Positions 1-64,000 of a DNA stretch of 64,000 nucleotides are shown here, piece by piece. The position numbers and the translations under genes are program-made. The notes beneath the pieces are model-generated. The model was not told the origin of the DNA. It saw nothing but the letters and a program-made list of their open reading frames with translations, and ran no database searches. Position 1 is the stretch's first letter; each line of letters starts with the position of its first letter. The DNA is from an uncultured Acetobacterium sp. (GTDB lineage Bacteria > Bacillota > Clostridia > Eubacteriales > Eubacteriaceae): contig NZ_OY760905.1 of the NCBI RefSeq assembly GCF_963664135.1, positions 310,001 to 374,000 of the forward strand, in the 5' to 3' direction.

Positions 1-1
1 G

Positions 2-220
2 CAAATAAAATTCTATAAATGGAACCAACAGATGAAACGAGAAGTATCAGCTTATGCAGCTTCAGGGAAGGCCAATGACAAGGCTGGCGCGTACGGTATC
101 CAGGAAGAGGCTGGGCTTTGGGTAAAGTGGATCAAAGGAGATTACAATAATATTGTCGGACTGCCGATCGCTAAGCTTAATAAAAGACTCCAGAAAATGT
201 TAGATATCATTAATCAATAA
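2..220 (+). CDS. maf: Maf-like nucleotide pyrophosphatase, C-terminal part (cut by window start)
   Basis: The frame is open from base 2 to the TAA ending at 220, so only the last 72 residues are seen. They carry the conserved C-terminal signature of Maf/YhdE proteins: DKAGAYGIQ, then an acidic stretch and GDYNNIVGLP. Maf proteins hydrolyse non-canonical nucleoside triphosphates and are linked to arrest of septum formation. The N-terminal substrate-binding residues lie outside the window, so the subfamily (dTTP/UTP or m7GTP type) cannot be judged. A methionine at base 32 is internal to the family alignment and is not the start. A strong intrinsic terminator follows. Confidence 0.88.
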   Translation, partial: QIKFYKWNQQMKREVSAYAASGKANDKAGAYGIQEEAGLWVKWIKGDYNNIVGLPIAKLNKRLQKMLDIINQ

Positions 221-270
221 ACACTTTATTTATCGGATTAAGCGGTTCAAATTTTCATGGCTTTAATGTA

Positions 271-305
271 AAAAGCAACCAGTCTAATTTGGACTGGTTG
301 CTTTT
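271..305 (+). terminator. Intrinsic terminator after maf
   Basis: A 14-bp perfect stem (AAAAGCAACCAGTC with GACTGGTTGCTTTT) closes a 7-base loop and ends in a T run. It lies 50 bases past the maf stop. The A-rich left arm means it could also serve the converging gene that ends at 343. Confidence 0.85.
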
Positions 306-342
306 ATATGGACGGAATTGTGATTTTTTACCATCAACAATA

Positions 343-768
343 TTAAAGAACTTTCATTAAATTAATCGTTGAGATATCCTGAAGTCTGATTTTAAATTCG
401 ATGATTTCGTTTTTCTCATTAAATTTAGAATCAACCGCATATCTGCTGATGTCCTTTTTAAAGTCTTTCACGTTGCCGTTTATGGCATTTTCCAAAAATG
501 CGCCGGTCGACATGCCAAGCGTCAAGCGTTTGGCATAAGCCAAAACGGCCCGATCTAAAATGTACTGCTCGACTAAATTCGATTCCTTTTCGAGATTCAA
601 TTCTTGTTGCAGGTTACTTAAATAGGGATGATAATATAAAGGATTATTATCAACTCGGATATCAATTAACATCGTGCCACTTGCAAGTGCTTGCGTGATA
701 CTTTCAATTGATTGGGTCTTTTTGGGGTCAAGATCTGTATAAATTTCGGTAAATTGATCGTCTTTCAT
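343..768 (-). CDS. Hypothetical protein, 141 aa
   Basis: I do not recognise this protein. The start chosen is the ATG at 768, because an AGGAAAGGAG ribosome site sits 7 bases upstream; a longer reading from 804 lacks one. The product is soluble-looking, charged, with no signal peptide, membrane segment or cysteine. It has a central run of leucine- and glutamate-rich probable helices (about residues 50-100) and a C-terminal part rich in alternating charged and hydrophobic residues (KNEIIEFKIRLQD) that looks like beta strand. It is alone on the minus strand and converges with maf. Confidence 0.55.
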   Translation of the reverse strand: MKDDQFTEIYTDLDPKKTQSIESITQALASGTMLIDIRVDNNPLYYHPYLSNLQQELNLEKESNLVEQYILDRAVLAYAKRLTLGMSTGAFLENAINGNVKDFKKDISRYAVDSKFNEKNEIIEFKIRLQDISTINLMKVL

Positions 769-1027
769 GTGAAAACTCCTTTCCTGAATGGTGTGTTTTG
801 GCAACCATAATTGGAAGCTTTTAACTGGGCCTTATACTGCCTGGGGAATGATGAATGCAGTTTTGGTGAGGATAAAAACCCTGTATGTCTATGTATATAC
901 CTCATCACTGCTAAAATAAACAGAAATAATGATGAAACTGGTAAAAAAACGATGTTTGGGATCATGATTCTGTTTCGAATTATGTATTATTACGTATCAA
1001 AAACCAATCGCTAAAATTCATGGGCGC

Positions 1028-1510
1028 TCAATAAAGTGATAAGTCGCTGTAAAAAGATGGATTGGGGAATTCTCTTAGTGAGATTTCAGCCATTTTAAAA
1101 AGTCGCTTGGAAGCTTTGGTGGCGTCGGTATCAGGATATTTATCTTCCAGATAGACTACTTTTTTGATGCCCGCTTGAATGATTGCCTTTGCGCATTCGT
1201 TGCAAGGAAAACAGGTCACATAGAGAATGGAATTTGTCAGCGAGCGGCCATCAGAATTTAGGATGGCATTTAACTCGGCATGGCAAACATAAGCATATTT
1301 TGTATTTTGAAAGGTCCCTTCTCGCTCCCAGGGCAATTCATCGTCGCTGCAGCCTTTGGGCATGCCATTGTAGCCAGTGGACAGAATAATATTATTTTCA
1401 TTAACAATACAGGCACCGACCTGCGTGTTGGGATCTTTGCTCCGGTGAGCCGATAAAAGGGCAATCCCCATAAAATACTCTTCCCAGGTGATATAATCAT
1501 GTCGTTTCAT
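1028..1510 (-). CDS. comEB: dCMP deaminase (ComEB-type cytidine/deoxycytidylate deaminase)
   Basis: This 160-residue protein has the zinc-dependent deaminase signature: HAE at residues 77-79 and PCNEC at 102-106, so His77, Cys103 and Cys106 bind zinc and Glu79 is the proton shuttle. The N-terminal TWEEYFMGIALLSAHRSKDP and VGACIV stretches are typical of dCMP deaminases, which convert dCMP to dUMP for thymidylate synthesis. In Bacillus the same protein is called ComEB. It starts 26 bases after the glycosyltransferase stop on the same strand and may be co-transcribed with it. The start has a GGAG ribosome site. Confidence 0.9.
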   Translation of the reverse strand: MKRHDYITWEEYFMGIALLSAHRSKDPNTQVGACIVNENNIILSTGYNGMPKGCSDDELPWEREGTFQNTKYAYVCHAELNAILNSDGRSLTNSILYVTCFPCNECAKAIIQAGIKKVVYLEDKYPDTDATKASKRLFKMAEISLREFPNPSFYSDLSLY

Positions 1511-1536
1511 ACGCTTCTCCAGTTTTTTAGTTTATA

Positions 1537-2775
1537 CTATTTGATTAATTGCGATATTTTAACACTTTTTGTGTGCTCAATGGGTTCCCAAATATCAATC
1601 GGTCTGATTAAACAGACGATATTAATCGGAATCCAGGAGATCAGATAGAACCAGAATGAAAATAAGGAATTACGGTTGAGTTGTTTAATCTCCTTGTTTT
1701 CCAGCCACAGCACCATAATTGTGAAAATAATACTTAAAAGCATACCGCCGACTGCAAAAAAAATGGCAACATTCAGTGCAGTGGACCAGACGCTGGTGGT
1801 AATATACAGCATCCCTAAGATGATAAACGAACAAACGGTGTAGATAAAGGTTAGTACCTGAACATAGGGAGCGATCAGGTAAATGATCATATCAATTGCA
1901 CAAAAGTTTTTATCCTTTTTATAACTAGCAAATAGTTCTTTGGAATAGCGTTCAAAGCACTGAATGATACCAGTCGACCAACGTTTTCGCTGCGACCAGG
2001 ATTGCTCAAAGGTTAGGGGATGTTCATCGAAGGTAATCGCTTCTGGTACCCAGGCAACGCGTTGGCCTTTAATCACACATTGGGTCGTAAACTCGATGTC
2101 CTCGGTGAGACTGTAGGTTTTAAAACCATCTTCCCGGACAAGATCCGAATGCATCATAAATCCGGTACCATTTAAGGTTGCCGACATATTCAGTCGATGC
2201 CGAGCCAGATTGAGGAAACGGTTCAGGGTCCAATAAAAGACTGATTGACAACCGGAAATCCAGGAATCGTCGGGATTTTTGCTGTCGCGATAACCCTGCG
2301 CAATTTTTTCCCCGGAAGCAAGGACATTGTTCATGACCGAAAAAAAGTGGGTATCGACAAGATTATCGGCATCGAAAATACAAAAGGCATCATAGCTGTC
2401 ATTTTCCCTGAAAATATACTCAAAAAACTGTTCCAACGCATCGCCTTTGGAATGAACGGGCTTGGTACATTTCATAACCTTGGCGCCATGAGCCAGAGCA
2501 ACACCTTCCGTGTGATCGGTGCAATTGTTTGGAATGACATAAATATCCATGAGTTCCTGGGGATAATCCTGTTGATGCAGACTTTCAATCAGATTACCAA
2601 TCACAAATTCTTCATTCCGAGCGGCGATGATGGCAGCAATGCGGTGCTTCGGTGAGGAAACGCTATATTTATTATGCTTTGTATAACCAAATAAGCCAAG
2701 TGCTAAATTATATAGTCCATAAATAAAAAAAGGGATTCCCAAAATAAATAATAGGGTAAAGATTTGTGCAACCAT
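1537..2775 (-). CDS. Family 2 processive-type glycosyltransferase, membrane bound
   Basis: The 412-residue product begins with a membrane helix (about residues 5-27). A GT-A domain follows with IAARNEE, the DxD motif in FDADN, the EDIEF acid and a QRKRW motif, the QxxRW signature of processive beta-glycosyltransferases such as cellulose, hyaluronan and PgaC-type synthases. Three or four membrane helices close the protein (about residues 290-385). The nucleotide sugar and product cannot be told from sequence. No partner genes such as a deacetylase or export pore are nearby; the next gene downstream is the dCMP deaminase, and a diguanylate cyclase is divergent upstream. c-di-GMP control of such synthases is common but is only suggested here by proximity. 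Confidence 0.85.
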   Translation of the reverse strand: MVAQIFTLLFILGIPFFIYGLYNLALGLFGYTKHNKYSVSSPKHRIAAIIAARNEEFVIGNLIESLHQQDYPQELMDIYVIPNNCTDHTEGVALAHGAKVMKCTKPVHSKGDALEQFFEYIFRENDSYDAFCIFDADNLVDTHFFSVMNNVLASGEKIAQGYRDSKNPDDSWISGCQSVFYWTLNRFLNLARHRLNMSATLNGTGFMMHSDLVREDGFKTYSLTEDIEFTTQCVIKGQRVAWVPEAITFDEHPLTFEQSWSQRKRWSTGIIQCFERYSKELFASYKKDKNFCAIDMIIYLIAPYVQVLTFIYTVCSFIILGMLYITTSVWSTALNVAIFFAVGGMLLSIIFTIMVLWLENKEIKQLNRNSLFSFWFYLISWIPINIVCLIRPIDIWEPIEHTKSVKISQLIK

Positions 2776-3251
2776 TTAATTTCTCCTTTTATGTTGTTGA
2801 AACGGTATTCAGGCCTGAAAGAACCACCATCAAGTTTTGTTTGTGGCGGTTGCATTTGACCATTCAGCTTAGTTTTAATTTCAATAATTATAGCACATCT
2901 CGGAACTGTAATCATTAAAAACAGATGTCTTAATAAAATGTTCATAATTAACTGATTCAATTTAAGAAAAAATTGCTGCCTGACTATGTCAGGTACAAGC
3001 AAAGATTACCAAATCAATCATGATAACATTATTATTGTAATTGAAGATAGTGTTAAAGCGATTGTTCCGTCAATCAGAAAATCGAATATAACAAAAACAC
3101 TTGAAACCATGGTGATTATTATTTATACTTAATAAAAAGGAAAAACATTTTTAATGTTATGTTAAAATAAAATGCACACCACGTTCCAATTTTGAACTAT
3201 TAAGCGACCCCCTAAACCGAGAAGGCACTATTTGTTATTACATCGATCAGA
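2776..3251. other. Intergenic region between divergent glycosyltransferase and diguanylate cyclase
   Basis: No convincing gene lies in these 476 bases. On the minus strand the 5' leader of the glycosyltransferase contains an imperfect hairpin (AACCACCAT near 2820 against GTGGCGGTT near 2846). The rest is AT-rich. I looked for a class I c-di-GMP riboswitch consensus and did not find it. Confidence 0.4.
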
Positions 3252-4445
3252 ATGGGAGAAAATTTTACTTTGTATGATAATTTAAAAAGTAATAAAAAAT
3301 TAATGGTTCTAATTGCTGTTTTTATGATCGGATTTATTCTATTTGCAATTGTTGGTTATAAAACCATTGCAAATATTAAGATCAATGGAAAAATGTATGA
3401 TGATATAATCCGTGGAAAAGAGTTGGTAGCTGATGTGCTGCCACCACCAGGATATATCATTGAATCCTATTTGTTAACGCTCCAGCTGGTTAATGAAACG
3501 GATCAAACAAGAATTGATGAGCTCATTAACAACGAGACCCAACTTAAAAATAATTATCTGGCCTGCCATGACAAATGGGAAAACAGTTTGCCGGAAGGTA
3601 ACTTAAAAAAGAACATGGGGGAGAACGCGTTTAAACCGGCAATGGCTTTTTTTGAAGTGTTTGAAAATGAGTTCGTTCCAGCAATCAGAAATAAAGATCT
3701 GATCACAGCGAATTCAATTCTGGAAGTCAAATTGGAACCTCTTTACCTGGAGCATCGACGTTATATTGATGAGGTGGTCGTCCTGGCAAATGCAGAAAAC
3801 TCAGCGATTGAAGAGTCTGCAAGAAAAATGGTTTACGTTAATGTTTTAATCTTGCTGATATTGGCCATGGGCGTGTTGGCAACCGTCATTATATTTTGTG
3901 CTGGTATTATTAGAAATGAAAAATTAAAAAAAATGTCATATTTTGATGAGTTAACAGGAATTGCAAATCGTCGTTATTTTGACCAGGTATTGGGTCAAGA
4001 AATCAGTCGGGCTGAGCGGACAAAACTTCCGCTTTCACTTGTGATAATTGATATCGATTATTATAAGGAGTATAATGATACTTATGGACATCTCAAAGGG
4101 GATGAATGTTTGAGGACAGTCGTCGGGACCCTGAAAAAAGATTTAAAAAGAGCAGGTGACTTTCTTGCCCGTTATGGTGGCGATGAATTTGTTGTCATTC
4201 TTCCTAATACAGATGATGTCGGATCTGCTTCGCTGTCAGAAAAATTGCGGGCCAATATTGAAGGATTACGCATGGAACATGTTAATTCGCTCTGTTCAGA
4301 ATATGTTACCTTGAGTATTGGAGTCGCAACAACATTGATGAAAGCCAATTATTTACCAGATGATTTGATCGCAGCGGCGGACAAGGCTCTTTATCTTTCA
4401 AAAGACAAAGGTAGAAATCAAGTGAGCATTGTGTGTTTAAAATAA
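3252..4445 (+). CDS. Membrane diguanylate cyclase with extracytoplasmic sensor region
   Basis: The 397-residue protein has a membrane helix near residues 15-40, an extracytoplasmic helical region of about 150 residues that resembles a four-helix-bundle sensor, a second membrane helix near 195-220 and a C-terminal GGDEF domain (about 230-395). The active-site loop is RYGGDEF. An RAGD inhibitory I-site sits five residues before GGDEF, so it should make c-di-GMP from two GTP and be product-inhibited. The ligand is unknown. The ATG at 3252 has no good ribosome site; an in-frame TTG at 3270 preceded by GGGAG is a possible alternative start. A terminator follows the gene. Confidence 0.88.
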   Translation: MGENFTLYDNLKSNKKLMVLIAVFMIGFILFAIVGYKTIANIKINGKMYDDIIRGKELVADVLPPPGYIIESYLLTLQLVNETDQTRIDELINNETQLKNNYLACHDKWENSLPEGNLKKNMGENAFKPAMAFFEVFENEFVPAIRNKDLITANSILEVKLEPLYLEHRRYIDEVVVLANAENSAIEESARKMVYVNVLILLILAMGVLATVIIFCAGIIRNEKLKKMSYFDELTGIANRRYFDQVLGQEISRAERTKLPLSLVIIDIDYYKEYNDTYGHLKGDECLRTVVGTLKKDLKRAGDFLARYGGDEFVVILPNTDDVGSASLSEKLRANIEGLRMEHVNSLCSEYVTLSIGVATTLMKANYLPDDLIAAADKALYLSKDKGRNQVSIVCLK

Positions 4446-4450
4446 ATATG

Positions 4451-4503
4451 AAAAAACCTTTCAGATTAAAGTGTTCAAAAGATGTCCCGCTGAAAGGTTT
4501 TTT
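4451..4503 (+). terminator. Intrinsic terminator, bidirectional
   Basis: AAAAAACCTTTCAG at 4451 pairs with CTGAAAGGTTTTTT at 4490 around a 25-base loop. It lies between the converging diguanylate cyclase and universal stress genes and can serve both. Confidence 0.75.
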
Positions 4504-4560
4504 AGTTTCATAGATAAACCGTATAACACAAGTAAACGGCTATTTTCCTGACTATCCGAG

Positions 4561-5439
4561 CTATTCTCGTTTGCCAGGAATAAGTAAAACGGAGGTGGGG
4601 GCATGACGGACAATATTATGGCTAACACTACCCATAAATACTTCTTTAATAAAACCTCTGCCCTGGGTACCTAAAACAACTAAAGAGATTTTTTCATCTT
4701 TGATGACTCGCATCGCTTCAGCAGTTGGCGACCCATAAGGGAGTTGAATATCGACGTTAATTGCACGAATATCCAACAATTGTTTTTTCAGCTTTTCCAT
4801 CCGTTCAGTATCTTTTTCATTAAATTCAGAAAGTCGCTCGGAAACGTAGGGCTCAATTTTTGATTTATCCTGAACATGGAGAATCGTAACATTTTGAACG
4901 CCTTTTTCAACCATGTTTTTAACATATTGAAAAGCGATGGTGGCATTATCTGAAAAATCAGTCAGATAAAGCACATGGCTATTCAGATCGCATTTTTGTG
5001 GAATCGATGAGTCTTCGCTTAGATACTCAGGATCACGGATCAGAAGCACTGGAATCGATGAATGAATAATGACATTATTGGTGACACCATCCAAAATTAC
5101 GGATCCAAGCATTGAACGTTTGGCAGTACTGATCACAATCAAATCACACGCTTCTGATTCGGCAATATGATTAATTGCATTTTTCTGATTACCAGAAACA
5201 CGACGGGTTTGAACATTGAAACCTTGTAATTCAAGTATTTCAACTTGTTTTTTGAGATTATCATCAAACATTGGTTTTAGATTTAAATAAGTCGAAATAC
5301 CTTCGTCCACTTCTTTAGGATTGAAACTTTGAACGAGTAAACAGTCTTTTGTACCCAATACTTTCATGCCATCGATACATTTTATCATTTCTGGAAATGC
5401 AGTTGATATCTCAGAAATCATTAACATTTTATTAAACAT
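4561..5439 (-). CDS. Tandem universal stress protein (two UspA domains)
   Basis: The protein (292 residues from the ATG at 5439, chosen for the AGGAGG site 7 bases upstream) has two Usp domains, about residues 1-140 and 155-292. The second carries a full ATP-binding motif, G-x2-G-x9-GS within GTQGRGFIKEVFMGS, followed by the usual VLLIPG strand. The first keeps the strand pattern and VLLIRDP but lacks a clear G-x2-G, so only the second half is likely to bind nucleotide. Tandem Usp proteins act in stress survival, and their targets are not predictable from sequence. The gene is monocistronic. A possible 12-codon reading frame lies in its leader (5470-5508, minus) but its ribosome site is too close to be convincing. 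Confidence 0.85.
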   Translation of the reverse strand: MFNKMLMISEISTAFPEMIKCIDGMKVLGTKDCLLVQSFNPKEVDEGISTYLNLKPMFDDNLKKQVEILELQGFNVQTRRVSGNQKNAINHIAESEACDLIVISTAKRSMLGSVILDGVTNNVIIHSSIPVLLIRDPEYLSEDSSIPQKCDLNSHVLYLTDFSDNATIAFQYVKNMVEKGVQNVTILHVQDKSKIEPYVSERLSEFNEKDTERMEKLKKQLLDIRAINVDIQLPYGSPTAEAMRVIKDEKISLVVLGTQGRGFIKEVFMGSVSHNIVRHAPTSVLLIPGKRE

Positions 5440-5793
5440 AATAAACCTCCTCAAAATTTAGTTATCGATTTAGGACTGAAGTGTTTTATCGATTTTCTCG
5501 ATAGTCATTACCTCCTTCAATTTAATTCCATAATCTTCTTATTATTTATATATCCAAATAATTGTTTAATAAACATAATATTCAACAGACAATTATATGA
5601 GATAATGTCAAAAATCGATTATTGAAACACTATCGAGGCTTTTTAAAAGAGTCGGTCGATTAGTCTACATCAAAACGCTATAATAGTATGATCATTAATA
5701 AGAATCAATCATTTGACTTTTTCAAATAGTTAATAAGAGAACGAATGGACTTGGATAGCTTTGAGTAGAATCCCATTTAGCGAAGGAAGAAAT
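5440..5793. other. AT-rich divergent regulatory region (usp / vanZ-like)
   Basis: No supported gene. It contains several ATCGAT-type words near 5464, 5488 and 5615, including a small hairpin ATCGA/TCGAT at 5488-5502 in the usp leader. Promoters for the two flanking genes should be here but no hexamer pair stood out enough to call. Confidence 0.3.
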
Positions 5794-6252
5794 ATGGAAA
5801 AGAAAAAATTAATAATGATTGTGGTTTGGGTTTTGACCCTTGTGTGGATGGGCATTATATTTTACTTATCCAATCAGCCGGCGGTTCAATCATCTCAGCT
5901 CAGCAGCGGCGTCACAAAAAGGTTAGTCATCATTATCGAAAACTTCGTTCCGGGGATAAACAATCTTGAGTTTGAGAGTCTCGAAACCGGCATTAGAAAA
6001 AATGCTCATTTTATTGCTTATTTTGTTTTAGGAATTCTGACGTTGCTGTCATTAAAACTAGGCAATATCAAAAAAGCGGCGTTATTGGCATTATTTATTT
6101 GTATATCATATGCCATGAGTGACGAATTTCATCAGTTATTCGTGTTCGGCAGATCCTGTCAATTCAGCGATGTACTCATTGATACTGCAGGAGCACTGCT
6201 CGGAATTTTACTCGCATTCACAATTATCAAAATTATGGCCCGGCGATTTTAA
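5794..6252 (+). CDS. VanZ-like membrane protein
   Basis: From the ATG at 5794 (GAAGGAAG site upstream; a TTG at 5761 would add an unlikely tail) the product is 152 residues. It has four membrane helices: an N-terminal one (about 5-25) and three in the C-terminal half. The VanZ-family marks are the SNQPA loop after helix 1, RKNAHFIAYFVLG, and the SDEFHQLF motif followed by a DVLIDTAGALLG helix. VanZ proteins are named after the teicoplanin-resistance gene but most chromosomal homologues have no assigned biochemical role. The gene stands alone and ends in a terminator. Confidence 0.85.
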   Translation: MEKKKLIMIVVWVLTLVWMGIIFYLSNQPAVQSSQLSSGVTKRLVIIIENFVPGINNLEFESLETGIRKNAHFIAYFVLGILTLLSLKLGNIKKAALLALFICISYAMSDEFHQLFVFGRSCQFSDVLIDTAGALLGILLAFTIIKIMARRF

Positions 6253-6261
6253 ATAACCAAA

Positions 6262-6314
6262 TTAAAAAAGGGCTCTTACATTTGGTGTAAATTATGCAAA
6301 AGCCCCCTTTTTTA
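6262..6314 (+). terminator. Intrinsic terminator, bidirectional
   Basis: An AAAAAAGGGCT arm pairs with AGCCCCCTTTTTT across a 26-base loop, between the vanZ-like gene and the converging small gene at 6312. The right arm overlaps the last codons of that gene. Confidence 0.7.
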
Positions 6315-6590
6315 TAGATACTGGAGATGAGCGGTTGAACGATTAAGGTACATCAGTGCCAACTCAATTTTCATTTCAACGCTTTGTTTAAGGTAGGCGC
6401 GTTCATCGGCCTGTCTATTTTTTTCAGAAACTTGAGCGATTCTTGCTGTTTTTTTCTGTTCATTTTCGAGTGCTTCTTTTTTGACGTCGATCGTCGATTT
6501 AATTTGATCGTTGCTTGTTTCGAGAATTTTAGAAATATCATAAGTCTCCGGGTGATTTTCATAATAGGTTGCAAATCGTAATTTTACCAT
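6312..6590 (-). CDS. Small charged coiled-coil protein, hypothetical
   Basis: From the ATG at 6590 (AGGAAATT site upstream) the product is 92 residues. Residues 30-70 are almost entirely charged and polar (EALENEQKKTARIAQVSEKN) and should form a long helix or coiled coil. No cysteines, signal or membrane segment are present. I do not recognise the family. It is monocistronic and converges on the VanZ-like gene. Confidence 0.6.
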   Translation of the reverse strand: MVKLRFATYYENHPETYDISKILETSNDQIKSTIDVKKEALENEQKKTARIAQVSEKNRQADERAYLKQSVEMKIELALMYLNRSTAHLQYL

Positions 6591-6929
6591 TTTAATTTCC
6601 TTTCTGTTAAACACTTTCATAATCATAGTATGGATGATGGTTAAAAACGGTTTAATGTTTGATCTGAGTATAAGTCTAACCGATAAATGTTACAGAATTT
6701 TGAAGTAAATGTTAAGATTGTGTGAATTTTGAAGATTCATTGACTGCAGGTGTTAAAATGATGGAACGTATTTTGATTAATTAGCAAAACTGGCATGATC
6801 AATATTCATAGAAGGTCCCCGTGGTGCGATCCTTGTCACGACCTATTTTTTATCTTATAATAAGATTAAGTCAAACGACACGGTCCACGTTTTAAAGAAA
6901 TAATTAGTTTACCTTATTGGAGGTTCATA
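6591..6929. other. Intergenic region upstream of recQ
   Basis: No supported gene in 339 bases. A TTGACT near 6743 is not matched by a properly spaced -10. The recQ ribosome site (GGAGG, 6919-6923) is at the end. Confidence 0.3.
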
Positions 6930-9149
6930 TTGACACTTACAAAAAACTTGAGTCGTTATTTCGGCTATGATACATTTAAAGCAGGTCAGGAAAAGATCAT
7001 CACTGCCGCCGTAAATGGCCAGGACGTGTTGGGAATTATGCCCACCGGTGGGGGGAAATCCTTGTGTTATCAGCTTCCGGCGATACAAATGACAGGGATC
7101 ACGCTGGTTATTTCGCCGCTGATTTCGCTGATGAAGGATCAGGTCGATGCCCTGGAAGAAATGGGCATCCCGGCGACCTTTTTAAACAGCAGTCTGGATG
7201 ATGCAAGCTATGAAAAACGTCTGGAAGGCATCCGGAACAATCACTATAAATTGCTTTATATTGCCCCGGAACGGCTGTGCGCCCCGACCTTTATTGACCT
7301 TGTCAGACAACTTGATATCGCCATGGTAGCCGTCGATGAAGCCCATTGTATCAGTCAGTGGGGGCATGATTTTAGACCACATTACCGGGAAATTCCCGAC
7401 TTTATTGCCAATATTTCACCTCGGCCGGTGGTGGCTGCCTATACCGCCACTGCCACCCTTAAGGTTATCGATGAAATTAAGGACTTGCTGGCGCTGCGAA
7501 ACCCAGTGGAATCGATCATCGGCTTTGACCGGCCCAATCTGCTCTACCAAGTCATTAAAACCGGTGACAAGCTGGGCTATGTTCGCAATACCATTACCCG
7601 GGAATTCCCGGATCAGTCCGGCATCATTTACTGCGCCACCCGTAAAACAGTGGAGAGTGTCACCGAAAAATTCAGAAGCTTGGGGCTTTCAGCCGGTGCC
7701 TATCACGGAGGGATGAGCCCAGAGAATCGGGAAAAGAATCAGCAGGACTTTATTAATGACCGCATTAACATCATGGTGGCCACCAATGCCTTTGGGATGG
7801 GGATTAACAAGCCGGATGTCCGCTTTATCATCCATTACAATATGCCCCAGAACATGGAGGCCTATTATCAGGAAGCCGGCCGTGGTGGTCGGGACGGGGA
7901 AGTCAGCCACTGCACCATTTTATATTCTCCAGCCGATATTGTTAAACAAAAACAGCTGATCCAACTCAACCAGACCTCACCCGAGCGGGAAAAACTGCTT
8001 TTTGAAAATCTCCAATATCTGGTGGATTATTGCCACACCAACGACTGTCTCAGAAAAAGCATCCTCCAGTATTTCGGCGAAACCGCCGACTACGAACGTT
8101 GCGGCAATTGCGGCAACTGCCTGGATCAATCAGAAATGGTGGATATTACCGAGGATGCCCAGAAAATACTCTCGTGTATCTATCGGATGAAAAACCGCTT
8201 TGGTCTGAATATGGTGATTTCAGTACTGCGGGGTTCCAAAAACAAAAAGGTTCTGGAGCTGCGTTTTGACGAACTGTCAACCTATGGCATTATGACGAAT
8301 CAGACCACTGAGAGTCTCCGGGAAATCATCATGACGCTGGTCGCCAAGGGCTATATTATGGTTACCGCCGATGAATATCCGGTGCTTAAATTAACAACCG
8401 CCGCTGGCAAGATATTAAAAGGCGAGGAACCGGTTTTTCATAAAAAACATTTATTAAATATACCGGCAGGTAAATCAAAACCCACGGGCAAATCCAAACC
8501 ACCGGTGGATTGCGACGAAGCCTTGTTTTTGGAACTCAAGGCGCTGCGAAAAGCAATTGCCCAGGAAAAAGGATTGCCACCTTATGTTATTTTTCACGAT
8601 GCTACCCTTAAAGAAATGGCCGCCTATTTTCCCCGGACAGAAGCCGATTTTTTAGCAATCAACGGCGTTGGTCAAGCACGCTATGATCATTATGGCGAAG
8701 TCTTTATCCAGGAAATCAAGCGTTTTGCCGAAAACAACCCGATCGAAATCAGAACCCGTCCTGAACTTGAGACGAGTTATACGGAGTCTAGTCCAATTAA
8801 AAAAAGAATTGATCCAAATACTGAGGAAAAAGCGACGCCGGATAAAGATGCCAAGATTCCCTCCTGCGACATCACCTATGACCTTTTTATGCAGGGACAG
8901 ACCATTGCCGAAATTGCCGTCCAGCGGGAATTGACGGAGAATACCGTCTTAGGGCATTTATTCCGTTGCGATCAAGAAGAAAAACCCGTCGATTGGTCGG
9001 GCTTCGTGGATCAAGAGAAAGAAATCCAGATCATCAATGCCATTGGCACCGTTGGACTGGAAGGACTTAAACCGATTAAAGAAGCCCTGCCGACAGATTG
9101 CTCTTATGAAGATATCAAAATTGTGATTCATAAAAATAGCTTGAGATAG
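6930..9149 (+). CDS. recQ: ATP-dependent DNA helicase RecQ
   Basis: The 739-residue helicase has Walker A PTGGGKS (38-44), the DEAH box at 136-139 followed by CISQWGHDFRP (the RecQ aromatic-rich loop), and the helicase C domain with QEAGRGGRDG. A four-cysteine RecQ zinc site (C-LRKSILQYFGE ... CGNCGNC, about 371-396) comes next, then a winged helix and an HRDC domain near 525-605. The last 110 residues hold a helix-turn-helix-like tail (DLFMQGQTIAEIAVQRELT) as in longer Firmicute RecQ proteins. It unwinds recombination and replication intermediates 3' to 5'. Translation starts at TTG, chosen for a GGAGG site 6 bases upstream and a perfect family N-terminus. Codon use is GC-richer than the flanking intergenic DNA. 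Confidence 0.95.
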   Translation: MTLTKNLSRYFGYDTFKAGQEKIITAAVNGQDVLGIMPTGGGKSLCYQLPAIQMTGITLVISPLISLMKDQVDALEEMGIPATFLNSSLDDASYEKRLEGIRNNHYKLLYIAPERLCAPTFIDLVRQLDIAMVAVDEAHCISQWGHDFRPHYREIPDFIANISPRPVVAAYTATATLKVIDEIKDLLALRNPVESIIGFDRPNLLYQVIKTGDKLGYVRNTITREFPDQSGIIYCATRKTVESVTEKFRSLGLSAGAYHGGMSPENREKNQQDFINDRINIMVATNAFGMGINKPDVRFIIHYNMPQNMEAYYQEAGRGGRDGEVSHCTILYSPADIVKQKQLIQLNQTSPEREKLLFENLQYLVDYCHTNDCLRKSILQYFGETADYERCGNCGNCLDQSEMVDITEDAQKILSCIYRMKNRFGLNMVISVLRGSKNKKVLELRFDELSTYGIMTNQTTESLREIIMTLVAKGYIMVTADEYPVLKLTTAAGKILKGEEPVFHKKHLLNIPAGKSKPTGKSKPPVDCDEALFLELKALRKAIAQEKGLPPYVIFHDATLKEMAAYFPRTEADFLAINGVGQARYDHYGEVFIQEIKRFAENNPIEIRTRPELETSYTESSPIKKRIDPNTEEKATPDKDAKIPSCDITYDLFMQGQTIAEIAVQRELTENTVLGHLFRCDQEEKPVDWSGFVDQEKEIQIINAIGTVGLEGLKPIKEALPTDCSYEDIKIVIHKNSLR

Positions 9150-9167
9150 CTCACAATAAACAAATTA

Positions 9168-9421
9168 TAGGTAATTGCGAAAGTGCCGTGAGCTTTGAGC
9201 CCAGTTTCGCACGAAACAATTTCTACACTAGGGCGAACAACATTTTCTTGCGCTGTTCGCCTACACGTTACGAAATTGTTTTCGTGAAGGCAATGAGCCA
9301 ATTACAAGCTTGCTTGTAGTTGGCTCATTGCCCGCGAACAAGAAGAAATTCGCATCGCGGTTTCTTCTTGTTGTGGAAACTGTACCCAAAGCAACCGTTG
9401 TTCGATGTTTTAATTTCGCAA
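9168..9421. repeat. Dispersed long-hairpin repeat, copy A (largest)
   Basis: This is the fullest copy of a repeat family seen seven times in the window. It starts TAGGTAATTGCGAAAG and continues with CCGTGAGCTTTGAGCCCAG and TTTCGCACGAAACAAT. Its right half carries the complementary words CGTTACGAAATTGTTTTCG and TGGAAACTGTACCCAAAGC. An extra hairpin lies inside it (GCAATGAGCCAATTACAAGC against GCTTGTAGTTGGCTCATTGC, around 9290-9331) with a single G-T mismatch. The copy ends 35 bases before the TraX-like gene and would be transcribed in its leader. Confidence 0.75.
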
Positions 9422-9456
9422 AGGCCTATAAACAAACCAGAGAAGGAGTTGGACAG

Positions 9457-10230
9457 ATGACATCGACAACCTTAAAAGTAATTGCACTACTGCTAATGTT
9501 CTTAGATCATGTGGGGCAGTTTATTCCGGGAGCGCCCTTATGGCTGCATTGGGTGGGGCGCATCTCGGCACCTGTTTTTATGTTCTGCATGGCCTGGGGA
9601 TTCTATTACACCCATGACCGCAAGAAATATCTGTTGCGGATGTACCTCTTCGGTGTGGGGATGGGTGTTATCGACATCATTTGCAATAATATTTATCCCG
9701 ATCCGGTGGCAATGATCTCCAATAATATTTTTGTAACCCTGTTTCTGGTTGGCGTGATTATCTGGCTGATCGAACTCCGAAAAAAGGACAACAAAAAAGG
9801 CCTGAAATACATCGGCCTTTTCTCGGTTTATCAGATTCTGACCACCATTCTCTGTATACTGGCGGGTCAATTGCTGCCGCTTACCGGGATGATGAGCTTT
9901 ATTGGCGCCATCACCGCCAATCTTATTTTTAACGAGGGCAGTTTTATCTTTGTTTTTCTGGGGGTGCTGATCTACTTTAATCGCACCGATCCCAAACGGC
10001 TGATTGTCGCTTATGGGCTCTTCTGTGTGGGCTTTCTGGCGCTGGAATGGTCAATCGATCCGCGAGTGTCAGCGCTGTTTTACAGCAATTATCAGTGGAT
10101 GATGATTGCTGCCCTGCCCTTTATGCTGATGTATAATGGAGAAAAGGGCAGAGGCATGAAATACCTGTTCTACATTTTCTATCCGGTGCATATTGTGGTG
10201 TTATTTTTTATCGGCAATATTTTCTTTTGA
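9457..10230 (+). CDS. TraX-family membrane protein
   Basis: The start is the ATG at 9457, preceded by AGAAGGAG; it gives 257 residues. The N-terminus TLKVIALLLMFLDHVGQFI, the HWVGRISAPVFMFCMAWG stretch and the closing YLFYIFYPVHIVVLFF are the TraX signature. TraX acetylates F pilin in plasmids; chromosomal homologues in Firmicutes are of unknown role and probably belong with membrane acyltransferases. About seven to eight membrane helices are visible. No conjugation genes are nearby, so a pilin role is unlikely here. The leader is occupied by repeat copy A. Confidence 0.85.
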   Translation: MTSTTLKVIALLLMFLDHVGQFIPGAPLWLHWVGRISAPVFMFCMAWGFYYTHDRKKYLLRMYLFGVGMGVIDIICNNIYPDPVAMISNNIFVTLFLVGVIIWLIELRKKDNKKGLKYIGLFSVYQILTTILCILAGQLLPLTGMMSFIGAITANLIFNEGSFIFVFLGVLIYFNRTDPKRLIVAYGLFCVGFLALEWSIDPRVSALFYSNYQWMMIAALPFMLMYNGEKGRGMKYLFYIFYPVHIVVLFFIGNIFF

Positions 10231-10306
10231 TCAGTGATTTTATGAGATTTTGATAAGTGTTTTAATATCAGATTTTAATTTGAGCTTTTAATGACTGCAT
10301 GATGTC

Positions 10307-12058
10307 TTATCCAATCGGGTCAATCACCAGCGGCAGGCGCTTGGCGTTTTTTACCAAAGCTGGTGAGCATTCAAAGACCACCCAAATCGCCAGAACCAGA
10401 TATACCAGACAGAGACCCGGCACAACAGCATTCGTTCCAGCCGGCATGACAAAGACACCGTTAACAAAGGTGTAAGATGCGAAGGTACGAATTAATGCCC
10501 AGATACTCATGACCAGCATGAAAACGGCTGGGATAAAAGTTGCCAGCCAGGCTTTGGCATGCTGCGCAGTGCGCTGCAGCCAAACGGTAATGCCGATCAA
10601 TGCCAGCGCTGCCAACAGCTGATTAGAAGCGCCAAAGGTTTTCCAGAACAGACTCCACACGGCAATTGGAGCCCCGGAAGGATCGGTTAAATTGATGGAC
10701 ATCAGTATCAGCGGAATCCCGCCAATCAGTAGAGCCGAGATAATCCGTCCCGACCAGCCGCGCATATTGGTGAGTTCCTGAAAAATATAACGGCCGAGAC
10801 GGGTACAAACATCCAGGGTGTCATAAACAAAGGTGGTAAAGGCCATTAAGCCAAAGGAAATCCCAAAGGCTTTACTGATTCCCAATAATCCCATAAACGA
10901 CCCCAGACCGTTGGCGTAGATGAAGTTGGGTGACTGGGACAGCAGTACATCGCCTTTGGGCAGCATCATCACTGTTGATAAGGCGATCAGTGCTACCACT
11001 GCCTCAGCCAACATCATACCGTAGCCAATCGGTTTAGCGTCACTTTCTTTAGCTAATTGTTTGGAGGTGGTGCCGGTGCTGACCAGGCTGTGGAAACCCG
11101 AGCAGGCCCCGCAGGCCACCGTGATAAACAGCATTGGGAACATCGGTCGCCAGAATTCATCGGAGCCAAAGGCGGTGGTAAAACCGGGATATTGGGTTGG
11201 GAAGCCGCCGAAGAGTATCCCGATAAAGGAAACCAGCAGGGTGGCATAAAGAAAATAGCCGCCCAAATGCCCCCGGGGTTGTAACAGTGCCCAGACCGGC
11301 ACAATCCCGGCAATAAAACAATAAGCGATAATAATGACATTCCAGATTTTTTGAGCATCCTGGGGAGAATTCAAGCCCAACACTTCCTGAAGGTTAAAAG
11401 GGATGTATTGTCCAATCCAAATCGCAATGCCGACTAAAGGCAGGAAAATGATGGTGGCAACACTGAGCTTCAGCTTGGTAAATTTTAGCAGAAACCCCAT
11501 AATAACCGGCAGGATTAAATATAAAATAGAAGAGGTCGCGGTGGCTCCGCCGCCGATGGAGGTGCCGTCAGCTAAGGTGATGGTATTGACAAAGGACGAG
11601 GTGGTAATATCAGTAAAGGCCACAATGATCATAATCAGGGTAAAAAAAATGAAAATATTGAAAATGATCCAGACCCGTTTGGATACATATTCTTTCATGG
11701 TGTCGGCAATACCGGTGGCTTTATGACGAATGGATGTGACCAGGGAGCCCATGTCATGGACGCCGCCGATTAGAATCGTCCCCACCAGAATCCAGATCAG
11801 GGTTGGAATCCAACCGAAAGCGATACCGGCGATAATTGGGCCGGTTACCGGGCCAGCCGCCGCGATGGCTGAAAAATGCTGGCCAGCCAGATATTTGGCG
11901 TCGGTGGGAACATAGTCCACCCCATCTTCCATTGCCACTGATGGAACCACGTTCTCATCATCTAGTTCAAACACATTTTTGGTGATAAATTTCCCGTAGG
12001 TGAAATAGGCAATGACCAGAATCAATGCCCCGCCGCCGACAATAAAAAGTATATTCAT
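10307..12058 (-). CDS. cstA: CstA-type peptide/pyruvate transporter (carbon starvation protein)
   Basis: From the ATG at 12058 (GGGAGG site upstream) the protein is 583 residues with many membrane helices. CstA motifs include HFSAIAAAGPVTGPI, GGVHDMGSLVTSIRHKA and ACGACSGFHSLVSTGTTSKQ. The family imports peptides or pyruvate under carbon limitation. It is shorter than the 701-residue E. coli CstA, as is usual in Clostridia. A reading from 12163 would add 35 residues with no membrane character and no ribosome site, and overlaps the promoter. The gene is monocistronic. Confidence 0.93.
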   Translation of the reverse strand: MNILFIVGGGALILVIAYFTYGKFITKNVFELDDENVVPSVAMEDGVDYVPTDAKYLAGQHFSAIAAAGPVTGPIIAGIAFGWIPTLIWILVGTILIGGVHDMGSLVTSIRHKATGIADTMKEYVSKRVWIIFNIFIFFTLIMIIVAFTDITTSSFVNTITLADGTSIGGGATATSSILYLILPVIMGFLLKFTKLKLSVATIIFLPLVGIAIWIGQYIPFNLQEVLGLNSPQDAQKIWNVIIIAYCFIAGIVPVWALLQPRGHLGGYFLYATLLVSFIGILFGGFPTQYPGFTTAFGSDEFWRPMFPMLFITVACGACSGFHSLVSTGTTSKQLAKESDAKPIGYGMMLAEAVVALIALSTVMMLPKGDVLLSQSPNFIYANGLGSFMGLLGISKAFGISFGLMAFTTFVYDTLDVCTRLGRYIFQELTNMRGWSGRIISALLIGGIPLILMSINLTDPSGAPIAVWSLFWKTFGASNQLLAALALIGITVWLQRTAQHAKAWLATFIPAVFMLVMSIWALIRTFASYTFVNGVFVMPAGTNAVVPGLCLVYLVLAIWVVFECSPALVKNAKRLPLVIDPIG

Positions 12059-12110
12059 TGATAGCCTCCCGATTTGTTTTAAGTATCGAAATATAATAAT
12101 TTCACCATTT

Positions 12111-12139
12111 AAAATAACTTTAAATTTATATTTTGTCAA
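12111..12139 (-). promoter_or_regulatory. Predicted sigma-A promoter of cstA
   Basis: On the minus strand TTGACA (12134-12139) and TATTTT (12111-12116) are separated by 17 bases, about 55 bases upstream of the cstA start codon. Confidence 0.6.
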
Positions 12140-12292
12140 TGTATATTCAACAATCTTTACCATATAGTGAATACCCTGGTTTGGTGAAGACCAGGAGTGC
12201 TAATTTGAAAAGAGCAGAATTTTTCACAGGATTTGCGGTAGTGCAGGCAGCAATGCAAAAGTAATTACCCAAATAATCGATCAGAAATAAAT

Positions 12293-12322
12293 TTAGGCAC
12301 ACCGAAAAGCACCTTATATAAT
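12293..12322 (+). promoter_or_regulatory. Predicted promoter of the N-acetyltransferase gene
   Basis: A perfect TATAAT (12317-12322) has a weak TTAGGC 18 bases before it. The predicted leader is about 35 bases. The divergent cstA promoter is about 160 bases away. Confidence 0.45.
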
Positions 12323-12364
12323 AGCGTGTAATAATAGATATCAATAATAGAACAGGAGAAACGA

Positions 12365-13159
12365 ATGAGCAATCAACGATTTGACCTTAACGCCTATCTG
12401 GCGCGGATTCACTACACTGGGGGGCGGGACGTTTCAGCTGAAACGCTGAAAAATTTACACATTGCCCATGCCATGAACGTGCCCTTTGAAAACCTGGATG
12501 TATTTTATAAAAAACCAATTTCGCTGGAACGGGATGACCTGTTTAATAAGATTGTCATCAATCACCGGGGCGGCTACTGTTTTGAATTGAACGGCCTGTT
12601 TTCAGCGGTTCTTAAAGAAATGGGCTTTCAGGTCACCAATCACCTGGCCCGGGTTTATAATAATGGCTTTGAAAACTCGGGAAAAACTCATATGGTGGTG
12701 CTGGTGGAAGTAGACAATCAAAAATGGATCTGCGATGTCGGGTTTGGTGGGAATGGGCTGGTTGCACCAATTCGTTTTGAAGAGGGACTGGAACAGGAAC
12801 ATTTTTATCGAACTCATCGCGTCATGGCGGACTCAAAATACGGTTATCGACTGGAGTTTAAGACAGACGGTGAATTTCTACCAATCTATGCTTTTACCCT
12901 GGAAGAATGTTGTCCGGCGGATTACCTGATCGCCAATCATTATACATCGACCTATCCGGCTTCATTTTTTACCCAGCTGATGATGTGTTCGTTGACGACT
13001 GATGTCGGGCGAATCACCTATCTGGATGGGTTATTGAAAATAATCAACAGTGTTGATCAGGATGCAGAGATCGAAAAAAAAATCGTCAACGACGACGAAA
13101 TTCGCGAAGTGCTCAAACAATATTTCGGGATTCAGCTGCTGAATGACGCTTCCGAATAG
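12365..13159 (+). CDS. nat: Arylamine N-acetyltransferase
   Basis: The 264-residue enzyme shows the complete NAT catalytic triad: Cys72 in RGGYCFELN, His109 in GKTHMVVLVE and Asp124 in WICDVGFGG. The N-terminal FENLDVFYKKPISL is also diagnostic. NAT moves an acetyl group from acetyl-CoA to arylamines and arylhydrazines through a cysteine thioester. The start has AGGAG 7 bases upstream. The gene is monocistronic and ends at a strong terminator. The natural substrate is unknown. Confidence 0.93.
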   Translation: MSNQRFDLNAYLARIHYTGGRDVSAETLKNLHIAHAMNVPFENLDVFYKKPISLERDDLFNKIVINHRGGYCFELNGLFSAVLKEMGFQVTNHLARVYNNGFENSGKTHMVVLVEVDNQKWICDVGFGGNGLVAPIRFEEGLEQEHFYRTHRVMADSKYGYRLEFKTDGEFLPIYAFTLEECCPADYLIANHYTSTYPASFFTQLMMCSLTTDVGRITYLDGLLKIINSVDQDAEIEKKIVNDDEIREVLKQYFGIQLLNDASE

Positions 13160-13188
13160 AAACGTAATGCGAGAATAAACATTTTTAA

Positions 13189-13229
13189 AACAGGGCCTTA
13201 CTGCGGTTTAACTGCAGTAAGGCCCTGTT
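13189..13229 (+). terminator. Intrinsic terminator, bidirectional
   Basis: A perfect 16-bp stem (AACAGGGCCTTACTGC with its complement) around a 9-base loop lies between the converging nat and DUF3089 genes. Confidence 0.85.
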
Positions 13230-13249
13230 AAGTAAAAAAGAGTCATGTT

Positions 13250-14266
13250 TTATTTACTGGTTTTTTCTTTCTCAAAATATTTATTTGTCCGATTATCGGC
13301 GTTCTCTCTCAGATTAAAGTAATAAAAGGGATAATCAAAGGTATGGTAAACGCCCTTGCCAAAGGTGGCACTCCCCGGCGAGAGCAGATCCACATTGGCG
13401 GTGCTGCAAATCAGGGCTCCTTTTTCCAGATCAATTTGCGCATCAGCATAATTCATCACCGGTTCAATTTTTCCTTCGGCATTTCTGACGGCCGAGCCAT
13501 CGCGATTTAAGGCAATCGAGCCGAGGTTTTCAGCGGCGGTGGCCCGGGTTTCGTCGAGCTTCCAATTAATCGGATTGATGACCAGTGCCCCTGCGGTAAC
13601 AACCGGATTACCCGGTGGCAAGACGGTTTCCGCTTCAGTATTATAAGAAACAATAACCCCGGTATCATCCGGGCCTTCTGCAAATTTCAAATGAGGGTTT
13701 TGAGCCAGATAATCATCGGTTACCGTAAAGCCGATGACATAAGCAACTACCATTCGTTTATAGACATCCGGGTGCTCTTTTAAATAGCCAGATAATAGAT
13801 TGCTCGTCACGTCAGCGCCCTGGGAATGACCGGCCAGAATAAAGGGACGGCCATTGTTGTAATGTTTGATGTAGTAGTCAAAGGCGGCCGTGGCATCGGT
13901 GGTGGGAATACCGGCAATGGTTTCTTCCCGATCGACGCTGGATAAATTATCCTGACGATAGTAGGGGGCATAAATGTTAGCCACTGTTTCAAAGGCCGTG
14001 GCCTGGCGGTCAAAAGCCAGTTTGGCATTGGCAACCATCCCGGAGTCATCGATGGTACTGATGCTGGGGTTGGTCTGGTCGGCAGGCGAATAGGTGGTAG
14101 GGTAGAGATAAAAAACATCGACCTCTTTATCCACGGTCGTCGGGACGTTCAACCAGTGTTCGGCTTTTGAATAATCGGTGACATCTTTTTTGCTTTGACA
14201 GCCTCCCAATAGGAAGAGACTCAGTCCCAGCGTGGTTAGAACCAAAATCAGTTTTCTCTTTTTCAT
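13250..14266 (-). CDS. DUF3089 alpha/beta-hydrolase lipoprotein
   Basis: The 338-residue product starts with a type II signal ending in the lipobox LLGGC (Cys at about 23), so it should be anchored outside the membrane. DUF3089 marks are the VFYLYPTTY strand and the nucleophile elbow GHSQGAD (about residues 165-171) followed by a helix. The fold is an alpha/beta hydrolase; the substrate is unknown, with esterase or lipase the usual guess. It lies downstream of ribokinase but a terminator separates them. A GTTTACGCAAAT sequence at 14331-14345 in its upstream region resembles a LacI-family half-operator. Confidence 0.85.
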   Translation of the reverse strand: MKKRKLILVLTTLGLSLFLLGGCQSKKDVTDYSKAEHWLNVPTTVDKEVDVFYLYPTTYSPADQTNPSISTIDDSGMVANAKLAFDRQATAFETVANIYAPYYRQDNLSSVDREETIAGIPTTDATAAFDYYIKHYNNGRPFILAGHSQGADVTSNLLSGYLKEHPDVYKRMVVAYVIGFTVTDDYLAQNPHLKFAEGPDDTGVIVSYNTEAETVLPPGNPVVTAGALVINPINWKLDETRATAAENLGSIALNRDGSAVRNAEGKIEPVMNYADAQIDLEKGALICSTANVDLLSPGSATFGKGVYHTFDYPFYYFNLRENADNRTNKYFEKEKTSK

Positions 14267-14374
14267 TTCATACCTCTTCTTACATTTTATTTAGATAATT
14301 GCTTGATTGATACCCATTATATGTTATTTTATTTGCGTAAACAAACAAAATGTGAGATCGTTAGTCACCTAAAA

Positions 14375-14410
14375 AGACTGCTTTGGTTGATATACAAACC
14401 AAAGCAGTCT
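14375..14410 (-). terminator. Intrinsic terminator of the ribokinase gene
   Basis: A 14-bp perfect stem (AGACTGCTTTGGTT with its complement) is followed on the minus strand by TTTTTAGG. It lies 31 bases past the ribokinase stop. Confidence 0.85.
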
Positions 14411-14440
14411 AATGTTAGGTGTCTTCTTATCTAAGCGTTG

Positions 14441-15361
14441 TTATTTTTGGGTAGCCAGGAAAGCATCAATCTCGGCGGCTGTCGGCAACGATGGTTGAGC
14501 GCCCAATTGAGTACAGGTCAGCGCACCGGAGGCACTGGCATATTTGGCCGCTGCGACCAGGTCGCCCATTTCCACAAACGCTTTGGCTAAGGTGCCAGTG
14601 TAGGCATCGCCAGCGGCGGTGGGGTCAATGGCATCTACCTTGTAAGGTGGAATCAGCACATCCAGACCATCGCCATAGAGATAGGAACCGCGATCACCCA
14701 GTTTAAGGGCAACAAATTTACAGCCGTTGCGTTCCATCAGTTTTTGGGCCGCTTCCCGGCAGGACGCTTCATCAGCGGGATAGATCCCCACCAGCGCCTT
14801 GGTTTCAGTTTCATTAGGGGATAGAATCGTTACCGGTGGCAATTTTTCCAGCGGATAATCTTGCGCCGGGCCGGCATCCAAAACGGTGATGATGCCTTTT
14901 CGATTAGCGATTTCGATCGCCTTGGCATTTGTTTCCAGGGGAATTTCAAACTGCAGCAGCACCGCATCAAAGTCATCCTTAAATGCTTTTTCCAATTGAT
15001 CCGGCGGCGTAAGCATGTTGGCGCCAGGGAAGATGATCAAGCGGTTTTGACCGTTGTCTTCCAGGGTGATCGCCACAAATCCGGTGTTGGCACTAGGTTT
15101 GGTGATGGTATGAGTGGTATCAACGCCTTCTTTTTTCCAGCAATCAAGTAGATATTCGCCGTTGGAGTCATCGCCGATGGTGGCATAAGCCGATACCTTG
15201 GCACCGGTACGGGCGGCGGCAACGGCCGCATTGCTCCCTTTTCCGCCTGGGGCGTTACGGTAATCGTGTCCTAAAACACTTTCACTGGGTTCTGGTGCAC
15301 GTTCACACCGAAGAATAAGATCCATCATTACACTGCCGACTAATAAAATACGAGCTGCCAT
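14441..15361 (-). CDS. rbsK: Ribokinase (PfkB family)
   Basis: This 306-residue sugar kinase has the PfkB signature 1 region (GGKGSNAAVAAARTGAKV, residues 39-56) and signature 2 DPTAAGDAYTGTLAKAF, in which the aspartate of AAGD is the catalytic base; the family norm is GAGD. The NETE magnesium motif is present (SPNETETKAL). It phosphorylates ribose at O5. No ribose transporter or ribose regulator gene is adjacent, so ribose must come from elsewhere, for example nucleoside breakdown. A LacI-type palindrome lies about 145 bases upstream. Confidence 0.9.
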   Translation of the reverse strand: MAARILLVGSVMMDLILRCERAPEPSESVLGHDYRNAPGGKGSNAAVAAARTGAKVSAYATIGDDSNGEYLLDCWKKEGVDTTHTITKPSANTGFVAITLEDNGQNRLIIFPGANMLTPPDQLEKAFKDDFDAVLLQFEIPLETNAKAIEIANRKGIITVLDAGPAQDYPLEKLPPVTILSPNETETKALVGIYPADEASCREAAQKLMERNGCKFVALKLGDRGSYLYGDGLDVLIPPYKVDAIDPTAAGDAYTGTLAKAFVEMGDLVAAAKYASASGALTCTQLGAQPSLPTAAEIDAFLATQK

Positions 15362-15504
15362 TTATAGCCTCCTTAAAATTTTATCGGGTGTGTTCATTTG
15401 ACCATCGCAAGACGTGAGCGATCAAACTTGCTGCCGGTTGATCATCCCTCCAGAATAACAATTGATCCCACTGGTATAAAAATATTACATGAAACCCGAC
15501 TATT

Positions 15505-15522
15505 TGTTTACATATGCAAACA
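15505..15522. promoter_or_regulatory. LacI/RbsR-type operator upstream of ribokinase
   Basis: TGTTTACATATGCAAACA is an 18-base palindrome with one mismatch. It matches the pattern of LacI/GalR-family operators (TGTAAAC-GTTTACA type). It lies in the otherwise empty 300-base region before rbsK. The regulator gene is not in the window. Confidence 0.5.
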
Positions 15523-15661
15523 TTATCACGGGATGATAACGCTGTCAACGAAATTAAATGGAAAATTATTACCTTCAATCTGGAAAAAATTGAACGCTCT
15601 TTTGAAAACATCACCAGAAATAAAAAAATCAACCAGGGTTGCTGGCTGATTTTTAAAGATG

Positions 15662-16573
15662 CTATTTGTTTTTTAAGACATCGACGATTGCGTCGATGGT
15701 GGGATTGGCATCATCATAGGGAATCTGGCAGGTGCCAACCATTTGATGACCGCCGCCGCCGTACTTGAGCATCAGCTTGCCAATATCGACCGTACAGGTG
15801 CGATTGAGGATGCTGTAACCGCAGGCAATGGAGACATTCTGTTTTTGTTTGCCATCAACGATCCAGAGCGAAACATTCTGTTCCGGATAAAGGCTGTAGA
15901 TCATGAAGCGATTACCGGTGTAAATCGTCTCGACATCCCGCAAATCGGTGATAATGACATTTTCAACGATGGTTGTATGGGCTTTGACCATCGCCGCAAA
16001 GAGTCGGGACTGATCTAAATAAAGCTCAACCCGTTCTTTTATGTCTGGTAGTTCCAGAATTTCTTCGATCGAGAGATTTCTAAAGAGATTAATCAGTTCT
16101 TCCATCAATTGATAATTGCTGATCCTGAAATCTCGGAAACGACCCAGGCCAGTGCGGGGATCGGAAATGAAACCAAGCAAGATCCAACCGGTGGGGTTTA
16201 AGATCTCATCCTGAGTAAGATTGCCGGAGTCGACCTTGTCGACGGAAAGAATCATGTTTTCATAATTGGGAAAACGCCCCGCGCCGCCATAATATTCATA
16301 AATAATCCGGGCTGCGGAAGGGGCTAAACGGCTTTCGCCTTCGACACCGGGCTCCCAGCCCAACCGATCTTTCTCTGACGTATGGTGATCAAACCACATA
16401 CCACAACCGGGTACATAGGGAACATTGGCCAGCACATCATTGTCAGTGGGGGAAAAGAGCCCGTCTTGCAGGTCTTTTGGATGAACAAAAATCCAGTCGT
16501 CAATGATACCGGCTTCTTTTAGCAGCATGCCACATATTAAACCGTCAAAATCAGAACGAGTAACTAAACGCAT
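15662..16573 (-). CDS. DHH/DHHA1-family phosphoesterase
   Basis: The 303-residue protein (start at 16573, with CCTCCT on the plus strand marking a perfect AGGAGG site) opens with RLVTRSDFDGLICGMLL, the first metal-binding motif. The DHH motif WFDHHTSE follows (about residues 82-89), and the C-terminal DHHA1 substrate motif GGGGHQMVGTCQIP comes near the end. The family includes exopolyphosphatases, oligoribonucleases (NrnA) and c-di-AMP phosphodiesterases. This one lacks PAS, GGDEF or membrane parts, so it is a stand-alone type and the substrate is open. Confidence 0.82.
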   Translation of the reverse strand: MRLVTRSDFDGLICGMLLKEAGIIDDWIFVHPKDLQDGLFSPTDNDVLANVPYVPGCGMWFDHHTSEKDRLGWEPGVEGESRLAPSAARIIYEYYGGAGRFPNYENMILSVDKVDSGNLTQDEILNPTGWILLGFISDPRTGLGRFRDFRISNYQLMEELINLFRNLSIEEILELPDIKERVELYLDQSRLFAAMVKAHTTIVENVIITDLRDVETIYTGNRFMIYSLYPEQNVSLWIVDGKQKQNVSIACGYSILNRTCTVDIGKLMLKYGGGGHQMVGTCQIPYDDANPTIDAIVDVLKNK

Positions 16574-16970
16574 ATGAAACCTCCTAATGAACAAATTATA
16601 CTAGCTAAATGCTACTTTAAATTTAAAAGCCTCACGGGCTGTTAATATCAGTAAGAATTTAGAAACAGTTGTTATATTGTAACATGTTAAATAATGATTT
16701 TCCATTGTTTCGATAAAAAAATCTGGAATTGAAACGGGAAAGATGAGGCGTTTCATTAAAAAGATTAAGTTATGATAAAAAAAATAATTAAAAGTTTGCT
16801 ATATTGAAACATTCGTGTTATTATAAGTAAGAACTTAAATTAATAGTAAATGAATTTAACATTAATATTTTTTAATTGGTACTATGCTTTACAGTATTAT
16901 CCTAATTTAGAAATGTAGTTGTTATCCGTATTACAAGGATTTAGGGAATAAAATTAGGAGGTACTCATCA
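16574..16970. other. Cold shock gene leader and upstream region
   Basis: No protein gene. A promoter at 16796-16824 predicts an mRNA leader of about 140 bases before the cold shock start codon. Long leaders are typical of cold-inducible csp mRNAs, whose structure changes with temperature; that role is inferred here. Confidence 0.4.
16796..16824 (+). promoter_or_regulatory. Predicted promoter of the cold shock gene
   Basis: TTGCTA (16796-16801) and TATTAT (16819-16824) are spaced by 17 bases in a very AT-rich stretch. Confidence 0.4.
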
Positions 16971-17168
16971 ATGAATGGTACAGTGAAATGGTTTAACTCA
17001 GAAAAAGGTTTTGGTTTTATTACAGGGGAAGATGGTAAAGATGTATTTGCACATTTTTCACAAATTCAATCAAGCGGTTACAAGTCTTTAGAAGAAGGCC
17101 AAGAAGTTTCTTTTGAAATCACTCAAGGACCTAAAGGCCCACAAGCCGAAAATATTCAAGTTATCTAA
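16971..17168 (+). CDS. csp: Cold shock protein (CspA/CspB family)
   Basis: A 65-residue single cold shock domain with RNP1 (KGFGFIT, 13-19) and RNP2 (VFAHFS, 26-31), starting [13 protein letters not shown]. It binds single-stranded RNA and DNA as an RNA chaperone. The AGGAGG site lies 8 bases upstream. The neighbours, a small basic protein and a DEAD-box RNA helicase, suggest a cold or RNA-remodelling group, though terminators make them separate transcripts. Confidence 0.96.
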
Positions 17169-17186
17169 TAACGTCAATATTTTAAA

Positions 17187-17217
17187 CTTATGCCTGAAAA
17201 TGGCATAAGTTTTTTTT
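17187..17217 (+). terminator. Intrinsic terminator of the cold shock gene
   Basis: CTTATGCC pairs with GGCATAAG around a 7-base loop, followed by nine T residues. Confidence 0.85.
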
Positions 17218-17317
17218 TATACTGTCAAAAAAATAAGATGAGACTAATCCCATATCACACATACCCAATTAATAATTGGTATTTGCGGTGGTTTTCCGGG
17301 GAAAAGGAGGGGATTTT

Positions 17318-17476
17318 ATGTCAATAGACAATATTCAAGGAATGAAGAAAATAATTGAAGAGAAGAAAAAGCTAAGTGCACAGCAAGGAATAAAAGCTGA
17401 CAAACCGAATCAGAACAAGGTAAGTCAACGCAAAGCGTTTAAAACAACAAAACGAGGCGGATTTTTCGATAAATAA
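17318..17476 (+). CDS. Small basic protein, 52 aa, hypothetical
   Basis: The start is the ATG at 17318 behind a strong AAGGAGG site. The product is short, lysine-rich and lacks aromatic residues except near the end (GGFFDK). Residues 8-25 should be helical (MKKIIEEKKKLSAQQG) and the rest is likely unstructured. The charge fits an RNA- or ribosome-binding peptide, and its place between csp and an RNA helicase agrees, but no function can be assigned. Confidence 0.6.
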   Translation: MSIDNIQGMKKIIEEKKKLSAQQGIKADKPNQNKVSQRKAFKTTKRGGFFDK

Positions 17477-17572
17477 ATCGATGCATTATTCTTGGGAACG
17501 CAGACTCTGCGTTCTTTATTTGTGCAGTTCGTTAATTAACGAAATTTCTAGCTGATCAAGCAGATACTTGAC

Positions 17573-17624
17573 TAGGTAATTGCGAAACTGATCGTAAACC
17601 ACACGGCATTTTCGCAATTACCTA
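17573..17624. repeat. Dispersed hairpin repeat, short copy E
   Basis: Perfect 15-base arms TAGGTAATTGCGAAA and TTTCGCAATTACCTA enclose 22 bases. The left arm is identical to the left end of the large copy A at 9168, so this looks like an internally deleted derivative that keeps only the ends. It lies 26 bases before the helicase start codon. Confidence 0.7.
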
Positions 17625-17650
17625 ACATTCATAAATTTAAGGAGAACCTA

Positions 17651-18952
17651 TTGCAATTTGAAAATTTAAATATTATACAGCCAATTCAGAAGGCTTTAAC
17701 CGCTGAAGGATACACCGAGGCCACACCGATTCAGGAAAAGGCCATTCCGTCTTTATTAGAAGGTAAAGATTTATTGGGATGTGCCCAAACCGGCACTGGA
17801 AAAACAGCCGCCTTTGCGATTCCAATTTTACAGAGCCTTTCCTATGAACAGCGAAATCTCAAGGGTAATCGACCCATTAAGGCGTTAATCCTGGCACCCA
17901 CCCGGGAGCTGGCGCTGCAAATCAGCGATTCATTTAGAGCCTATGGCAAATTCTTGGGGCTACGAACCCTGGTTATTTATGGCGGCGTATCTCAAAACCC
18001 CCAGACCAAGGCTTTAGGCGCTGGGGTTGATATCTTGGTGGCAACACCAGGTCGATTACTGGACTTAATTAATCAGAAATATATCAAACTCAATCAGATC
18101 AAGTCGTTTGTGCTGGATGAAGCCGATATGATGCTGGATATGGGAATGCTCCAGGATGTCCGGAAAATTATTAAACACATGCCGGCAGAACGTCAGAATA
18201 TGCTTTTCTCGGCAACCATGCCGACGGAAATTGCCAAGCTGGCGGGTTCGATTTTAAAAGACCCGGTTAAGGTCACAATTACCCCGGTTTCATCTACTGT
18301 TGAGGTGATTGAGCAAAATGTTTATTATGTCAACAAAAATAATAAGATCAATCTGTTGGTGCATTTACTGAAAAACAAAGAAATTGTTTCGGCGCTGGTC
18401 TTTTCCCGAACCAAGCATGGGGCCGACAAAATCGTCAAACATCTGGAACGTTCCGGCTTTAAAGCTCAGGCCATTCACGGCAACAAATCCCAGAATGCCC
18501 GACAATTGGCGCTGAATAACTTTAAGGAACGAAAGACCCGGATTCTGGTTGCTACCGACATCGCTGCTCGGGGAATCGATATTGAAGAATTATCGCACGT
18601 GTTTAATTATGATTTGCCGGAAGTACCGGAAACTTATGTTCATCGGATTGGTCGTACTGGCCGGGCGGGTCTCGGTGGGATCGCCATTGCCTTTTGTGAT
18701 CAGGAAGAAATACCGTTGCTGGAAGGCATCGAAAAACTGGTATCAAAATCAATCCCTGTGGTTGAAGTGCATCCCTTTCCTTTAGTGGAAGCACCGGCTG
18801 AATTAAAATTGGCATCTGCTCGAAGACCATCAACCAATAAGGCCACTGCTCCCAAAAGTCGCAGACATCATGGGAGTGATGGTGGAAAAAGCACGGGTGG
18901 GAAAAAAGATCGGGATCGCTATTATTCAAAGAATAAGAAAAAAGATAATTAA
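17651..18952 (+). CDS. DEAD-box RNA helicase (RhlE/CshA-like)
   Basis: All DEAD-box motifs are visible in 433 residues: the Q motif (GYTEATPIQEKAIP), motif I AQTGTGKT, PTRELALQ, TPGRLLD, DEAD, SAT, and motif VI HRIGRTGRAG. The final 60 residues are a basic tail rich in Lys, Arg, Ser and Gly that probably binds RNA. Such enzymes unwind short RNA duplexes in ribosome assembly and mRNA decay and are often cold-induced. The start codon is TTG with AAGGAG 6 bases upstream; a short hairpin repeat sits in the leader. Confidence 0.93.
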   Translation: MQFENLNIIQPIQKALTAEGYTEATPIQEKAIPSLLEGKDLLGCAQTGTGKTAAFAIPILQSLSYEQRNLKGNRPIKALILAPTRELALQISDSFRAYGKFLGLRTLVIYGGVSQNPQTKALGAGVDILVATPGRLLDLINQKYIKLNQIKSFVLDEADMMLDMGMLQDVRKIIKHMPAERQNMLFSATMPTEIAKLAGSILKDPVKVTITPVSSTVEVIEQNVYYVNKNNKINLLVHLLKNKEIVSALVFSRTKHGADKIVKHLERSGFKAQAIHGNKSQNARQLALNNFKERKTRILVATDIAARGIDIEELSHVFNYDLPEVPETYVHRIGRTGRAGLGGIAIAFCDQEEIPLLEGIEKLVSKSIPVVEVHPFPLVEAPAELKLASARRPSTNKATAPKSRRHHGSDGGKSTGGKKDRDRYYSKNKKKDN

Positions 18953-19016
18953 AATTTAGAATAATCTGACGATACGCGGGTATCTAAAGTTTACTGGATA
19001 CTGATTTAAATATTAC

Positions 19017-19046
19017 TTGACGTATGCACATTTTTACAATTAGAAT
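19017..19046 (+). promoter_or_regulatory. Predicted promoter of the REC-CheX gene
   Basis: TTGACG (19017-19022) and TAGAAT (19041-19046) are separated by 18 bases, 45 bases before the start codon. Confidence 0.45.
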
Positions 19047-19090
19047 AAAGTAATACGAATTGATATGATTCTACAAAAGGCGGTGGATTT

Positions 19091-19954
19091 ATGGAAAATA
19101 TTAGAGTTATGATAGTTGATGATTCCTCTTTCTCAATAGCAGTTTTAAAAAGAATGCTGGAAAAAGATGGAATGGAAATCGTTGCGACTGCGCTTAATAT
19201 GAGTGAAGCAATAAAAAAAGCCCAGGAAATGAAACCTGACTTAATCACAATGGATATGACTTTACCTGATGGTGATGGAATCGAATGTTCAAAAGAAATT
19301 TTAAAACATTTGAATGATACAAAGATAATCGCAATCAGTGCCATGATGGACGAAGAAATAATCAACCGGGCAAAAAAGGTTGGTATTAAAGGGTATTTGC
19401 AAAAACCAGTTGATCAAAGTGACTTAGATTCTGCAATTGAAAGATTGTTTGAGGGCGAAGAACTTTATAAGGTACTAAAAAGCAATTTTGAGGAAGCGTT
19501 CAAAGAGTCGATTTTCAGCTTTTTGAAAAGAGAAATCGGCGGAGAAATTGCTGTCGAAAAAGTACTGGCACATTCGATGACCACAAATTCTTCCGGGATC
19601 TCGGTGGCAATTGGGATTATTGGACGGCATGACGGCCGGTTGATTATGGATATGTCCGAAGATACCGCCCTGGGTATGACGAAAAAAATATTGCAGGATG
19701 ACACCCAAAAGATTGACGATGCCATTAATTTCTTAAGTGAATTTACCAATGTTATTGCCGGGAATGCCTGTTCACTTTTAAATGGGCTCAATCGTTCTTT
19801 TGGCCTGCGGGTTTCGCCGCCAACGGTGTTCAGGGGAAAAGACATAACGATTTCCATTGGCGATATTATGAGCGAGTCTTTCGTTATCAAAACAGATCTT
19901 GGTGACGTTTTTATGAATGTCGGATTTCAAAAGGGGGCTGTGGAATGGATGTAA
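19091..19954 (+). CDS. Response regulator with C-terminal CheX-like domain
   Basis: The 287-residue protein has a receiver domain (about 1-120) with the acidic pair in MIVDDSS, the phospho-acceptor Asp in ITMDMTLPDG (about residue 56), a Ser in AISAMM and Lys in LQKPVD. A linker leads to a CheC/CheX-type domain (about 140-287). That domain carries FLSEFTNVIAGNA, which matches the E-x2-N phosphatase motif of CheX. CheX removes phosphate from CheY, so the protein may dephosphorylate its own receiver or another CheY. It overlaps the next gene by 10 bases, so the two are translationally coupled. Confidence 0.85.
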   Translation: MENIRVMIVDDSSFSIAVLKRMLEKDGMEIVATALNMSEAIKKAQEMKPDLITMDMTLPDGDGIECSKEILKHLNDTKIIAISAMMDEEIINRAKKVGIKGYLQKPVDQSDLDSAIERLFEGEELYKVLKSNFEEAFKESIFSFLKREIGGEIAVEKVLAHSMTTNSSGISVAIGIIGRHDGRLIMDMSEDTALGMTKKILQDDTQKIDDAINFLSEFTNVIAGNACSLLNGLNRSFGLRVSPPTVFRGKDITISIGDIMSESFVIKTDLGDVFMNVGFQKGAVEWM

Positions 19955-20403
19955 CAATTATCAATCCTTTTATTGCATCAGTTACGGATGTAATGCCTCA
20001 ATTAGGATTTGAAAATATCGTTTTAAAAGAACAAATCGAAAAATCCAAAAAAATAACTGCCAGCGGAATTGTGCTGACATTGGGAATTGTCGGTGATAAA
20101 AAGGGAAATGTCGCCTACTCCATTGATACCGAGGGAGCAAAACAGATTGCCTCCACCATGATGATGGGTATGCCGGTCGATGAGTTGGATGATATGGCAA
20201 AGAGTGCAATTTCTGAGCTATCGAACATGTTAACCGCCAATGCGACAATTAATTTCTCGAATGATGGCATTAATGTTGATATTTCGCCGCCAACCATGTT
20301 GACTGGTGAAGATATCGAACTCAGTATGAGCAAGGACCAGGTTATGTGTGTTCAATTTGATATTGATGGTATTAAGCTGGAAATCAATGTGGCCTTGGAT
20401 TAA
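19945..20403 (+). CDS. cheX: Stand-alone CheX-like protein
   Basis: A 152-residue CheX homologue with AISELSNMLTANA at about residues 88-100, the E-x2-N active-site helix. CheX proteins are CheY-phosphate phosphatases that terminate the chemotaxis signal. It is encoded in overlap with the REC-CheX gene, behind a GGGGG-type ribosome site inside that gene. The domain resembles the C-terminal half of its neighbour (both contain SPPT followed by GEDI or GKDI), pointing to an origin by duplication. Confidence 0.8.
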   Translation: MDVTIINPFIASVTDVMPQLGFENIVLKEQIEKSKKITASGIVLTLGIVGDKKGNVAYSIDTEGAKQIASTMMMGMPVDELDDMAKSAISELSNMLTANATINFSNDGINVDISPPTMLTGEDIELSMSKDQVMCVQFDIDGIKLEINVALD

Positions 20404-20430
20404 ATAAGGTTGACATTAATTTAAACAACA

Positions 20431-20471
20431 AAAAAATGAGTATTATCCGAGATGGATGATGCTCATTTTTT
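20431..20471 (+). terminator. Intrinsic terminator, bidirectional
   Basis: AAAAAATGAG-TATTATCC pairs with GGATGATG-CTCATTTTTT. It lies between the converging cheX and chemoreceptor genes. Confidence 0.75.
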
Positions 20472-20545
20472 ATTGTTTTCGATTTGAACAGTAAATCATG
20501 ACCACCGGCTTGCGGGTGATCATGATAATGAGCGGAAGAGAGACC

Positions 20546-23527
20546 TTATTTCGACTTGGTTAATTGAAAGTTGCTGACCATATTTTTAAGCAGCTCGGCC
20601 TGGCTGTACAGTTCTTCACTGGCAGCGGCGCTTTCTTCGGCGGTGGCCGAGTTGGTCTGAACAACCTGTGAAACCTGATCGATCCCTTTGTTGATTTCAT
20701 TGATGGAAGCAGTTTGCTCATTGGAAGCGACATCAATTTTACCAACCAGAGCAGCGACTTTAGCAACCCCGTCGACAATTTCATTAAGGGATTCGGCGGT
20801 ATTGTTGGCAATAACAGTGCCCTCAGAAACCTTGAAAATGGAGCCTTCAATCAGTTCGGTGGTTTCTTTGGCGGCTTCGGCACTGCGTCCGGCCAGGGTT
20901 CTGACCTCTTCAGCGACGACAGCAAAACCTTTGCCCTGCTGTCCGGCTCTTGCGGCTTCAACTGCCGCATTCAGTGCCAGGATATTGGTCTGGAAAGCAA
21001 TATCATCAATAACCTTGATGATATTAGAAATTTTTGCAGATGAGGCATTAATTTCTTCCATCGATCTTAGCATTTGTTGCATCTGAGTGTTACCACTTAC
21101 CGCATTCTTCTGGGCGGTCAGCGTTAGCTGGTTGGCCTGGTTAGCATTTACGGCATTTTCTCTGGTTTGAACGGCGACTTCAGCAATTGAAGCATTCAAT
21201 TCTTCCATGGAACTAGCCTGCTCGGTGGCACCTTGCGCCAGCGCCTGACTGCCATAGGAGACCTGCTTCGATCCCGAGGCAACCTCGTCGGCAGAATCAT
21301 TGATATTGCCGAGAATTTCGTTAAATGACCGCATCGTATCATTGAGGGAATTCTTGATAATCGCGTAACTGCCCAGATAATCCCCTTGCATGGAATGAGT
21401 CAGATTACCCGCCGCCATTTCGGCTAAGACGATAGCAGCTTCGTTGATCGGTTGTTCAATGGCGTCCAGGGTTTGGTTAAAGCCGTCGACAATATCTCGA
21501 TAGCCGCCTTCAAATTTAGACGCATCGCTGCGGAATTCCAGGTTACCGTTAATCCCGGCCTGGGCAAGGCTTCGGGATTCGCCAATCAGATTGTCAATGG
21601 TGGTCAGGGTGCCAATAAGTGCTGGCATCAGTTTATCGTTGTCAGAGCGTTTGCCAATGGAAAGTAATTCTTTCAGTCGGCTGGTATCGCCCTGAGATAT
21701 CCGAATAAAAGCATCCTGAGCAGCCAGCAGTCGGGTATGAACCTGATTGATTTCCTCGCCAAATTCTTTCATATGGCCTTTGTAGTCGCCTACCATTGAA
21801 ATGGTATAATCGTTGACTGCCATTTTGGTCATTACCTGGCGCGCCTCATTAACGGGTGCTAACAGGGCGTTCAGGGTATTGTTAAAACCTTCGATGATTT
21901 TTCGGAAATCACCGCTGTGTCGGGTGGCATCCGCCTGGATTTCCAACTGACCGGCAGTGGCGGCTTGAGCCAGCATATCGACATCGGCGACCAGTGCATT
22001 GATGTTATCGATGCAGGAATTTAGGTTTTCTTTAATGGTATTAAAGTCGCCATGATAGGTAGCGGTGATTTTGGCAGGAACTTCGCCCTTGCTGATTTTA
22101 TTGACATAGTCGGCTGACATATTTAGGGGCTCGACCACGGCATCCAGAGTATTATTGACGCCAACGACAATATCCCGGTACTTGCCCTGGAATTTGTCAG
22201 CATCGCCACGGATCGATAAATGACCGTCAGTGGCCGATTGGGTCAGCATTTCCACCTCGGCTTCCAGGTTCTTGAGGTTTTCGACGACTTCAAGTAGACT
22301 CTTGGACTGGATATCATGATCGGATTTCACATCGACGGCAACATTGAGATTACCCAGAGAAATCTGTTCCAGGGTAGCAATGTTTTCCTGAATATTTTCG
22401 GATAGTTTCTGGAAGGATAATCCCAGTTTGCCCAGCTCATCTTCCCGTTTAATGATTTCATCAGGAATCTCGCTGTCAAAATCACCTAGTTCAGCTTTAT
22501 GGAACAATTCGGTGATCAGGACGATGGGGTTGACCACGCCTTTGATCTGTTTGACAATAATAAAACTCAGCACGATCAGGGTTAATAAGAATAAACCGAT
22601 CAGCTGGAAAATCATCATCATAATTGGGGCATTGAGCTCGCTTTGGGGCTCCATAATCGCCAATGTCCAACCGGTTGCGGGGATTGGGGCATAATAGATA
22701 TTATTTTTGCCGGAGGTATCGGTAAATACGCCAGATCCGGGTTCACCGCTGATCATGCTTTTCCCCAAGGCGGCCAAGCTGGCGTTAGGGTCTTCAAGCA
22801 GGTTGACGCTCATCGCTTTGGCAGCATCGGCATCGGCAATATAGAGACCGGTCTGATCAACCAGAAAGGCTCTGCCGGTTTCGCCGACTTTGATCTCGCT
22901 GATCATCTGCTGGAGACTGGAAAGATCGATATCGCCGGTGACCACACCTTTAAAGTTTTTGCCGCTGTCATAAAAGGCAGCTGCCGCCGTGACCATGGAA
23001 ATGCCCAGGGCATCGTCTTTAAATGGCGGTGACCAGGCAATCTCGCCAGCGGCGCTCTTACCTACGGTGTACCATTCCTGATTGGGATAGTCATACTCGT
23101 CAGTGCTGAACAAGGCTTCAGCAAAAGCAATACTAGCATTATCCCGATATGCGTAAGGGCCGAAATATTTAATTTCTGGTTTATAACTATTGTAGTCATA
23201 AAAGACCCCCATGCCATAGGTATCGTCATTGAGTCCCACATATTGGGTCAGCAGATTGCTGTATTCCGGGGCGGTCATCTGGGTGCCGGTGACGCCGATG
23301 GTTGTCCCCAAACTGCTCGTCGCTTTGCTGTGATTGCTGAGTACCTGCTCAATCTCACCAATGGTGTTGTTGAGCTGCAGATTCATCCGCTCTTCGATTT
23401 GCTGGTTTTCGGTATTGATGCTTAAAACAATTACCGCAATGCCAATTACGAGTAGGGCTAAGGCTACAAAAATAATTACCATCGAGGTAATTTTATTCCC
23501 AATTGAATGCTTGTTAAAAATTTTCAT
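20546..23527 (-). CDS. Methyl-accepting chemotaxis protein, dCache sensor and several HAMP-like modules
   Basis: This 993-residue receptor has an N-terminal membrane helix (about 13-35), an extracytoplasmic double-Cache domain (about 40-305, with [18 protein letters not shown] and [16 protein letters not shown]), and a second membrane helix near 313-337. About 390 residues of repeated HAMP-like modules follow. Their recurring phrase is 'GDF..I..GFNNTLDA...P'. The signalling hairpin with [19 protein letters not shown] and [16 protein letters not shown] comes last. dCache domains usually bind amino acids or other small molecules directly. No cheA or cheW is nearby. It converges on the CheX pair. 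Confidence 0.93.
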
Positions 23528-23720
23528 CCTGATTTCCGCCTTTAAAATATTTTTATCTGAGTTGTTACTTTATACCACATTCTAAAGCATATTAAACCGA
23601 AACGCTATAGAACTTATTGTTAAATGTATGATAAATAAAATTCAGTTGTCATTTTTTAGTTGGAACGTTAAACACCCTCAAGCTAATGCAAATAAGATGA
23701 GCGCAACAGAATTGCCAAAT

Positions 23721-24326
23721 TTAAGATTTTTGTGCTTGCAACTGCAAAAAATTCTGACCCAGCTTGTTGCCGATATTCGGTAAACCGAAGCCCACAAAAA
23801 GATCCATCATCGCTGCCCAATAGGGCGGATAGCAACCTTGACCTTGTGAAAGAAACGGCTCCCGATTTTCAAAGATTATTTTTAAATCCCAGCTTAAATC
23901 ATCCGCGGTATCAATAGCCGTGTAGGTGGACTGCCAATCCATGATAAACAGCGCATAAAAATCTTGGAGTAACTGCTGCCACTGCTGCTGATCGATATAA
24001 ATCTCGGGAAGATCCGGGTAATAACAGAGAAATGGCCCCTCAATGGTAGCGCCGGTGGTGGTTTTTGAAAAGGTCAGGTTTTGACTGGCAGTACCTTTTT
24101 TATAAGTGTTCAGGATGATTTGACGAGTGTTCGCCATGCGGTCACGGTGATCGCCGCCAAAATCGCTTTGGCAGTCATGACAATAAAGTGAAGGAAGCGT
24201 TGCAACGGTATCATTTATACTGGGTTGTTGCGATTCGTTGAAACAGTTTTCTGGGATGTCTTTGTTCTGGTCTACAACCGAACTGGTGTTAGCACCGCCA
24301 CATTTGGGGCAGATAATTTGGTTCAT
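23721..24326 (-). CDS. Hypothetical protein with N-terminal zinc ribbon
   Basis: Residues 6-9 (CPKC) and 49-52 (CHDC) form a likely four-cysteine zinc ribbon split by a polar insertion. The remaining 145 residues are aromatic-rich (many Tyr and Trp) with no motif I know. The product is 201 residues and lacks signal and membrane segments. The start has AAGGAG upstream. The gene stands alone between the chemoreceptor and rsgA, and no function can be assigned. Confidence 0.6.
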   Translation of the reverse strand: MNQIICPKCGGANTSSVVDQNKDIPENCFNESQQPSINDTVATLPSLYCHDCQSDFGGDHRDRMANTRQIILNTYKKGTASQNLTFSKTTTGATIEGPFLCYYPDLPEIYIDQQQWQQLLQDFYALFIMDWQSTYTAIDTADDLSWDLKIIFENREPFLSQGQGCYPPYWAAMMDLFVGFGLPNIGNKLGQNFLQLQAQKS

Positions 24327-24550
24327 AAGGTCTCCTTGTAGTGTTAAAGTTTTGGGAACTGGTGCGGTTTTTTACGCTGCTGGTTCGCAGTCAGGGTTGT
24401 GGATTCTAAAGTGCATTTGTCTTAAAGTCTTGATTTTTTAGCAAAAGATTCTTAATTTCTATTTTAGCTGATTTTGTCAGATAATGCATTGCTTTTCTTC
24501 AATTTGATCGGTTGAAGGGGATAATTATCATCAGGATGTATTGATTTACC

Positions 24551-24580
24551 TTGACTTGTTTTGAAAGAATCATTTACAAT
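24551..24580 (+). promoter_or_regulatory. Predicted promoter upstream of the small frame and rsgA
   Basis: TTGACT (24551-24556) and TACAAT (24575-24580) are 18 bases apart. Confidence 0.5.
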
Positions 24581-24610
24581 GAGATAAAGTACGAAAAATA
24601 AGGAGATTTT

Positions 24611-24667
24611 ATGAAAAATTATAAAATGGATATTGTAGTGATGCCGGAGGGCAAAGAAATACAATAA
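24611..24667 (+). CDS. 18-codon open frame with strong ribosome site, possible leader peptide
   Basis: ATG at 24611 is preceded by TAAGGAG with ideal spacing and follows a good promoter by 30 bases. The frame reads MKNYKMDIVVMPEGKEIQ and stops at 24667, 58 bases before rsgA. It could be a translated leader or the remnant of a truncated gene. I do not recognise the sequence. Confidence 0.3.
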   Translation: MKNYKMDIVVMPEGKEIQ

Positions 24668-24725
24668 ACCTTTGACCCTCCAATCGGATGAATATAAAAT
24701 TCGAATAAAAAAATTGGAGGAAAAA

Positions 24726-25805
24726 ATGAATAAAATAAATTTGGAAAATTACGGACTAACCGAGCGATTTCAGCAGCAAGCCAGCCAGTATGAGCACTTG
24801 TTTATTGCCAGAGTGACCGAGCAACATCGGGAGTTATATAAGGTTATCTGCGAAAATGGTGAATTATTGGCCGAAGTGTCCGGTAAACTGGCGTTTAATG
24901 CCGATGATAGTACCGGGTTTCCGGTGGTTGGTGACTGGGTGATGATTGATCGAACTGACAGCGATGCTGGCAATGCGGTGATCCACCAGGTCTTAAGTCG
25001 TACCAGTCTGTTTGAACGAAAAGCTGCCGGAACCGGTAATGCCATCCAGATCGTTGCCGCAAACTTCGATCTGGTGTTCATCTGCATGTCATTAAACGCC
25101 GATTTTAACCTGCGCCGTCTGGAACGCTATCTTTCCATCGCCTGGAATAGCATGGCGATGCCGGTGATTGTCCTGACCAAAGCTGATTTATGTGACGATC
25201 TGGCCAGTCGTCTGGCAGAGATTTCCACGGTTCGGGTGGGAACGGATGTGGTCGTTTGTTCCAGTGCCGACAGCCGCGGCTATGATCAGATTGCTGCCTA
25301 CCTGTCACCGGGAAAAACGATCGTCTTTCTGGGATCATCCGGGGTGGGGAAATCCACCATTATCAACCGCTTGATGGGGGCAGAAATACTGCAAACCAAG
25401 GGACTTCGCAACGATGATCAGGGTCGCCACACCACCACCCATCGTCAATTGCTGTTGCTACCCGATGGCGGCGTGGTTATCGACACGCCGGGGATGCGGG
25501 AGCTGCATTTGGATATGGCTAATTTGTCCAAATCCTTTGAGGATATTGAAGCTTTGGCGGAGAACTGTCGCTTTAGCGACTGCACCCACACCAGCGAACC
25601 GGGTTGTGCGGTTAAAAAAGCCATCGAAACCGGAGAACTGTCCAAAAAGCGCTTCGAAAACTATAACAAGCTGAAGCGCGAGCTGGATTACGAAGGGCTA
25701 AATTCACGACAACTCGAAGCGGAAAAAATCAAGAATATGTTTGGCAGCAAAAATGAAATGAAACAAGTCATGCGGCAAGCAAAAAACAAAAATAAACGAA
25801 ATTAA
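24726..25805 (+). CDS. rsgA: Ribosome small-subunit GTPase RsgA
   Basis: The start is the ATG at 24726, with GGAGG 5 bases upstream. The 359-residue product has the circularly permuted GTPase order: an N-terminal OB fold, G4 LTKAD, then the P-loop GSSGVGKST, then G3 DTPGM. A zinc site CRFSDCTHTSEPGC (C-x4-C-x-H-x5-C) and a basic C-terminal helix follow. RsgA checks late 30S subunit maturation and is released on GTP hydrolysis. The N-terminal region is longer than in E. coli type proteins by a short helix. It may share a transcript with the 18-codon frame upstream. Confidence 0.94.
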   Translation: MNKINLENYGLTERFQQQASQYEHLFIARVTEQHRELYKVICENGELLAEVSGKLAFNADDSTGFPVVGDWVMIDRTDSDAGNAVIHQVLSRTSLFERKAAGTGNAIQIVAANFDLVFICMSLNADFNLRRLERYLSIAWNSMAMPVIVLTKADLCDDLASRLAEISTVRVGTDVVVCSSADSRGYDQIAAYLSPGKTIVFLGSSGVGKSTIINRLMGAEILQTKGLRNDDQGRHTTTHRQLLLLPDGGVVIDTPGMRELHLDMANLSKSFEDIEALAENCRFSDCTHTSEPGCAVKKAIETGELSKKRFENYNKLKRELDYEGLNSRQLEAEKIKNMFGSKNEMKQVMRQAKNKNKRN

Positions 25806-25831
25806 AGGATGTAAGTCTGCATTACCAAACT

Positions 25832-25960
25832 ACCGTATGCTTTGAGATCAGTTTCGCACGAAACAATTGTTACACTGTACGTCGTACAGGCTATCGCCTG
25901 TTCGCCTACACGTTACACAATCGTTTGTGGAAACTGAACACAAAGCAATAATTGTTCGGT
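25832..25960. repeat. Dispersed long-hairpin repeat, copy B
   Basis: This imperfect inverted repeat of about 130 bases runs from ACCGTATGCTTTGAGATCAG to CACAAAGCAATAATTGTTCGGT. Inner arms are CGAAACAATTGTTACACTG and CGTTACACAATCGTTTGTGG. At the centre CTGTACG-T-CGTACAG is a perfect odd palindrome. It shares long words with copies A and D. It lies between rsgA and the lipase-like gene, in the leader of the latter. Confidence 0.8.
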
Positions 25961-26008
25961 GTTATGATTTTAGTACTTGCTTAGTAAAAAAGAATAAAGG
26001 AGATATCG

Positions 26009-26857
26009 ATGAGTGCAATAGAACATCAAGCCGAGAATCCATTTGGCTTAAGTAAAAGTGATGCCATTTTAATGGCCGGGTTTTGTTATCAGACGTATCC
26101 GTATTTTAGTGAAAACAAACTGGTTTTACCGGAAGAATTTAAACCCATCCATTCATTCTCGGGAAAAGCCGGGGTCACTGAGAAAACCGCAGAGAATTTC
26201 GGATTTGTGGCTGAATCTCCGGAGCGGGTCGTGATTGCTTTTCGGGGATCAGATTCAACCCCAAACCTGGATTCGGATTTGGATCTGTTTCAGATTCCCT
26301 TTCCCTATGTGGCCGATGGTGGTTCCAGCCACCGGGGGATTACCCGGATTTATCAGTCGATGCGAGACGAACTGATTGCGATTATCAACAGCCTTTCTAC
26401 AGACAAACCGCTCTATCTGACGGGTCATAGTCTGGGCGGGGATCTTGCGATGATGGCGGCCCTGGATTTTGCGGTTAATACGGCCCCAAAAAATACCATC
26501 GTTTATACCTATGCGGCCGGGCGGCCCGGCGATGTGGCTTTTGCGAAAAAATATAATCAGCTGGTTAAAAACAGCTATCGGATTTTTAATGTCCATGATT
26601 TTATCCCCACCCTGCCGGCCGCCGAATATCCGCCGCCGTTTACCGAAAAGGGGCTGTTTTATGAGCACGTTAATATGGCGGTGCCGATTGGTTTTCAGCT
26701 GAATAATGTGTTTCTCAATCATCGGATCAATTGTTATTTCCAGAAACTAGGCGAACAGGATAGTGATTATCTAAATACCCTGCGCAGCAACAGCCCCGAC
26801 TTTTGTCCGGAGCCCATTAATTTGCCGACATTGGCGGATGCAATGAAAAATAATTAG
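26009..26857 (+). CDS. Lipase-like alpha/beta hydrolase
   Basis: The 282-residue protein carries the class 3 lipase / DUF2974 pattern. It has VVIAFRGSDS (oxyanion-strand region, about residues 72-81) and LTGHSLGGDLAMMAALDF with the nucleophile Ser at about 137. An Asp lies in FNVHDFIPTLP and a late His in EHVNMAVP or NHRINCYF. No signal peptide, so it should act inside the cell, on an unknown ester. The start has AAAGGAG. It is followed 53 bases later by a GNAT gene, so the two may form a transcript. Confidence 0.85.
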   Translation: MSAIEHQAENPFGLSKSDAILMAGFCYQTYPYFSENKLVLPEEFKPIHSFSGKAGVTEKTAENFGFVAESPERVVIAFRGSDSTPNLDSDLDLFQIPFPYVADGGSSHRGITRIYQSMRDELIAIINSLSTDKPLYLTGHSLGGDLAMMAALDFAVNTAPKNTIVYTYAAGRPGDVAFAKKYNQLVKNSYRIFNVHDFIPTLPAAEYPPPFTEKGLFYEHVNMAVPIGFQLNNVFLNHRINCYFQKLGEQDSDYLNTLRSNSPDFCPEPINLPTLADAMKNN

Positions 26858-26910
26858 GGATTTAAGCGTCGACACTGATTGAACTTATTGACATCCCAGG
26901 AGAGGTTTAC

Positions 26911-27381
26911 ATGATTAAAAAAATTGACGATAGCGATTTAAAAGCAGCGGTAGATCTGGCCAATCAGGTTTTTCACGAATTCATTGCCGATGGCTATTCG
27001 GAAGAAGGTCGTCAGACCTTTACCGATTATCTGGACTATAAGTTGCAGGAAATGGCCGAGGATCTGGAAAGCGGCCACAAGAAATTATGGGGTTTCTATC
27101 AAGACCACCAAATTGTCGGAGTGATCGGCACCCGGGATGCATTTCATATCTCGTTGATGTTTGTCGATAAAAATTATCACCAGCGGGGCATTGCCCGGGC
27201 GTTGTTTGACACCGTCATCGCCGATTTAAAACACCAACAGGACGGACAACTCTTTGAAATGACCGTTAATTCGTCCCCCTATGCAGTGGCAGTTTACCGG
27301 CGTTTCGGTTTTGAAGCCACGGCAGCGGAACAGGTCAACAACGGCATTCGCTTTGTGCCGATGAGAATGACGGTTCGTTAA
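26911..27381 (+). CDS. GNAT-family N-acetyltransferase
   Basis: A 156-residue acetyltransferase with the acetyl-CoA pyrophosphate loop YHQRGIARALFD (about 90-101), preceded by the usual beta strand (ISLMFVDKN). The late VNSSPYAVAVYRRFGFEA motif is typical. The substrate is not predictable. The AGGAG site is 9 bases upstream. Confidence 0.85.
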   Translation: MIKKIDDSDLKAAVDLANQVFHEFIADGYSEEGRQTFTDYLDYKLQEMAEDLESGHKKLWGFYQDHQIVGVIGTRDAFHISLMFVDKNYHQRGIARALFDTVIADLKHQQDGQLFEMTVNSSPYAVAVYRRFGFEATAAEQVNNGIRFVPMRMTVR

Positions 27382-27428
27382 GCGAATCGGGATTTTTCTT
27401 AATGATTGCGTTATCAATGAAATAATAT

Positions 27429-27457
27429 TTGACAAAAGCTTCGATATCGATTAAGAT
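27429..27457 (+). promoter_or_regulatory. Promoter of the trp operon
   Basis: A consensus TTGACA (27429-27434) and TAAGAT (27452-27457) with 17-base spacing start the T-box leader about 370 bases before trpE. Confidence 0.65.
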
Positions 27458-27464
27458 TTATCTA

Positions 27465-27767
27465 ATTTAATATTTCAATCAAACCGTTGACGTGGAGATA
27501 ACGGTGTATCGTGCAGTTACAGAGAGCGGGGAAGGCTGAGAGCCTCGCACAACGCAGAACATCAAATGGACCACTGAGGGCGCAGTCAAAGGAAATAACC
27601 ATTTCTGAGTATTCTGCGACGTGACGCATACGTCAGTTGCGAGGGATATGTTTGTATCCTGCAGAGTGTACAGGGGTTTTTCTCTGTAAATTAAGGTGGT
27701 ACCGCGGGCTTAAATTTTAGCGCTCGTCCTTGATTAATTTTTATTAATCAAGGACGGGCGTTTTTTT
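27465..27767 (+). promoter_or_regulatory. T-box riboswitch, tryptophan specific
   Basis: The leader shows the main T-box parts in order. The stem I region holds AGAGAGC and the G-rich internal loop around 27520. A specifier-loop candidate TGG (27567-27569, Trp codon followed by A) comes next. The T-box sequence AAGGTGGTACCGCGG lies at 27693-27707. A strong terminator stem (CGTCCTTGATTAA with its complement, 27725-27756) is followed by T7. Uncharged tRNA-Trp pairing with TGG and the T-box would favour the antiterminator and let trpEGDCF be read. Confidence 0.92.
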
Positions 27768-27826
27768 ATTACTTAAAAAGCGTATAAATTAATAACGACA
27801 AAACCAACCAACGAAAGGATACGATT

Positions 27827-29290
27827 ATGATTAAACCATCGATGGAAGAGGCCAGAGGGTATTGCGGGGATTATCAGAGCATCCCGATTAGTCTGGAGCT
27901 GTTTTCAGATATTAAGACACCGATTGAGGTGCTGAAATGTTTAAAAGCCACTGGCAAAAAGTGTTATTTGCTGGAAAGTGTAGAGGGCGGCGAAAAGTGG
28001 GGGCGGTATTCGTTTCTGGGCTTTGACCCGACTCTGGCGGTGACCTGTCTGGACGGCGAAGTGGTGGTTAAAAACGGCAAGACCAGGGATATTCTCACCG
28101 ATGATCCGCGGACGGTGCTGCGGGAAATTCTGGCCAAGTGGAAAAGTCCCAAGCTGGATTTCCTGCCGGTGTTTACCGGCGGGTTTGTCGGTTATATCTC
28201 CTACGATTTTGTTAAATATACCGAAACCAATCTGGTGCTTACAAATGACAATGCCGAAAACTTTGATGACATGAATCTGATGCTTTTTGACAAGGTCATC
28301 GCCTATGATCATCTGCGCCAGAAAATTGTCGTGATCGTCAATATTAAAACCGATAACTTTGAGGCAAACTATATCGACGGGGTCATCAAACTTAAGGAAA
28401 TTGAAGCGCTGATTAAAAACTGCAACAGCACCGTGGCTTTCCGGGGTCAGGTGACTTCAGAGTACCGCGCACTGTTTACCAAAGACTATTATTGCGAGAT
28501 GGTTGAAAAAACACGGGAGCATATTTATCAAGGTGATATTTTCCAGGCGGTGATTTCCAACCGCTTGGAAGCCGACTTTGAAGGCGATCTGCTGTCCGCC
28601 TATCGGGTATTGCGAACCATCAATCCTTCGCCCTACATGTTCTATATCGACTTTGACGAGATCCAGGTGGCCGGGGCATCCCCGGAAACGCTGGTGTCGC
28701 TGAAGAATTCCAAGCTGTCGACCTTCCCGATTGCTGGCACCTGTCCCCGGGGGGAAACGCCTGAGCAGGATGCTGCCTTTATTGCCGAACTGCTGAAGGA
28801 CGAAAAGGAACTCAGTGAACACAATATGCTGGTCGATCTGGGCCGGAATGATCTGGGTAAGGTCAGTGAATTTGGTTCGGTCAAGGTGGAAACCTATCAG
28901 GAGGTCGTTAAATATTCGCATGTCTCCCATATTTCCTCGACGGTGACCGGCACCCTCAAAGATGGACTGGATCAGCTGGATGCCCTCGGAGCAGTGTTGC
29001 CAGCCGGAACCCTGTCTGGAGCGCCGAAAAAGCGGGCGATCGAAATTATTAATGCCCTGGAAGGTCAGAAACGCGGCGTTTACGGCGGAGCGGTGGGATA
29101 CATCGACTTTTCCGGCAACATGGACATGTGCATTGCCATTCGCATGGCGGTAAAAAAGAATGATAAGGTCTATGTTTCCGCCGGCGCCGGGATCGTCGCT
29201 GACAGCATTCCGGAAAAAGAATTCAACGAATCACGAAATAAAGCCCGGGCGATGTTTGAAGCGCTGGAACGGGCTCAGGAGGTGGAATAA
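27827..29290 (+). CDS. trpE: Anthranilate synthase component I
   Basis: The 487-residue enzyme converts chorismate and ammonia to anthranilate. The feedback-site LLES motif is at about residue 46 (CYLLESVEGG). The C-terminal chorismate-binding part has IAGTCPRGETPEQD, DLGRNDLGKVS and LPAGTLSGAPKKRA. It is first in the operon, after the T-box leader, and its TAA overlaps the trpG ATG by one base. Codon use is clearly GC-richer than the surrounding hypothetical genes, as in the rest of this operon. Confidence 0.97.
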   Translation: MIKPSMEEARGYCGDYQSIPISLELFSDIKTPIEVLKCLKATGKKCYLLESVEGGEKWGRYSFLGFDPTLAVTCLDGEVVVKNGKTRDILTDDPRTVLREILAKWKSPKLDFLPVFTGGFVGYISYDFVKYTETNLVLTNDNAENFDDMNLMLFDKVIAYDHLRQKIVVIVNIKTDNFEANYIDGVIKLKEIEALIKNCNSTVAFRGQVTSEYRALFTKDYYCEMVEKTREHIYQGDIFQAVISNRLEADFEGDLLSAYRVLRTINPSPYMFYIDFDEIQVAGASPETLVSLKNSKLSTFPIAGTCPRGETPEQDAAFIAELLKDEKELSEHNMLVDLGRNDLGKVSEFGSVKVETYQEVVKYSHVSHISSTVTGTLKDGLDQLDALGAVLPAGTLSGAPKKRAIEIINALEGQKRGVYGGAVGYIDFSGNMDMCIAIRMAVKKNDKVYVSAGAGIVADSIPEKEFNESRNKARAMFEALERAQEVE

Positions 29291-29868
29291 TGATTTTACT
29301 GATTGACAATTACGACAGCTTTTCCTATAACCTGTACCAATATGTGGGGATCATCAATCCGGATATCCGGGTGATTAAAAATGATGAACTCAGTATGGCC
29401 GAAATTATTGCTTTAAAACCGGATCACATCATTGTTTCGCCGGGGCCGGGACGACCAGCCGATGCGGGGATCTGCGAAGAGGTCATCGACTATTTCAAAG
29501 ACAAAACCCCGATTCTAGGAGTCTGCCTCGGGCATCAAGCCATCTGTGAGGTCTTCGGCGGCACGGTCACCTATGCCAGTACCCTGATGCATGGCAAAAG
29601 CAGCAACGTTCATATCGCCAACGGCAGTCCAATCTTCCGGGGTTTGCCGCCGATTATCGCGGCCGGCCGGTATCACTCCCTCAGTGCCGAGCGCAGCACC
29701 TTGCCAGATGATCTTCTGATTATCGCCGAGGATGACGACGGCGAGGTGATGGCCGTGAAACATCGCAATTATGACGTTTACGGGGTGCAGTTTCATCCCG
29801 AATCGATCCTCACCGATGATGGGCACAAGATGATTGAGAACTTTTTAAAGATAGGAAATGAGAAATGA
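29290..29868 (+). CDS. trpG: Anthranilate synthase glutamine amidotransferase component
   Basis: A 192-residue class I glutamine amidotransferase with the nucleophile in GVCLGHQAI (Cys about 79) and the His-Glu pair in QFHPESI. It supplies ammonia from glutamine to TrpE. It begins IDNYDSFSYNL, the TrpG/PabA signature. It overlaps trpE by one base and trpD by four, so it is translationally coupled on both sides. In some bacteria one TrpG also serves folate synthesis, and that cannot be excluded here. Confidence 0.96.
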   Translation: MILLIDNYDSFSYNLYQYVGIINPDIRVIKNDELSMAEIIALKPDHIIVSPGPGRPADAGICEEVIDYFKDKTPILGVCLGHQAICEVFGGTVTYASTLMHGKSSNVHIANGSPIFRGLPPIIAAGRYHSLSAERSTLPDDLLIIAEDDDGEVMAVKHRNYDVYGVQFHPESILTDDGHKMIENFLKIGNEK

Positions 29869-30893
29869 TTAAATCAGCCATATATGATATTGTCAACGGC
29901 AAAGACCTGTCCCTGGAGCGGACTCGGTCGGTTATGGATCAGATTATGAACGGGCAGGCTACCAACGCCCAGATCGGTTCGTTTCTGACGGCGATGCGGA
30001 TGAAGGGCGAAACCATCGATGAGATCACCGCCTGCGCCATGGTCATGCGGGATAAATGCACCAAGATTTTCCCCAAAACCGATGTGCTCGATATTGTCGG
30101 TACCGGTGGCGACGAGGTGGCCACCTTTAATATTTCCACGGTGTCGTCACTGGTGATTGCCGCCGGTGGGGTGCCGGTGGCCAAACACGGTAACCGCAGC
30201 GTCTCCAGCAAATGCGGATCGGCGGATCTGCTGGAAGCCCTGGGCGTGAATATTGAATTGTCGGCGGAAAAAAGCGCCGTGATCTTGGACGAGCTGGGGA
30301 TCTGCTTTATGTTTGCCCCCACCTACCACGCTTCGATGAAATACGCCGGGCCGGTGCGAAAAGAACTGGGGATCCGGACGATCTTTAATATTCTCGGACC
30401 GCTGGCCAACCCGGCCGGCGCCAATATGCAGCTGCTGGGGGTCTACGATGAAAACCTGGTCGAACCGCTGGCCAATGTGCTGAACAAGCTCAATGTGAAG
30501 CGGGGAATGGTGGTGCACGGCCACGACGGCCTCGACGAGATCACCTTAACCGACACCACCACCATCTGTGAAATCGCTGATGGTAAGATCAACAGCTTTT
30601 TTATCACTCCGGAACAACTGGGACTAAAACGCTGTGAATTATCGGATCTGATCGGTGGCGAAAAGGAAGAAAATGCCGCTATTGCTCTGAATATCCTAAA
30701 CGGCGAAAAGGGCCCCAAGCGGGATGTGGTCGTACTAAACTCCGCTTTTTGCCTGTATATGTCCCACAACGATATCACCCTCCGGGATTGCGTCAGAATG
30801 GCCGAGGCGATTATCGATTCCGGGAAGGCTAAGGCCAAGCTGGATGCCTTTATTAAACGCACCAATGAAATTGCCATTGAGGTGCTGGCATGA
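29865..30893 (+). CDS. trpD: Anthranilate phosphoribosyltransferase
   Basis: The 342-residue enzyme transfers phosphoribose from PRPP to anthranilate. Marks are [20 protein letters not shown] (PRPP-binding glycine loop, about 80-99), [21 protein letters not shown], and the conserved [11 protein letters not shown]. It overlaps trpG and trpC by four bases each (ATGA junctions). Confidence 0.97.
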
Positions 30894-31672
30894 TATTGGA
30901 TCAGATTGTGGCATCCACTGCCAAACGAGTGACGGCGCTTAAAGAAACGACCAGTCTGGAAGCACTGAAAAGTCAGGCGACACCTTCGGTTGCACCTTTT
31001 GCTTTTGAAAAGGCTTTGGCCAGGAAAAAGGCCGCCGGAGAAATTGCCTTTATCTGCGAAGTCAAAAAAGCCTCGCCCTCCAAAGGCGTGATTGCGGTAG
31101 ATTTCCCTTATGTGCAAATCGCCCGGGACTATCAGGCCGCCGGGGCGGATGCGATTTCGGTGCTCACCGAACCGGAATTTTTTCAGGGGTCTAATGATTA
31201 TTTGACGGAAATCAAGAAGCAGGTGACGATCCCGGTGCTGCGCAAAGATTTTATCATTGACCCGATTCAGATTTATGAAGCCAGTCTGATCGGTGCCGAT
31301 GCGATATTACTAATCTGCTCGATTTTAGATGTGGAACAGCTCCGGGAATATCTTAGGATTGCCGATTCACTGGGGCTATCGGCGCTGGTTGAAGCCCATG
31401 ACGAAGCGGAAGTACAGCAAGCGCTGACCGCCGGTGCCCGGGTGATTGGAGTCAACAACCGCAACCTCAAAACCTTTGAGGTGGATCTCGACAACAGCAT
31501 CCGGCTACGCCAGCTGGTGCCGCCGGAAATCGTCTTTGTTTCAGAGAGTGGGATACGAACCCCGGAAGATGTCGCTAAATTGCGGGAAAATGGGACGAAT
31601 GCCGTACTGATCGGCGAAACACTGATGCGCAGTGGGGACAAGAAGCAGGAATTGGATAAGCTGCGGGGGTAG
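30890..31672 (+). CDS. trpC: Indole-3-glycerol phosphate synthase
   Basis: A 260-residue TIM barrel with [14 protein letters not shown], the catalytic Lys strand [24 protein letters not shown], and [14 protein letters not shown]. It closes the ring of carboxyphenylamino-deoxyribulose phosphate to indole-3-glycerol phosphate. It is a separate protein rather than a TrpC-TrpF fusion as in E. coli. Confidence 0.97.
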
Positions 31673-31714
31673 TTGCTAACTGCGGTACCGACCCAATTAG
31701 ATATGGAGATTACC

Positions 31715-32338
31715 ATGACAAAAATAAAAATCTGCGGCTTAACCCGCTTAGCAGATATCGAGGCGGTGAACGCCGTCAAACCGGATTATATTGGCTTTGT
31801 TTTTGCCACCAGTAAGCGCCAGGTCGATATGGAAACAGCCCGAACCTTAAAACAGGCTCTTGTTCCCGGCATTGAAGCCGTGGGGGTTTTTGTCAACCAC
31901 CCGGTGACCGAGATCATCGCGCTGGCCGAGGCGGGCATTATCGATATCATCCAGCTGCATGGGGATGAGGACGAGGCCACGGTGCGGTTGCTGCAGGCGC
32001 AAACCGGCTTGCCGGTGATCCGGGCTTTCCGAATCAAGAGCCAGGCCGACATCAAGGAAACCACTGCCGATTACCGGCTCTTTGACACCTACGACCCGTC
32101 CCAATATGGTGGCTCCGGGGCAACCTTTAACTGGGAGCTGCTTGACGACGTTACCGGCGATTTTTTTCTGGCTGGTGGTCTGAACAGCGGCAACATTGAA
32201 GCCGCCATCAAGCAGGTCAAACCTTATTGCGTGGACATCAGCAGCGGGGTCGAAACCGATGGAGTGAAAGACCGGGACAAGATTATAAATATAGTAGATA
32301 TAGTAAGAAAAATAGCTGATTTAAGAAATATAAACTGA
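31715..32338 (+). CDS. trpF: Phosphoribosylanthranilate isomerase
   Basis: The start chosen is the ATG at 31715 (GGAG 7 bases upstream), giving MTKIKICGLTR, the family N-terminus, and 207 residues. A TTG start at 31673 would add 14 unlikely residues. The catalytic Cys is in KICGL and the Asp in VDISSGVETDGVKD. It is the last gene before the hairpin repeat that separates trpF from trpB. Confidence 0.95.
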   Translation: MTKIKICGLTRLADIEAVNAVKPDYIGFVFATSKRQVDMETARTLKQALVPGIEAVGVFVNHPVTEIIALAEAGIIDIIQLHGDEDEATVRLLQAQTGLPVIRAFRIKSQADIKETTADYRLFDTYDPSQYGGSGATFNWELLDDVTGDFFLAGGLNSGNIEAAIKQVKPYCVDISSGVETDGVKDRDKIINIVDIVRKIADLRNIN

Positions 32339-32418
32339 CAATCATTGCCTTGATGGCGGTTCAAAAAAACAATTTTGTAGAGTTAAGGAACGAACAGAGT
32401 AATTATACATAACCTAGC

Positions 32419-32622
32419 ACTGACAATTGTTGGCATGTTGTACCCAAAGGGCAGACCCTACGCATCGGGGCGAACACGGCGATAGCCTGCGGGAAGGCAA
32501 CGAGCCAATCACAAGCTTGCTTGTAGTTGGCGTCTGCCCGCGACTTATGAGAAAGGAGCATAGCGGATTTTTTATAAGTGTCCGATCCCGCAGCGAACAA
32601 CAGATTAACAATTGGTCGGTAC
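32419..32622. repeat. Dispersed long-hairpin repeat, copy C, between trpF and trpB
   Basis: Its ends form an imperfect inverted repeat (ACTGACAATTGTTGGCATGT against CAGATTAACAATTGGTCGGT). Inside, the words GAAGGCAACGAGCCAATCAC, AAGCTTGCTTGTAGTTGG and TCTGCCCGCGA match copy A. It lies in a 381-base gap inside the trp operon. No terminator T run was seen, so transcription may continue into trpBA. Confidence 0.7.
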
Positions 32623-32719
32623 GATAGCGAAGTGTGAATCCATAGTTCATTAAAAATTGTTCCACAAAACCGTCAGCAAGGCTAACGGTTTTGTGGAAAT
32701 AGAATAAGGAGAATTGAAA

Positions 32720-33904
32720 ATGAGTAAAGGAAAATACGGGATCCACGGCGGACAGTACACACCAGAAACGCTGATGAATGCCATTATTGAAGTGGAAAAA
32801 GCTTATGAACACTATAAAAACGATCCGGCCTTTCAGGCCGAGTTAACCGAATTATTAAATGAATACGCCGGCCGGCCTTCGCGGCTGTATTATGCCAGGA
32901 AAATGACCGCCGATCTGGGCGGTGCCAAGATCTATTTGAAGCGGGAGGATTTAAACCACACCGGCTCCCATAAGATCAACAACGTACTGGGTCAGGCATT
33001 GCTGGCCAAGAAAATGGGGAAAACCCGGCTGATTGCCGAAACTGGCGCTGGTCAGCATGGGGTGGCCACGGCTACGGCGGCGGCCCTGATGGGTTTTGAA
33101 TGCGAGATCTTTATGGGCAAAGAGGACACCGACCGCCAGGCGCTCAATGTCTTTCGGATGGAGTTGCTGGGCGCCAAGGTACATGTGGTCACCTCCGGAA
33201 CGATGACCTTAAAGGATGCCGTCAACGAAACCTTTAGAGAATGGACGACCCGGGTGGATGACACTCATTACGTTCTTGGTTCGGTGATGGGCCCGCATCC
33301 TTTCCCGGAAATGGTCCGGGATTTTCAGAGTGTCATCAGCAAAGAAGCCCGAGCGCAGATTCTCGAAAAAGAAGGCCGACTGCCCAGTGCGGTGATTGCT
33401 TGTGTCGGCGGCGGCAGCAATGCCATCGGCGCTTTCTATAACTTTATTCCTGATGAATCCGTCCGACTGATTGGCTGTGAAGCCGCTGGCAAAGGAGTGG
33501 ATACCGCTCTCCATGCAGCCACCATTGCCAATGGCAGTCTGGGGATCTTCCACGGCATGAAATCCTATTTCTGCCAGGACGAATACGGTCAGATCGCCCC
33601 GGTTTATTCGATTTCCGCCGGGCTGGACTATCCCGGTATCGGTCCGGAGCATGCCAATCTCCATGACACCAAACGCGCGGAATACGTGCCGATCACTGAT
33701 GACGAAGCGGTGGCGGCCTTTGAATACCTGTCCCGCACTGAGGGGATTATTCCGGCCATTGAATCAGCCCATGCGATAGCCTATGCAATGGTGCTGGCAC
33801 CAACCATGAAGAAAGATGAAATCATCATCGTCAATGTCTCCGGCCGAGGTGATAAGGATGTGGCCGCAATTGCACGATACAAGGGGGAAAATATCTATGA
33901 GTAA
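32720..33904 (+). CDS. trpB: Tryptophan synthase beta chain
   Basis: The ATG at 32720 is preferred over a TTG at 32714 because AAGGAG lies 8 bases upstream of it; the product is 394 residues. The PLP lysine is in HTGSHKINN (about residue 84), with the phosphate-binding GGGSNAIG and the [13 protein letters not shown] loop. It is the classical TrpB1 type and joins serine and indole. It overlaps trpA by eight bases. Confidence 0.97.
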
Positions 33905-34700
33905 TACTATTAATATAGAAGCTAATAAAACAAATAAAATTTCTCAGATCTTTGTGAATCAGAAAGCCTTTATCGCTTTTTTAACCGCCGGTGATCCATC
34001 GCTGGAAAAAACCGAGGAATTTATTCTGGCCATGGCAGATGCCGGAGCCGATCTGATTGAAATTGGCATTCCCTTTTCCGACCCTATCGCTGAAGGACCA
34101 GTGATTGAAGCGGCTAATGAACGGGCGTTAAGCGTCGGGACCACCACCGATAAGATCTTTGCGATGGTGGCTCGGGTTCGGCAAAAGACCGACATTCCGC
34201 TGGTCTTTTTAACCTACATGAATCCCATTTTTGTTTATGGAACGGAACGGTTTTTTACCGCCTGCGAAAAAGCTGGCATCAATGGCGTGATCATTCCCGA
34301 TCTGCCTTTTGAAGAAAAGGGTGAGGTGCTGGGTGCCGCCGGTAATCACGGCCTGGATGTAATCACCCTGATTGCCCCGACCTCCCAGGATCGCATTCAG
34401 ATGCTGGCCAAAGAAGCCACTGGTTTTATCTATCTGGTGTCATCCATGGGCGTCACCGGGGTGCGCAGCGAGATCAAAACTGATCTGGCCGCCATCATTG
34501 CCGATATCCGTCAGGTGACCCAGACTCCCGTTGCGGTGGGCTTTGGGATCGCTACCCCGGAACAGGCCACAACGATTTCCCAGATCGCGGATGGGGTCAT
34601 CGTCGGCAGTGCCATCGTCCGGATCATTGCCGAACATGGGGCAGCGTCCACCGAACCCTTAAGTGACTATGTCCGCAAAATGAAGGCGGCATTGGTTTAG
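33897..34700 (+). CDS. trpA: Tryptophan synthase alpha chain
   Basis: The start is the ATG at 33897, eight bases inside trpB, behind AAGGGGGAA. The 267-residue TIM barrel has the catalytic Glu in [11 protein letters not shown] and Asp in [10 protein letters not shown], plus SSMGVTGVR and [10 protein letters not shown]. It releases indole from indole-glycerol phosphate and channels it to TrpB. A longer frame from 33816 is just read-through inside trpB. Confidence 0.96.
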
Positions 34701-34971
34701 GGTTAATCTCAAAATCGTATTGGGTAATATTAACCATCATACAACTCGTTATTAAAGTATAGAATTTACATCGACTTAACACAAATTTTAAAAAGAAAAC
34801 CAAAACCGTATTGACGGATCGATTTTTTACAGTTTTGATTCATTATTTTTCTAGAATTGATCAAAATCGGTTAAAAAAAATCAATTGATATCGTTTTTTT
34901 ATCTTCAAAATGGGTAAAAACGTGTTATAGTTAGGTTTATAGTACTAATAATGTTTATAGGAGGAAGTCTT

Positions 34972-35967
34972 ATGAAAAAATTTATTAACGATGTAGAAAA
35001 TGTGGAAAATGAAATGCTGGAAGGTATCGTCCTTGCGCATCCTGAATACGTAACCCGTCTGGAAGGTTTTGATGTGCTGGTTCGCGCTGACAAAAAAGTT
35101 GGCAAGGTTGCTTTGGTCAGCGGTGGCGGCAGCGGACATGAGCCATCTCATGGCGGATTTGTCGGAAAAGGGATGCTTGATGGTGCGGTTGCTGGCTCGG
35201 TTTTCACTTCTCCCACACCAGACCAGGTATTCGAAGCGATCAAAGCAGTTGATGCTGGCGAAGGTGTATTATTAGTTATCAAGAATTACACCGGTGATAT
35301 CATGAACTTCGAAATGGCCGCTGAACTGGCCGAAGCTGAAGGCATTAAAGTAGCTAATGTGGTTACCAATGATGATGTTGCTGTTGAAGATAGTCTTTAT
35401 ACCACCGGACGCCGGGGCGTGGCCGGAACGGTTTTTGTTCATAAAATTGCCGGCGCCAAAGCCGAAACCGGTGCTAGCCTTGATGAAGTCAAAGCGACTG
35501 CTGAAAAGGTTATTGCTAACGTCCGTACCATGGGTGTGGCTTTAAAACCATGTACTGTTCCAGCGGCCGGAAAACCAGGCTTTGAATTATCTGAAGATGA
35601 AATGGAACTGGGTATCGGGATCCATGGCGAACCAGGAACCGAAAGAAAACCAATCCAGACGGCTGATGAAATCGTCGATTACCTGATGGAACGGATCTTA
35701 AAAGATATGGATCCTAAAGCTGGCGACGAAGTAGCTGTGATGATCAATGGTGCCGGCGCAACCCCACCAATGGAACTATATATCTTAAACCGTCGGGTTC
35801 AGCAAATTCTGGCCGACAAAGGCGTTAAAGTCTTTAAAACCTTCGTAGGCGATTACATGACCTCCATTGATATGGCAGGCGCATCGATCACGCTGTTAAA
35901 ACTGGACGCTGAACTGAAAGATTTATTACTGGCTCAAGCTGATACCATCGGCTTCAAAATGTACTAA
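34972..35967 (+). CDS. dhaK: PTS-dependent dihydroxyacetone kinase, substrate-binding subunit DhaK
   Basis: From the ATG at 34972 (AGGAGG, ideal spacing) the product is 331 residues. SGGGSGHEPSHGG (50-62) and His218 in GIGIHGEPGTERK are the dihydroxyacetone hemiaminal site, at the same residue number as E. coli DhaK. It works with DhaL and DhaM, taking phosphate from the PTS instead of ATP. A hairpin repeat splits it from dhaL. No DhaR/DhaS regulator or glycerol dehydrogenase gene is adjacent. Confidence 0.96.
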   Translation: MKKFINDVENVENEMLEGIVLAHPEYVTRLEGFDVLVRADKKVGKVALVSGGGSGHEPSHGGFVGKGMLDGAVAGSVFTSPTPDQVFEAIKAVDAGEGVLLVIKNYTGDIMNFEMAAELAEAEGIKVANVVTNDDVAVEDSLYTTGRRGVAGTVFVHKIAGAKAETGASLDEVKATAEKVIANVRTMGVALKPCTVPAAGKPGFELSEDEMELGIGIHGEPGTERKPIQTADEIVDYLMERILKDMDPKAGDEVAVMINGAGATPPMELYILNRRVQQILADKGVKVFKTFVGDYMTSIDMAGASITLLKLDAELKDLLLAQADTIGFKMY

Positions 35968-36004
35968 AATATCGCAGCCAATAGTAAGATGCAATTACTG
36001 AAGT

Positions 36005-36129
36005 ACCGTTAGCTTTGTTGGCAATTACACGAAACAATTCTTACACTGTACGACGTACAGGCTTAGGCCTGTTCGTCTACACGTTACAGAATTGTTTGTG
36101 AAACTACCACAAAGCATATTAAGTTTGGT
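36005..36129. repeat. Dispersed long-hairpin repeat, copy D, between dhaK and dhaL
   Basis: The arms GCTTTGTTGGCAATTACACG / AAACAATTCTTACACTGTAC and the complementary right side (CTACACGTTACAGAATTGTT, then TGTGAAACTACCACAAAGC) give about 48 mostly paired bases per arm. The tip is AGGC-TTAG-GCCT. The centre shares CACTGTACGACGTACAGGC with copy B apart from one base. It sits 45 bases before dhaL. Confidence 0.8.
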
Positions 36130-36173
36130 GCTTTTAACAATCCAATAAAAGAACATAGAAACGAGGAAAGTGA

Positions 36174-36812
36174 ATGGCAACAAAGGCAGAAGTGCTGGAT
36201 TTTATCCGGGTTTATGCGGATAAGATGGCAGAACATCGACAAGAACTGACCGATTTTGACCAAGCAATCGGTGACGGTGATCATGGTATTAATATGAGCC
36301 GGGGATTTAAAGCGGTGATGGAAAAATTGCCGACTGTTGAAGACAAGAATATTGATGATATCTTAAAATCGGTAGGGATGACCCTGGTTTCCACCGTTGG
36401 TGGAGCTTCCGGCCCACTTTACGGCACTGCTTTTATGAAAGCTGGGGCAGCCGTCAAAGGCAAAGAAGAATTATCCAATGAGGATGTTATTCTGGCTTTT
36501 GATGAAGCGGTTGGCGGGATCCAATTTCGGGGTAAGGCAGTTCAAGGTGAAAAAACTATTTTGGACAGCATGATTCCGGCAATCAACGCTATTAAAGCAA
36601 GCATTGCTGCTGGCAAATCGATGACTGACGCCTTGGTAGATGCTGAAAAAGCAGCCTGGGATGGCGTCGAATATACCAAAACGATTATTGCTACCAAAGG
36701 ACGAGCCAGTTATCTGGGTGAACGCAGCATCGGGCATCAGGATCCCGGCGCAACCTCCATGGCTTATGCTTTTCAGGCTGCCAAAGAAGTCGCTGAGAAG
36801 GCAGGTAAGTAA
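36174..36812 (+). CDS. dhaL: Dihydroxyacetone kinase, nucleotide-binding subunit DhaL
   Basis: A 212-residue protein with the magnesium-ADP site Asp29, Asp34 and Asp36 in FDQAIGDGDHGINM and the helix-barrel motif TVGGASGPLYGTAF. GERSIGHQDPGATS closes the site. DhaL holds ADP permanently and relays phosphate from DhaM to dihydroxyacetone on DhaK. The start follows GAGGAAAG. It is three bases from dhaM. Confidence 0.96.
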   Translation: MATKAEVLDFIRVYADKMAEHRQELTDFDQAIGDGDHGINMSRGFKAVMEKLPTVEDKNIDDILKSVGMTLVSTVGGASGPLYGTAFMKAGAAVKGKEELSNEDVILAFDEAVGGIQFRGKAVQGEKTILDSMIPAINAIKASIAAGKSMTDALVDAEKAAWDGVEYTKTIIATKGRASYLGERSIGHQDPGATSMAYAFQAAKEVAEKAGK

Positions 36813-36815
36813 GGG

Positions 36816-37199
36816 ATGGTAGGAATCGTAGTTGTTTCTCACAGTCAGAAAATTGCCGAAGGGGCAGTGGAACTGGCAAAACAAATGGCACCCGAGGCTA
36901 GAATTGCGGCAGCTGGTGGCATGGAAGATGGCGGCATCGGCACCGATGTTTCCAAGATATTTGCTGGTATCGAAGCTGTTCAAGAAGGTGATGGGGTGGT
37001 GATTCTGGTTGATCTCGGTAGTGCCGTGATGAGTTCGGAAATGGCCATCGAAATGCTGGAAGATGACAGTAATGTAAAAATCATTGATGCCCCCATTGTC
37101 GAAGGCACTATTTTCAGTTCGGTGGAAGCATCCATCGGATCATCCTTTGAGGAAGTTATCGAAGTGCTGGCAGGCTGTAAAACATATAAAAAATTCTAA
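36816..37199 (+). CDS. dhaM: Dihydroxyacetone kinase phosphotransfer subunit DhaM (EIIA-Man-like)
   Basis: A 127-residue single EIIA-type domain with the phospho-acceptor His9 in VVVSHSQKIAEG. It lacks the HPr and EI domains fused in E. coli DhaM, so it must be phosphorylated by the general HPr. GIGTDVSKI and VILVDLGSAVMSSEMA are family marks. It ends the operon and a strong terminator follows. Confidence 0.94.
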   Translation: MVGIVVVSHSQKIAEGAVELAKQMAPEARIAAAGGMEDGGIGTDVSKIFAGIEAVQEGDGVVILVDLGSAVMSSEMAIEMLEDDSNVKIIDAPIVEGTIFSSVEASIGSSFEEVIEVLAGCKTYKKF

Positions 37200-37215
37200 A
37201 TAACGTACCTGATTA

Positions 37216-37252
37216 CAGAAAAAACACCCCAGAAGATAGGGGTGTTTTTTTA
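37216..37252 (+). terminator. Intrinsic terminator of the dha operon
   Basis: AAAAAACACCCC and GGGGTGTTTTTTT form a 12-bp stem with a 9-base loop. Confidence 0.88.
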
Positions 37253-37401
37253 AAATACATTCACAAGCAATTTTACAAATTATAATGAATTTTCTAAGAA
37301 ATTATGATATAATTTAAATCAATAGTTAAGAACGGTTTTTATACTCAAGGTATTTTAGAAGTTGCCAGAGAAATTATATACTTAAAGAAAGGGGAATTAA
37401 G

Positions 37402-37959
37402 ATGGATCCAATTAGTTTAAATGTAGTCGAACTACAGAGTCCAGCGACATCACTGTCAAAGAAAATTGATGCTGTTACGATCAAGCCCACGGCCGACAGC
37501 GTTAATAGCCAAAATGCAACCAATGAAGCGAACAGCTATAACAAATATGATACCATGGAACTCAGTCGGGAATACGTAGGGTATCGGACGAAAAGTGAAA
37601 ATGCAACTGTAAACAGCGATACCGATCAACAGAGTTCAACCGTTGATCAGAAAACCTCCCGGATTCCAGCTGATGAAGACGATGAATCAGCTGAGAAAAA
37701 ACAGACAAAACCCCAGAATACTGAGGAAGAGAACAAAGAAGACGATAGTATTTCCAGCAATCAGTTGGCGGGTTATACCAGTTCAGAGTTGAAAGGGCTG
37801 TTATTGTCTGGAAAAATCACGGTATCTGCTTATAATGATGAAGTCAAAAGTCGACAGGATACCGAAACTAAAGCGGCTGAACAAAAATCGATTGCACAAA
37901 AACCCAAGAAACCAGTGATGGGATTGTCAAATAAACGCGCGGCAAACAGTGTATTTTAG
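37402..37959 (+). CDS. Hypothetical low-complexity protein, 185 aa
   Basis: I do not recognise this protein. Most of it (about residues 20-125) is polar and acidic, rich in Ser, Thr, Asn, Asp, Glu and Gln, and likely unstructured. Two short ordered-looking pieces remain: YDTMELSREYVGYRTK (about 50-65) and SSELKGLLLSGKITVSAYND (about 131-150). The second looks like a small helical binding motif. No signal or membrane segment. The start has AAAGGGG upstream. It is monocistronic. Confidence 0.6.
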   Translation: MDPISLNVVELQSPATSLSKKIDAVTIKPTADSVNSQNATNEANSYNKYDTMELSREYVGYRTKSENATVNSDTDQQSSTVDQKTSRIPADEDDESAEKKQTKPQNTEEENKEDDSISSNQLAGYTSSELKGLLLSGKITVSAYNDEVKSRQDTETKAAEQKSIAQKPKKPVMGLSNKRAANSVF

Positions 37960-38171
37960 ATATTTCGATTAACAACATAAACCATAAAAGGAAGCGAAAG
38001 CCCGGATCTCTATCATCCAGTGGACAGCTTCTTTTTTTTGCTTTGTTGGAGACGCAATGGTTTAACTTTTCCTATTTCATTTTTCTAAAATTCGTGTTAT
38101 ATTATTTCTGTTGCTGAGTTGATTGTCTTGATGGAGCGGCGAATAGAGACACCTTAAAAGGAGAAATGATC

Positions 38172-38459
38172 ATGTTTATTATCTTACTAAATTACACTAA
38201 ACCAATCGAAGCAGTGGAGGCGGTGATCCCCGCCCATATTGACTATCTGGATCATTATTATCAGCTGGATAAATTTGTCTTATCTGGTCGCAAGCGGCCC
38301 CGGACCGGTGGGGTGATTCTCTGTCAGGCTAGCGATAAAGAAGAAGTCTGGACGATTATTGCTGAGGATCCTTTTTTTATTGAAAAGGTAGCCGACTATG
38401 AAGTGTTGGAGTTTCTGCCCACCAAGGCGGCGGTAGGTCTGGAGCGTTATCTGGCATAA
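38172..38459 (+). CDS. YciI-family protein
   Basis: The start is the ATG at 38172, nine bases past AAAAGGAG; an ATG six bases earlier is too close to it. The 95-residue ferredoxin-like fold carries the YciI marks: His near residue 22 in AHIDYLDHYY, then LSGRKRPRTGGVIL and a late DPFF. YciI proteins are small dimeric enzymes of mostly unknown substrate, some acting on chlorinated muconolactones. It shares a bidirectional terminator with the hemerythrin gene. Confidence 0.85.
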   Translation: MFIILLNYTKPIEAVEAVIPAHIDYLDHYYQLDKFVLSGRKRPRTGGVILCQASDKEEVWTIIAEDPFFIEKVADYEVLEFLPTKAAVGLERYLA

Positions 38460-38497
38460 CAATAATTACACAAGGTTAAATAGTAACCTCTAAAAAG

Positions 38498-38530
38498 AAA
38501 AAACCTTCCGATAATTGGAAGGTTTTTTTT
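38498..38530 (+). terminator. Intrinsic terminator, bidirectional
   Basis: AAAAAACCTTCC pairs with GGAAGGTTTTTT across a 7-base loop between the converging yciI-like and hemerythrin genes. Confidence 0.88.
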
Positions 38531-38532
38531 AT

Positions 38533-38931
38533 TCAGGCTTTAGAGTAGGCACCGATTTTTTTATCCATGCCGGAAATGTGCTTGGTCAGCCAGTCGACGA
38601 CCATTTGATTGGCATTGATGATAACCGAAATATTGCCGCCGGATGTATCATAAGCGGTTTTTAATTTGGCCAGTTCACTGACAAACGCTTTGTGAGCCGC
38701 CTGCTGTTCGGCCAGGCCGGGGTATTTGATGGATGTCATGTAACTTTCTTCATCACTAAAATGTTGCTTAGTGTACGCATCAAGAAAATTAAGTAAGTCT
38801 CCGACTACTTCTTTAGATTTGCCATTTTTTCCGGCTTCAAAAAGTTCATCTGCCATTTTAAATAATTGTTGGTGCTGTCCGTCAATGCTGTTGACACCAA
38901 CTGATAAATCCTGGGTCCATACGATTGCCAT
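38533..38931 (-). CDS. Bacteriohemerythrin
   Basis: A 132-residue four-helix bundle of the hemerythrin family. By eye the di-iron ligands are His20, His57, Glu61 (HFSDEE), His80, His118 and Asp123 (HISGMD). The position four residues before His80, usually a His, is Gln76, so one of the seven ligands appears replaced. Hemerythrins bind oxygen or nitric oxide and in anaerobes serve oxygen sensing or scavenging. It lies next to a chemoreceptor on the same strand but is separated by 220 bases. Confidence 0.9.
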   Translation of the reverse strand: MAIVWTQDLSVGVNSIDGQHQQLFKMADELFEAGKNGKSKEVVGDLLNFLDAYTKQHFSDEESYMTSIKYPGLAEQQAAHKAFVSELAKLKTAYDTSGGNISVIINANQMVVDWLTKHISGMDKKIGAYSKA

Positions 38932-39153
38932 AGTTTAAATCCTCCTGCGTGCAAAAAATTATGTTAGACTGCTATTAGTAAATTTACATGTCAAAATTAT
39001 AACCTTAATTAAAGTCAAAATCAAGAGTGATTCTATATTAAATTTAAAAAATCACCAGCGATCCTATTTGAATCACCAGTGATTAGTTTTTTTTAGAGTT
39101 TTTTTAATTCATTAAGCTTGGCTATTAATTAGTGAACAGGTTTATTGTTATCA

Positions 39154-42100
39154 TTAGTACTTATCATGTTCCCAATTGTCCAGTTCAATCCGAGGTTCAG
39201 TTGGAGCTACTGGTTCCGTTTTAGGTTGAGGCTTGGTCGGTGCTGAGGCAACATGCCCCCTGTCGGTCTTAATGGTGAAAGTGCCAACCATCTGTTTAAG
39301 CATTTCGGCCTGGCCAGAGAGTTCTTCGCTGGCGGCAGCACTTTCCTCAGCCGTCGCCGAGTTGGTCTGAACCACCTGAGAAACTTGTTCAATGCCTTGG
39401 GTGATCTGGGCGATTTCGGAAGCCTGATCGTTAGAAGCCCGGGCGATATTGCCCACCAGACTGGTGACTTTTTCAATATCAGCCAGGATCTGAGTCAAAC
39501 TTTCGGCAGTTTCATCAGCGATTTTAGAACCAACCGAAACCTTATCAATGGAGCCTTCAATCAGTCCGGTTGTTTCTTTGGCCGCTTCGGCACTACGGGC
39601 AGCCAGAGTACGGACCTCCTCGGCGACGACGGCAAAGCCCTTACCGTGCTGTCCGGCGCGAGCCGCTTCCACTGCTGCATTCAATGCTAGAATGTTTGTC
39701 TGGAAGGCGATATCATCGATAACCTTGATGATTTTGGAAATACTCTGAGAGGAGACATTAATGTCCACCATTGCCGTAACCATATTATTCATTCGGGCAT
39801 TGCCAATTTCGGCATTGTTGCGAACCTCAATGGAACGCTGATTGGCTTCATTGGCCCGAACTGCATTCTGTTTGGTTTCCTGAGCAACCTCGTCAATGGA
39901 AGCGGTCAGTTCTTGAATGGCACTGGCTTGTTCCGTTGCGCCCTGCGCCAAAGCCTGGCCCCCGTCGGAAATCTGACGGGCACCGCTTTCAACCTGTCCG
40001 GCCGCATTGTTGATATCGAACATGGTGGTGCTGAGGCTGGATGTAATACGATTGAGGGCTGTTTTAATCGCTTCGAAATCGCCTAGATAGAAGCGGGTGA
40101 TTTCCTGATTCAGGTTACCGCGACCAATTTCTTCCAGCGTTTCGGTAATTTCTGAGACGTAATCTTTCAGGAAGGCAATGGTCTGGTTCATGTCTTCTTT
40201 GATCTGGCCATGCTGGCCTTTAAAGTTGCCGGTCATGGTCGTGTTCAGATTTCCTTGAGCCAATTCTTTCAGAGTTGCCGATGCAGCATTGATGGGCTCA
40301 ATGACCACGTCCAGGGTCTGGTTAAAACCTTCCACTACCTTGGCATATTCGCCTTGGAACTTGGTCACATCGCCCCGGTTGGTCAGATCGCCTTCAACGG
40401 CAATCCGGGTCATGGTCTGGGTTTCGGCCACCAACAGCGTAATGCTCTCGATCATAGAGATAAAGCTTGGTATCAGTGCGTCATTGTCGCTGCGCTGTCC
40501 GATTTCTTTCAGGTTTTCCAGATCACAAAGATCTCCGACAGCGATGTTGGTGGCAATTTCCACAATATGAGTCAGCTGAGCATGAACTTCGTTAATGGAT
40601 TCAGAAATTTCTAAGTAAATACCTGCATAAGTACCTTCAATCTTCTGATTCAGATCATTTACTGACATCAAACCGAGCACATGACTGCCTTCAGTAAGGG
40701 CGCCCAACCCGTCGATACAGGCATTAATGCTGTTTTTAAGATCGTTAAAATCCCCTTTATAGTCGGTCGTTATTTTTGGAGGGATGACGCCATTGCCAAT
40801 CCGCTCAATAGCTTTACTGGCAACTTTAAGTGGTTTCACAAAGGTATTGACCATGTTGTTCAGACTGACAATCATGTCTTTGAAGGCACCAACATACTCG
40901 GTGGTATTGCCCCGGTAGTTCAGTTGCCCTTCCTGAGCAGCAGTGCCAATTTTTTTGATTCCCTCGTTGACCTTATTCATTTCGGAAACCACATCAATTA
41001 GCGAGTATGCCAGTACATCCTTGTCCGATTGGGGGATGATCGCGACCGCGAAATCACCTTCGGATAAACGGCGGGCGGCATCGGCCTGGTCTTTGCGGTT
41101 TTCAATGATGGTTTCAAAGGAATCCATCAGGGCACCAATTTCGTCTTCACTGGAGGAGGAAATGGTCAGATCCACATTACCCAGTGCCATCTGATCGGCT
41201 AATGCGGTTAATTCCACAATCGGTTTGGTGATCCGTTTGGCTAGAATATAAGCCGCTGCGCCACCAAGTAAGAGCACAATCAGGGAGATCAACAATGTGA
41301 TGTTTCTTAAATGAATCATTGGTGCCAACACATCACTTTCATACTGGGCAATGACCAGGGTCCAGTTGGTTCCCGGAATGGGAGCAGTGGCACCAATTTT
41401 GGTTGCACCATTTAAGCTATAGGTGAGCATGCTAGTTTGTCCAGCACCCATTTCTTTAAAGGCCATGCCAAGATCTTTCCAGGCACCATTGCTTTCGATT
41501 TCGTCAAATACATTGGTCTGATTCATGATGACTTCATCATCGGGGTGGGCCATAAAGCCACCCTCGGCGTTAACGACGAACCCATATTGACGGACTCCAT
41601 CTCCCATGGCATCAGTGGTATCTTTTAAAAAGGTGGGATCTCGTCGACCGACTAATAATCCGACCACCTGTCCATTGTTTTTAATTGGAGCGACATCAAA
41701 GACCACCGGCTTCAGGGTCACTTTGCTGATGGCCACATCGGAAATAGCGGTTTCGCCTTTAAAACCATCGGTGTACCAAAACTGCCCGGCTGAGTCAAAC
41801 TCGCCGCCGCCCACCAGGTATTTAGCATGACCATCCATGTTCATGACGGCAATATCCTGATAGCCCAGTTTTTCAGCATCGCCAGCAATGGCAGCTACCT
41901 GGGTGTTCCAGTCCATGCTGGCGACACCGCTGCGCAGGGTGACCTCATCCAGGGTGGCGAGATTTCCGGCAATGATGGCACCCACGTGGGATGCACCTTC
42001 GTTGGTGTATTTTTGGGCATCGGTATTGGATTGTTCCAGCAGCGCCGATGAGCCCATATTATAAGATAGAATACCAAGTGCGATGACGGCAACAGCCAGG

Positions 42101-42228
42101 ATAGCCAGGGTGAAACCAAGTAGTTTGGTGGACAGATGTTTTTTTATGATTCTCCTGCTTTTGCCATCGGCTACTTCAGCCGCCAGGATCAGCGTGTTGT
42201 CAATTTCAATGCGTTCTTTTTCTTCCAT
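39154..42228 (-). CDS. Methyl-accepting chemotaxis protein, dCache sensor with many HAMP-like modules
   Basis: The 1024-residue receptor has a 36-residue cytoplasmic N-terminus, a membrane helix (about 37-57), a dCache sensor (about 65-300, with [15 protein letters not shown] and [15 protein letters not shown]), and a second membrane helix near 305-330. A long array of HAMP-like modules runs to about 720 and the signalling hairpin ([19 protein letters not shown]) follows. A 40-residue proline-rich tail ends in NWEHDKY. It resembles the receptor at 20546 through the cytoplasmic half but the sensor halves differ, suggesting a shared signalling core with different ligands. Confidence 0.93.
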
Positions 42229-42727
42229 GTTTAACCTGCTTTCTTCTGTTTTTTACTTTAATAGTTTCTTATGATTTTTCAACTTCAAGCTCAATTCTGT
42301 AGAATTGTCACACAACCTGGGTTGAACTCGGTGTTGCATGGGGCCATAAGGCAGTTGCTGAGTAAACTGCAAGCGGTGGGGAAGCCATACTTGTTTCACA
42401 AACATGAATGAATCTTAAAAATACTATATAAGCAATATCTATTATACCGATTAGCTAGATTAATTACCAGAGATATTGTTAAAAAAAACACAAAATATTA
42501 ATCACAAAATGCAACTTTTGTAAAGAATGCGAAAAATTGTATCATCCTGGCTTGTCAAAATAATGGTTCTGTAACAATCGCAAAAAATTACACTTGTCTC
42601 TAACCAATAAAACCTTTATGATTATTTAAGATTAAATGAACAATAAAAGAGATAATTGAATATAAATCTTTAATTAAAATTAATTAAGTCGGAATAAGCA
42701 ACATTACTAAAAACGGTGGAGGTCGCG
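42229..42727. other. Divergent region with an unexplained G-rich, structured block
   Basis: No protein gene in 499 bases between the chemoreceptor (minus) and the first HTH gene (plus). Around 42300-42410 the DNA is much more GC-rich than the AT-rich rest. It has short inverted repeats (AACC-TG-GGTT at 42315, GCAGTT...AACTGC at 42352-42371) and a run GCGGTGGGGAAGCC. On the minus strand this would fall in the chemoreceptor leader. It matched no riboswitch consensus I know. Confidence 0.35.
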
Positions 42728-44209
42728 ATGTCATTACTTAGTAAAAAAATAGAAGAATATATTCTGGAAAGCGGTGAAACGGTTCAGTCTCTGGCTGAAA
42801 TGGGGAACTTCAACCGCACCACCCTGCAACGGGTTAAGTCCGGGGAACGGTTACCCACCCGGGCTTTTTTTAAAAAAATGACTAAAGTCCTACGGCTTTC
42901 AACCACCGAAGAGGCGGAATTGGAAACCTTGTTGGAAATTGCCCAGGTTGGGGAAGGGACTTATGCCAACCGGCAAAAGATCATCGAGCTCATTGAAACC
43001 ATCTCCGAATTAACCGAGTACAAAATCCCCTTTTCAAAGGAACTCCGTCAAAAAGAATCAATTGAAAATAGCAGTGATTTTGCTAAACAAATTCAGATCG
43101 CTTCCGGAAAAAAACAGGTATTAGGCATGATCGAAAACTGCATTGACCAGGAATTATTTCAGGAAGCCGATCCAACCGTGAAGTTGGCCATTCCTTACAG
43201 TTTCCAAGCAGTTTATGATTATCTTTTTCAGCAGATGATGGGGAATAAAAAACAGTTGAATCTTCAGGATGTGCTAAATTTACGTCGGTCCTTTGACGAC
43301 ACCGTAGCTGACCCAATGCTGGGAGCGCTTAAACATTTGATTGCCCTGACCTTACTGGACAATGTGAATTATCAGTCTCATTGCTATGTTTATCACTCCG
43401 AAACAAGGATGACCGGTCCGGAAATCAGTGCCTTATTTCCTTATTTCATTTTGACTACCAGTGCCGTAATCACCATTTCCCGGGATTTGAACCAGGCCGT
43501 TTTATATCTGGATCCTGGTTTTCGGGAACTATATGCCAACTGCTTCCAGGAAATGATCGCATCCACCAGACCTTTTATTCTGGAGAGCAATGATCTTTTC
43601 AAGGTTTTTGATCTGGATCGGAAATTTAAGGTGGAAGTGATCGTTGAACCTTTGCCCTGTTTTGCGTATTATACCGACCGGGAGCTGCTGGAAATTAAAC
43701 TGAATAAAGATTTTCCCTATTATGAACCACTGCTGAACGCAGTTGACCAATATTACAATTATTTCAGACAAGTCAGCAGGGACATGTTAAATATTTTTTC
43801 CCTAAAAAATCTGCGACAGTTTATGACAGATGGCAGTCTTGTTTTTCCAGAAGAAATTTATCATCCGCTAACCCCGCTTGAACGGCTGACTATCTTAAAA
43901 CTGGTTCGGGATGATCTGTTTTATAATCGGCGTATCCTCTTCGCCCTCGATGACGATAAGCTATTGTTAAATTCGGCGGTGGAGTTTATCTATGAAAGCA
44001 GGGACTGTTTACGTTTGGTGCTTCATTATAAAATTAATGGCCGGGTAGTTTATAAAACCATCGAACTCCGGGAATCCGGTGTTATTGCGGCCTTTGCAGA
44101 TTTTTTTGCCAGCCTTCCGGGCAGTGATTACGTTTTATCCAACGAAACCACGCTGATGGAAATGGATGCCCTGATACGGGATTATGAACCAGAAGTACCC
44201 TGCAAATGA
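42728..44209 (+). CDS. HTH protein A, long C-terminal domain of unknown type
   Basis: From the ATG at 42728 (GGTGGAGG site) the product is 493 residues. Residues 17-45 form a helix-turn-helix of XRE character (SLAEMGNFNRTTLQRVKSG). The remaining 430 residues match no domain I recognise. Predicted helices dominate, with aromatic-rich motifs such as VVEPLPCFAYY-type and YYNYFRQVSRDM, and no membrane segment. A paralogue of the same length lies at 49011, with near-identical stretches such as NRQKIIELIETISELTEYK. It is probably a transcription regulator with a large sensor or dimerisation half. Confidence 0.7.
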   Translation: MSLLSKKIEEYILESGETVQSLAEMGNFNRTTLQRVKSGERLPTRAFFKKMTKVLRLSTTEEAELETLLEIAQVGEGTYANRQKIIELIETISELTEYKIPFSKELRQKESIENSSDFAKQIQIASGKKQVLGMIENCIDQELFQEADPTVKLAIPYSFQAVYDYLFQQMMGNKKQLNLQDVLNLRRSFDDTVADPMLGALKHLIALTLLDNVNYQSHCYVYHSETRMTGPEISALFPYFILTTSAVITISRDLNQAVLYLDPGFRELYANCFQEMIASTRPFILESNDLFKVFDLDRKFKVEVIVEPLPCFAYYTDRELLEIKLNKDFPYYEPLLNAVDQYYNYFRQVSRDMLNIFSLKNLRQFMTDGSLVFPEEIYHPLTPLERLTILKLVRDDLFYNRRILFALDDDKLLLNSAVEFIYESRDCLRLVLHYKINGRVVYKTIELRESGVIAAFADFFASLPGSDYVLSNETTLMEMDALIRDYEPEVPCK

Positions 44210-44236
44210 GTACTGATGCTCATTTCTCAGTAAGAC

Positions 44237-44266
44237 TTGTCGAATGATCACAAATGGGTTTATAAT
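44237..44266 (+). promoter_or_regulatory. Predicted promoter of the MORN gene
   Basis: TTGTCG (44237-44242) and a perfect TATAAT (44261-44266) with 18-base spacing lie 33 bases before the start codon. Confidence 0.55.
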
Positions 44267-44298
44267 AGAGCTATCAATCCATTAAAAGTGAGGTAGAT

Positions 44299-44925
44299 AT
44301 GGGCGGCATTATTTTTCTGGTCTTGGCGGTCATCATTGGCGTTGGCATCTGGCTCTATCTGACAGCTCAAAAAAACGGCGATTCAGACAGCCAGCAGCCA
44401 CTGACAAAAATACCCTGCCAGGACGGTTATATCATCGGTTATTATGTCGGCAGCCGTTTTTTCGGCCAGCGTTTTATTAACAACCGGCTGACCTCGGAAG
44501 GGATTTTTGTCAATACCATACAGGTCGGACCGGGTAAAGAATATTTCGAAAACGGTCTTCTGAAATATGAAGGTAATTTTGCCAATGGGCTGGCCTCAGG
44601 GCAGGGGAAACTCTATGAGGAAAATGGCAAACTTAAATATATCGGCAATTTTACCAATGGTTATGCCTCGGGTCAGGGACGCATCTTTGACGCCAACGGC
44701 AAACTTAAATGTGAAGGCAATTTTGCCCGGCTTCCCAGCAATCAGGAAAATATCAAAGATCCTTCGGTTCCGAATGGTTATTGCAAAGAATATTACGACA
44801 ATGGTCAGCTGAAATATGAAGGTGACTTTGTCAATGGTGTCTGGCATGGGGAAGGACGTTCCTATGACCGGAATGGCCGACTGATCTTTAAAGGAAAATT
44901 CGCATATGGGAAACCGGCACAATAA
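44299..44925 (+). CDS. Membrane-anchored MORN-repeat protein
   Basis: A 208-residue protein with one N-terminal membrane helix (about 2-23) and then at least five MORN-like repeats of about 23 residues. Their consensus is 'ENG.LKYEGNF.NG.ASGQG', near residues 75-205. One repeat is interrupted by an eleven-residue insertion (LPSNQENIKDP). MORN repeats form beta sheets that bind lipid or protein partners. The role is unknown. It has its own promoter and a strong terminator shared with the next gene. Confidence 0.85.
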   Translation: MGGIIFLVLAVIIGVGIWLYLTAQKNGDSDSQQPLTKIPCQDGYIIGYYVGSRFFGQRFINNRLTSEGIFVNTIQVGPGKEYFENGLLKYEGNFANGLASGQGKLYEENGKLKYIGNFTNGYASGQGRIFDANGKLKCEGNFARLPSNQENIKDPSVPNGYCKEYYDNGQLKYEGDFVNGVWHGEGRSYDRNGRLIFKGKFAYGKPAQ

Positions 44926-44935
44926 TTGTCTACTT

Positions 44936-44978
44936 AAAAAGCACCAGCGCCGGTCAATGATCAGCGCTGGTGCTTTTT
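44936..44978 (+). terminator. Intrinsic terminator, bidirectional
   Basis: A perfect 15-bp stem AAAAAGCACCAGCGC / GCGCTGGTGCTTTTT with a 13-base loop. It overlaps the last codon of the converging EFR1 gene by two bases. Confidence 0.88.
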
Positions 44979-45807
44979 ATTTAATCAGAACTTCGATGTT
45001 GAATCCTTTTCCCGGCCCTTTATATCGGGGATACTTATTAACATCTTCAGAACCTTCACCCAGAAGGATCGCAGCAGTGGGACATTGACTGTAACACCGG
45101 AGACAAAGGGCACAGCCGTTGGAAAAGAACAGGTCATTTTGACGTTGCAGGATATTCCCGGTCGGGCAAATCCGTTGGCATTTTCCGCATAAGATGCAGC
45201 GTTGCGGGTTAACCCGGAGTTCCTTACTGGCCTTAGCGATCACCGTATCAATGTGACGCCGTTGCAGTCCCCCTAAAAAATGTCCCAAGGGGTTGTTGCC
45301 GGTGATATGTTTTTTCCCAGCGATGATCTCCCGGGTAAAACCAGCCACTCGGGGCAGGGTTTTCTCAAGAAGACGGTCCAGCCGCTGATCATTTTTGGGG
45401 GGATAAAATTTAAATTGTGGTAAATGGAGGTTATTCATCATCCGAAAATGTCGGGCGTGTTGGACAGTATACGCCTTTTGCTTAAAAATTTGACTGATTG
45501 TCCAGGCGGTATCGCCAGAAGCCATGGCCTGGGTAGCAAAGATACTGATCGTCTGATGGCCATTAGATAACGGAAAGGTATGAACGAAATCCATCATCGG
45601 ACGAGGCGCCGTCGAACCATAAACTGGAAACCCCAGAATGATATGATCCGCTTCCGAAACATGGGTCAAGACATCCTCAATCATCAGGGTTTCAATGGAA
45701 TAACAACTTACCTGAATTTTGTTCTCCTGGAGTATGTCAGCAATCCGGGTTGCTACCCACCAGGTATTACCGGTTCCGCTGAAGTAATAAATGACACAAT
45801 TTTTCAA
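44977..45807 (-). CDS. EFR1-family flavodoxin-ferredoxin protein
   Basis: The start is best placed at the TTG at 45807, where GGGAGG sits 6 bases upstream and the N-terminus becomes the flavodoxin strand VIYYFSGTGNTWWVA, the FMN phosphate loop. The product is 276 residues. The C-terminal part has two 4Fe-4S motifs, CILCGKCQRICP and CALCLRCYSQCP. Such EFR1 proteins probably pass electrons between FMN and two clusters in anaerobes; partners are unknown. It is opposite in strand to the signalling genes around it. Confidence 0.87.
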   Translation of the reverse strand: MKNCVIYYFSGTGNTWWVATRIADILQENKIQVSCYSIETLMIEDVLTHVSEADHIILGFPVYGSTAPRPMMDFVHTFPLSNGHQTISIFATQAMASGDTAWTISQIFKQKAYTVQHARHFRMMNNLHLPQFKFYPPKNDQRLDRLLEKTLPRVAGFTREIIAGKKHITGNNPLGHFLGGLQRRHIDTVIAKASKELRVNPQRCILCGKCQRICPTGNILQRQNDLFFSNGCALCLRCYSQCPTAAILLGEGSEDVNKYPRYKGPGKGFNIEVLIK

Positions 45808-46074
45808 ATGATACCTCCCTGATTTAAAGTCCTTGTGTATACCATTACAATACCAGTTTGTCAGGTCAGGGTCAATGAAAATTGATGAAGACGGACTGTT
45901 TACGAGTAAAATAGGAGTCAATGGGTTTTCATTTAGATTGACTCTGATATAACTTGTTTATTTTTGAAGATAGTGCTATCATAAAAAAAAGAATTTCGTT
46001 ACAAAACAGTAGAGTAGCTTACAGTATTTTATCAAATGACTAATTCTAATAACCAATGAAAGGAGGGAAATGCT

Positions 46075-47286
46075 ATGTTTATTGCAAGACAACCGATTTT
46101 TAATGCTGAATTGAAGGTTTACGGGTATGAATTGCTTTTTCGGTTAAACAGTCAATCATCACAATTTGGCGGAGTATCCTCCCATGGTGCCACAGCTGCG
46201 GTTATTACCGGTTTATATGAATCAGGTTTGGAAAATATCGTTGAAGACAAGTTTGCATTCATTAATTTTGATGAGATATTCATCCATTCCAACGCCCTGG
46301 AATTAATCGAGCCGGATCGCATGGTGGTGGAAATGCTTGAAAAAATTAAAATCGATCAAAACTTACTGGAACGCTTGACGGATATTAAAGCGAAGGGTTA
46401 TAAAATTGCGTTGGACGATTTTGAAGAATCCTATCAAACCTATCCCTTGAGTCCCTTGGCAGATATTATCAAATATGACCTGATCGTCACGCCGTTGGAC
46501 ACCATCGTTGCAGACACGGCGGTGGCCATTGCCCAGGGAAAAGTACTTTTAGCCGAAAAGGTGGAAACGCATGATGAGTTTGTCAAAGCCAAAGAAATGG
46601 GATTCACCCTATTTCAGGGCTATTTTTTCAGTAAACCCAGCATCGCCGGACAATCCTGCAGTAAAGCTCCAACGAAACTGCAATACTTCCGTTTGATCAC
46701 GGAAATTAAGAAAGAAGATCCATCCTATGAGGTGCTGGCTGAAATGATCCAGCAGGATGTCACCTTGTCTTATCGGGTTATTCGCATGGCCAGTATCAGG
46801 TCTGGAAACGATCTGGTGAGTTCGATTAAATATGCGCTGGCCTATATGGGACTCAACGAAATCGAACGGTGGCTAAATATTCTAATGCTTCAGGATTTAG
46901 GAAAGGAAAAACCAGGGGAGCTGATGAAAATATCTGTCATTCGCAGTCGTTTTGCTGAAAAACTGGCAAATCGCGCCGGTTTGGGTACTAACTATCAGCA
47001 TGCGGCATCCATTATGGGGCTGTTTAGCACCCTTGATGGCATATTAGATCAATCCATGGAAGAAGCCCTGACAGGAATTGCGTTGCCGGCATCCATATCT
47101 GATGCCTTACTCCATCATACCGGTAGCCTTTATCCGATTTACGAATTAATGCTGGCTTATGAAAAAGGCGAGTGGCTGGTAACCGATCAGTATACTGAGT
47201 ATTTGAACATTGATCCTTTTTCGTTGTATCGGGATTACCGGGAAGCGATTCAATGGGCAAATCATGTTATTTCTGATATGTCCTGA
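46075..47286 (+). CDS. EAL-HDOD signalling protein, first copy
   Basis: The 403-residue protein joins an EAL-type domain (about 1-195) to an HDOD domain (about 200-400). It belongs to the YuxH/CdgJ-like group: MFIARQPIF start, YGYELLFR for the EAL motif, ALDDFEES for DDFGTG, LLAEKVET and FQGYFFSKP. Several catalytic residues remain but the N-x-S metal ligand region is changed (FINFDEIF), so c-di-GMP hydrolysis is uncertain and it may only bind the signal. HDOD domains link such proteins to motility and regulator networks. The next gene is a tandem paralogue. Confidence 0.88.
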   Translation: MFIARQPIFNAELKVYGYELLFRLNSQSSQFGGVSSHGATAAVITGLYESGLENIVEDKFAFINFDEIFIHSNALELIEPDRMVVEMLEKIKIDQNLLERLTDIKAKGYKIALDDFEESYQTYPLSPLADIIKYDLIVTPLDTIVADTAVAIAQGKVLLAEKVETHDEFVKAKEMGFTLFQGYFFSKPSIAGQSCSKAPTKLQYFRLITEIKKEDPSYEVLAEMIQQDVTLSYRVIRMASIRSGNDLVSSIKYALAYMGLNEIERWLNILMLQDLGKEKPGELMKISVIRSRFAEKLANRAGLGTNYQHAASIMGLFSTLDGILDQSMEEALTGIALPASISDALLHHTGSLYPIYELMLAYEKGEWLVTDQYTEYLNIDPFSLYRDYREAIQWANHVISDMS

Positions 47287-47306
47287 AATAATGTTAAATG
47301 AGATTA

Positions 47307-47345
47307 AACACATGGCAAAAGAATATTTTGGCCATGTGTTTTTTT
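47307..47345 (+). terminator. Intrinsic terminator after the first EAL-HDOD gene
   Basis: AAACACATGGC pairs with GCCATGTGTTT, followed by T residues, so the two paralogues have separate transcripts. Confidence 0.85.
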
Positions 47346-47513
47346 TGGTCAGTGAAGTGCAGATCACTTTTTAATTATCGCTTAACATCCATAAAAAAAG
47401 ATTTGAGTTAATAAAAAACTTGTATTTAATGAAACAAAATGATATCATTATACTATTGTAACTTGGAATTGTGCTTGACGAAAAGAGCATAAATAATTAT
47501 CCAGGAGGCCCCT

Positions 47514-48722
47514 ATGTTTATTGCAAGACAACCGATTTTTAATGATCAACTGGAAGTATTCGGATATGAGTTGCTCTTCCGGCTTAATCGTCACTCGACG
47601 CAATTTGGTGGAGTTTCTTCTCAGGGTGCTACAGCCATGGTGATAACCGGTTTATTTGAATCTGGTCTTGAAAACCTCATTGATGACAAAATCGCCTTTA
47701 TCAATTTTGATGAGATCTTTATTCATTCTGACGCTCTGGAATTAATTAAACCCCATCGCATGATTGTTGAAATGCTGGAAGATATCAATGTCGACCACAC
47801 CTTGGTGAGTCGCCTAACCGACATCAAAGATATGGGCTATAGTATTGCTTTAGATGATTTTGCCCAAACCTATCAAACTTATCCACTAACCCCACTGGCA
47901 GATATCATAAAATATGATTTGCTGGTAACCCCATTGGAAACCATTGCAGCAGATATTAAAACCGGCCTAGCCCAGGGAAAAACGCTGCTGGCCGAAAAAG
48001 TGGAAACCTTGGACGAGTTTTTAAAAGCCAAAGAAATGGGATTCACTCTGTTTCAGGGCTATTTTTTCAGCAAACCGAGGATCGCCGGGCGATCTTTAAA
48101 CTTGCCACCATCCCAGATTCAGTATCTTCGTCTGGTGACAGAAATCAATCAGGATGAACCGTCGTTTAAGTGCCTGGCAAACCTCATCGAGCAGGATGTC
48201 ACCTTATCCTATCGGCTGCTGCGGCTGGCCAGTTTTCGGGCGGGCAGTGAGACGATTTGTTCGGTTAAATTTGCGCTTAGTTATATCGGTTTGAAAGAAT
48301 TTGAACGCTGGATCAGTATTTTAATGATCCATGATTTAGGTCGAAACAAGCCCGCGGAACTGATTAAAATATCGCTAATCCGCACCCGCTTTGCGGAATC
48401 GCTGGCGAAACGGGCGGGAATGATCCAACAGGAACACGAATCCGCTCTGATGGGTCTCTTCAGTATTCTGGATGCCTTGCTGGATCAGCCAATGCATGAA
48501 GTTCTGGCTGAGATCGCTCTGCCGCAATCGATTCTGGATGCCCTTATTGACAAAAACGGGCTGCTGTTTCCGATCTATGAATTGATGCTGGCATATGAAA
48601 AAGGTGATTGGGCTGTGGTTGAAGCCAATTCCGAAACCCTCAAAATAGAAGAGTTTTATATCTATCATGATTATCGGGAAGCCATTCGCTGGGCTAATAA
48701 CGTCATTGATAATATTGCCTGA
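47514..48722 (+). CDS. EAL-HDOD signalling protein, second copy
   Basis: The 402-residue tandem paralogue of the previous gene begins with the same ten residues (MFIARQPIFN) and keeps ALDDF, LLAEKVET and FQGYFFSKP. The copies agree through the EAL half and diverge more in HDOD surface residues. The same altered catalytic pattern (FINFDEIF) is present, so both copies share whatever activity remains. It has an AGGAGG-like ribosome site and its own terminator. The HTH protein B follows. Confidence 0.88.
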   Translation: MFIARQPIFNDQLEVFGYELLFRLNRHSTQFGGVSSQGATAMVITGLFESGLENLIDDKIAFINFDEIFIHSDALELIKPHRMIVEMLEDINVDHTLVSRLTDIKDMGYSIALDDFAQTYQTYPLTPLADIIKYDLLVTPLETIAADIKTGLAQGKTLLAEKVETLDEFLKAKEMGFTLFQGYFFSKPRIAGRSLNLPPSQIQYLRLVTEINQDEPSFKCLANLIEQDVTLSYRLLRLASFRAGSETICSVKFALSYIGLKEFERWISILMIHDLGRNKPAELIKISLIRTRFAESLAKRAGMIQQEHESALMGLFSILDALLDQPMHEVLAEIALPQSILDALIDKNGLLFPIYELMLAYEKGDWAVVEANSETLKIEEFYIYHDYREAIRWANNVIDNIA

Positions 48723-48752
48723 AATAACATTGCCTCAAAGGACGTTGAGATC

Positions 48753-48788
48753 GTTTCCAGTCAGGATTTTTGACTGGAAACTATTTTT
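48753..48788 (+). terminator. Intrinsic terminator after the second EAL-HDOD gene
   Basis: GTTTCCAGTCA pairs with TGACTGGAAAC across a 7-base loop, followed by TATTTTTTT. Confidence 0.85.
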
Positions 48789-48873
48789 TTGTACTTAATA
48801 GGAACCTCGGTAATTATTGTTTGCGTGATTTCGATAATAATAAAAAATATGTTGGCACACAAAACGCCACATC

Positions 48874-48901
48874 TTGTAATCATTTGGAACTTCGTTATAA
48901 T
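48874..48901 (+). promoter_or_regulatory. Predicted promoter of HTH protein B
   Basis: TTGTAA (48874-48879) and perfect TATAAT (48896-48901) with 16-base spacing, about 110 bases before the start codon. Confidence 0.5.
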
Positions 48902-49010
48902 GAAAGTAGGCGTGAATAAATGGGGAGTAACTGCGTCGGTTATCCTTGTGAAATAGCACACTTAATTTACAAACGCATTCGTTAACAATACATTCCAATA
49001 GGAGACGGCG

Positions 49011-50486
49011 ATGTCATTATTGAGCAGAAAAATAGAAGAACTCATTGAAGAAAGCGGTGTAACCGTTCAATCCCTTGCCGAAATAGGGAAAATCAATCGA
49101 ACGACCTTGCAGCGGGTCAAATCTGGGGAAAGGCTACCCTCGAAAACATTTTTTACGAACATGTGTAACGCGTTGCGACTTTCGCTCACTGAAGCAGAAG
49201 AATTAGAAACCCTGTTAGAAATGAGCCAAGTCGGTGAGCGGATTTATCATAATCGTCAAAAAATCATTGAACTCATAGAAACCATTTCTGAACTAACCGA
49301 ATATAAAATTCCCTTTTCAAAAGAAGCAAGCCCCAAAAGGGGCTGGGCTCCAGTCAGGCGTAACATTGAAAAAATTCAGATCATTACGGGGAACGGCGCC
49401 GTTTTAAAAATGGTCGAAAATACGATCGACCGGGAACTTTTTGGTTCCGATCATCCTCTTGTGCGGATGGCTATTCCCGCCACTTGCGATGCAATTTACC
49501 GTCATATTTTTCAGCAAATGTTGGGGAATAAAAAACAACTGATTTTACAGGATGTGTTGAATATTATCAAAGAATGCGATGAAACAACGGCTGATCAGGG
49601 CCTCGGGGTCCTAAAATATTTGATTTCACTGTCTATTTTGGATAACGTCACCTATCAGTCCAATTTTTACTATCAGTCCATTGACGAAAATGGAGAAATC
49701 AATGTTCTTTTTCCCTATTTTATCCTCACCTCGGAACAAGTCATTACATTATCCCAGGATTTCTCCAAAGCGATTCTCTATCAGGATGCCGACTTATATC
49801 GCCTTTACCAAATGGAATTTGTAAAACTCTGTCAGCAAACAGAACCATTTATTGAAGAAAGCCGGGATTTGTTGACCATTTATTCACTGGAACAAACCTA
49901 TCGCATCCGCCAGGTAGTGGAACCGCTGCCATGTTTTGCCTATTATGCGACTCCGGAAATGGTGGGGGATAAAATTAGAAAAGATTTTCCCGATTATGAG
50001 CTCCTGCGTGATGCCACCATCCGCTTCTATGATTACTTTAAAAAAGAAAACCGCTCGATGATCAATGTTTTTTCGTTGGCAAATCTAAAACAATTCATGA
50101 TCGACGGCAACATGTATTTTCCGGCCGAAGTATGTGACCCTTTTACCCAAGCGGAACGTCTGATGCTTTTAAAACTGGTCAGAGAGGATCTTATTAATGA
50201 TGTCCGAAAAACCTATGCTCTTAATGAAGAAAAAATATTTTTGAACTCAGCGGTTGAATTTATTAATGAAGCAACTCTGATTCATTTGATTTTACACTAC
50301 CAAAAGGGCGACAAGAAGGTATTTAAAACCGTCATCTTAAAAGAAAGCAATATTGTAAATGCTTTTGACGATTTTTTCAGGAGTCTGCCCGGCAGTCAGT
50401 ATGTGTTACCAAAAGAAGAAACCATTAAAGAAATGGACAGGATGATTGCTGATTATGAGCTGGGGATGACCGGATTGATCCGTTAA
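49011..50486 (+). CDS. HTH protein B, paralogue of the protein at 42728
   Basis: The 491-residue product matches HTH protein A from end to end. The first 50 residues differ at few positions (SLAEIGKINRTTLQRVKSG), and the block before and including ELTEYKIPFSKE is nearly unchanged. An internal stretch VVEPLPCFAYYATPEM parallels A's IVEPLPCFAYYTDREL. The central region is looser. The C-terminal domain is unknown to me. The HTH is strongly kept, so both may read similar operators. The start has GGAGACGG upstream. Confidence 0.7.
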   Translation: MSLLSRKIEELIEESGVTVQSLAEIGKINRTTLQRVKSGERLPSKTFFTNMCNALRLSLTEAEELETLLEMSQVGERIYHNRQKIIELIETISELTEYKIPFSKEASPKRGWAPVRRNIEKIQIITGNGAVLKMVENTIDRELFGSDHPLVRMAIPATCDAIYRHIFQQMLGNKKQLILQDVLNIIKECDETTADQGLGVLKYLISLSILDNVTYQSNFYYQSIDENGEINVLFPYFILTSEQVITLSQDFSKAILYQDADLYRLYQMEFVKLCQQTEPFIEESRDLLTIYSLEQTYRIRQVVEPLPCFAYYATPEMVGDKIRKDFPDYELLRDATIRFYDYFKKENRSMINVFSLANLKQFMIDGNMYFPAEVCDPFTQAERLMLLKLVREDLINDVRKTYALNEEKIFLNSAVEFINEATLIHLILHYQKGDKKVFKTVILKESNIVNAFDDFFRSLPGSQYVLPKEETIKEMDRMIADYELGMTGLIR

Positions 50487-50708
50487 TTCGATTATTTAGA
50501 ATATGAAAAATAGCAAATTTGCACTTAATTTACTTATTTTACAGAATATTAGAAAAATTTTACCCTAAACTGTTTAAATTACGAATAAATGGTTAAACAG
50601 TGAAATAGATTGTCCAGGTTCTGTAAAATTGATTAAAACAGAATGTTCGTGCGAACTCAAAAGCTTTATGGGTAGCCTGTTCGCATAAAAACGCAAAGGA
50701 GTGTAGAA

Positions 50709-51143
50709 ATGCAGATACAACCTTATATTAGTTTTAATGGAAATTGTCGAGAAGCTATGGAATTCTATGCAGATATTTTTGGAACGAACAATCCTGAAAT
50801 TATCCTGTTTGGTGAAATGCCCTCAGATTCGGATGTGATCAAAACGGAAGAAGCTGGCAAAGTGATTCTTCAACCCAAGCTGGAGCTGGCAGAAACCAAG
50901 GTGAAGCTTTCAAATATCCCCCCCAAAGCACACCCAGCCCGAGAAGATAACATGACTCTGGTCATTATCAGCGATGACCTGGATGAAATTAAAATAATGT
51001 ATTACAAACTCAAAGATGGCGGCACCGTTGAAATGGAACTCCAGGAAACCTTCTGGAGTAAATATTACGGCGCGCTTATCGATAAATTTGGGGTCGGTTG
51101 GCAGTTAAATTATGATGACGGCAGGATGAGACAAGTGGTATAA
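50709..51143 (+). CDS. VOC-family (PhnB-like) protein
   Basis: The 144-residue protein starts IQPYISFNGNCREAMEFYAD.F, the PhnB/glyoxalase-fold signature, and ends with WGK-like WSKYYGALIDKFGVGWQLNY, typical of the group once called 3-demethylubiquinone methyltransferase-like. Function in this subgroup is unknown; bleomycin-resistance-like binding is one option. The start has AAAGGAG. It is monocistronic. Confidence 0.83.
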   Translation: MQIQPYISFNGNCREAMEFYADIFGTNNPEIILFGEMPSDSDVIKTEEAGKVILQPKLELAETKVKLSNIPPKAHPAREDNMTLVIISDDLDEIKIMYYKLKDGGTVEMELQETFWSKYYGALIDKFGVGWQLNYDDGRMRQVV

Positions 51144-51284
51144 TAAGTGTAATCTTATACTAAAGATTGCTCCATCAATGTGATTAGCACACGGTATGAC
51201 AGTATCGTGTGTTATTTGTGCGCAGGAATGAACCAAATGATCAAAGACGTGGTTCTTTACAAATAGTCATAAGATAAAACATTC

Positions 51285-51332
51285 GTTAATTGCGAAACCG
51301 GGCACAAAGCTAACAGTACCTTCGTAATTAAC
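51285..51332. repeat. Dispersed hairpin repeat, short copy F
   Basis: Arms GTTAATTGCGAA and TTCGTAATTAAC differ by one base. Between them CACAAAGCTAACAGTACC is the reverse complement of the left end of copy D (TACCGTTAGCTTTGT) apart from one base. So this is an end-only derivative of the large repeat. It is 26 bases before the symporter start codon. Confidence 0.65.
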
Positions 51333-51358
51333 TAATCCAATCATCATCAGGAGGAACC

Positions 51359-52969
51359 ATGGAAACAAAAAAAATATTGCCACTTAATTTAGCCAGTCTT
51401 GACGAAGCCAATGAATTTGTCCAAAAGCTCCTGCAAAACTACAAGTGTCCCAAAACAGACAACCTCAAAGCCCAGCTTTTTGTGGAAGAAGCGATCGTCT
51501 ATTGGGAAAAGAACGCTCCAGAAAACGCCAGATTTGAACTATCCATTCAAAAGCGTTTTAAGACCATTACCCTGGCGCTGAATTATTGGGGCGACCCGGA
51601 AAACCCACTGACTGTTGCTGAAACATCCGAGGATGAAGAATTCGAATTTAATCGGATTGGTCAAAACATTTTAATCGGGTTGTCCGCAGTGACCTATTCC
51701 TACGAAAAGGGCTGCAATAACGTCTCGTATACACTCAAACAAAAACCGCTGAATCCGGCGCTGACCACGGCCATTGCCTTTGTGGGGGCAATCATCTCTG
51801 GTTTGGCCCTGCAAGCCGTTGCGCCGGCCTTGGGCAAACAGATCGGCACCACCATTCTGACTCCCCTCAGTGGTACTTTTTTCGGTTTTCTTAATGCGAT
51901 TGTTATTCCCGTCTTGTTTTTTTCGGCCATCGGCAGCATTTTCAATATGGATAATCTGGCTCAAATGAAACGAATCTTTCAGCTGTTACTCACCTGGTCG
52001 GTGGCCATTATTCTGCTGGCGTCGGCCATTTCTCTAGGGGTGGCACAGATTTCTCTGCTGGGACAAACAACCTCAGCAACCCAGGGCGGAAGCGGGGACC
52101 TGTGGAATCAAATTGGGGAGATGGTGTTTGGTATCATTCCAACCAATATCCTCCAACCTTTTCTGGACGGTAATACCCTGCAGATTATGTTTTTGGCCAT
52201 CATTGGCGGGATCGTGATGCTGACCTTAAAAGGACGATTTCCTTCAATCACAAAAATCGTTACCGAATGCAACCTGGTTTTTTCGACCATTCTGGATGCC
52301 ATCTGCGCCCTGATGCCCTGGGTGGTTTTTATCAGTATCTTGAATATGATGGTCTCTGGTCAAGGCACTGCCCTGTTAGGCGCATTTAAACTGCTCGCCT
52401 TGCTGGTGGTAACCATTCTGATCATCGATCTGGTGATGCTTTTGAGTGTGGCAGTGTATGAAAAAATCAGCCCACTTGAATACCTCAAAACAGCGGCCCC
52501 ATTTCTGCTGATTGCCTTCTCTACCGCCAGCTCCAGTGCGGCTTTCGCCAGCCATACCGCAACAGCATTGGGAAAACAGAAGATCCGGGATTATGTAGTC
52601 CATTTTTCAATCCCAGTGGGGGTGTTGTTCAACAAGCAGGATGCCATCCCGATGTTACTGCTGACTTCATTATTTGTCGGGAATATTTATGGGATTGCCT
52701 TCACCTTACCAGATTTGATTCCGGTGGTGATTCTCTGTATGATTCTCTCGGTGGCCGTACCGCCATCGCCGGGGATGGGGGCGTTTCTCTTTACGATCGT
52801 CTTTAACCTGCTGGGGATTCCCCTGGAAGGGCTGGCTTTGGCCGTCACCATTGCCATCTTTATTGATTACCCGGCCACTGCCAGCAATGTGATGACCACT
52901 AACATCGGCATGCTTCATACCGAACATCGGCTAAAAGCAACAGAAGCAAAGCAGACCATCAAGATCTAA
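51359..52969 (+). CDS. DAACS-type cation symporter with fused N-terminal ATPase-like domain
   Basis: Residues 135-536 form a dicarboxylate/amino acid:cation symporter with about eight membrane helices and two re-entrant loops. The family serine-rich motif is TASSSAAFASHT and the later conserved stretch is DYPATASNV. Residues 1-130 are soluble and follow the pattern of an RsbW-like HATPase_c_2 domain: an N-box-like FVEEAIVYW, then beta strands, then IGQNILIGLSAVTYSYEKGCNNVSY-type closing helix and strand. The usual Asn and DxG residues are lost, so ATP binding is doubtful. AGGAGG lies 6 bases before the start. It converges with the next gene with one base between stop codons. Confidence 0.85.
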   Translation: METKKILPLNLASLDEANEFVQKLLQNYKCPKTDNLKAQLFVEEAIVYWEKNAPENARFELSIQKRFKTITLALNYWGDPENPLTVAETSEDEEFEFNRIGQNILIGLSAVTYSYEKGCNNVSYTLKQKPLNPALTTAIAFVGAIISGLALQAVAPALGKQIGTTILTPLSGTFFGFLNAIVIPVLFFSAIGSIFNMDNLAQMKRIFQLLLTWSVAIILLASAISLGVAQISLLGQTTSATQGGSGDLWNQIGEMVFGIIPTNILQPFLDGNTLQIMFLAIIGGIVMLTLKGRFPSITKIVTECNLVFSTILDAICALMPWVVFISILNMMVSGQGTALLGAFKLLALLVVTILIIDLVMLLSVAVYEKISPLEYLKTAAPFLLIAFSTASSSAAFASHTATALGKQKIRDYVVHFSIPVGVLFNKQDAIPMLLLTSLFVGNIYGIAFTLPDLIPVVILCMILSVAVPPSPGMGAFLFTIVFNLLGIPLEGLALAVTIAIFIDYPATASNVMTTNIGMLHTEHRLKATEAKQTIKI

Positions 52970-52970
52970 A

Positions 52971-53645
52971 TTAAACCTGTTGACGATTTGATTTTAACCG
53001 GCCGGTTTCAAAATCGGCATTGGTTTTGATGATTTCTTGAGCGATTTCCGGATTCGACCATTTACCCGAAGTGACTGCGTCATTGATAAAAACGTCATAG
53101 ACTTTGATGGCTAAAATCGCCAGTTGCGAGGGGTTGTGTGGGATAGCACCATCTGGAAAACAATCGGCATGGGTTTTGACAAAGGCCGCCGCCGCTTTAA
53201 CCGCCCGATGATCGTCCCGGTCTTGGAGAGTGGGGTACTCGAATGCCCATAAATCAGTCCGTTTTTTAATCAACGTTTTGTCTGAATCGCCGGGGTCGAT
53301 TCCGGCGGCGGTAAAGACCCGGCAATCGTAAATGCGACAGGTGATGGCCCGATTTTTATAAATCGAACAGCGCCCATCTGTTAGCATGGGACAGTGTCCC
53401 TCTTCGTCGTAACCCATCAGCACGTTACCTTTAGGGAGACCGGGAGCCGGGAATAGCAGCTGTTTATTGATCCGGGCAAGGGTTTTTGTTTCCTGAGGTT
53501 GGATATGAATAAAATATGATGCGGTGCAGCAGGCATTGCAGCTACCGCAATTGACCTCGGTACCAGCTTCAGTAATCAGAGAAGCCCGGACTTCTTTAAG
53601 CCAGGCCGAAAAATCACCCGCCGAAATGTGTTGTGTATTGTCCAT
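52971..53645 (-). CDS. YkgJ-family cysteine-cluster protein
   Basis: Starting at the ATG at 53645 the product is 224 residues. The cysteines fit the YkgJ (Zn/Fe-chelating) pattern: CGSCNACC near 36-43, then CPMLTDGRCSIYKNRAITCRIYDC. The family binds a metal or cluster and its biochemical role is unknown. It lies tail to tail with the symporter gene. Confidence 0.82.
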   Translation of the reverse strand: MDNTQHISAGDFSAWLKEVRASLITEAGTEVNCGSCNACCTASYFIHIQPQETKTLARINKQLLFPAPGLPKGNVLMGYDEEGHCPMLTDGRCSIYKNRAITCRIYDCRVFTAAGIDPGDSDKTLIKKRTDLWAFEYPTLQDRDDHRAVKAAAAFVKTHADCFPDGAIPHNPSQLAILAIKVYDVFINDAVTSGKWSNPEIAQEIIKTNADFETGRLKSNRQQV

Positions 53646-53754
53646 TAATTTAGACCCTTTCAAAATGAAATAAAGTATTACTTATTTTACACCAGCTTTT
53701 TGATAAAGTCCAGATGGTGTCATTGCGGCACGATCTGAAAACAGCAAAATAAAA

Positions 53755-53787
53755 AACAGGATTTCTACTCTTAGAAATCCCGTTTTT
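53755..53787. terminator. Intrinsic terminator for the minus-strand membrane gene
   Basis: GGATTTCTA pairs with TAGAAATCC around a tight loop, and A/T runs flank both sides. On the minus strand it follows the gene ending at 53818. Confidence 0.75.
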
Positions 53788-53817
53788 ATTTTTTTGCGAT
53801 TTGATCAGCGGCATTAG

Positions 53818-54768
53818 TTATTCCTGCGGTTGAGCGGCCAGCTGTTTCATTAGTTCGGCTTTTCTTTTTTCTGGATAGATTTTAACAAATTTTACGGTTA
53901 CCAGTCCTAATACAACCGGGATCAGCAAATTAAGAATTCCACTGAGACTACGATAGCCATTGATATCCAGGAGGTAAGTGGTTCCAGTCACAATCAGGTA
54001 ATAGACACCCCACATCGCCGTAACAATCCGATTGGAATCGATAAAGATCTGATTATAATAACCACGATATCCGAACTTACCAAGCTTGTAATGAACGGTC
54101 AGCGGTGCCTTGGTTAAACAGGAACCCAGCCACATGACACCAAACAGGAAGTAGGAAGAACAGACAATCAGTGTTTCATCTACGGCTACTAAGCCCAGCA
54201 AACATAAGGAGGTTACCAGAAAAATACTCAACCGGTCATAAAAAGTCAGCAAGAATTTGCGGCTCAAGAGTGGCATCAGTGATGAGTAAACAATTCCTGC
54301 CACACTGCCCCAGAAAACATCAAAGGACATCACCATCCAAATCATCATCCATTGGATAATCATCAGATTTAAGGTCGCTTTTTTGATAATCTCTTTTTTG
54401 GTAAGGTTAAAATAATCTTCGAAATACATAATGGTATCAAAGGCACCATTAATTTGACAATCTTCTTTTAAAATAACTTCTTTAATGCAAAGGCCTTTAA
54501 AAGCCACTTCCTGAAAGATATCGAAGTTAATCTTAATTTGTGTGGTAAAGTCGAGAAAATCATCGGTTTTGACAATGCATGAGCTTTCACCCAAAACGAG
54601 TTGATAACGGGAATCAAGATCGGTAAATTCCAGTTCCAAAACAAGATCTTCTTTGTAATTAAAGGGTTTGTAACGACCAGCAAAAGTAGTCAACTGACCC
54701 AGTACTTTTTTGGGAGAGGGTTTGTACTTAAATGGGACCGCAGGCTGATTGTTTTTTTGATCAGACAT
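53818..54768 (-). CDS. Hypothetical membrane protein with SCP2-like N-terminal domain
   Basis: The 316-residue protein has a soluble N-terminal half (about 35-130). Its strand pattern (LVLELEFTDLDSRYQLVL, then INFDIFQEVAFKG, then INGAFDTIMYFEDYF) resembles SCP2 sterol-carrier domains. About five membrane helices follow (about 140-300) before a basic C-terminus. An SCP2 match is my judgement from pattern only. No function can be assigned. It is monocistronic, with an AGGAAGG ribosome site. Confidence 0.6.
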   Translation of the reverse strand: MSDQKNNQPAVPFKYKPSPKKVLGQLTTFAGRYKPFNYKEDLVLELEFTDLDSRYQLVLGESSCIVKTDDFLDFTTQIKINFDIFQEVAFKGLCIKEVILKEDCQINGAFDTIMYFEDYFNLTKKEIIKKATLNLMIIQWMMIWMVMSFDVFWGSVAGIVYSSLMPLLSRKFLLTFYDRLSIFLVTSLCLLGLVAVDETLIVCSSYFLFGVMWLGSCLTKAPLTVHYKLGKFGYRGYYNQIFIDSNRIVTAMWGVYYLIVTGTTYLLDINGYRSLSGILNLLIPVVLGLVTVKFVKIYPEKRKAELMKQLAAQPQE

Positions 54769-54947
54769 GTGAACACCTTCCTTTCTGTTAGTTCATATTA
54801 ATCAGGACAGCATGACTTATATTGTGTTTTAGTGAAAATGAAGTTATTAATGTCATAATATCAGGTTTATGATCAAAATTCCACAAAAGTACGAAAAATA
54901 CGCCTGGCGTATAAAATCAAATAAAATGTGTACGCCTCTGAACAACC

Positions 54948-54978
54948 TTGACAATCCCCCCCTTTTCCATGGTAAAAT
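54948..54978 (+). promoter_or_regulatory. Predicted promoter of the V4R / PAS-GGDEF pair
   Basis: Consensus TTGACA (54948-54953) and TAAAAT (54973-54978) are 19 bases apart, a slightly long spacing. Confidence 0.4.
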
Positions 54979-55058
54979 AAGCAATTATGATGAAAAATAA
55001 GTATACCGACTAACCAACAAAAATAGAGAATTATCTTATCGAACTGGAGGATATCGCA

Positions 55059-55583
55059 ATGGAAAGAAAATATGCATTTTCCTGGGATTTACTGGGAGAT
55101 ATTACCGAGGGACGTCCGCATCTGGGCAATGCAACTCGGATTGAGGTGTATCGTTTGATGCAATTTACATTTAGAGATATCGTTGAGCAACATGTCGGCT
55201 GGGAAAAAACTGATGAAATATTCTATCAAGCGGGAAAATTGGCTGGCCAGGAATTCTATCAGAATATGATCGATAAAACAGACGATTTTAATAATTTTAT
55301 CAATCAGCTCCAAACGGTATTAAAAGAACTGGGTATGGGTATATTTAGAGTTGAAGAAGCAGACATGGAAAAAGGTGAGCTCACACTAACTGTCGCTGAA
55401 GATCTTGACTGTTCTGGTCTGCCCGAAACAGGATATGAGATTTGCACCTATGATGAAGGTTTTATTGCGGCATTGTTGGAGGGCTTCTCGGGGATACCAT
55501 TTGTTGTCAAAGAAACGGACTGCTGGTGTACCGGGGACCGAACCTGTCGTTTCAGCGCAAAAGCGACTAACGAAGGGAACTAA
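55059..55583 (+). CDS. V4R-domain (4-vinyl reductase-like) small-molecule-binding protein
   Basis: A 174-residue V4R protein with the early RIEVYRLMQFTFRDI helix, EFYQNM, and the cysteine-bearing end KETDCWCTGDRTCRF, in which the three Cys may bind a metal. V4R domains bind small ligands, often aromatic or phenolic, and commonly regulate signalling proteins. The gene is 10 bases from the PAS-GGDEF gene, so it may be the ligand-sensing subunit of that cyclase. AGGAGG-like site (GGAGG) upstream. Confidence 0.85.
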   Translation: MERKYAFSWDLLGDITEGRPHLGNATRIEVYRLMQFTFRDIVEQHVGWEKTDEIFYQAGKLAGQEFYQNMIDKTDDFNNFINQLQTVLKELGMGIFRVEEADMEKGELTLTVAEDLDCSGLPETGYEICTYDEGFIAALLEGFSGIPFVVKETDCWCTGDRTCRFSAKATNEGN

Positions 55584-55592
55584 TAATAAAAA

Positions 55593-57218
55593 ATGATCAG
55601 TGAAGACGCCAGATCCCTATTAAATTATCTCAAAGCCCTATTAAATGATGTCAGAATAAAACCGGATATTCCTACTGATATGATCAATGATGAAGACTTT
55701 CTAAGTTTGGATAAAACCATAAAATCGGTGCGAGAGGCTTCTTTAGAACTGGGTAAGGGTAATCTTTCCTACTCGATTGAAGGCAAGGGTTATGTCCTAG
55801 GATCCCTTAAAGCGTTACAATCATCCCTTAGAAATCTAACCTGGAAAACGAAAGCCATTGCCGCTGGCGATTTTTCCCAGAATGTTCATTTTCTTGGGGA
55901 TTTTTCAGATTCCTTTAACAGTATGACAAAGCAGTTGGCAGTTTCGATTCAAGAAATCAAGGAAGCCCAGGAACATTTTGAGATGGTCTTTAATACCATT
56001 CCTGATGCGACCATCATCACCAATTTTGAAGACGGGACACTGGTTGCTTACAACCAGGCGTTTATTGAGACAACAAAATTTTCTGTAGCAGAATTAAACC
56101 GAAATCCTGTCACGATCATTGATTTGTATTTAAATATCGAAGAAAGAAAAATGCTACTGGAAAAATTGAAGAAAGATGGCTATATTGAAAATGCTGAAAT
56201 CTCATTTCACGGCCGAAGCGGCGAAATTCTGACCGGGCTGATCTCGTCACGACTCATTTTCATGAAAGGGGTTCCGCATATCTTAAGTGTGATCCGGGAT
56301 ATAACCGAGTTGAAAGTGATCGAGAAAAAACTTCAAAAAAGTGAGGAACTGCATCGTCTGTTGGCTGATAATGCCGCCGATGTGATCTGGACCATGAATC
56401 TGGACGGTGAATTTTCCTATATCAGCCCATCCGTTAAAAAGCTACGGGGGTTTTCTGTGGAAGAAGTTATGGCCCAATCACAAGAAGACGTGTTGTGTCC
56501 CGGTTCATTAATTCATCTTCAACAAGGCTTGGAACGGGCCATCCAATCAGTCCAGAATAATCAACCCTTTCAGGTATTCCGTGGCGAGTTGGAACAACCC
56601 TGTAAGGATGGTAGTACAGTTTGGACCGAGGCAACGGTTTCCGGTATATATAGTGAAGATGGACGATTTATTGGAATGTTAGGGGTAACCCGGGATATTT
56701 CTGAGCGCAAAATTATGGAAGAAGAAATCCTAAGACTTTCCATAACCGATAAATTGACCCAAAGCTATAATCGATTAAAGCTGGACGAAACCCTGGAACA
56801 GCAATTTGAGCGCTCAAAAACTGAGGCCGTTCCTTTTTCGATTATCATTCTGGACATTGATCATTTCAAATTAGTCAATGATACCTATGGTCATCAGGTT
56901 GGGGATCGGGTTCTGATTGAACTGGTAGCTATTCTCACCAAAAACGTACGATCCGATGATATTGTCGGCCGCTGGGGCGGCGAAGAATTTCTGATCATCC
57001 TGCCTGAAACAAACTTAAGTGATGGTTTGCATGTGGCAGAAAAGTTGCGCGGTGTGGTGGAGACCTATCGATTTACTACTGCCGGTCAGGTGACAATCAG
57101 CTTAGGTGTTTCAGCTTACTGGGATGATTTAACGCCTGAAAGCATTGTTTCTCGGGCTGATGCCGCTCTTTACCAGGCCAAGGAAAATGGTCGCAATCGG
57201 GTTGAATTTCTGGAATGA
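55593..57218 (+). CDS. Diguanylate cyclase with HAMP-like and two PAS domains
   Basis: The 541-residue protein has no membrane helix. Residues 45-110 resemble a HAMP module, two PAS domains follow (about 125-245 and 250-375; ILSVIRDITELK and MLGVTRDISERK end them), then GGDEF (about 380-540). The active loop is RWGGEEF, and RSDD five residues before it is an I-site, so it should make c-di-GMP with product feedback. The ribosome site is weak, only AAGGGA at long distance, which fits translational coupling to the V4R gene upstream. Confidence 0.9.
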   Translation: MISEDARSLLNYLKALLNDVRIKPDIPTDMINDEDFLSLDKTIKSVREASLELGKGNLSYSIEGKGYVLGSLKALQSSLRNLTWKTKAIAAGDFSQNVHFLGDFSDSFNSMTKQLAVSIQEIKEAQEHFEMVFNTIPDATIITNFEDGTLVAYNQAFIETTKFSVAELNRNPVTIIDLYLNIEERKMLLEKLKKDGYIENAEISFHGRSGEILTGLISSRLIFMKGVPHILSVIRDITELKVIEKKLQKSEELHRLLADNAADVIWTMNLDGEFSYISPSVKKLRGFSVEEVMAQSQEDVLCPGSLIHLQQGLERAIQSVQNNQPFQVFRGELEQPCKDGSTVWTEATVSGIYSEDGRFIGMLGVTRDISERKIMEEEILRLSITDKLTQSYNRLKLDETLEQQFERSKTEAVPFSIIILDIDHFKLVNDTYGHQVGDRVLIELVAILTKNVRSDDIVGRWGGEEFLIILPETNLSDGLHVAEKLRGVVETYRFTTAGQVTISLGVSAYWDDLTPESIVSRADAALYQAKENGRNRVEFLE

Positions 57219-57382
57219 TCAAACAAAAAAATACAATCCCAAAAATCCAGACGTCGCCATAATTGAGTTGATGTCATGGTTTTTTTATGACGATTATTAT
57301 TTTTTATTGCATACGGTGCGATTGCGGTGTAAAATCTGATTTGAGAGAAATAATTAAATGCAATTAAAGACGGAGAATCGAA

Positions 57383-58111
57383 ATGAACCTCATTGAAAAT
57401 CTGAAGATAAATGAAAATGATGTAATAACAATCACCGGTGGTGGCGGGAAGACTTCTTTGATGATGCGTTTGGGAAAAGAATTATCGAAAAAAAGAATAA
57501 ACCATGTGCTGACTACTACCGCAAAAATCTGCATCTCGGATCTGCCGGGTGCACAAAGTATTATTTGTGAGAATATCGATGACATCATTGATGTGTTAAA
57601 AAAAGACCCCCAACAGGCGTGGATCATCGGCAAGGAAAAAGTAACTGACCAGAAAATATCGGGCTTCGCAGAGGAAGAATTAGTCATTTTAAAAAATGCG
57701 ATCAAGCCTTTAATTATCATTAATGAGGGGGATGGATCAAAAAGAAAACCCTATAAGTTTTATGGTGACTATGAACCCATGATCCCGCAGATCACAACCA
57801 AACTTATTCACGTAATCGGTGCCGAGGTACTGTATAAAAAAATAGATAATAAAACATTTCATCGTTCTGAATTATATGGTGATACTCAAGCAATTTTTGA
57901 TGAAGACGTTTTATTTCAGGCCCTCAAAGATTTTATCAAAAACAAATTAGACGCTAAATTGGCAGGCGATACCCAGCGGATTCTTTTTATTAATAAAGCC
58001 GATGGCGAAAATTTAAAAAATGCCCGAATCATGTCAAAAATCGGTGCCCCACTTTTTGACCGTTGCCTAATGGGATCGTTACAAGAGGACTGGATCGAAA
58101 CGGTGAAGTAA
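57383..58111 (+). CDS. yqeC: YqeC-like protein (selenium-dependent hydroxylase accessory)
   Basis: A 242-residue P-loop protein with TITGGGGKTSLMMRLG (residues 17-32), TTAKIC and INEGDGSKRKPYK, the YqeC signature. In clostridia YqeC genes cluster with selenium-dependent molybdenum hydroxylases and their maturation factors. None of those is in this window, so this copy is isolated. Protein activity is unproved in the family. Confidence 0.85.
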   Translation: MNLIENLKINENDVITITGGGGKTSLMMRLGKELSKKRINHVLTTTAKICISDLPGAQSIICENIDDIIDVLKKDPQQAWIIGKEKVTDQKISGFAEEELVILKNAIKPLIIINEGDGSKRKPYKFYGDYEPMIPQITTKLIHVIGAEVLYKKIDNKTFHRSELYGDTQAIFDEDVLFQALKDFIKNKLDAKLAGDTQRILFINKADGENLKNARIMSKIGAPLFDRCLMGSLQEDWIETVK

Positions 58112-58165
58112 ATCAAGACTGATCGTGAATTCTATGATACGAATGTAGTCACTTTCAAAATATAA

Positions 58166-58205
58166 CTGGGTAATTGCGAAAGGGCATGGTTTTTATTTCA
58201 CAAAT
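58166..58205. repeat. Dispersed hairpin repeat, possible partial copy G
   Basis: GGGTAATTGCGAAAGGGCAT matches the left end of copies A and E (GGTAATTGCGAAA). Only a 5-bp inner stem (GGCAT/ATGCC) can be formed and no right end is seen. It is 30 bases before the acetolactate decarboxylase start. Confidence 0.35.
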
Positions 58206-58234
58206 GCCGATAAAAAACATAAAAAGGAGATTTT

Positions 58235-59026
58235 ATGAATAGAAAAATTCTATTGTTTGTCCTGTCAGCCGTGTGTTCGTTGGTACTGTTGGGTTGTACC
58301 AATACAACCAGTAGCAAAGCGGCCGCATCAAAAGATGAAACCCTCTTCCAGGTCGCCACCATTAATTCGCTGTTAGCCGGAAACTACGATGGGTTTATGA
58401 ATTTCGGTGAATTAAAAGAACACGGTAATGTCGGGATTGGCACCTTTAATGCCCTGGACGGCGAACTGGTGATGATCGACAATAAGGTATACAAGATCAA
58501 AGCCAGTGGGGAAGTGGTTGAAGTTTCGGATACCGATACCACCCCCTTTGCCGCAGTGACCTATTTTGATGAAGACGCCACCCAAACATTAACCAACATC
58601 GCCAGTCTGGACGCCCTGGAAACAGAACTGGACAAGCTGATGGTGGACAAGGAATCGTTTTATGTTTTCAGAATTGACGGTACCTTTAATACCATTAAAG
58701 CCCGCTCTGTTCCCAGTCAGGTAAAACCCTATCCGGTTCTTTCGGAGGCAGTGAAAAATCAGTCTATTTTTGACTATACCAATATCTCTGGAACCTTGGT
58801 GGGGTTGTGGTGTCCGGACTATATCGGCGGCGTGAACGTACCAGGTTATCATTTTCATTTTATTTCTGATGACCGTAGCAAAGGGGGACACTTGCTGGAT
58901 GTCAGTTTCAGTCAGGCCGAGGCTTTTATGGATACTACGGATGGCTTTAATATGACCCTATCACCAATCAACACGGCAGGATCCGTTGACAATGTCAACA
59001 GCGCCATCGATGCCGTCGAGAAATAG
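58235..59026 (+). CDS. budA: Alpha-acetolactate decarboxylase, predicted lipoprotein
   Basis: The 263-residue enzyme keeps the ALDC zinc ligands His206, His208 and His219 (GYHFHFISDDRSKGGH), Arg146 in VFRIDGTF and the GELKEHGNVGIGTF motif. It converts alpha-acetolactate to acetoin and CO2. Unusually it begins with a type II signal and lipobox LLGC (Cys21), so it should be anchored on the outer face of the membrane. Most ALDCs are cytoplasmic; a secreted Bacillus enzyme is known. No acetolactate synthase gene is adjacent. AAAGGAG precedes the start. Confidence 0.88.
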   Translation: MNRKILLFVLSAVCSLVLLGCTNTTSSKAAASKDETLFQVATINSLLAGNYDGFMNFGELKEHGNVGIGTFNALDGELVMIDNKVYKIKASGEVVEVSDTDTTPFAAVTYFDEDATQTLTNIASLDALETELDKLMVDKESFYVFRIDGTFNTIKARSVPSQVKPYPVLSEAVKNQSIFDYTNISGTLVGLWCPDYIGGVNVPGYHFHFISDDRSKGGHLLDVSFSQAEAFMDTTDGFNMTLSPINTAGSVDNVNSAIDAVEK

Positions 59027-59057
59027 CTGGCTGCAACAAGGGTCGGATCGTTTTGAT

Positions 59058-59093
59058 AAAAAAGAGTTCGCATTGAGTTGCAAACTCTTTTTT
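59058..59093 (+). terminator. Intrinsic terminator, bidirectional
   Basis: AAAAAAGAGTT pairs with AACTCTTTTTT between the converging budA-like and PNPOx-like genes. Confidence 0.8.
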
Positions 59094-59106
59094 CTATTTA
59101 AATTTT

Positions 59107-59574
59107 TCAGTGGCGTTTCCCGGAAAAACTGCTTAATTCAACCGCGATCACAGTGGTTTGGTTGACAACCCGCTGGTCAAAGGAAACGTCATCGCGACCG
59201 GTCTGGTGTTTCATAATGCTGTTAAAGGCGCTGAGCTTTGCTTCATTCGTTTCGATAAAGATAGCCCGACCTTCACCAATAAAGCTTTCAAAATAACAGC
59301 TGTAATCACAGCCCGTTTCGCCAGTGATTAGTTCTTTCATCTGATCCAGCTCAATACAAACCTGGTTATTCTTTTTCAACAATTCAATTTTCCGGCCTTC
59401 TTTGGCGCAGTGTAAAAAAATGGTAATTGCGGAACCAGATATCTGATAGCCAAAATTCATCGGCACGATATAGGGTTTATCACCATCAACCATGCCGACC
59501 CGGCAAACCTTGCATCCCTTGATCATTTCAATAAGTTCGGTTTCATCTTTCACTTCACGATTCGATCGTCGCAT
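59107..59574 (-). CDS. Pyridoxamine 5'-phosphate oxidase-fold (NimA-like) flavoprotein
   Basis: A 155-residue split-barrel protein: CRVGMVDGDKPYIVPMNFGY at residues 24-43, IFLHCAKEGRKIELLKKN for the FMN phosphate region and YFESFIGEGRA. NimA-type proteins bind FMN or heme and some reduce nitroimidazoles; most are uncharacterised. It is monocistronic, with AGGAGG-like site (AGGAAAAAG) weak but usable. Confidence 0.83.
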   Translation of the reverse strand: MRRSNREVKDETELIEMIKGCKVCRVGMVDGDKPYIVPMNFGYQISGSAITIFLHCAKEGRKIELLKKNNQVCIELDQMKELITGETGCDYSCYFESFIGEGRAIFIETNEAKLSAFNSIMKHQTGRDDVSFDQRVVNQTTVIAVELSSFSGKRH

Positions 59575-59724
59575 CTTTTTCCTCCTGAAACGGTATGACT
59601 TGTATCATTTCGTTTCCTTAAAATTATTTTTGTCTTAACCTAAACATTGGTCTTAGTCTATAGTAACGAAAATTATTTAATGCGTCAAGACTAGTATCCG
59701 GCTTGAGATGATTCAATTGCTGGA

Positions 59725-59753
59725 TTGAATTCCCCGGTTCGGCAGCTTATAAT
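59725..59753 (+). promoter_or_regulatory. Promoter of the sulfur-relay operon
   Basis: TTGAAT (59725-59730) and perfect TATAAT (59748-59753) with ideal 17-base spacing, about 245 bases before the first gene. Confidence 0.65.
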
Positions 59754-59821
59754 AGTATAGTAGTTAGAAAAAAATTAAAAAGTCAGATGAAAAACAGTAA
59801 CATGTTGCAAAAAATTGTCGA

Positions 59822-59875
59822 CTGTTCACAAAAACAGGTGCTTTGGTTAATCCGAAGGCCTGCTTTTTTTTAGCA
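59822..59875 (+). terminator. Leader terminator, possible attenuator of the sulfur-relay operon
   Basis: An imperfect stem (ACAGGTGCTTT against GAAGGCCTG with a two-base bulge) is followed by eight T residues. It lies between the promoter at 59725 and the TusA-like gene, so it could stop transcription early. An upstream competing pair AACAGT (59794) / ACTGTT (59821) is visible. Confidence 0.5.
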
Positions 59876-60004
59876 TTTTTATTGAAATAATGATTTAAAT
59901 TTATTTTTTAAGTAAGCTGCACATAAAAGGGTATGAAAAAAGTAGCATCACTTTGCGGCGAATACGAGTAAATGATAACAAGAAAAATTTAAGGAGGTAT
60001 GATC

Positions 60005-60226
60005 ATGGCAGAAATTCATGTTGATGTGAGAGGTGAAACATGTCCGGTACCCCTGGTCGAAATGCGTAAAGCGGTGAGGAAGGCGCAACCTGGTGATACG
60101 ATCGAGATTATCGGGAATAATGCCGCCTCAAAAAAAGAAATCCCGATGGCCGCTGACGCATTGTCATTAGCAATAATCAGCGTTGAAGAACACGATGGAA
60201 CCTGGACCATAAAAATCCAAAAGTAA
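60005..60226 (+). CDS. TusA/SirA-family sulfur carrier
   Basis: From the ATG at 60005 (AAGGAGG 7 bases upstream; an ATG at 59999 is too close) the product is 73 residues. It has the persulfide-carrying Cys13 in CPVP and the usual alpha/beta fold. TusA-like proteins pass sulfane sulfur between desulfurases and acceptors. It is the first gene of four with spacers of 9 to 12 bases, which sets its role as the likely carrier of this operon. Confidence 0.9.
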   Translation: MAEIHVDVRGETCPVPLVEMRKAVRKAQPGDTIEIIGNNAASKKEIPMAADALSLAIISVEEHDGTWTIKIQK

Positions 60227-60238
60227 GGAGGCTATTCC

Positions 60239-60658
60239 ATGGCTGATAAAACAACAATCATTGTTCAAAGCGGCGATATGGATAAATTGTATAGTGCCCT
60301 GATTGTTTCCAACGGATCGCTGGCAATGGGGATGGATGTATCCCTGTATTTCACTTTCTGGGGACTGTTACGGCTTAAAAAAGGTGGACTGGAAAAAGGC
60401 CCGCTGTCAAAAATGCATTTTCTGGGCCTGGGAAAAAAGATGATGCTGGGACGGATGAAAAAAAATAACGTCGCTTCACTGGAACGACTGATGTCGGATT
60501 TTAAGGAATTAGGCGGCAAGATTATCGCCTGCGAAATGACCATGGATATTATGGGGTTAAAGCGGGAAGACTTGATCGAAGACATTATTGATGACTACGG
60601 GGCTGTCGGTACCTACATCCAAGAAGCCAGACATTCGGCCATTACCTTGTTTATTTAG
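60239..60658 (+). CDS. DsrE/DsrF-like protein
   Basis: The 139-residue protein starts TTIIVQSGDMDKLYSALI and continues with the DsrE-family fold and the SLYFTFWGL strand. It has a single Cys98 in IIACEMTMDIMGLKREDL, which corresponds to the active Cys of many DsrE-like sulfurtransferases. Such proteins form trimers or hexamers and exchange persulfide with TusA. It follows the TusA-like gene by 12 bases. Confidence 0.85.
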   Translation: MADKTTIIVQSGDMDKLYSALIVSNGSLAMGMDVSLYFTFWGLLRLKKGGLEKGPLSKMHFLGLGKKMMLGRMKKNNVASLERLMSDFKELGGKIIACEMTMDIMGLKREDLIEDIIDDYGAVGTYIQEARHSAITLFI

Positions 60659-60667
60659 GGGGAAATC

Positions 60668-61831
60668 ATGGAAAAAGTATATTATTTTGATAATGCGGCC
60701 GCCACCCGCCTGGATGAACGCGTTTTAGACGTACTAACGCCCCTTTATTTTGATCGTTATTCGGTGGCGACCTCGGAATTTGGCTATTCACTGGGGATTG
60801 AAGCCCGGGAAGCCCTGGAAGAAGCCCGGGGCCAACTGGCCGATGCGCTTGGTGCCAGCAGCAATGAGTTTATTTTTACCTCGGGGAGTGCCGAGTCCAG
60901 CAATTTGGCCTTAAAAGGCGTGGCCAAGGCGCTGGGAGCAAAAAAAGGCAAGCACCTCATTGTTTCTAAAATTGAAGATTTCCCGGTGCTGTACAGTGCC
61001 CGAACCCTGGAAAAAGAAGGCTTCACAGTCGATTATCTGGGCGTGGACGCCGATGGGTTTATCAATCTTAAGACCCTGGAGTCGCTGATAACACCAGAAA
61101 CCATCCTGGTATCAATTCAACACGGCAATCAGGAAATCGGCACCATCCAGGATATCAAAAGCATTGGCGAGCTCTGTCATGCCAAGGGGGTGCTCTTTCA
61201 CACCGATGCTACCCACACCTTTATGCGGGTGCCGCTGGATGTTACTGACATTCCGGTTGATTTGATCACGGTTTCGGCGCATACCCTCCACGGGCCTAAG
61301 GGCATCGGGGGGCTCTATATCCGAAAAAAAACACCCTTGGCCAAAATCATGGATGGTGGCTTCCAGGAGTTTGATCTGCGCGGCGGGATGGATAATATCC
61401 CTGGTGCCGTCGGGTTTGCCAAAGCCGCCGAACTGATCACCGACTTAGAAAACCAGCGGCTGATGGACATGCGGGATAAAATCATCAGCATGGTGTTTGA
61501 GCAAATCCCGGATGTGATGCTAAATGGCCATCCCAGTAAACGGACCCCGCAGAACGCTAATATCACCTTTCATTACGTGGAAGGAGAGTCGATCACCCTA
61601 CATCTGGACATGTACGGGATTGCCGTCAGTACCGGTTCCGCCTGCTTCAGCCGTTCGCTGGAAGCCAGTCACGTCATTGCCGGAATCGGCGGCGATCACG
61701 AACGGGCCCATGGCTCCATCCGGTTGACAGTGGGTCGCTTCAATACCATGGATGAGGTTGTTTTTGTGGTCGAAACGCTGGCAAAGATTGTCGAAAATTT
61801 AAGAAAAATCAGCCCCTTGGGGAGAAAATAG
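60668..61831 (+). CDS. Cysteine desulfurase-like protein lacking the PLP lysine
   Basis: A 387-residue class V aminotransferase-fold protein of the NifS/IscS line. The N-terminus YYFDNAAATRLDERVL and FTSGSAESSN are normal. At the PLP site the expected SGHKxxGPKG reads SAHTLHGPKG, so Lys206 (E. coli IscS numbering, which aligns directly) is Thr. His104 is Asp (KIED), Asn155 is Gln (GNQEIG) and Gln183 is His (DATH); Asp180 is kept. The sulfur Cys is present (Cys326 in STGSACFSRSLEAS). It probably cannot make the PLP aldimine but may still carry sulfur or act as a scaffold partner. The codon ACC at this site is clear in the DNA, with an intact frame on both sides. Confidence 0.85.
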   Translation: MEKVYYFDNAAATRLDERVLDVLTPLYFDRYSVATSEFGYSLGIEAREALEEARGQLADALGASSNEFIFTSGSAESSNLALKGVAKALGAKKGKHLIVSKIEDFPVLYSARTLEKEGFTVDYLGVDADGFINLKTLESLITPETILVSIQHGNQEIGTIQDIKSIGELCHAKGVLFHTDATHTFMRVPLDVTDIPVDLITVSAHTLHGPKGIGGLYIRKKTPLAKIMDGGFQEFDLRGGMDNIPGAVGFAKAAELITDLENQRLMDMRDKIISMVFEQIPDVMLNGHPSKRTPQNANITFHYVEGESITLHLDMYGIAVSTGSACFSRSLEASHVIAGIGGDHERAHGSIRLTVGRFNTMDEVVFVVETLAKIVENLRKISPLGRK

Positions 61832-61842
61832 GAGGAGAAAAA

Positions 61843-62478
61843 ATGACAAGTCCCTATAATGATATTGTGCTGGAACACTTTAAAAACCCCCGCAATACCG
61901 GTCGGATTGAAAACCCCGATGGCAAGGCCACCGAGGGCAGTCCTGCCTGCGGCGATATGGTGTCTCTATATCTGAATGTCGATCCCGAAACAAAGGTGAT
62001 CACCGACATCAAATTTGAATCTTATGGCTGTGCCTCAAACATTGCCACGGGTTCGATTATCACCGAATTGGCCAAGGGCAAAACCATCGAGGAAGCCAAA
62101 AAAATCACCTGGCAAGATGCCTCCGAGGCACTGGGCGGGCTGCCGAAAATCAAGGCTCACTGCTCTGTTCTGGCGGTGGAAGTGCTACGCTCGGCGATCC
62201 AGAATTACGAAGAAAAACACGGTTTGGTGACAGCCAAAGAAGATACCACCGAAGAAATCATTCGAAAAAGATTAAAGAAAGTTATGAATCCTATTAAAGG
62301 GCTGGACATGGTGGCCACCCATCTGGTCAAGGAAATTGATATCAACGATGGGGTAGTTCGAATCGTTCTGGACTTACCAGAAAACCATCAGTTCGCCAAT
62401 GCCATTAAAGAAGATGCCATTGAAAAAATCGAATCACTTTGGGACATCAATCAGGTCATTGTCGAATTTACCGACTGA
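61843..62478 (+). CDS. IscU scaffold fused to a DUF59/MIP18-type domain
   Basis: The 211-residue protein has an IscU domain (1-130) with all three cluster Cys: Cys36 in GSPACGD (with Asp38), Cys63 in YGCASN and Cys107 in KAHCSVL. After a linker, residues 139-211 have the pattern of a DUF59/MIP18 domain (KRLKKVMNPIKGLDMVATHL and VRIVLDLPENHQFANAI), without the Cys-Pro motif. DUF59 domains assist Fe-S targeting. The fusion suggests that a cluster is built and handed on within one chain. AGGAGG precedes the start. Confidence 0.85.
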   Translation: MTSPYNDIVLEHFKNPRNTGRIENPDGKATEGSPACGDMVSLYLNVDPETKVITDIKFESYGCASNIATGSIITELAKGKTIEEAKKITWQDASEALGGLPKIKAHCSVLAVEVLRSAIQNYEEKHGLVTAKEDTTEEIIRKRLKKVMNPIKGLDMVATHLVKEIDINDGVVRIVLDLPENHQFANAIKEDAIEKIESLWDINQVIVEFTD

Positions 62479-62517
62479 TCCAAGTGCCGTAACTCAGCAT
62501 CGGTAACTATTGAATTT

Positions 62518-62551
62518 AAAAAAGAGCAGCTTAGCTAAGCTGCTCTTTTTT
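62518..62551 (+). terminator. Intrinsic terminator of the sulfur-relay operon
   Basis: A near-perfect stem (AAAAAAGAGCAGCTTA with TAAGCTGCTCTTTTTT) 40 bases after the last stop. It also ends the converging small gene. Confidence 0.9.
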
Positions 62552-62556
62552 AATGG

Positions 62557-62655
62557 TTATCGGGCTGTCTTTGAAACCGCAATGATGCTTAAGACAAGAG
62601 CGGCCACACTAATGGTAAGAGCCACTACACCTGCAACAAAAGCTGCTATTTTCAT
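62557..62655 (-). CDS. 32-aa single-span membrane peptide
   Basis: A small gene with an AGGAGG site 7 bases before its ATG at 62655. The product is MKIAAFVAGVVALTISVAAL followed by VLSIIAVSKTAR: one membrane helix with a short basic tail. Such strong translation signals make it likely to be real. It could be a small membrane regulator or a toxin-like peptide, but no antisense RNA or antitoxin is evident. It is followed upstream on the same strand by another small gene. Confidence 0.6.
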   Translation of the reverse strand: MKIAAFVAGVVALTISVAALVLSIIAVSKTAR

Positions 62656-62692
62656 TTTCACACCTCCTAACAATTTTGGGTAACACGATTAA

Positions 62693-62875
62693 TTAATCTT
62701 CTTCGTCAAAACTGTTCATACAATAATCTTCAAGCGCTTCTAAAAGAAAGACCAGGTTGCCAGTCATGTTTTCGGCAGTGGTAACGACTATTTCTTTTTC
62801 CTCTTCGGTGAGATCCATAAATTCCTCTTCAAGATCACATAAGCGCTTTATTATAAATAGTAATTCTGTTTTCAT
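62693..62875 (-). CDS. Small acidic helical protein, 60 aa
   Basis: From the ATG at 62875 (CAGGAG site 5 bases upstream) a 60-residue acidic, all-helical protein is read, with LCDLEEEFMDLTEEEKEIVV and an acidic end (NSFDEED). I do not recognise it. The 37-base gap to the small membrane gene suggests that both are on one transcript. Confidence 0.6.
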   Translation of the reverse strand: MKTELLFIIKRLCDLEEEFMDLTEEEKEIVVTTAENMTGNLVFLLEALEDYCMNSFDEED

Positions 62876-63066
62876 ATTTCTCCTGTCCAATGTTCTAGTA
62901 TCTTAAATATACTATCCTATTTGCGTTGACTATTGCAAGTGAAAACTGCAATCCTTGGCGTTTTTTAATATTTTTGTTGTGATCGCTTCGCTTTTTATCA
63001 TTTCATTCTATATGAACCCCAAAAATGCTATAATATTCATAAAAGTAATAGCAAAGGAAAAATATT

Positions 63067-63657
63067 ATGAGCAAAATAAAATGGCCGGGCAGTGTCCTAC
63101 TGGCTCCGGTACCCCCAGTACTGGTGACCTGTGGCGAAAATGAAACCGCAAATATCTTAACAATCGGCTGGACAGGGGTACTCAATACCAAACCCCCGAT
63201 GACCTATATTTCTTTAAGACCCAGTCGTTTATCATATCAGATCATCTCCGAAACGCGGGAATTTACCATCAACCTGTCCACAGTAGATCTGGTCAAAGCG
63301 GTTGATTTTTGCGGTGTAAAATCAGGACGAGATGTTAATAAATTCGAAGCAATGAATTTAAAGTGTGTCCCCGGAGAATCAGTGAAATGCCCGATGCTGG
63401 CAGCTAGTCCCCTGAGTATGGAATGTCGGGTCAAGGAAATCATCCCGCTGGGCACCCATGAACTGTTTATGGCCGAGATTCTGACCGTTCATGTGGACGA
63501 TGCACTGGTTGATGGAAATGGAAAACTCCACATGGATAAAGCCAATCTGCTGGCTTATGTTCATGGCGAATATTTTGGTTTAGGCGAAAAATATGGCAGC
63601 TTTGGGTATTCGGTCCGAAAAAAGAAAAAGAAGAAAACCGTCAAGAAGACCAACTAA
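63067..63657 (+). CDS. Flavin reductase / flavoredoxin-family protein
   Basis: A 196-residue FMN-binding split barrel: PVPPVLVTCGENETANILTI, GWTGVLNTKPPMTYISLRPSR, and NLSTVDLVKAVDFCGVKSGRD are the flavoredoxin pattern, with Thr, Arg and Ser residues at the FMN site. These proteins reduce flavins or act as electron carriers in anaerobes. The last twelve residues are nearly all lysine (RKKKKKKTVKK), an odd basic tail. The ribosome site AAAGGAAA is weak. A terminator follows. Confidence 0.88.
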   Translation: MSKIKWPGSVLLAPVPPVLVTCGENETANILTIGWTGVLNTKPPMTYISLRPSRLSYQIISETREFTINLSTVDLVKAVDFCGVKSGRDVNKFEAMNLKCVPGESVKCPMLAASPLSMECRVKEIIPLGTHELFMAEILTVHVDDALVDGNGKLHMDKANLLAYVHGEYFGLGEKYGSFGYSVRKKKKKKTVKKTN

Positions 63658-63684
63658 AAAAAGATGGGGAAGTACCCATCTTTT
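63657..63684 (+). terminator. Intrinsic terminator after the flavin reductase gene
   Basis: AAAAAGATGGG pairs with CCCATCTTTTA around a 6-base loop, overlapping the stop codon by one base. Confidence 0.8.
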
Positions 63685-63736
63685 AGGTTATCAGTAAAAC
63701 TGCCGGACCGATCAATTGTTGGAGTTAGGTTCGATT

Positions 63737-64000
63737 TTATAACCGAGTAATCCAACCCTCTGGCCCTTCCAGATCGCCCAATTGTATAGCCGTCAAGGTC
63801 TCATAGAGTTTCTTTGTCACCGGACCAACCTCGGTTTCACTGTAAAAAACATGGAGCCGATTGTGATGGAAAATTCCACCAATTGGGGTGATGACGGCGG
63901 CGGTACCACAGGCACCAGCTTCAGCAAAGCTATCGAGTTCGTCAATGAAAACATCTTCTTCGGATACTTCCATGCCTAAAACATGCTCGGCCAGATGTAA
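63737..64000 (-). CDS. ilvE: Branched-chain amino acid aminotransferase, C-terminal part (cut by window end)
   Basis: The minus frame is open from the window end to the TAA-complement at 63737. The 87 visible residues end in the class IV aminotransferase pattern: ELDSFAEAGACGTAAVITPIGGI, then VTKKLYETLTAIQLGDLEGPEGWI. That matches the C-terminus of IlvE, which transfers amino groups between branched-chain keto acids and glutamate. The PLP lysine lies outside the window. A methionine at 63973 is internal. Confidence 0.9.
   Translation of the reverse strand, partial: LHLAEHVLGMEVSEEDVFIDELDSFAEAGACGTAAVITPIGGIFHHNRLHVFYSETEVGPVTKKLYETLTAIQLGDLEGPEGWITRL

Follow-up and report, generated by a model that had tools for sequence, protein, structure and literature searches.

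It is an open question how anaerobes that dwell in sulfide build their Fe-S clusters, and whether cysteine is needed for this at all. The question is raised by four genes of an uncultured Acetobacterium sp., found in a stretch of 64,000 nucleotides (contig NZ_OY760905.1, positions 310,001 to 374,000) that is here called the window. The third gene encodes a protein of the NifS/IscS fold, NifS*, in which the lysine that binds PLP is replaced; the other three encode homologues of TusA, DsrE and IscU. Lysine-less IscS proteins are already known from A. fulgidus and M. acetivorans. What was not found in print is a rule by which the loss of the lysine is tied to TusA/DsrE neighbours.

The Four-Gene Operon

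The following features were located.

59991..59997, + strand: ribosome-binding site AAGGAGG of tusA, read in the sequence
60005..60226, + strand: TusA-like sulfur carrier with the CPxP cysteine (Pfam PF01206, E 1.5e-20)
60239..60658, + strand: DsrE-family sulfur carrier with conserved Cys98 (Pfam DrsE_2)
60668..61831, + strand: NifS*, a 387-residue NifS/IscS-fold protein without the PLP lysine (Pfam Aminotran_5)
61283..61285, + strand: codon of Thr206, at the Schiff-base lysine position
61643..61645, + strand: codon of Cys326, the sulfur cysteine of the mobile loop (80/80 conserved)
61843..62478, + strand: fusion of an IscU scaffold with a DUF59/MIP18-type domain (Pfam PF01592, NifU_N, and PF01883, FeS_assembly_P)
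62516..62553, + strand: hairpin resembling a rho-independent terminator at the operon end (-22.3 kcal/mol, z -6.26)

The frames are intact and are separated by 12, 9 and 11 bp, which agrees with the tight operon described in the first-pass annotation. The tusA frame is open from 59999 (59999-60226), and the ATG at 60005, 7 nt past AAGGAGG, is the likelier start. The hairpin at 62516-62553 is absent from the list of a separate pattern scan. A promoter scan of 59500-62700 gave 7 matches against 5.5 expected and hence no evidence for a promoter, and a regulatory RNA was discarded, as no Rfam match was found in the window at gathering scores. A dedicated selenium role was considered as well, since YqeC lies 1.9 kb upstream, but neighbours beyond the four genes do not recur; by BLAST clustering, the next commonest neighbour gene clusters reach 9/80 loci. 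The host genome also carries a canonical IscS/IscU pair.

The relay cysteines of the partner proteins are invariant among the aligned relatives: the CPxP cysteine of TusA is present in 69/69 and the cysteine of DsrE in 72/72, and in IscU the residues C36, D38, C63, C107, L100, P101 and K104 (three cysteines, an aspartate and LPxxK) are each found in 77/77. The DsrE of the window has the DsrE fold and cysteine, but its score of 69.2 falls short of the 210 that NCBIfam sets for DsrE2.

The Former PLP Pocket of NifS*

The protein was compared with 80 relatives from genome contigs of several bacterial and archaeal phyla. In the window protein, the Schiff-base motif reads SAHT with T206, positions 104, 155 and 183 (IscS numbering) are D, Q and H instead of H, N and Q, and D180 and C326 are kept, all as the first-pass annotation had read them. 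The same pattern holds across the relatives. Residue 206 is Thr in 72, Leu in six, Ser in one and Pro in one, and Lys in none, while D104, Q155, H183 and C326 are each present in 80/80. The possibility that T206 is a sequencing error or a strain mutation, which the annotation had itself raised, is thereby ruled out, and the gene also occurs in 10 other genomes of the same genus. The phosphate ligand contributed by the partner subunit, Thr243', is Met in the window protein and not Thr in 77/80 relatives, whereas it is Thr in 20/20 lysine-bearing controls. At each of the four PLP contacts H104, N155, Q183 and Thr243', therefore, between 77 and 80 of the 80 relatives differ from the desulfurases. 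In E. coli IscS, the H104Q, Q183E and K206A variants were reported to have zero desulfurase activity (PMC9978102). The sequences support the view that PLP-lysine chemistry is unavailable at residue 206 of NifS*.

NifS* nevertheless carries the IscS fold, and this fold and the C-terminal SPL agree with the IscS forms that were solved with TusA and IscU; loop 325-331 is predicted with pLDDT < 50 in a structure model. The protein scores below the curated NCBIfam values for NifS (414.5 against 530.75) and for IscS (355.3 against 643.2). Among acetogens, Chloroflexota, syntrophs and methanogens, genes with the annotation "cysteine desulfurase" should be read with caution, as some may encode no such enzyme.

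It had been proposed that NifS* lost its PLP site. The Schiff-base lysine is indeed gone, but the former PLP pocket is rebuilt and strictly conserved rather than decayed. In a set of 88 NifS* proteins, D104 is present in 87/88 and Q155, H183, K226 and R352 in 88/88 each, whereas the pocket of the A. fulgidus type is relaxed (N, D, G, S or P at 155; V, L, E or I at 352). Among the proteins compared, K226 is specific to NifS*, as Lys is found at this position in 0/73 lysine-bearing and 0/46 Asp/Glu-type proteins. The change of Tyr208 to His, although H208 is present in 88/88, was dropped as a mark of NifS*, since 13/73 lysine-bearing proteins share the His. Because the pocket is strictly conserved in its new form and the substrate arginine is kept, NifS* may bind another ligand.

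Association of Lysine Loss with TusA and DsrE

The genomic context of NifS* follows a strong cross-phylum pattern, in which the gene is linked with TusA, DsrE and IscU. All four genes are present at 64/80 loci, and some of the misses are contig ends. A same-strand gene for TusA or DsrE lies no more than 2.5 kb away from 126/133 distinct lysine-less genes and from 1/73 lysine-bearing genes; when the count is limited to genes adjoining IscU, the figures are 124/130 and 0/43. To the question whether the T206-type group always lies next to TusA, DsrE and IscU, the answer is yes for the majority but not without exception: some NifS* genes (L096, L249 and L250) have no TusA/DsrE neighbour despite a flank being present, and at another (L090) IscU is absent too.

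The association covers two lysine-less clades, one of which includes both A. fulgidus genes. Each clade is supported (SH-aLRT 100* and 98-99*), and a quick tree gives two independent losses of the lysine. However, two independent losses are not claimed, since the AU test does not reject a joint clade of both types with a single loss (p 0.56). A Fisher test on the association ignores relatedness, so its p value is not taken as proof, and independent pairs are too scarce for a sign test, with one on the starred branches. One or two losses in evolution underlie the rule, and it is phylogenetically thin.

A further NifS/IscS-type gene was found in 18 of the 25 genomes searched (16 were read as lysine-bearing), which implies that the module is often not the sole sulfur route. 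In two Methanofastidiosum draft genomes, no lysine-bearing desulfurase was seen.

Proposed Sulfur Relay and Alternative Explanations

The four genes may form a single portable module that feeds sulfur into the IscU scaffold and dispenses with PLP-dependent cysteine desulfuration. In this module, DsrE and TusA would hold persulfide sulfur drawn from sulfide, polysulfide or another sulfurtransferase; a DsrE of A. vinosum was reported to be persulfurated by sulfide alone (PMC3397948). TusA would dock on NifS* and pass its persulfide to Cys326 of the mobile loop, which would hand the sulfur to the cysteines of IscU-DUF59. The cluster would be built there and passed on with the help of the DUF59 domain. 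With such a transfer, NifS* would be a docking platform in the shape of IscS that also relays sulfur. That bacterial and archaeal relatives have this design in common points to a protein relay, and not to cysteine, as the origin of the sulfur. We infer the direction of flow, the sulfur source and the Fe-S product from these patterns, and that NifS* is a PLP-independent platform of this kind is the likeliest reading, with a chance judged to be about even. Several points speak against it: the association is thin in the tree, some NifS* genes have no TusA/DsrE neighbour, many genomes hold another NifS/IscS-type gene, so strict a pocket is superfluous for a mere platform, and the corresponding cysteine of A. 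fulgidus IscS was proposed to bind the cluster rather than to donate sulfur (PMC7585200).

The last point leads to an alternative in which NifS* does no more than hold IscU and offer Cys326 to the cluster as a short-lived ligand, while sulfide comes in directly and TusA and DsrE work for another branch. Such a scaffold role was proposed for A. fulgidus IscS (PMC7585200), the structure of which is described (PMC9769115), and direct use of sulfide under anaerobic conditions was reported for SMS (PMC12192291) and for E. coli IscU, which can take H2S without IscS (PMC13015791); the latter is in line with the relay, too. However, a scaffold alone leaves unexplained both the co-occurrence of TusA/DsrE with lysine loss and the strict DQH pocket with its retained Arg352, and this explanation is considered unlikely.

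The pocket itself points to another explanation, which we regard as doubtful to a similar degree: NifS* would bind a non-PLP ligand, for instance cysteine persulfide bound through Arg352, or a metal at some of D104, D180, H183, H205 and H208, and with its help sulfur would be loaded onto Cys326 or reduced there. The near-invariance of the pocket, compared with that of the A. fulgidus type, is in its favour. The same conservation may, however, serve folding or dimer contacts, and H208 is not specific to NifS*. The relay and the rebuilt pocket can also be read jointly, a reading of rather low probability. NifS* would then be a new kind of sulfur enzyme, with a pocket (D104, Q155, H183, K226 and the kept substrate Arg) rebuilt for a different ligand, of which a metal and cysteine persulfide are examples. 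Cys326 would be charged without PLP by TusA/DsrE or a small persulfide, and would supply a dedicated IscU-DUF59. This would amount to a cysteine-desulfurase-independent ISC pathway that is distributed over anaerobic bacteria and archaea and suffices alone in lineages such as Methanofastidiosum.

It is very improbable that NifS* is still a PLP enzyme that binds PLP non-covalently or via another lysine and uses it to cleave cysteine or some similar compound. K226 would be the candidate lysine, E. coli IscS K206A retains some PLP (PMC9978102), and a figure legend draws PDB 4EB5 with PLP (PMC9769115); yet that variant is inactive as a desulfurase, and the four PLP contacts of NifS* are replaced too. 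That NifS* is a decayed copy or a decoy that has no role itself, as the missing lysine might suggest, is hardly credible, since NifS* is intact across bacteria and archaea, the relay cysteines are invariant, and dN is far below dS (0.009 against 0.174, compared with the relative L037), a sign of purifying selection.

Comparison with Known Systems

The first-pass annotation knew of no described system of this design, which does not hold, as A. fulgidus IscS and M. acetivorans IscS1 are both in print (PMC7585200). A. fulgidus IscS, the best PDB sequence match of NifS*, was reported to have no lysine and no desulfurase activity, and IscS-IscU structures were solved (PMC7585200). A. fulgidus IscS2/IscU (PDB 4eb5, 4hvk, 4r5f; genes L215 and L216) and NifS* share the IscS fold, the absence of the PLP lysine, the loop cysteine and an adjoining IscU. 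They also have TusA/DsrE nearby in common: this analysis found DsrE upstream of L215 and TusA with DsrE upstream of L216. The differences lie in the pocket, where A. fulgidus IscS has Asp for Lys, H104, A183, N205 and no Arg352, whereas NifS* has Thr206, D104, His183, His205 and Arg352. In addition, the A. fulgidus DsrE is of a shorter type, its IscU is shorter and has no DUF59 part, and its IscS type forms a supported clade separate from NifS* in the tree, although the AU test does not reject a joint clade (p 0.56).

M. acetivorans IscS1, noted in 2020 as having no lysine, went into inclusion bodies; it was described as possibly non-functional or AfIscS-like, and the genes of its cluster as of "unknown function" (PMC7585200). 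Judged by that description, IscS1-IscU1 (MA0808-MA0807) has the loop motif STGSACFS as in NifS*, the 24.2 kDa of IscU1 fits a fusion, and the cluster has four extra genes (PMC7585200). Methanosarcina relatives in our set carry the module.

MIS (MisS/MisU) and ISC/NIF have an IscS/IscU-type pair as well, but MIS is described with a cysteine desulfurase (PMC12192291, PMC12442378), whereas NifS* has no lysine. The E. coli IscS-TusA pair (3lvj) likewise combines an IscS-fold protein with TusA. There, cysteine is the source of the sulfur that IscS hands on to TusA (PMC3397948); for NifS*, a flow in the opposite direction is proposed. With its solved structure and no activity, A. fulgidus IscS has been puzzling, and the TusA/DsrE rule in two clades offers a testable common answer.

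The lysine-less NifS homologue and its operon

The four-gene operon and the two neighbours discussed here lie as follows in the window; the host genome is a single contig of 4.08 Mb.

57383-58111: YqeC-like selenium-cofactor gene (TIGR03172), 1.9 kb 5' of the operon
59107-59574, minus strand: pyridoxamine-oxidase-fold protein, with a weak nitroimidazole reductase match far under the cut-off
60005-62478, plus strand: four tightly packed genes for TusA, DsrE, NifS* (the 387-residue NifS/IscS-type protein, 60668-61831) and an IscU-DUF59 (FeS_assembly_P) fusion

The genes of the operon are 12, 9 and 11 bp apart, and its 3' side is followed by a hairpin (z -6.26). Compared with E. coli IscS (L147), NifS* carries H104D, N155Q, Q183H, Y208H, Met for Thr243' of the partner subunit, and K206T at the position of the Schiff-base lysine. 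D180, S203 and H205 are kept, as are the loop cysteine C326 and Arg354, which is R352 in NifS*. Thr243', S203 and H205 belong to the PLP pocket of IscS. This comparison confirmed the changes at 104, 155, 183 and 206, and the retained D180 and C326, that the first-pass annotation had described. The other pocket-lining residues were assigned after PMC9978102, which reports no desulfurase activity for the E. coli IscS variants H104Q, Q183E and K206A.

Six peptide patterns of the window NifS* retrieved 152 loci, and the best 80 (from genome_contigs, 62-98% identical) were used for residue counts. D104, H183, H208, R352 and C326 were each present in 80/80; Q155 was as well, a count that is to a degree built in by the search, since the pattern IQHGNQEI includes residue 155. 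Positions 104, 183, 206 and 326 lie outside all six patterns. Position 206 was T in 72, L in 6, S in 1 and P in 1, so that a table of positions 104, 155, 183, 206 and 326 holds no Lys206 among the best 80 of 152, although a lysine-bearing member could rank below these and escape the count. All 20 lysine-bearing controls from the host's family had H104, N155, Q183, K206, Y208 and T243'. In a wider lysine-bearing set position 208 varies (Y37, H13, others), which makes H208 weak as evidence.

The closest named relatives are mostly Acetobacterium (80-98% identity), which makes Acetobacterium the probable host. At E < 1e-190 the gene was found in 11/19 genomes of the host genus and in 0/21 from other genera of the host family. 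By record title, the best 80 relatives come from Chloroflexota (25), Methanobacteriota (23), Bacillota (17), Myxococcota (4), Thermodesulfobacteriota (3), Thermoplasmatota (3), Atribacterota (2), Nitrospirota (1) and Actinomycetota (1), with one unassigned. NifS* occurred in 5/299 sampled genomes of the host phylum, host counted (E 1e-130), and in 54/392 genomes from the phylum to which a Methanosarcina genome belongs (E 1e-135). Within the host genus dN was far under dS (0.009 vs 0.174, pair with L037); the other seven pairs were near or at synonymous-site saturation.

Partner genes and other desulfurases

The annotation had also proposed to check whether the T206-type group always adjoins TusA, DsrE and IscU. 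This link holds for most of the 80 loci, with IscU-DUF59 at 77, DsrE at 72, TusA at 69 and all four genes at 64, but it is not universal. The order is TusA-DsrE-NifS*-IscU at 55/80 and NifS*-IscU-TusA-DsrE at 9/80. Six of the 16 incomplete loci end at a contig edge (L045, L055, L064, L078, L104, L112), and at two (L044, L099) TusA is present, hidden by the overlapping-ORF rule. Despite available flank, DsrE is absent from L079 and L110, TusA from L084 and IscU from L113; L106 and L108 are without DsrE and have a TusA-like ORF about 2 kb upstream. A Desulfosporosinus NifS* (L090:4992-6161) has none of the three nearby, and SVCFN replaces SACFS. Three loci from archaeal sets (L096, L249, L250) hold NifS*-IscU-DUF59 pairs without adjoining TusA/DsrE, where the relay was possibly lost or relocated. 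Beyond the module, no neighbour was common to more than 9/80 loci. Conserved cysteines were present in TusA (69/69), DsrE (72/72) and IscU (C36, C63 and C107, 77/77, as is D38).

Of 25 NifS* genomes hand-chosen from the 80 loci, 18 have a further NifS/IscS-type match (E 1e-40 or better); a lysine-bearing copy was read in all 16 of these that were inspected (all but G043 and G047). Four of the other seven have a SufS-like protein (L152-L155), of which L152 alone reached the SufS-family cut-off. In the draft and possibly incomplete MAGs of one Syntrophaceae and two Methanofastidiosum, the PF00266 matches other than NifS* (E 1e-10 or better) are all closest to transaminases or SepCysS, under those families' cut-offs. 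The host itself also holds a canonical NifS-IscU pair (L245) and a SufB/D-type protein.

A second lysine-less clade and the TusA/DsrE association

The structurally known, inactive A. fulgidus IscS proteins and their relatives unexpectedly also have genes adjoining TusA and/or DsrE. IscS2 corresponds to G479:C1:512341 (100% identity after rounding). This clade has H104 and N205 and no Arg352; residue 183 is Ala in 45 members and Val in 1, and residue 206 is Asp in 45 and Glu in 1. Of the A. fulgidus iscS loci, L216 has both TusA and DsrE and L215 DsrE only; among the relatives, both were found at L217, L218, L223 and L225-L227, and TusA only at L219-L222.

NifS-like genes in L037-L116, L147 and L215-L334 were tabulated (207/212 ORFs, after exclusion of five that were weak or short), including 80 further loci hand-picked down the IscS2 matches listed. 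A same-strand TusA or DsrE gene no more than 2.5 kb away accompanied 81/87 genes of the NifS*-like DQH type (D104, Q155, H183), 1/1 of an NQH variant, 44/45 Asp, 1/1 Glu and 1/73 lysine-bearing genes. With one gene entered twice (L047 = L254) removed, the count is 126/133 lysine-less vs 1/73 lysine-bearing, and 124/130 vs 0/43 among genes adjoining IscU; the TusA and DsrE profiles were first built from NifS* partners and later broadened, and highly divergent carriers could therefore escape. Of the lysine-bearing genes, 66/73 are flanked by 2 kb or more of sequence on either side, and at two of the lysine-less misses (L064, L104) the contig ends. The sole lysine-bearing case with adjoining TusA (L240:7121-8487) is desulfurase-like and without IscU. 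In the host family, TusA/DsrE occurred at 0/19 lysine-bearing loci (L018-L036, 1.5 kb flanks).

In trees built with active-site columns removed, the DQH type (29 rows) formed one clade (SH-aLRT 100, starred), as did the Asp/Glu type (26 rows; 98-99, starred). A larger quick tree placed lysine-bearing rows beside the DQH clade, the closest being the NifS of an Altiarchaeales NifS-IscU pair (L051:7719-9372) directly downstream of a NifS* module. Holding both lysine-less clades together was not rejected (AU p 0.56), and thus one or two lysine losses are both possible. The independent pairs bearing on the TusA/DsrE association number only one on starred branches and two on all branches.

Mode of action and known systems

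In NifS* the former PLP contacts are replaced yet fixed (D104 87/88; Q155, H183 and R352 each 88/88), and K226 is present in 88/88 vs 0/73 lysine-bearing and 0/46 Asp/Glu-type proteins. In the Asp/Glu type the pocket is relaxed at 155 (N20, D10, G8, S4, P4) and 352 (V26, L17, E2, I1), with 183 nearly fixed, which suggests that the two types may work differently. Such constraint would be superfluous for a dead platform; judged from sequence, the NifS* pocket could bind another ligand, or its residues could serve structure. The best fit is a platform plus relay, in which TusA/DsrE would pass persulfide to Cys326 and thence to IscU-DUF59 without PLP. We infer the transfer direction, sulfur source and product, and hold this model about evenly balanced between right and wrong. 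The legend of Figure 1 in PMC9769115 shows 4EB5 drawn with PLP, which calls for caution on the no-PLP claim.

Literature searches on TusA and DsrE with IscU, NifS/NifU or A. fulgidus, which covered few subscription papers, turned up no description of the module or of its association with lysine loss. Related routes are reported in several papers: the MIS and SMS systems, of which SMS uses sulfide (PMC12192291, PMC12442378); IscU fed by H2S in an iscS mutant (PMC13015791); and uptake of sulfide-derived sulfur by DsrE (PMC3397948). The annotated claim that no such design had been described did not survive. According to PMC7585200, M. acetivorans IscS1 is missing some PLP residues as well as the lysine; its loop reads STGSACFS, and it sits with four genes of unknown function. 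Table 1 of that paper marks it as proteome-detected, whereas the text has only IscS2 and IscU2 detected consistently. The same paper describes A. fulgidus IscS as inactive and as possibly supplying a Cys ligand. The lysine-less NifS* is real and conserved, and was foreshadowed in print in part.
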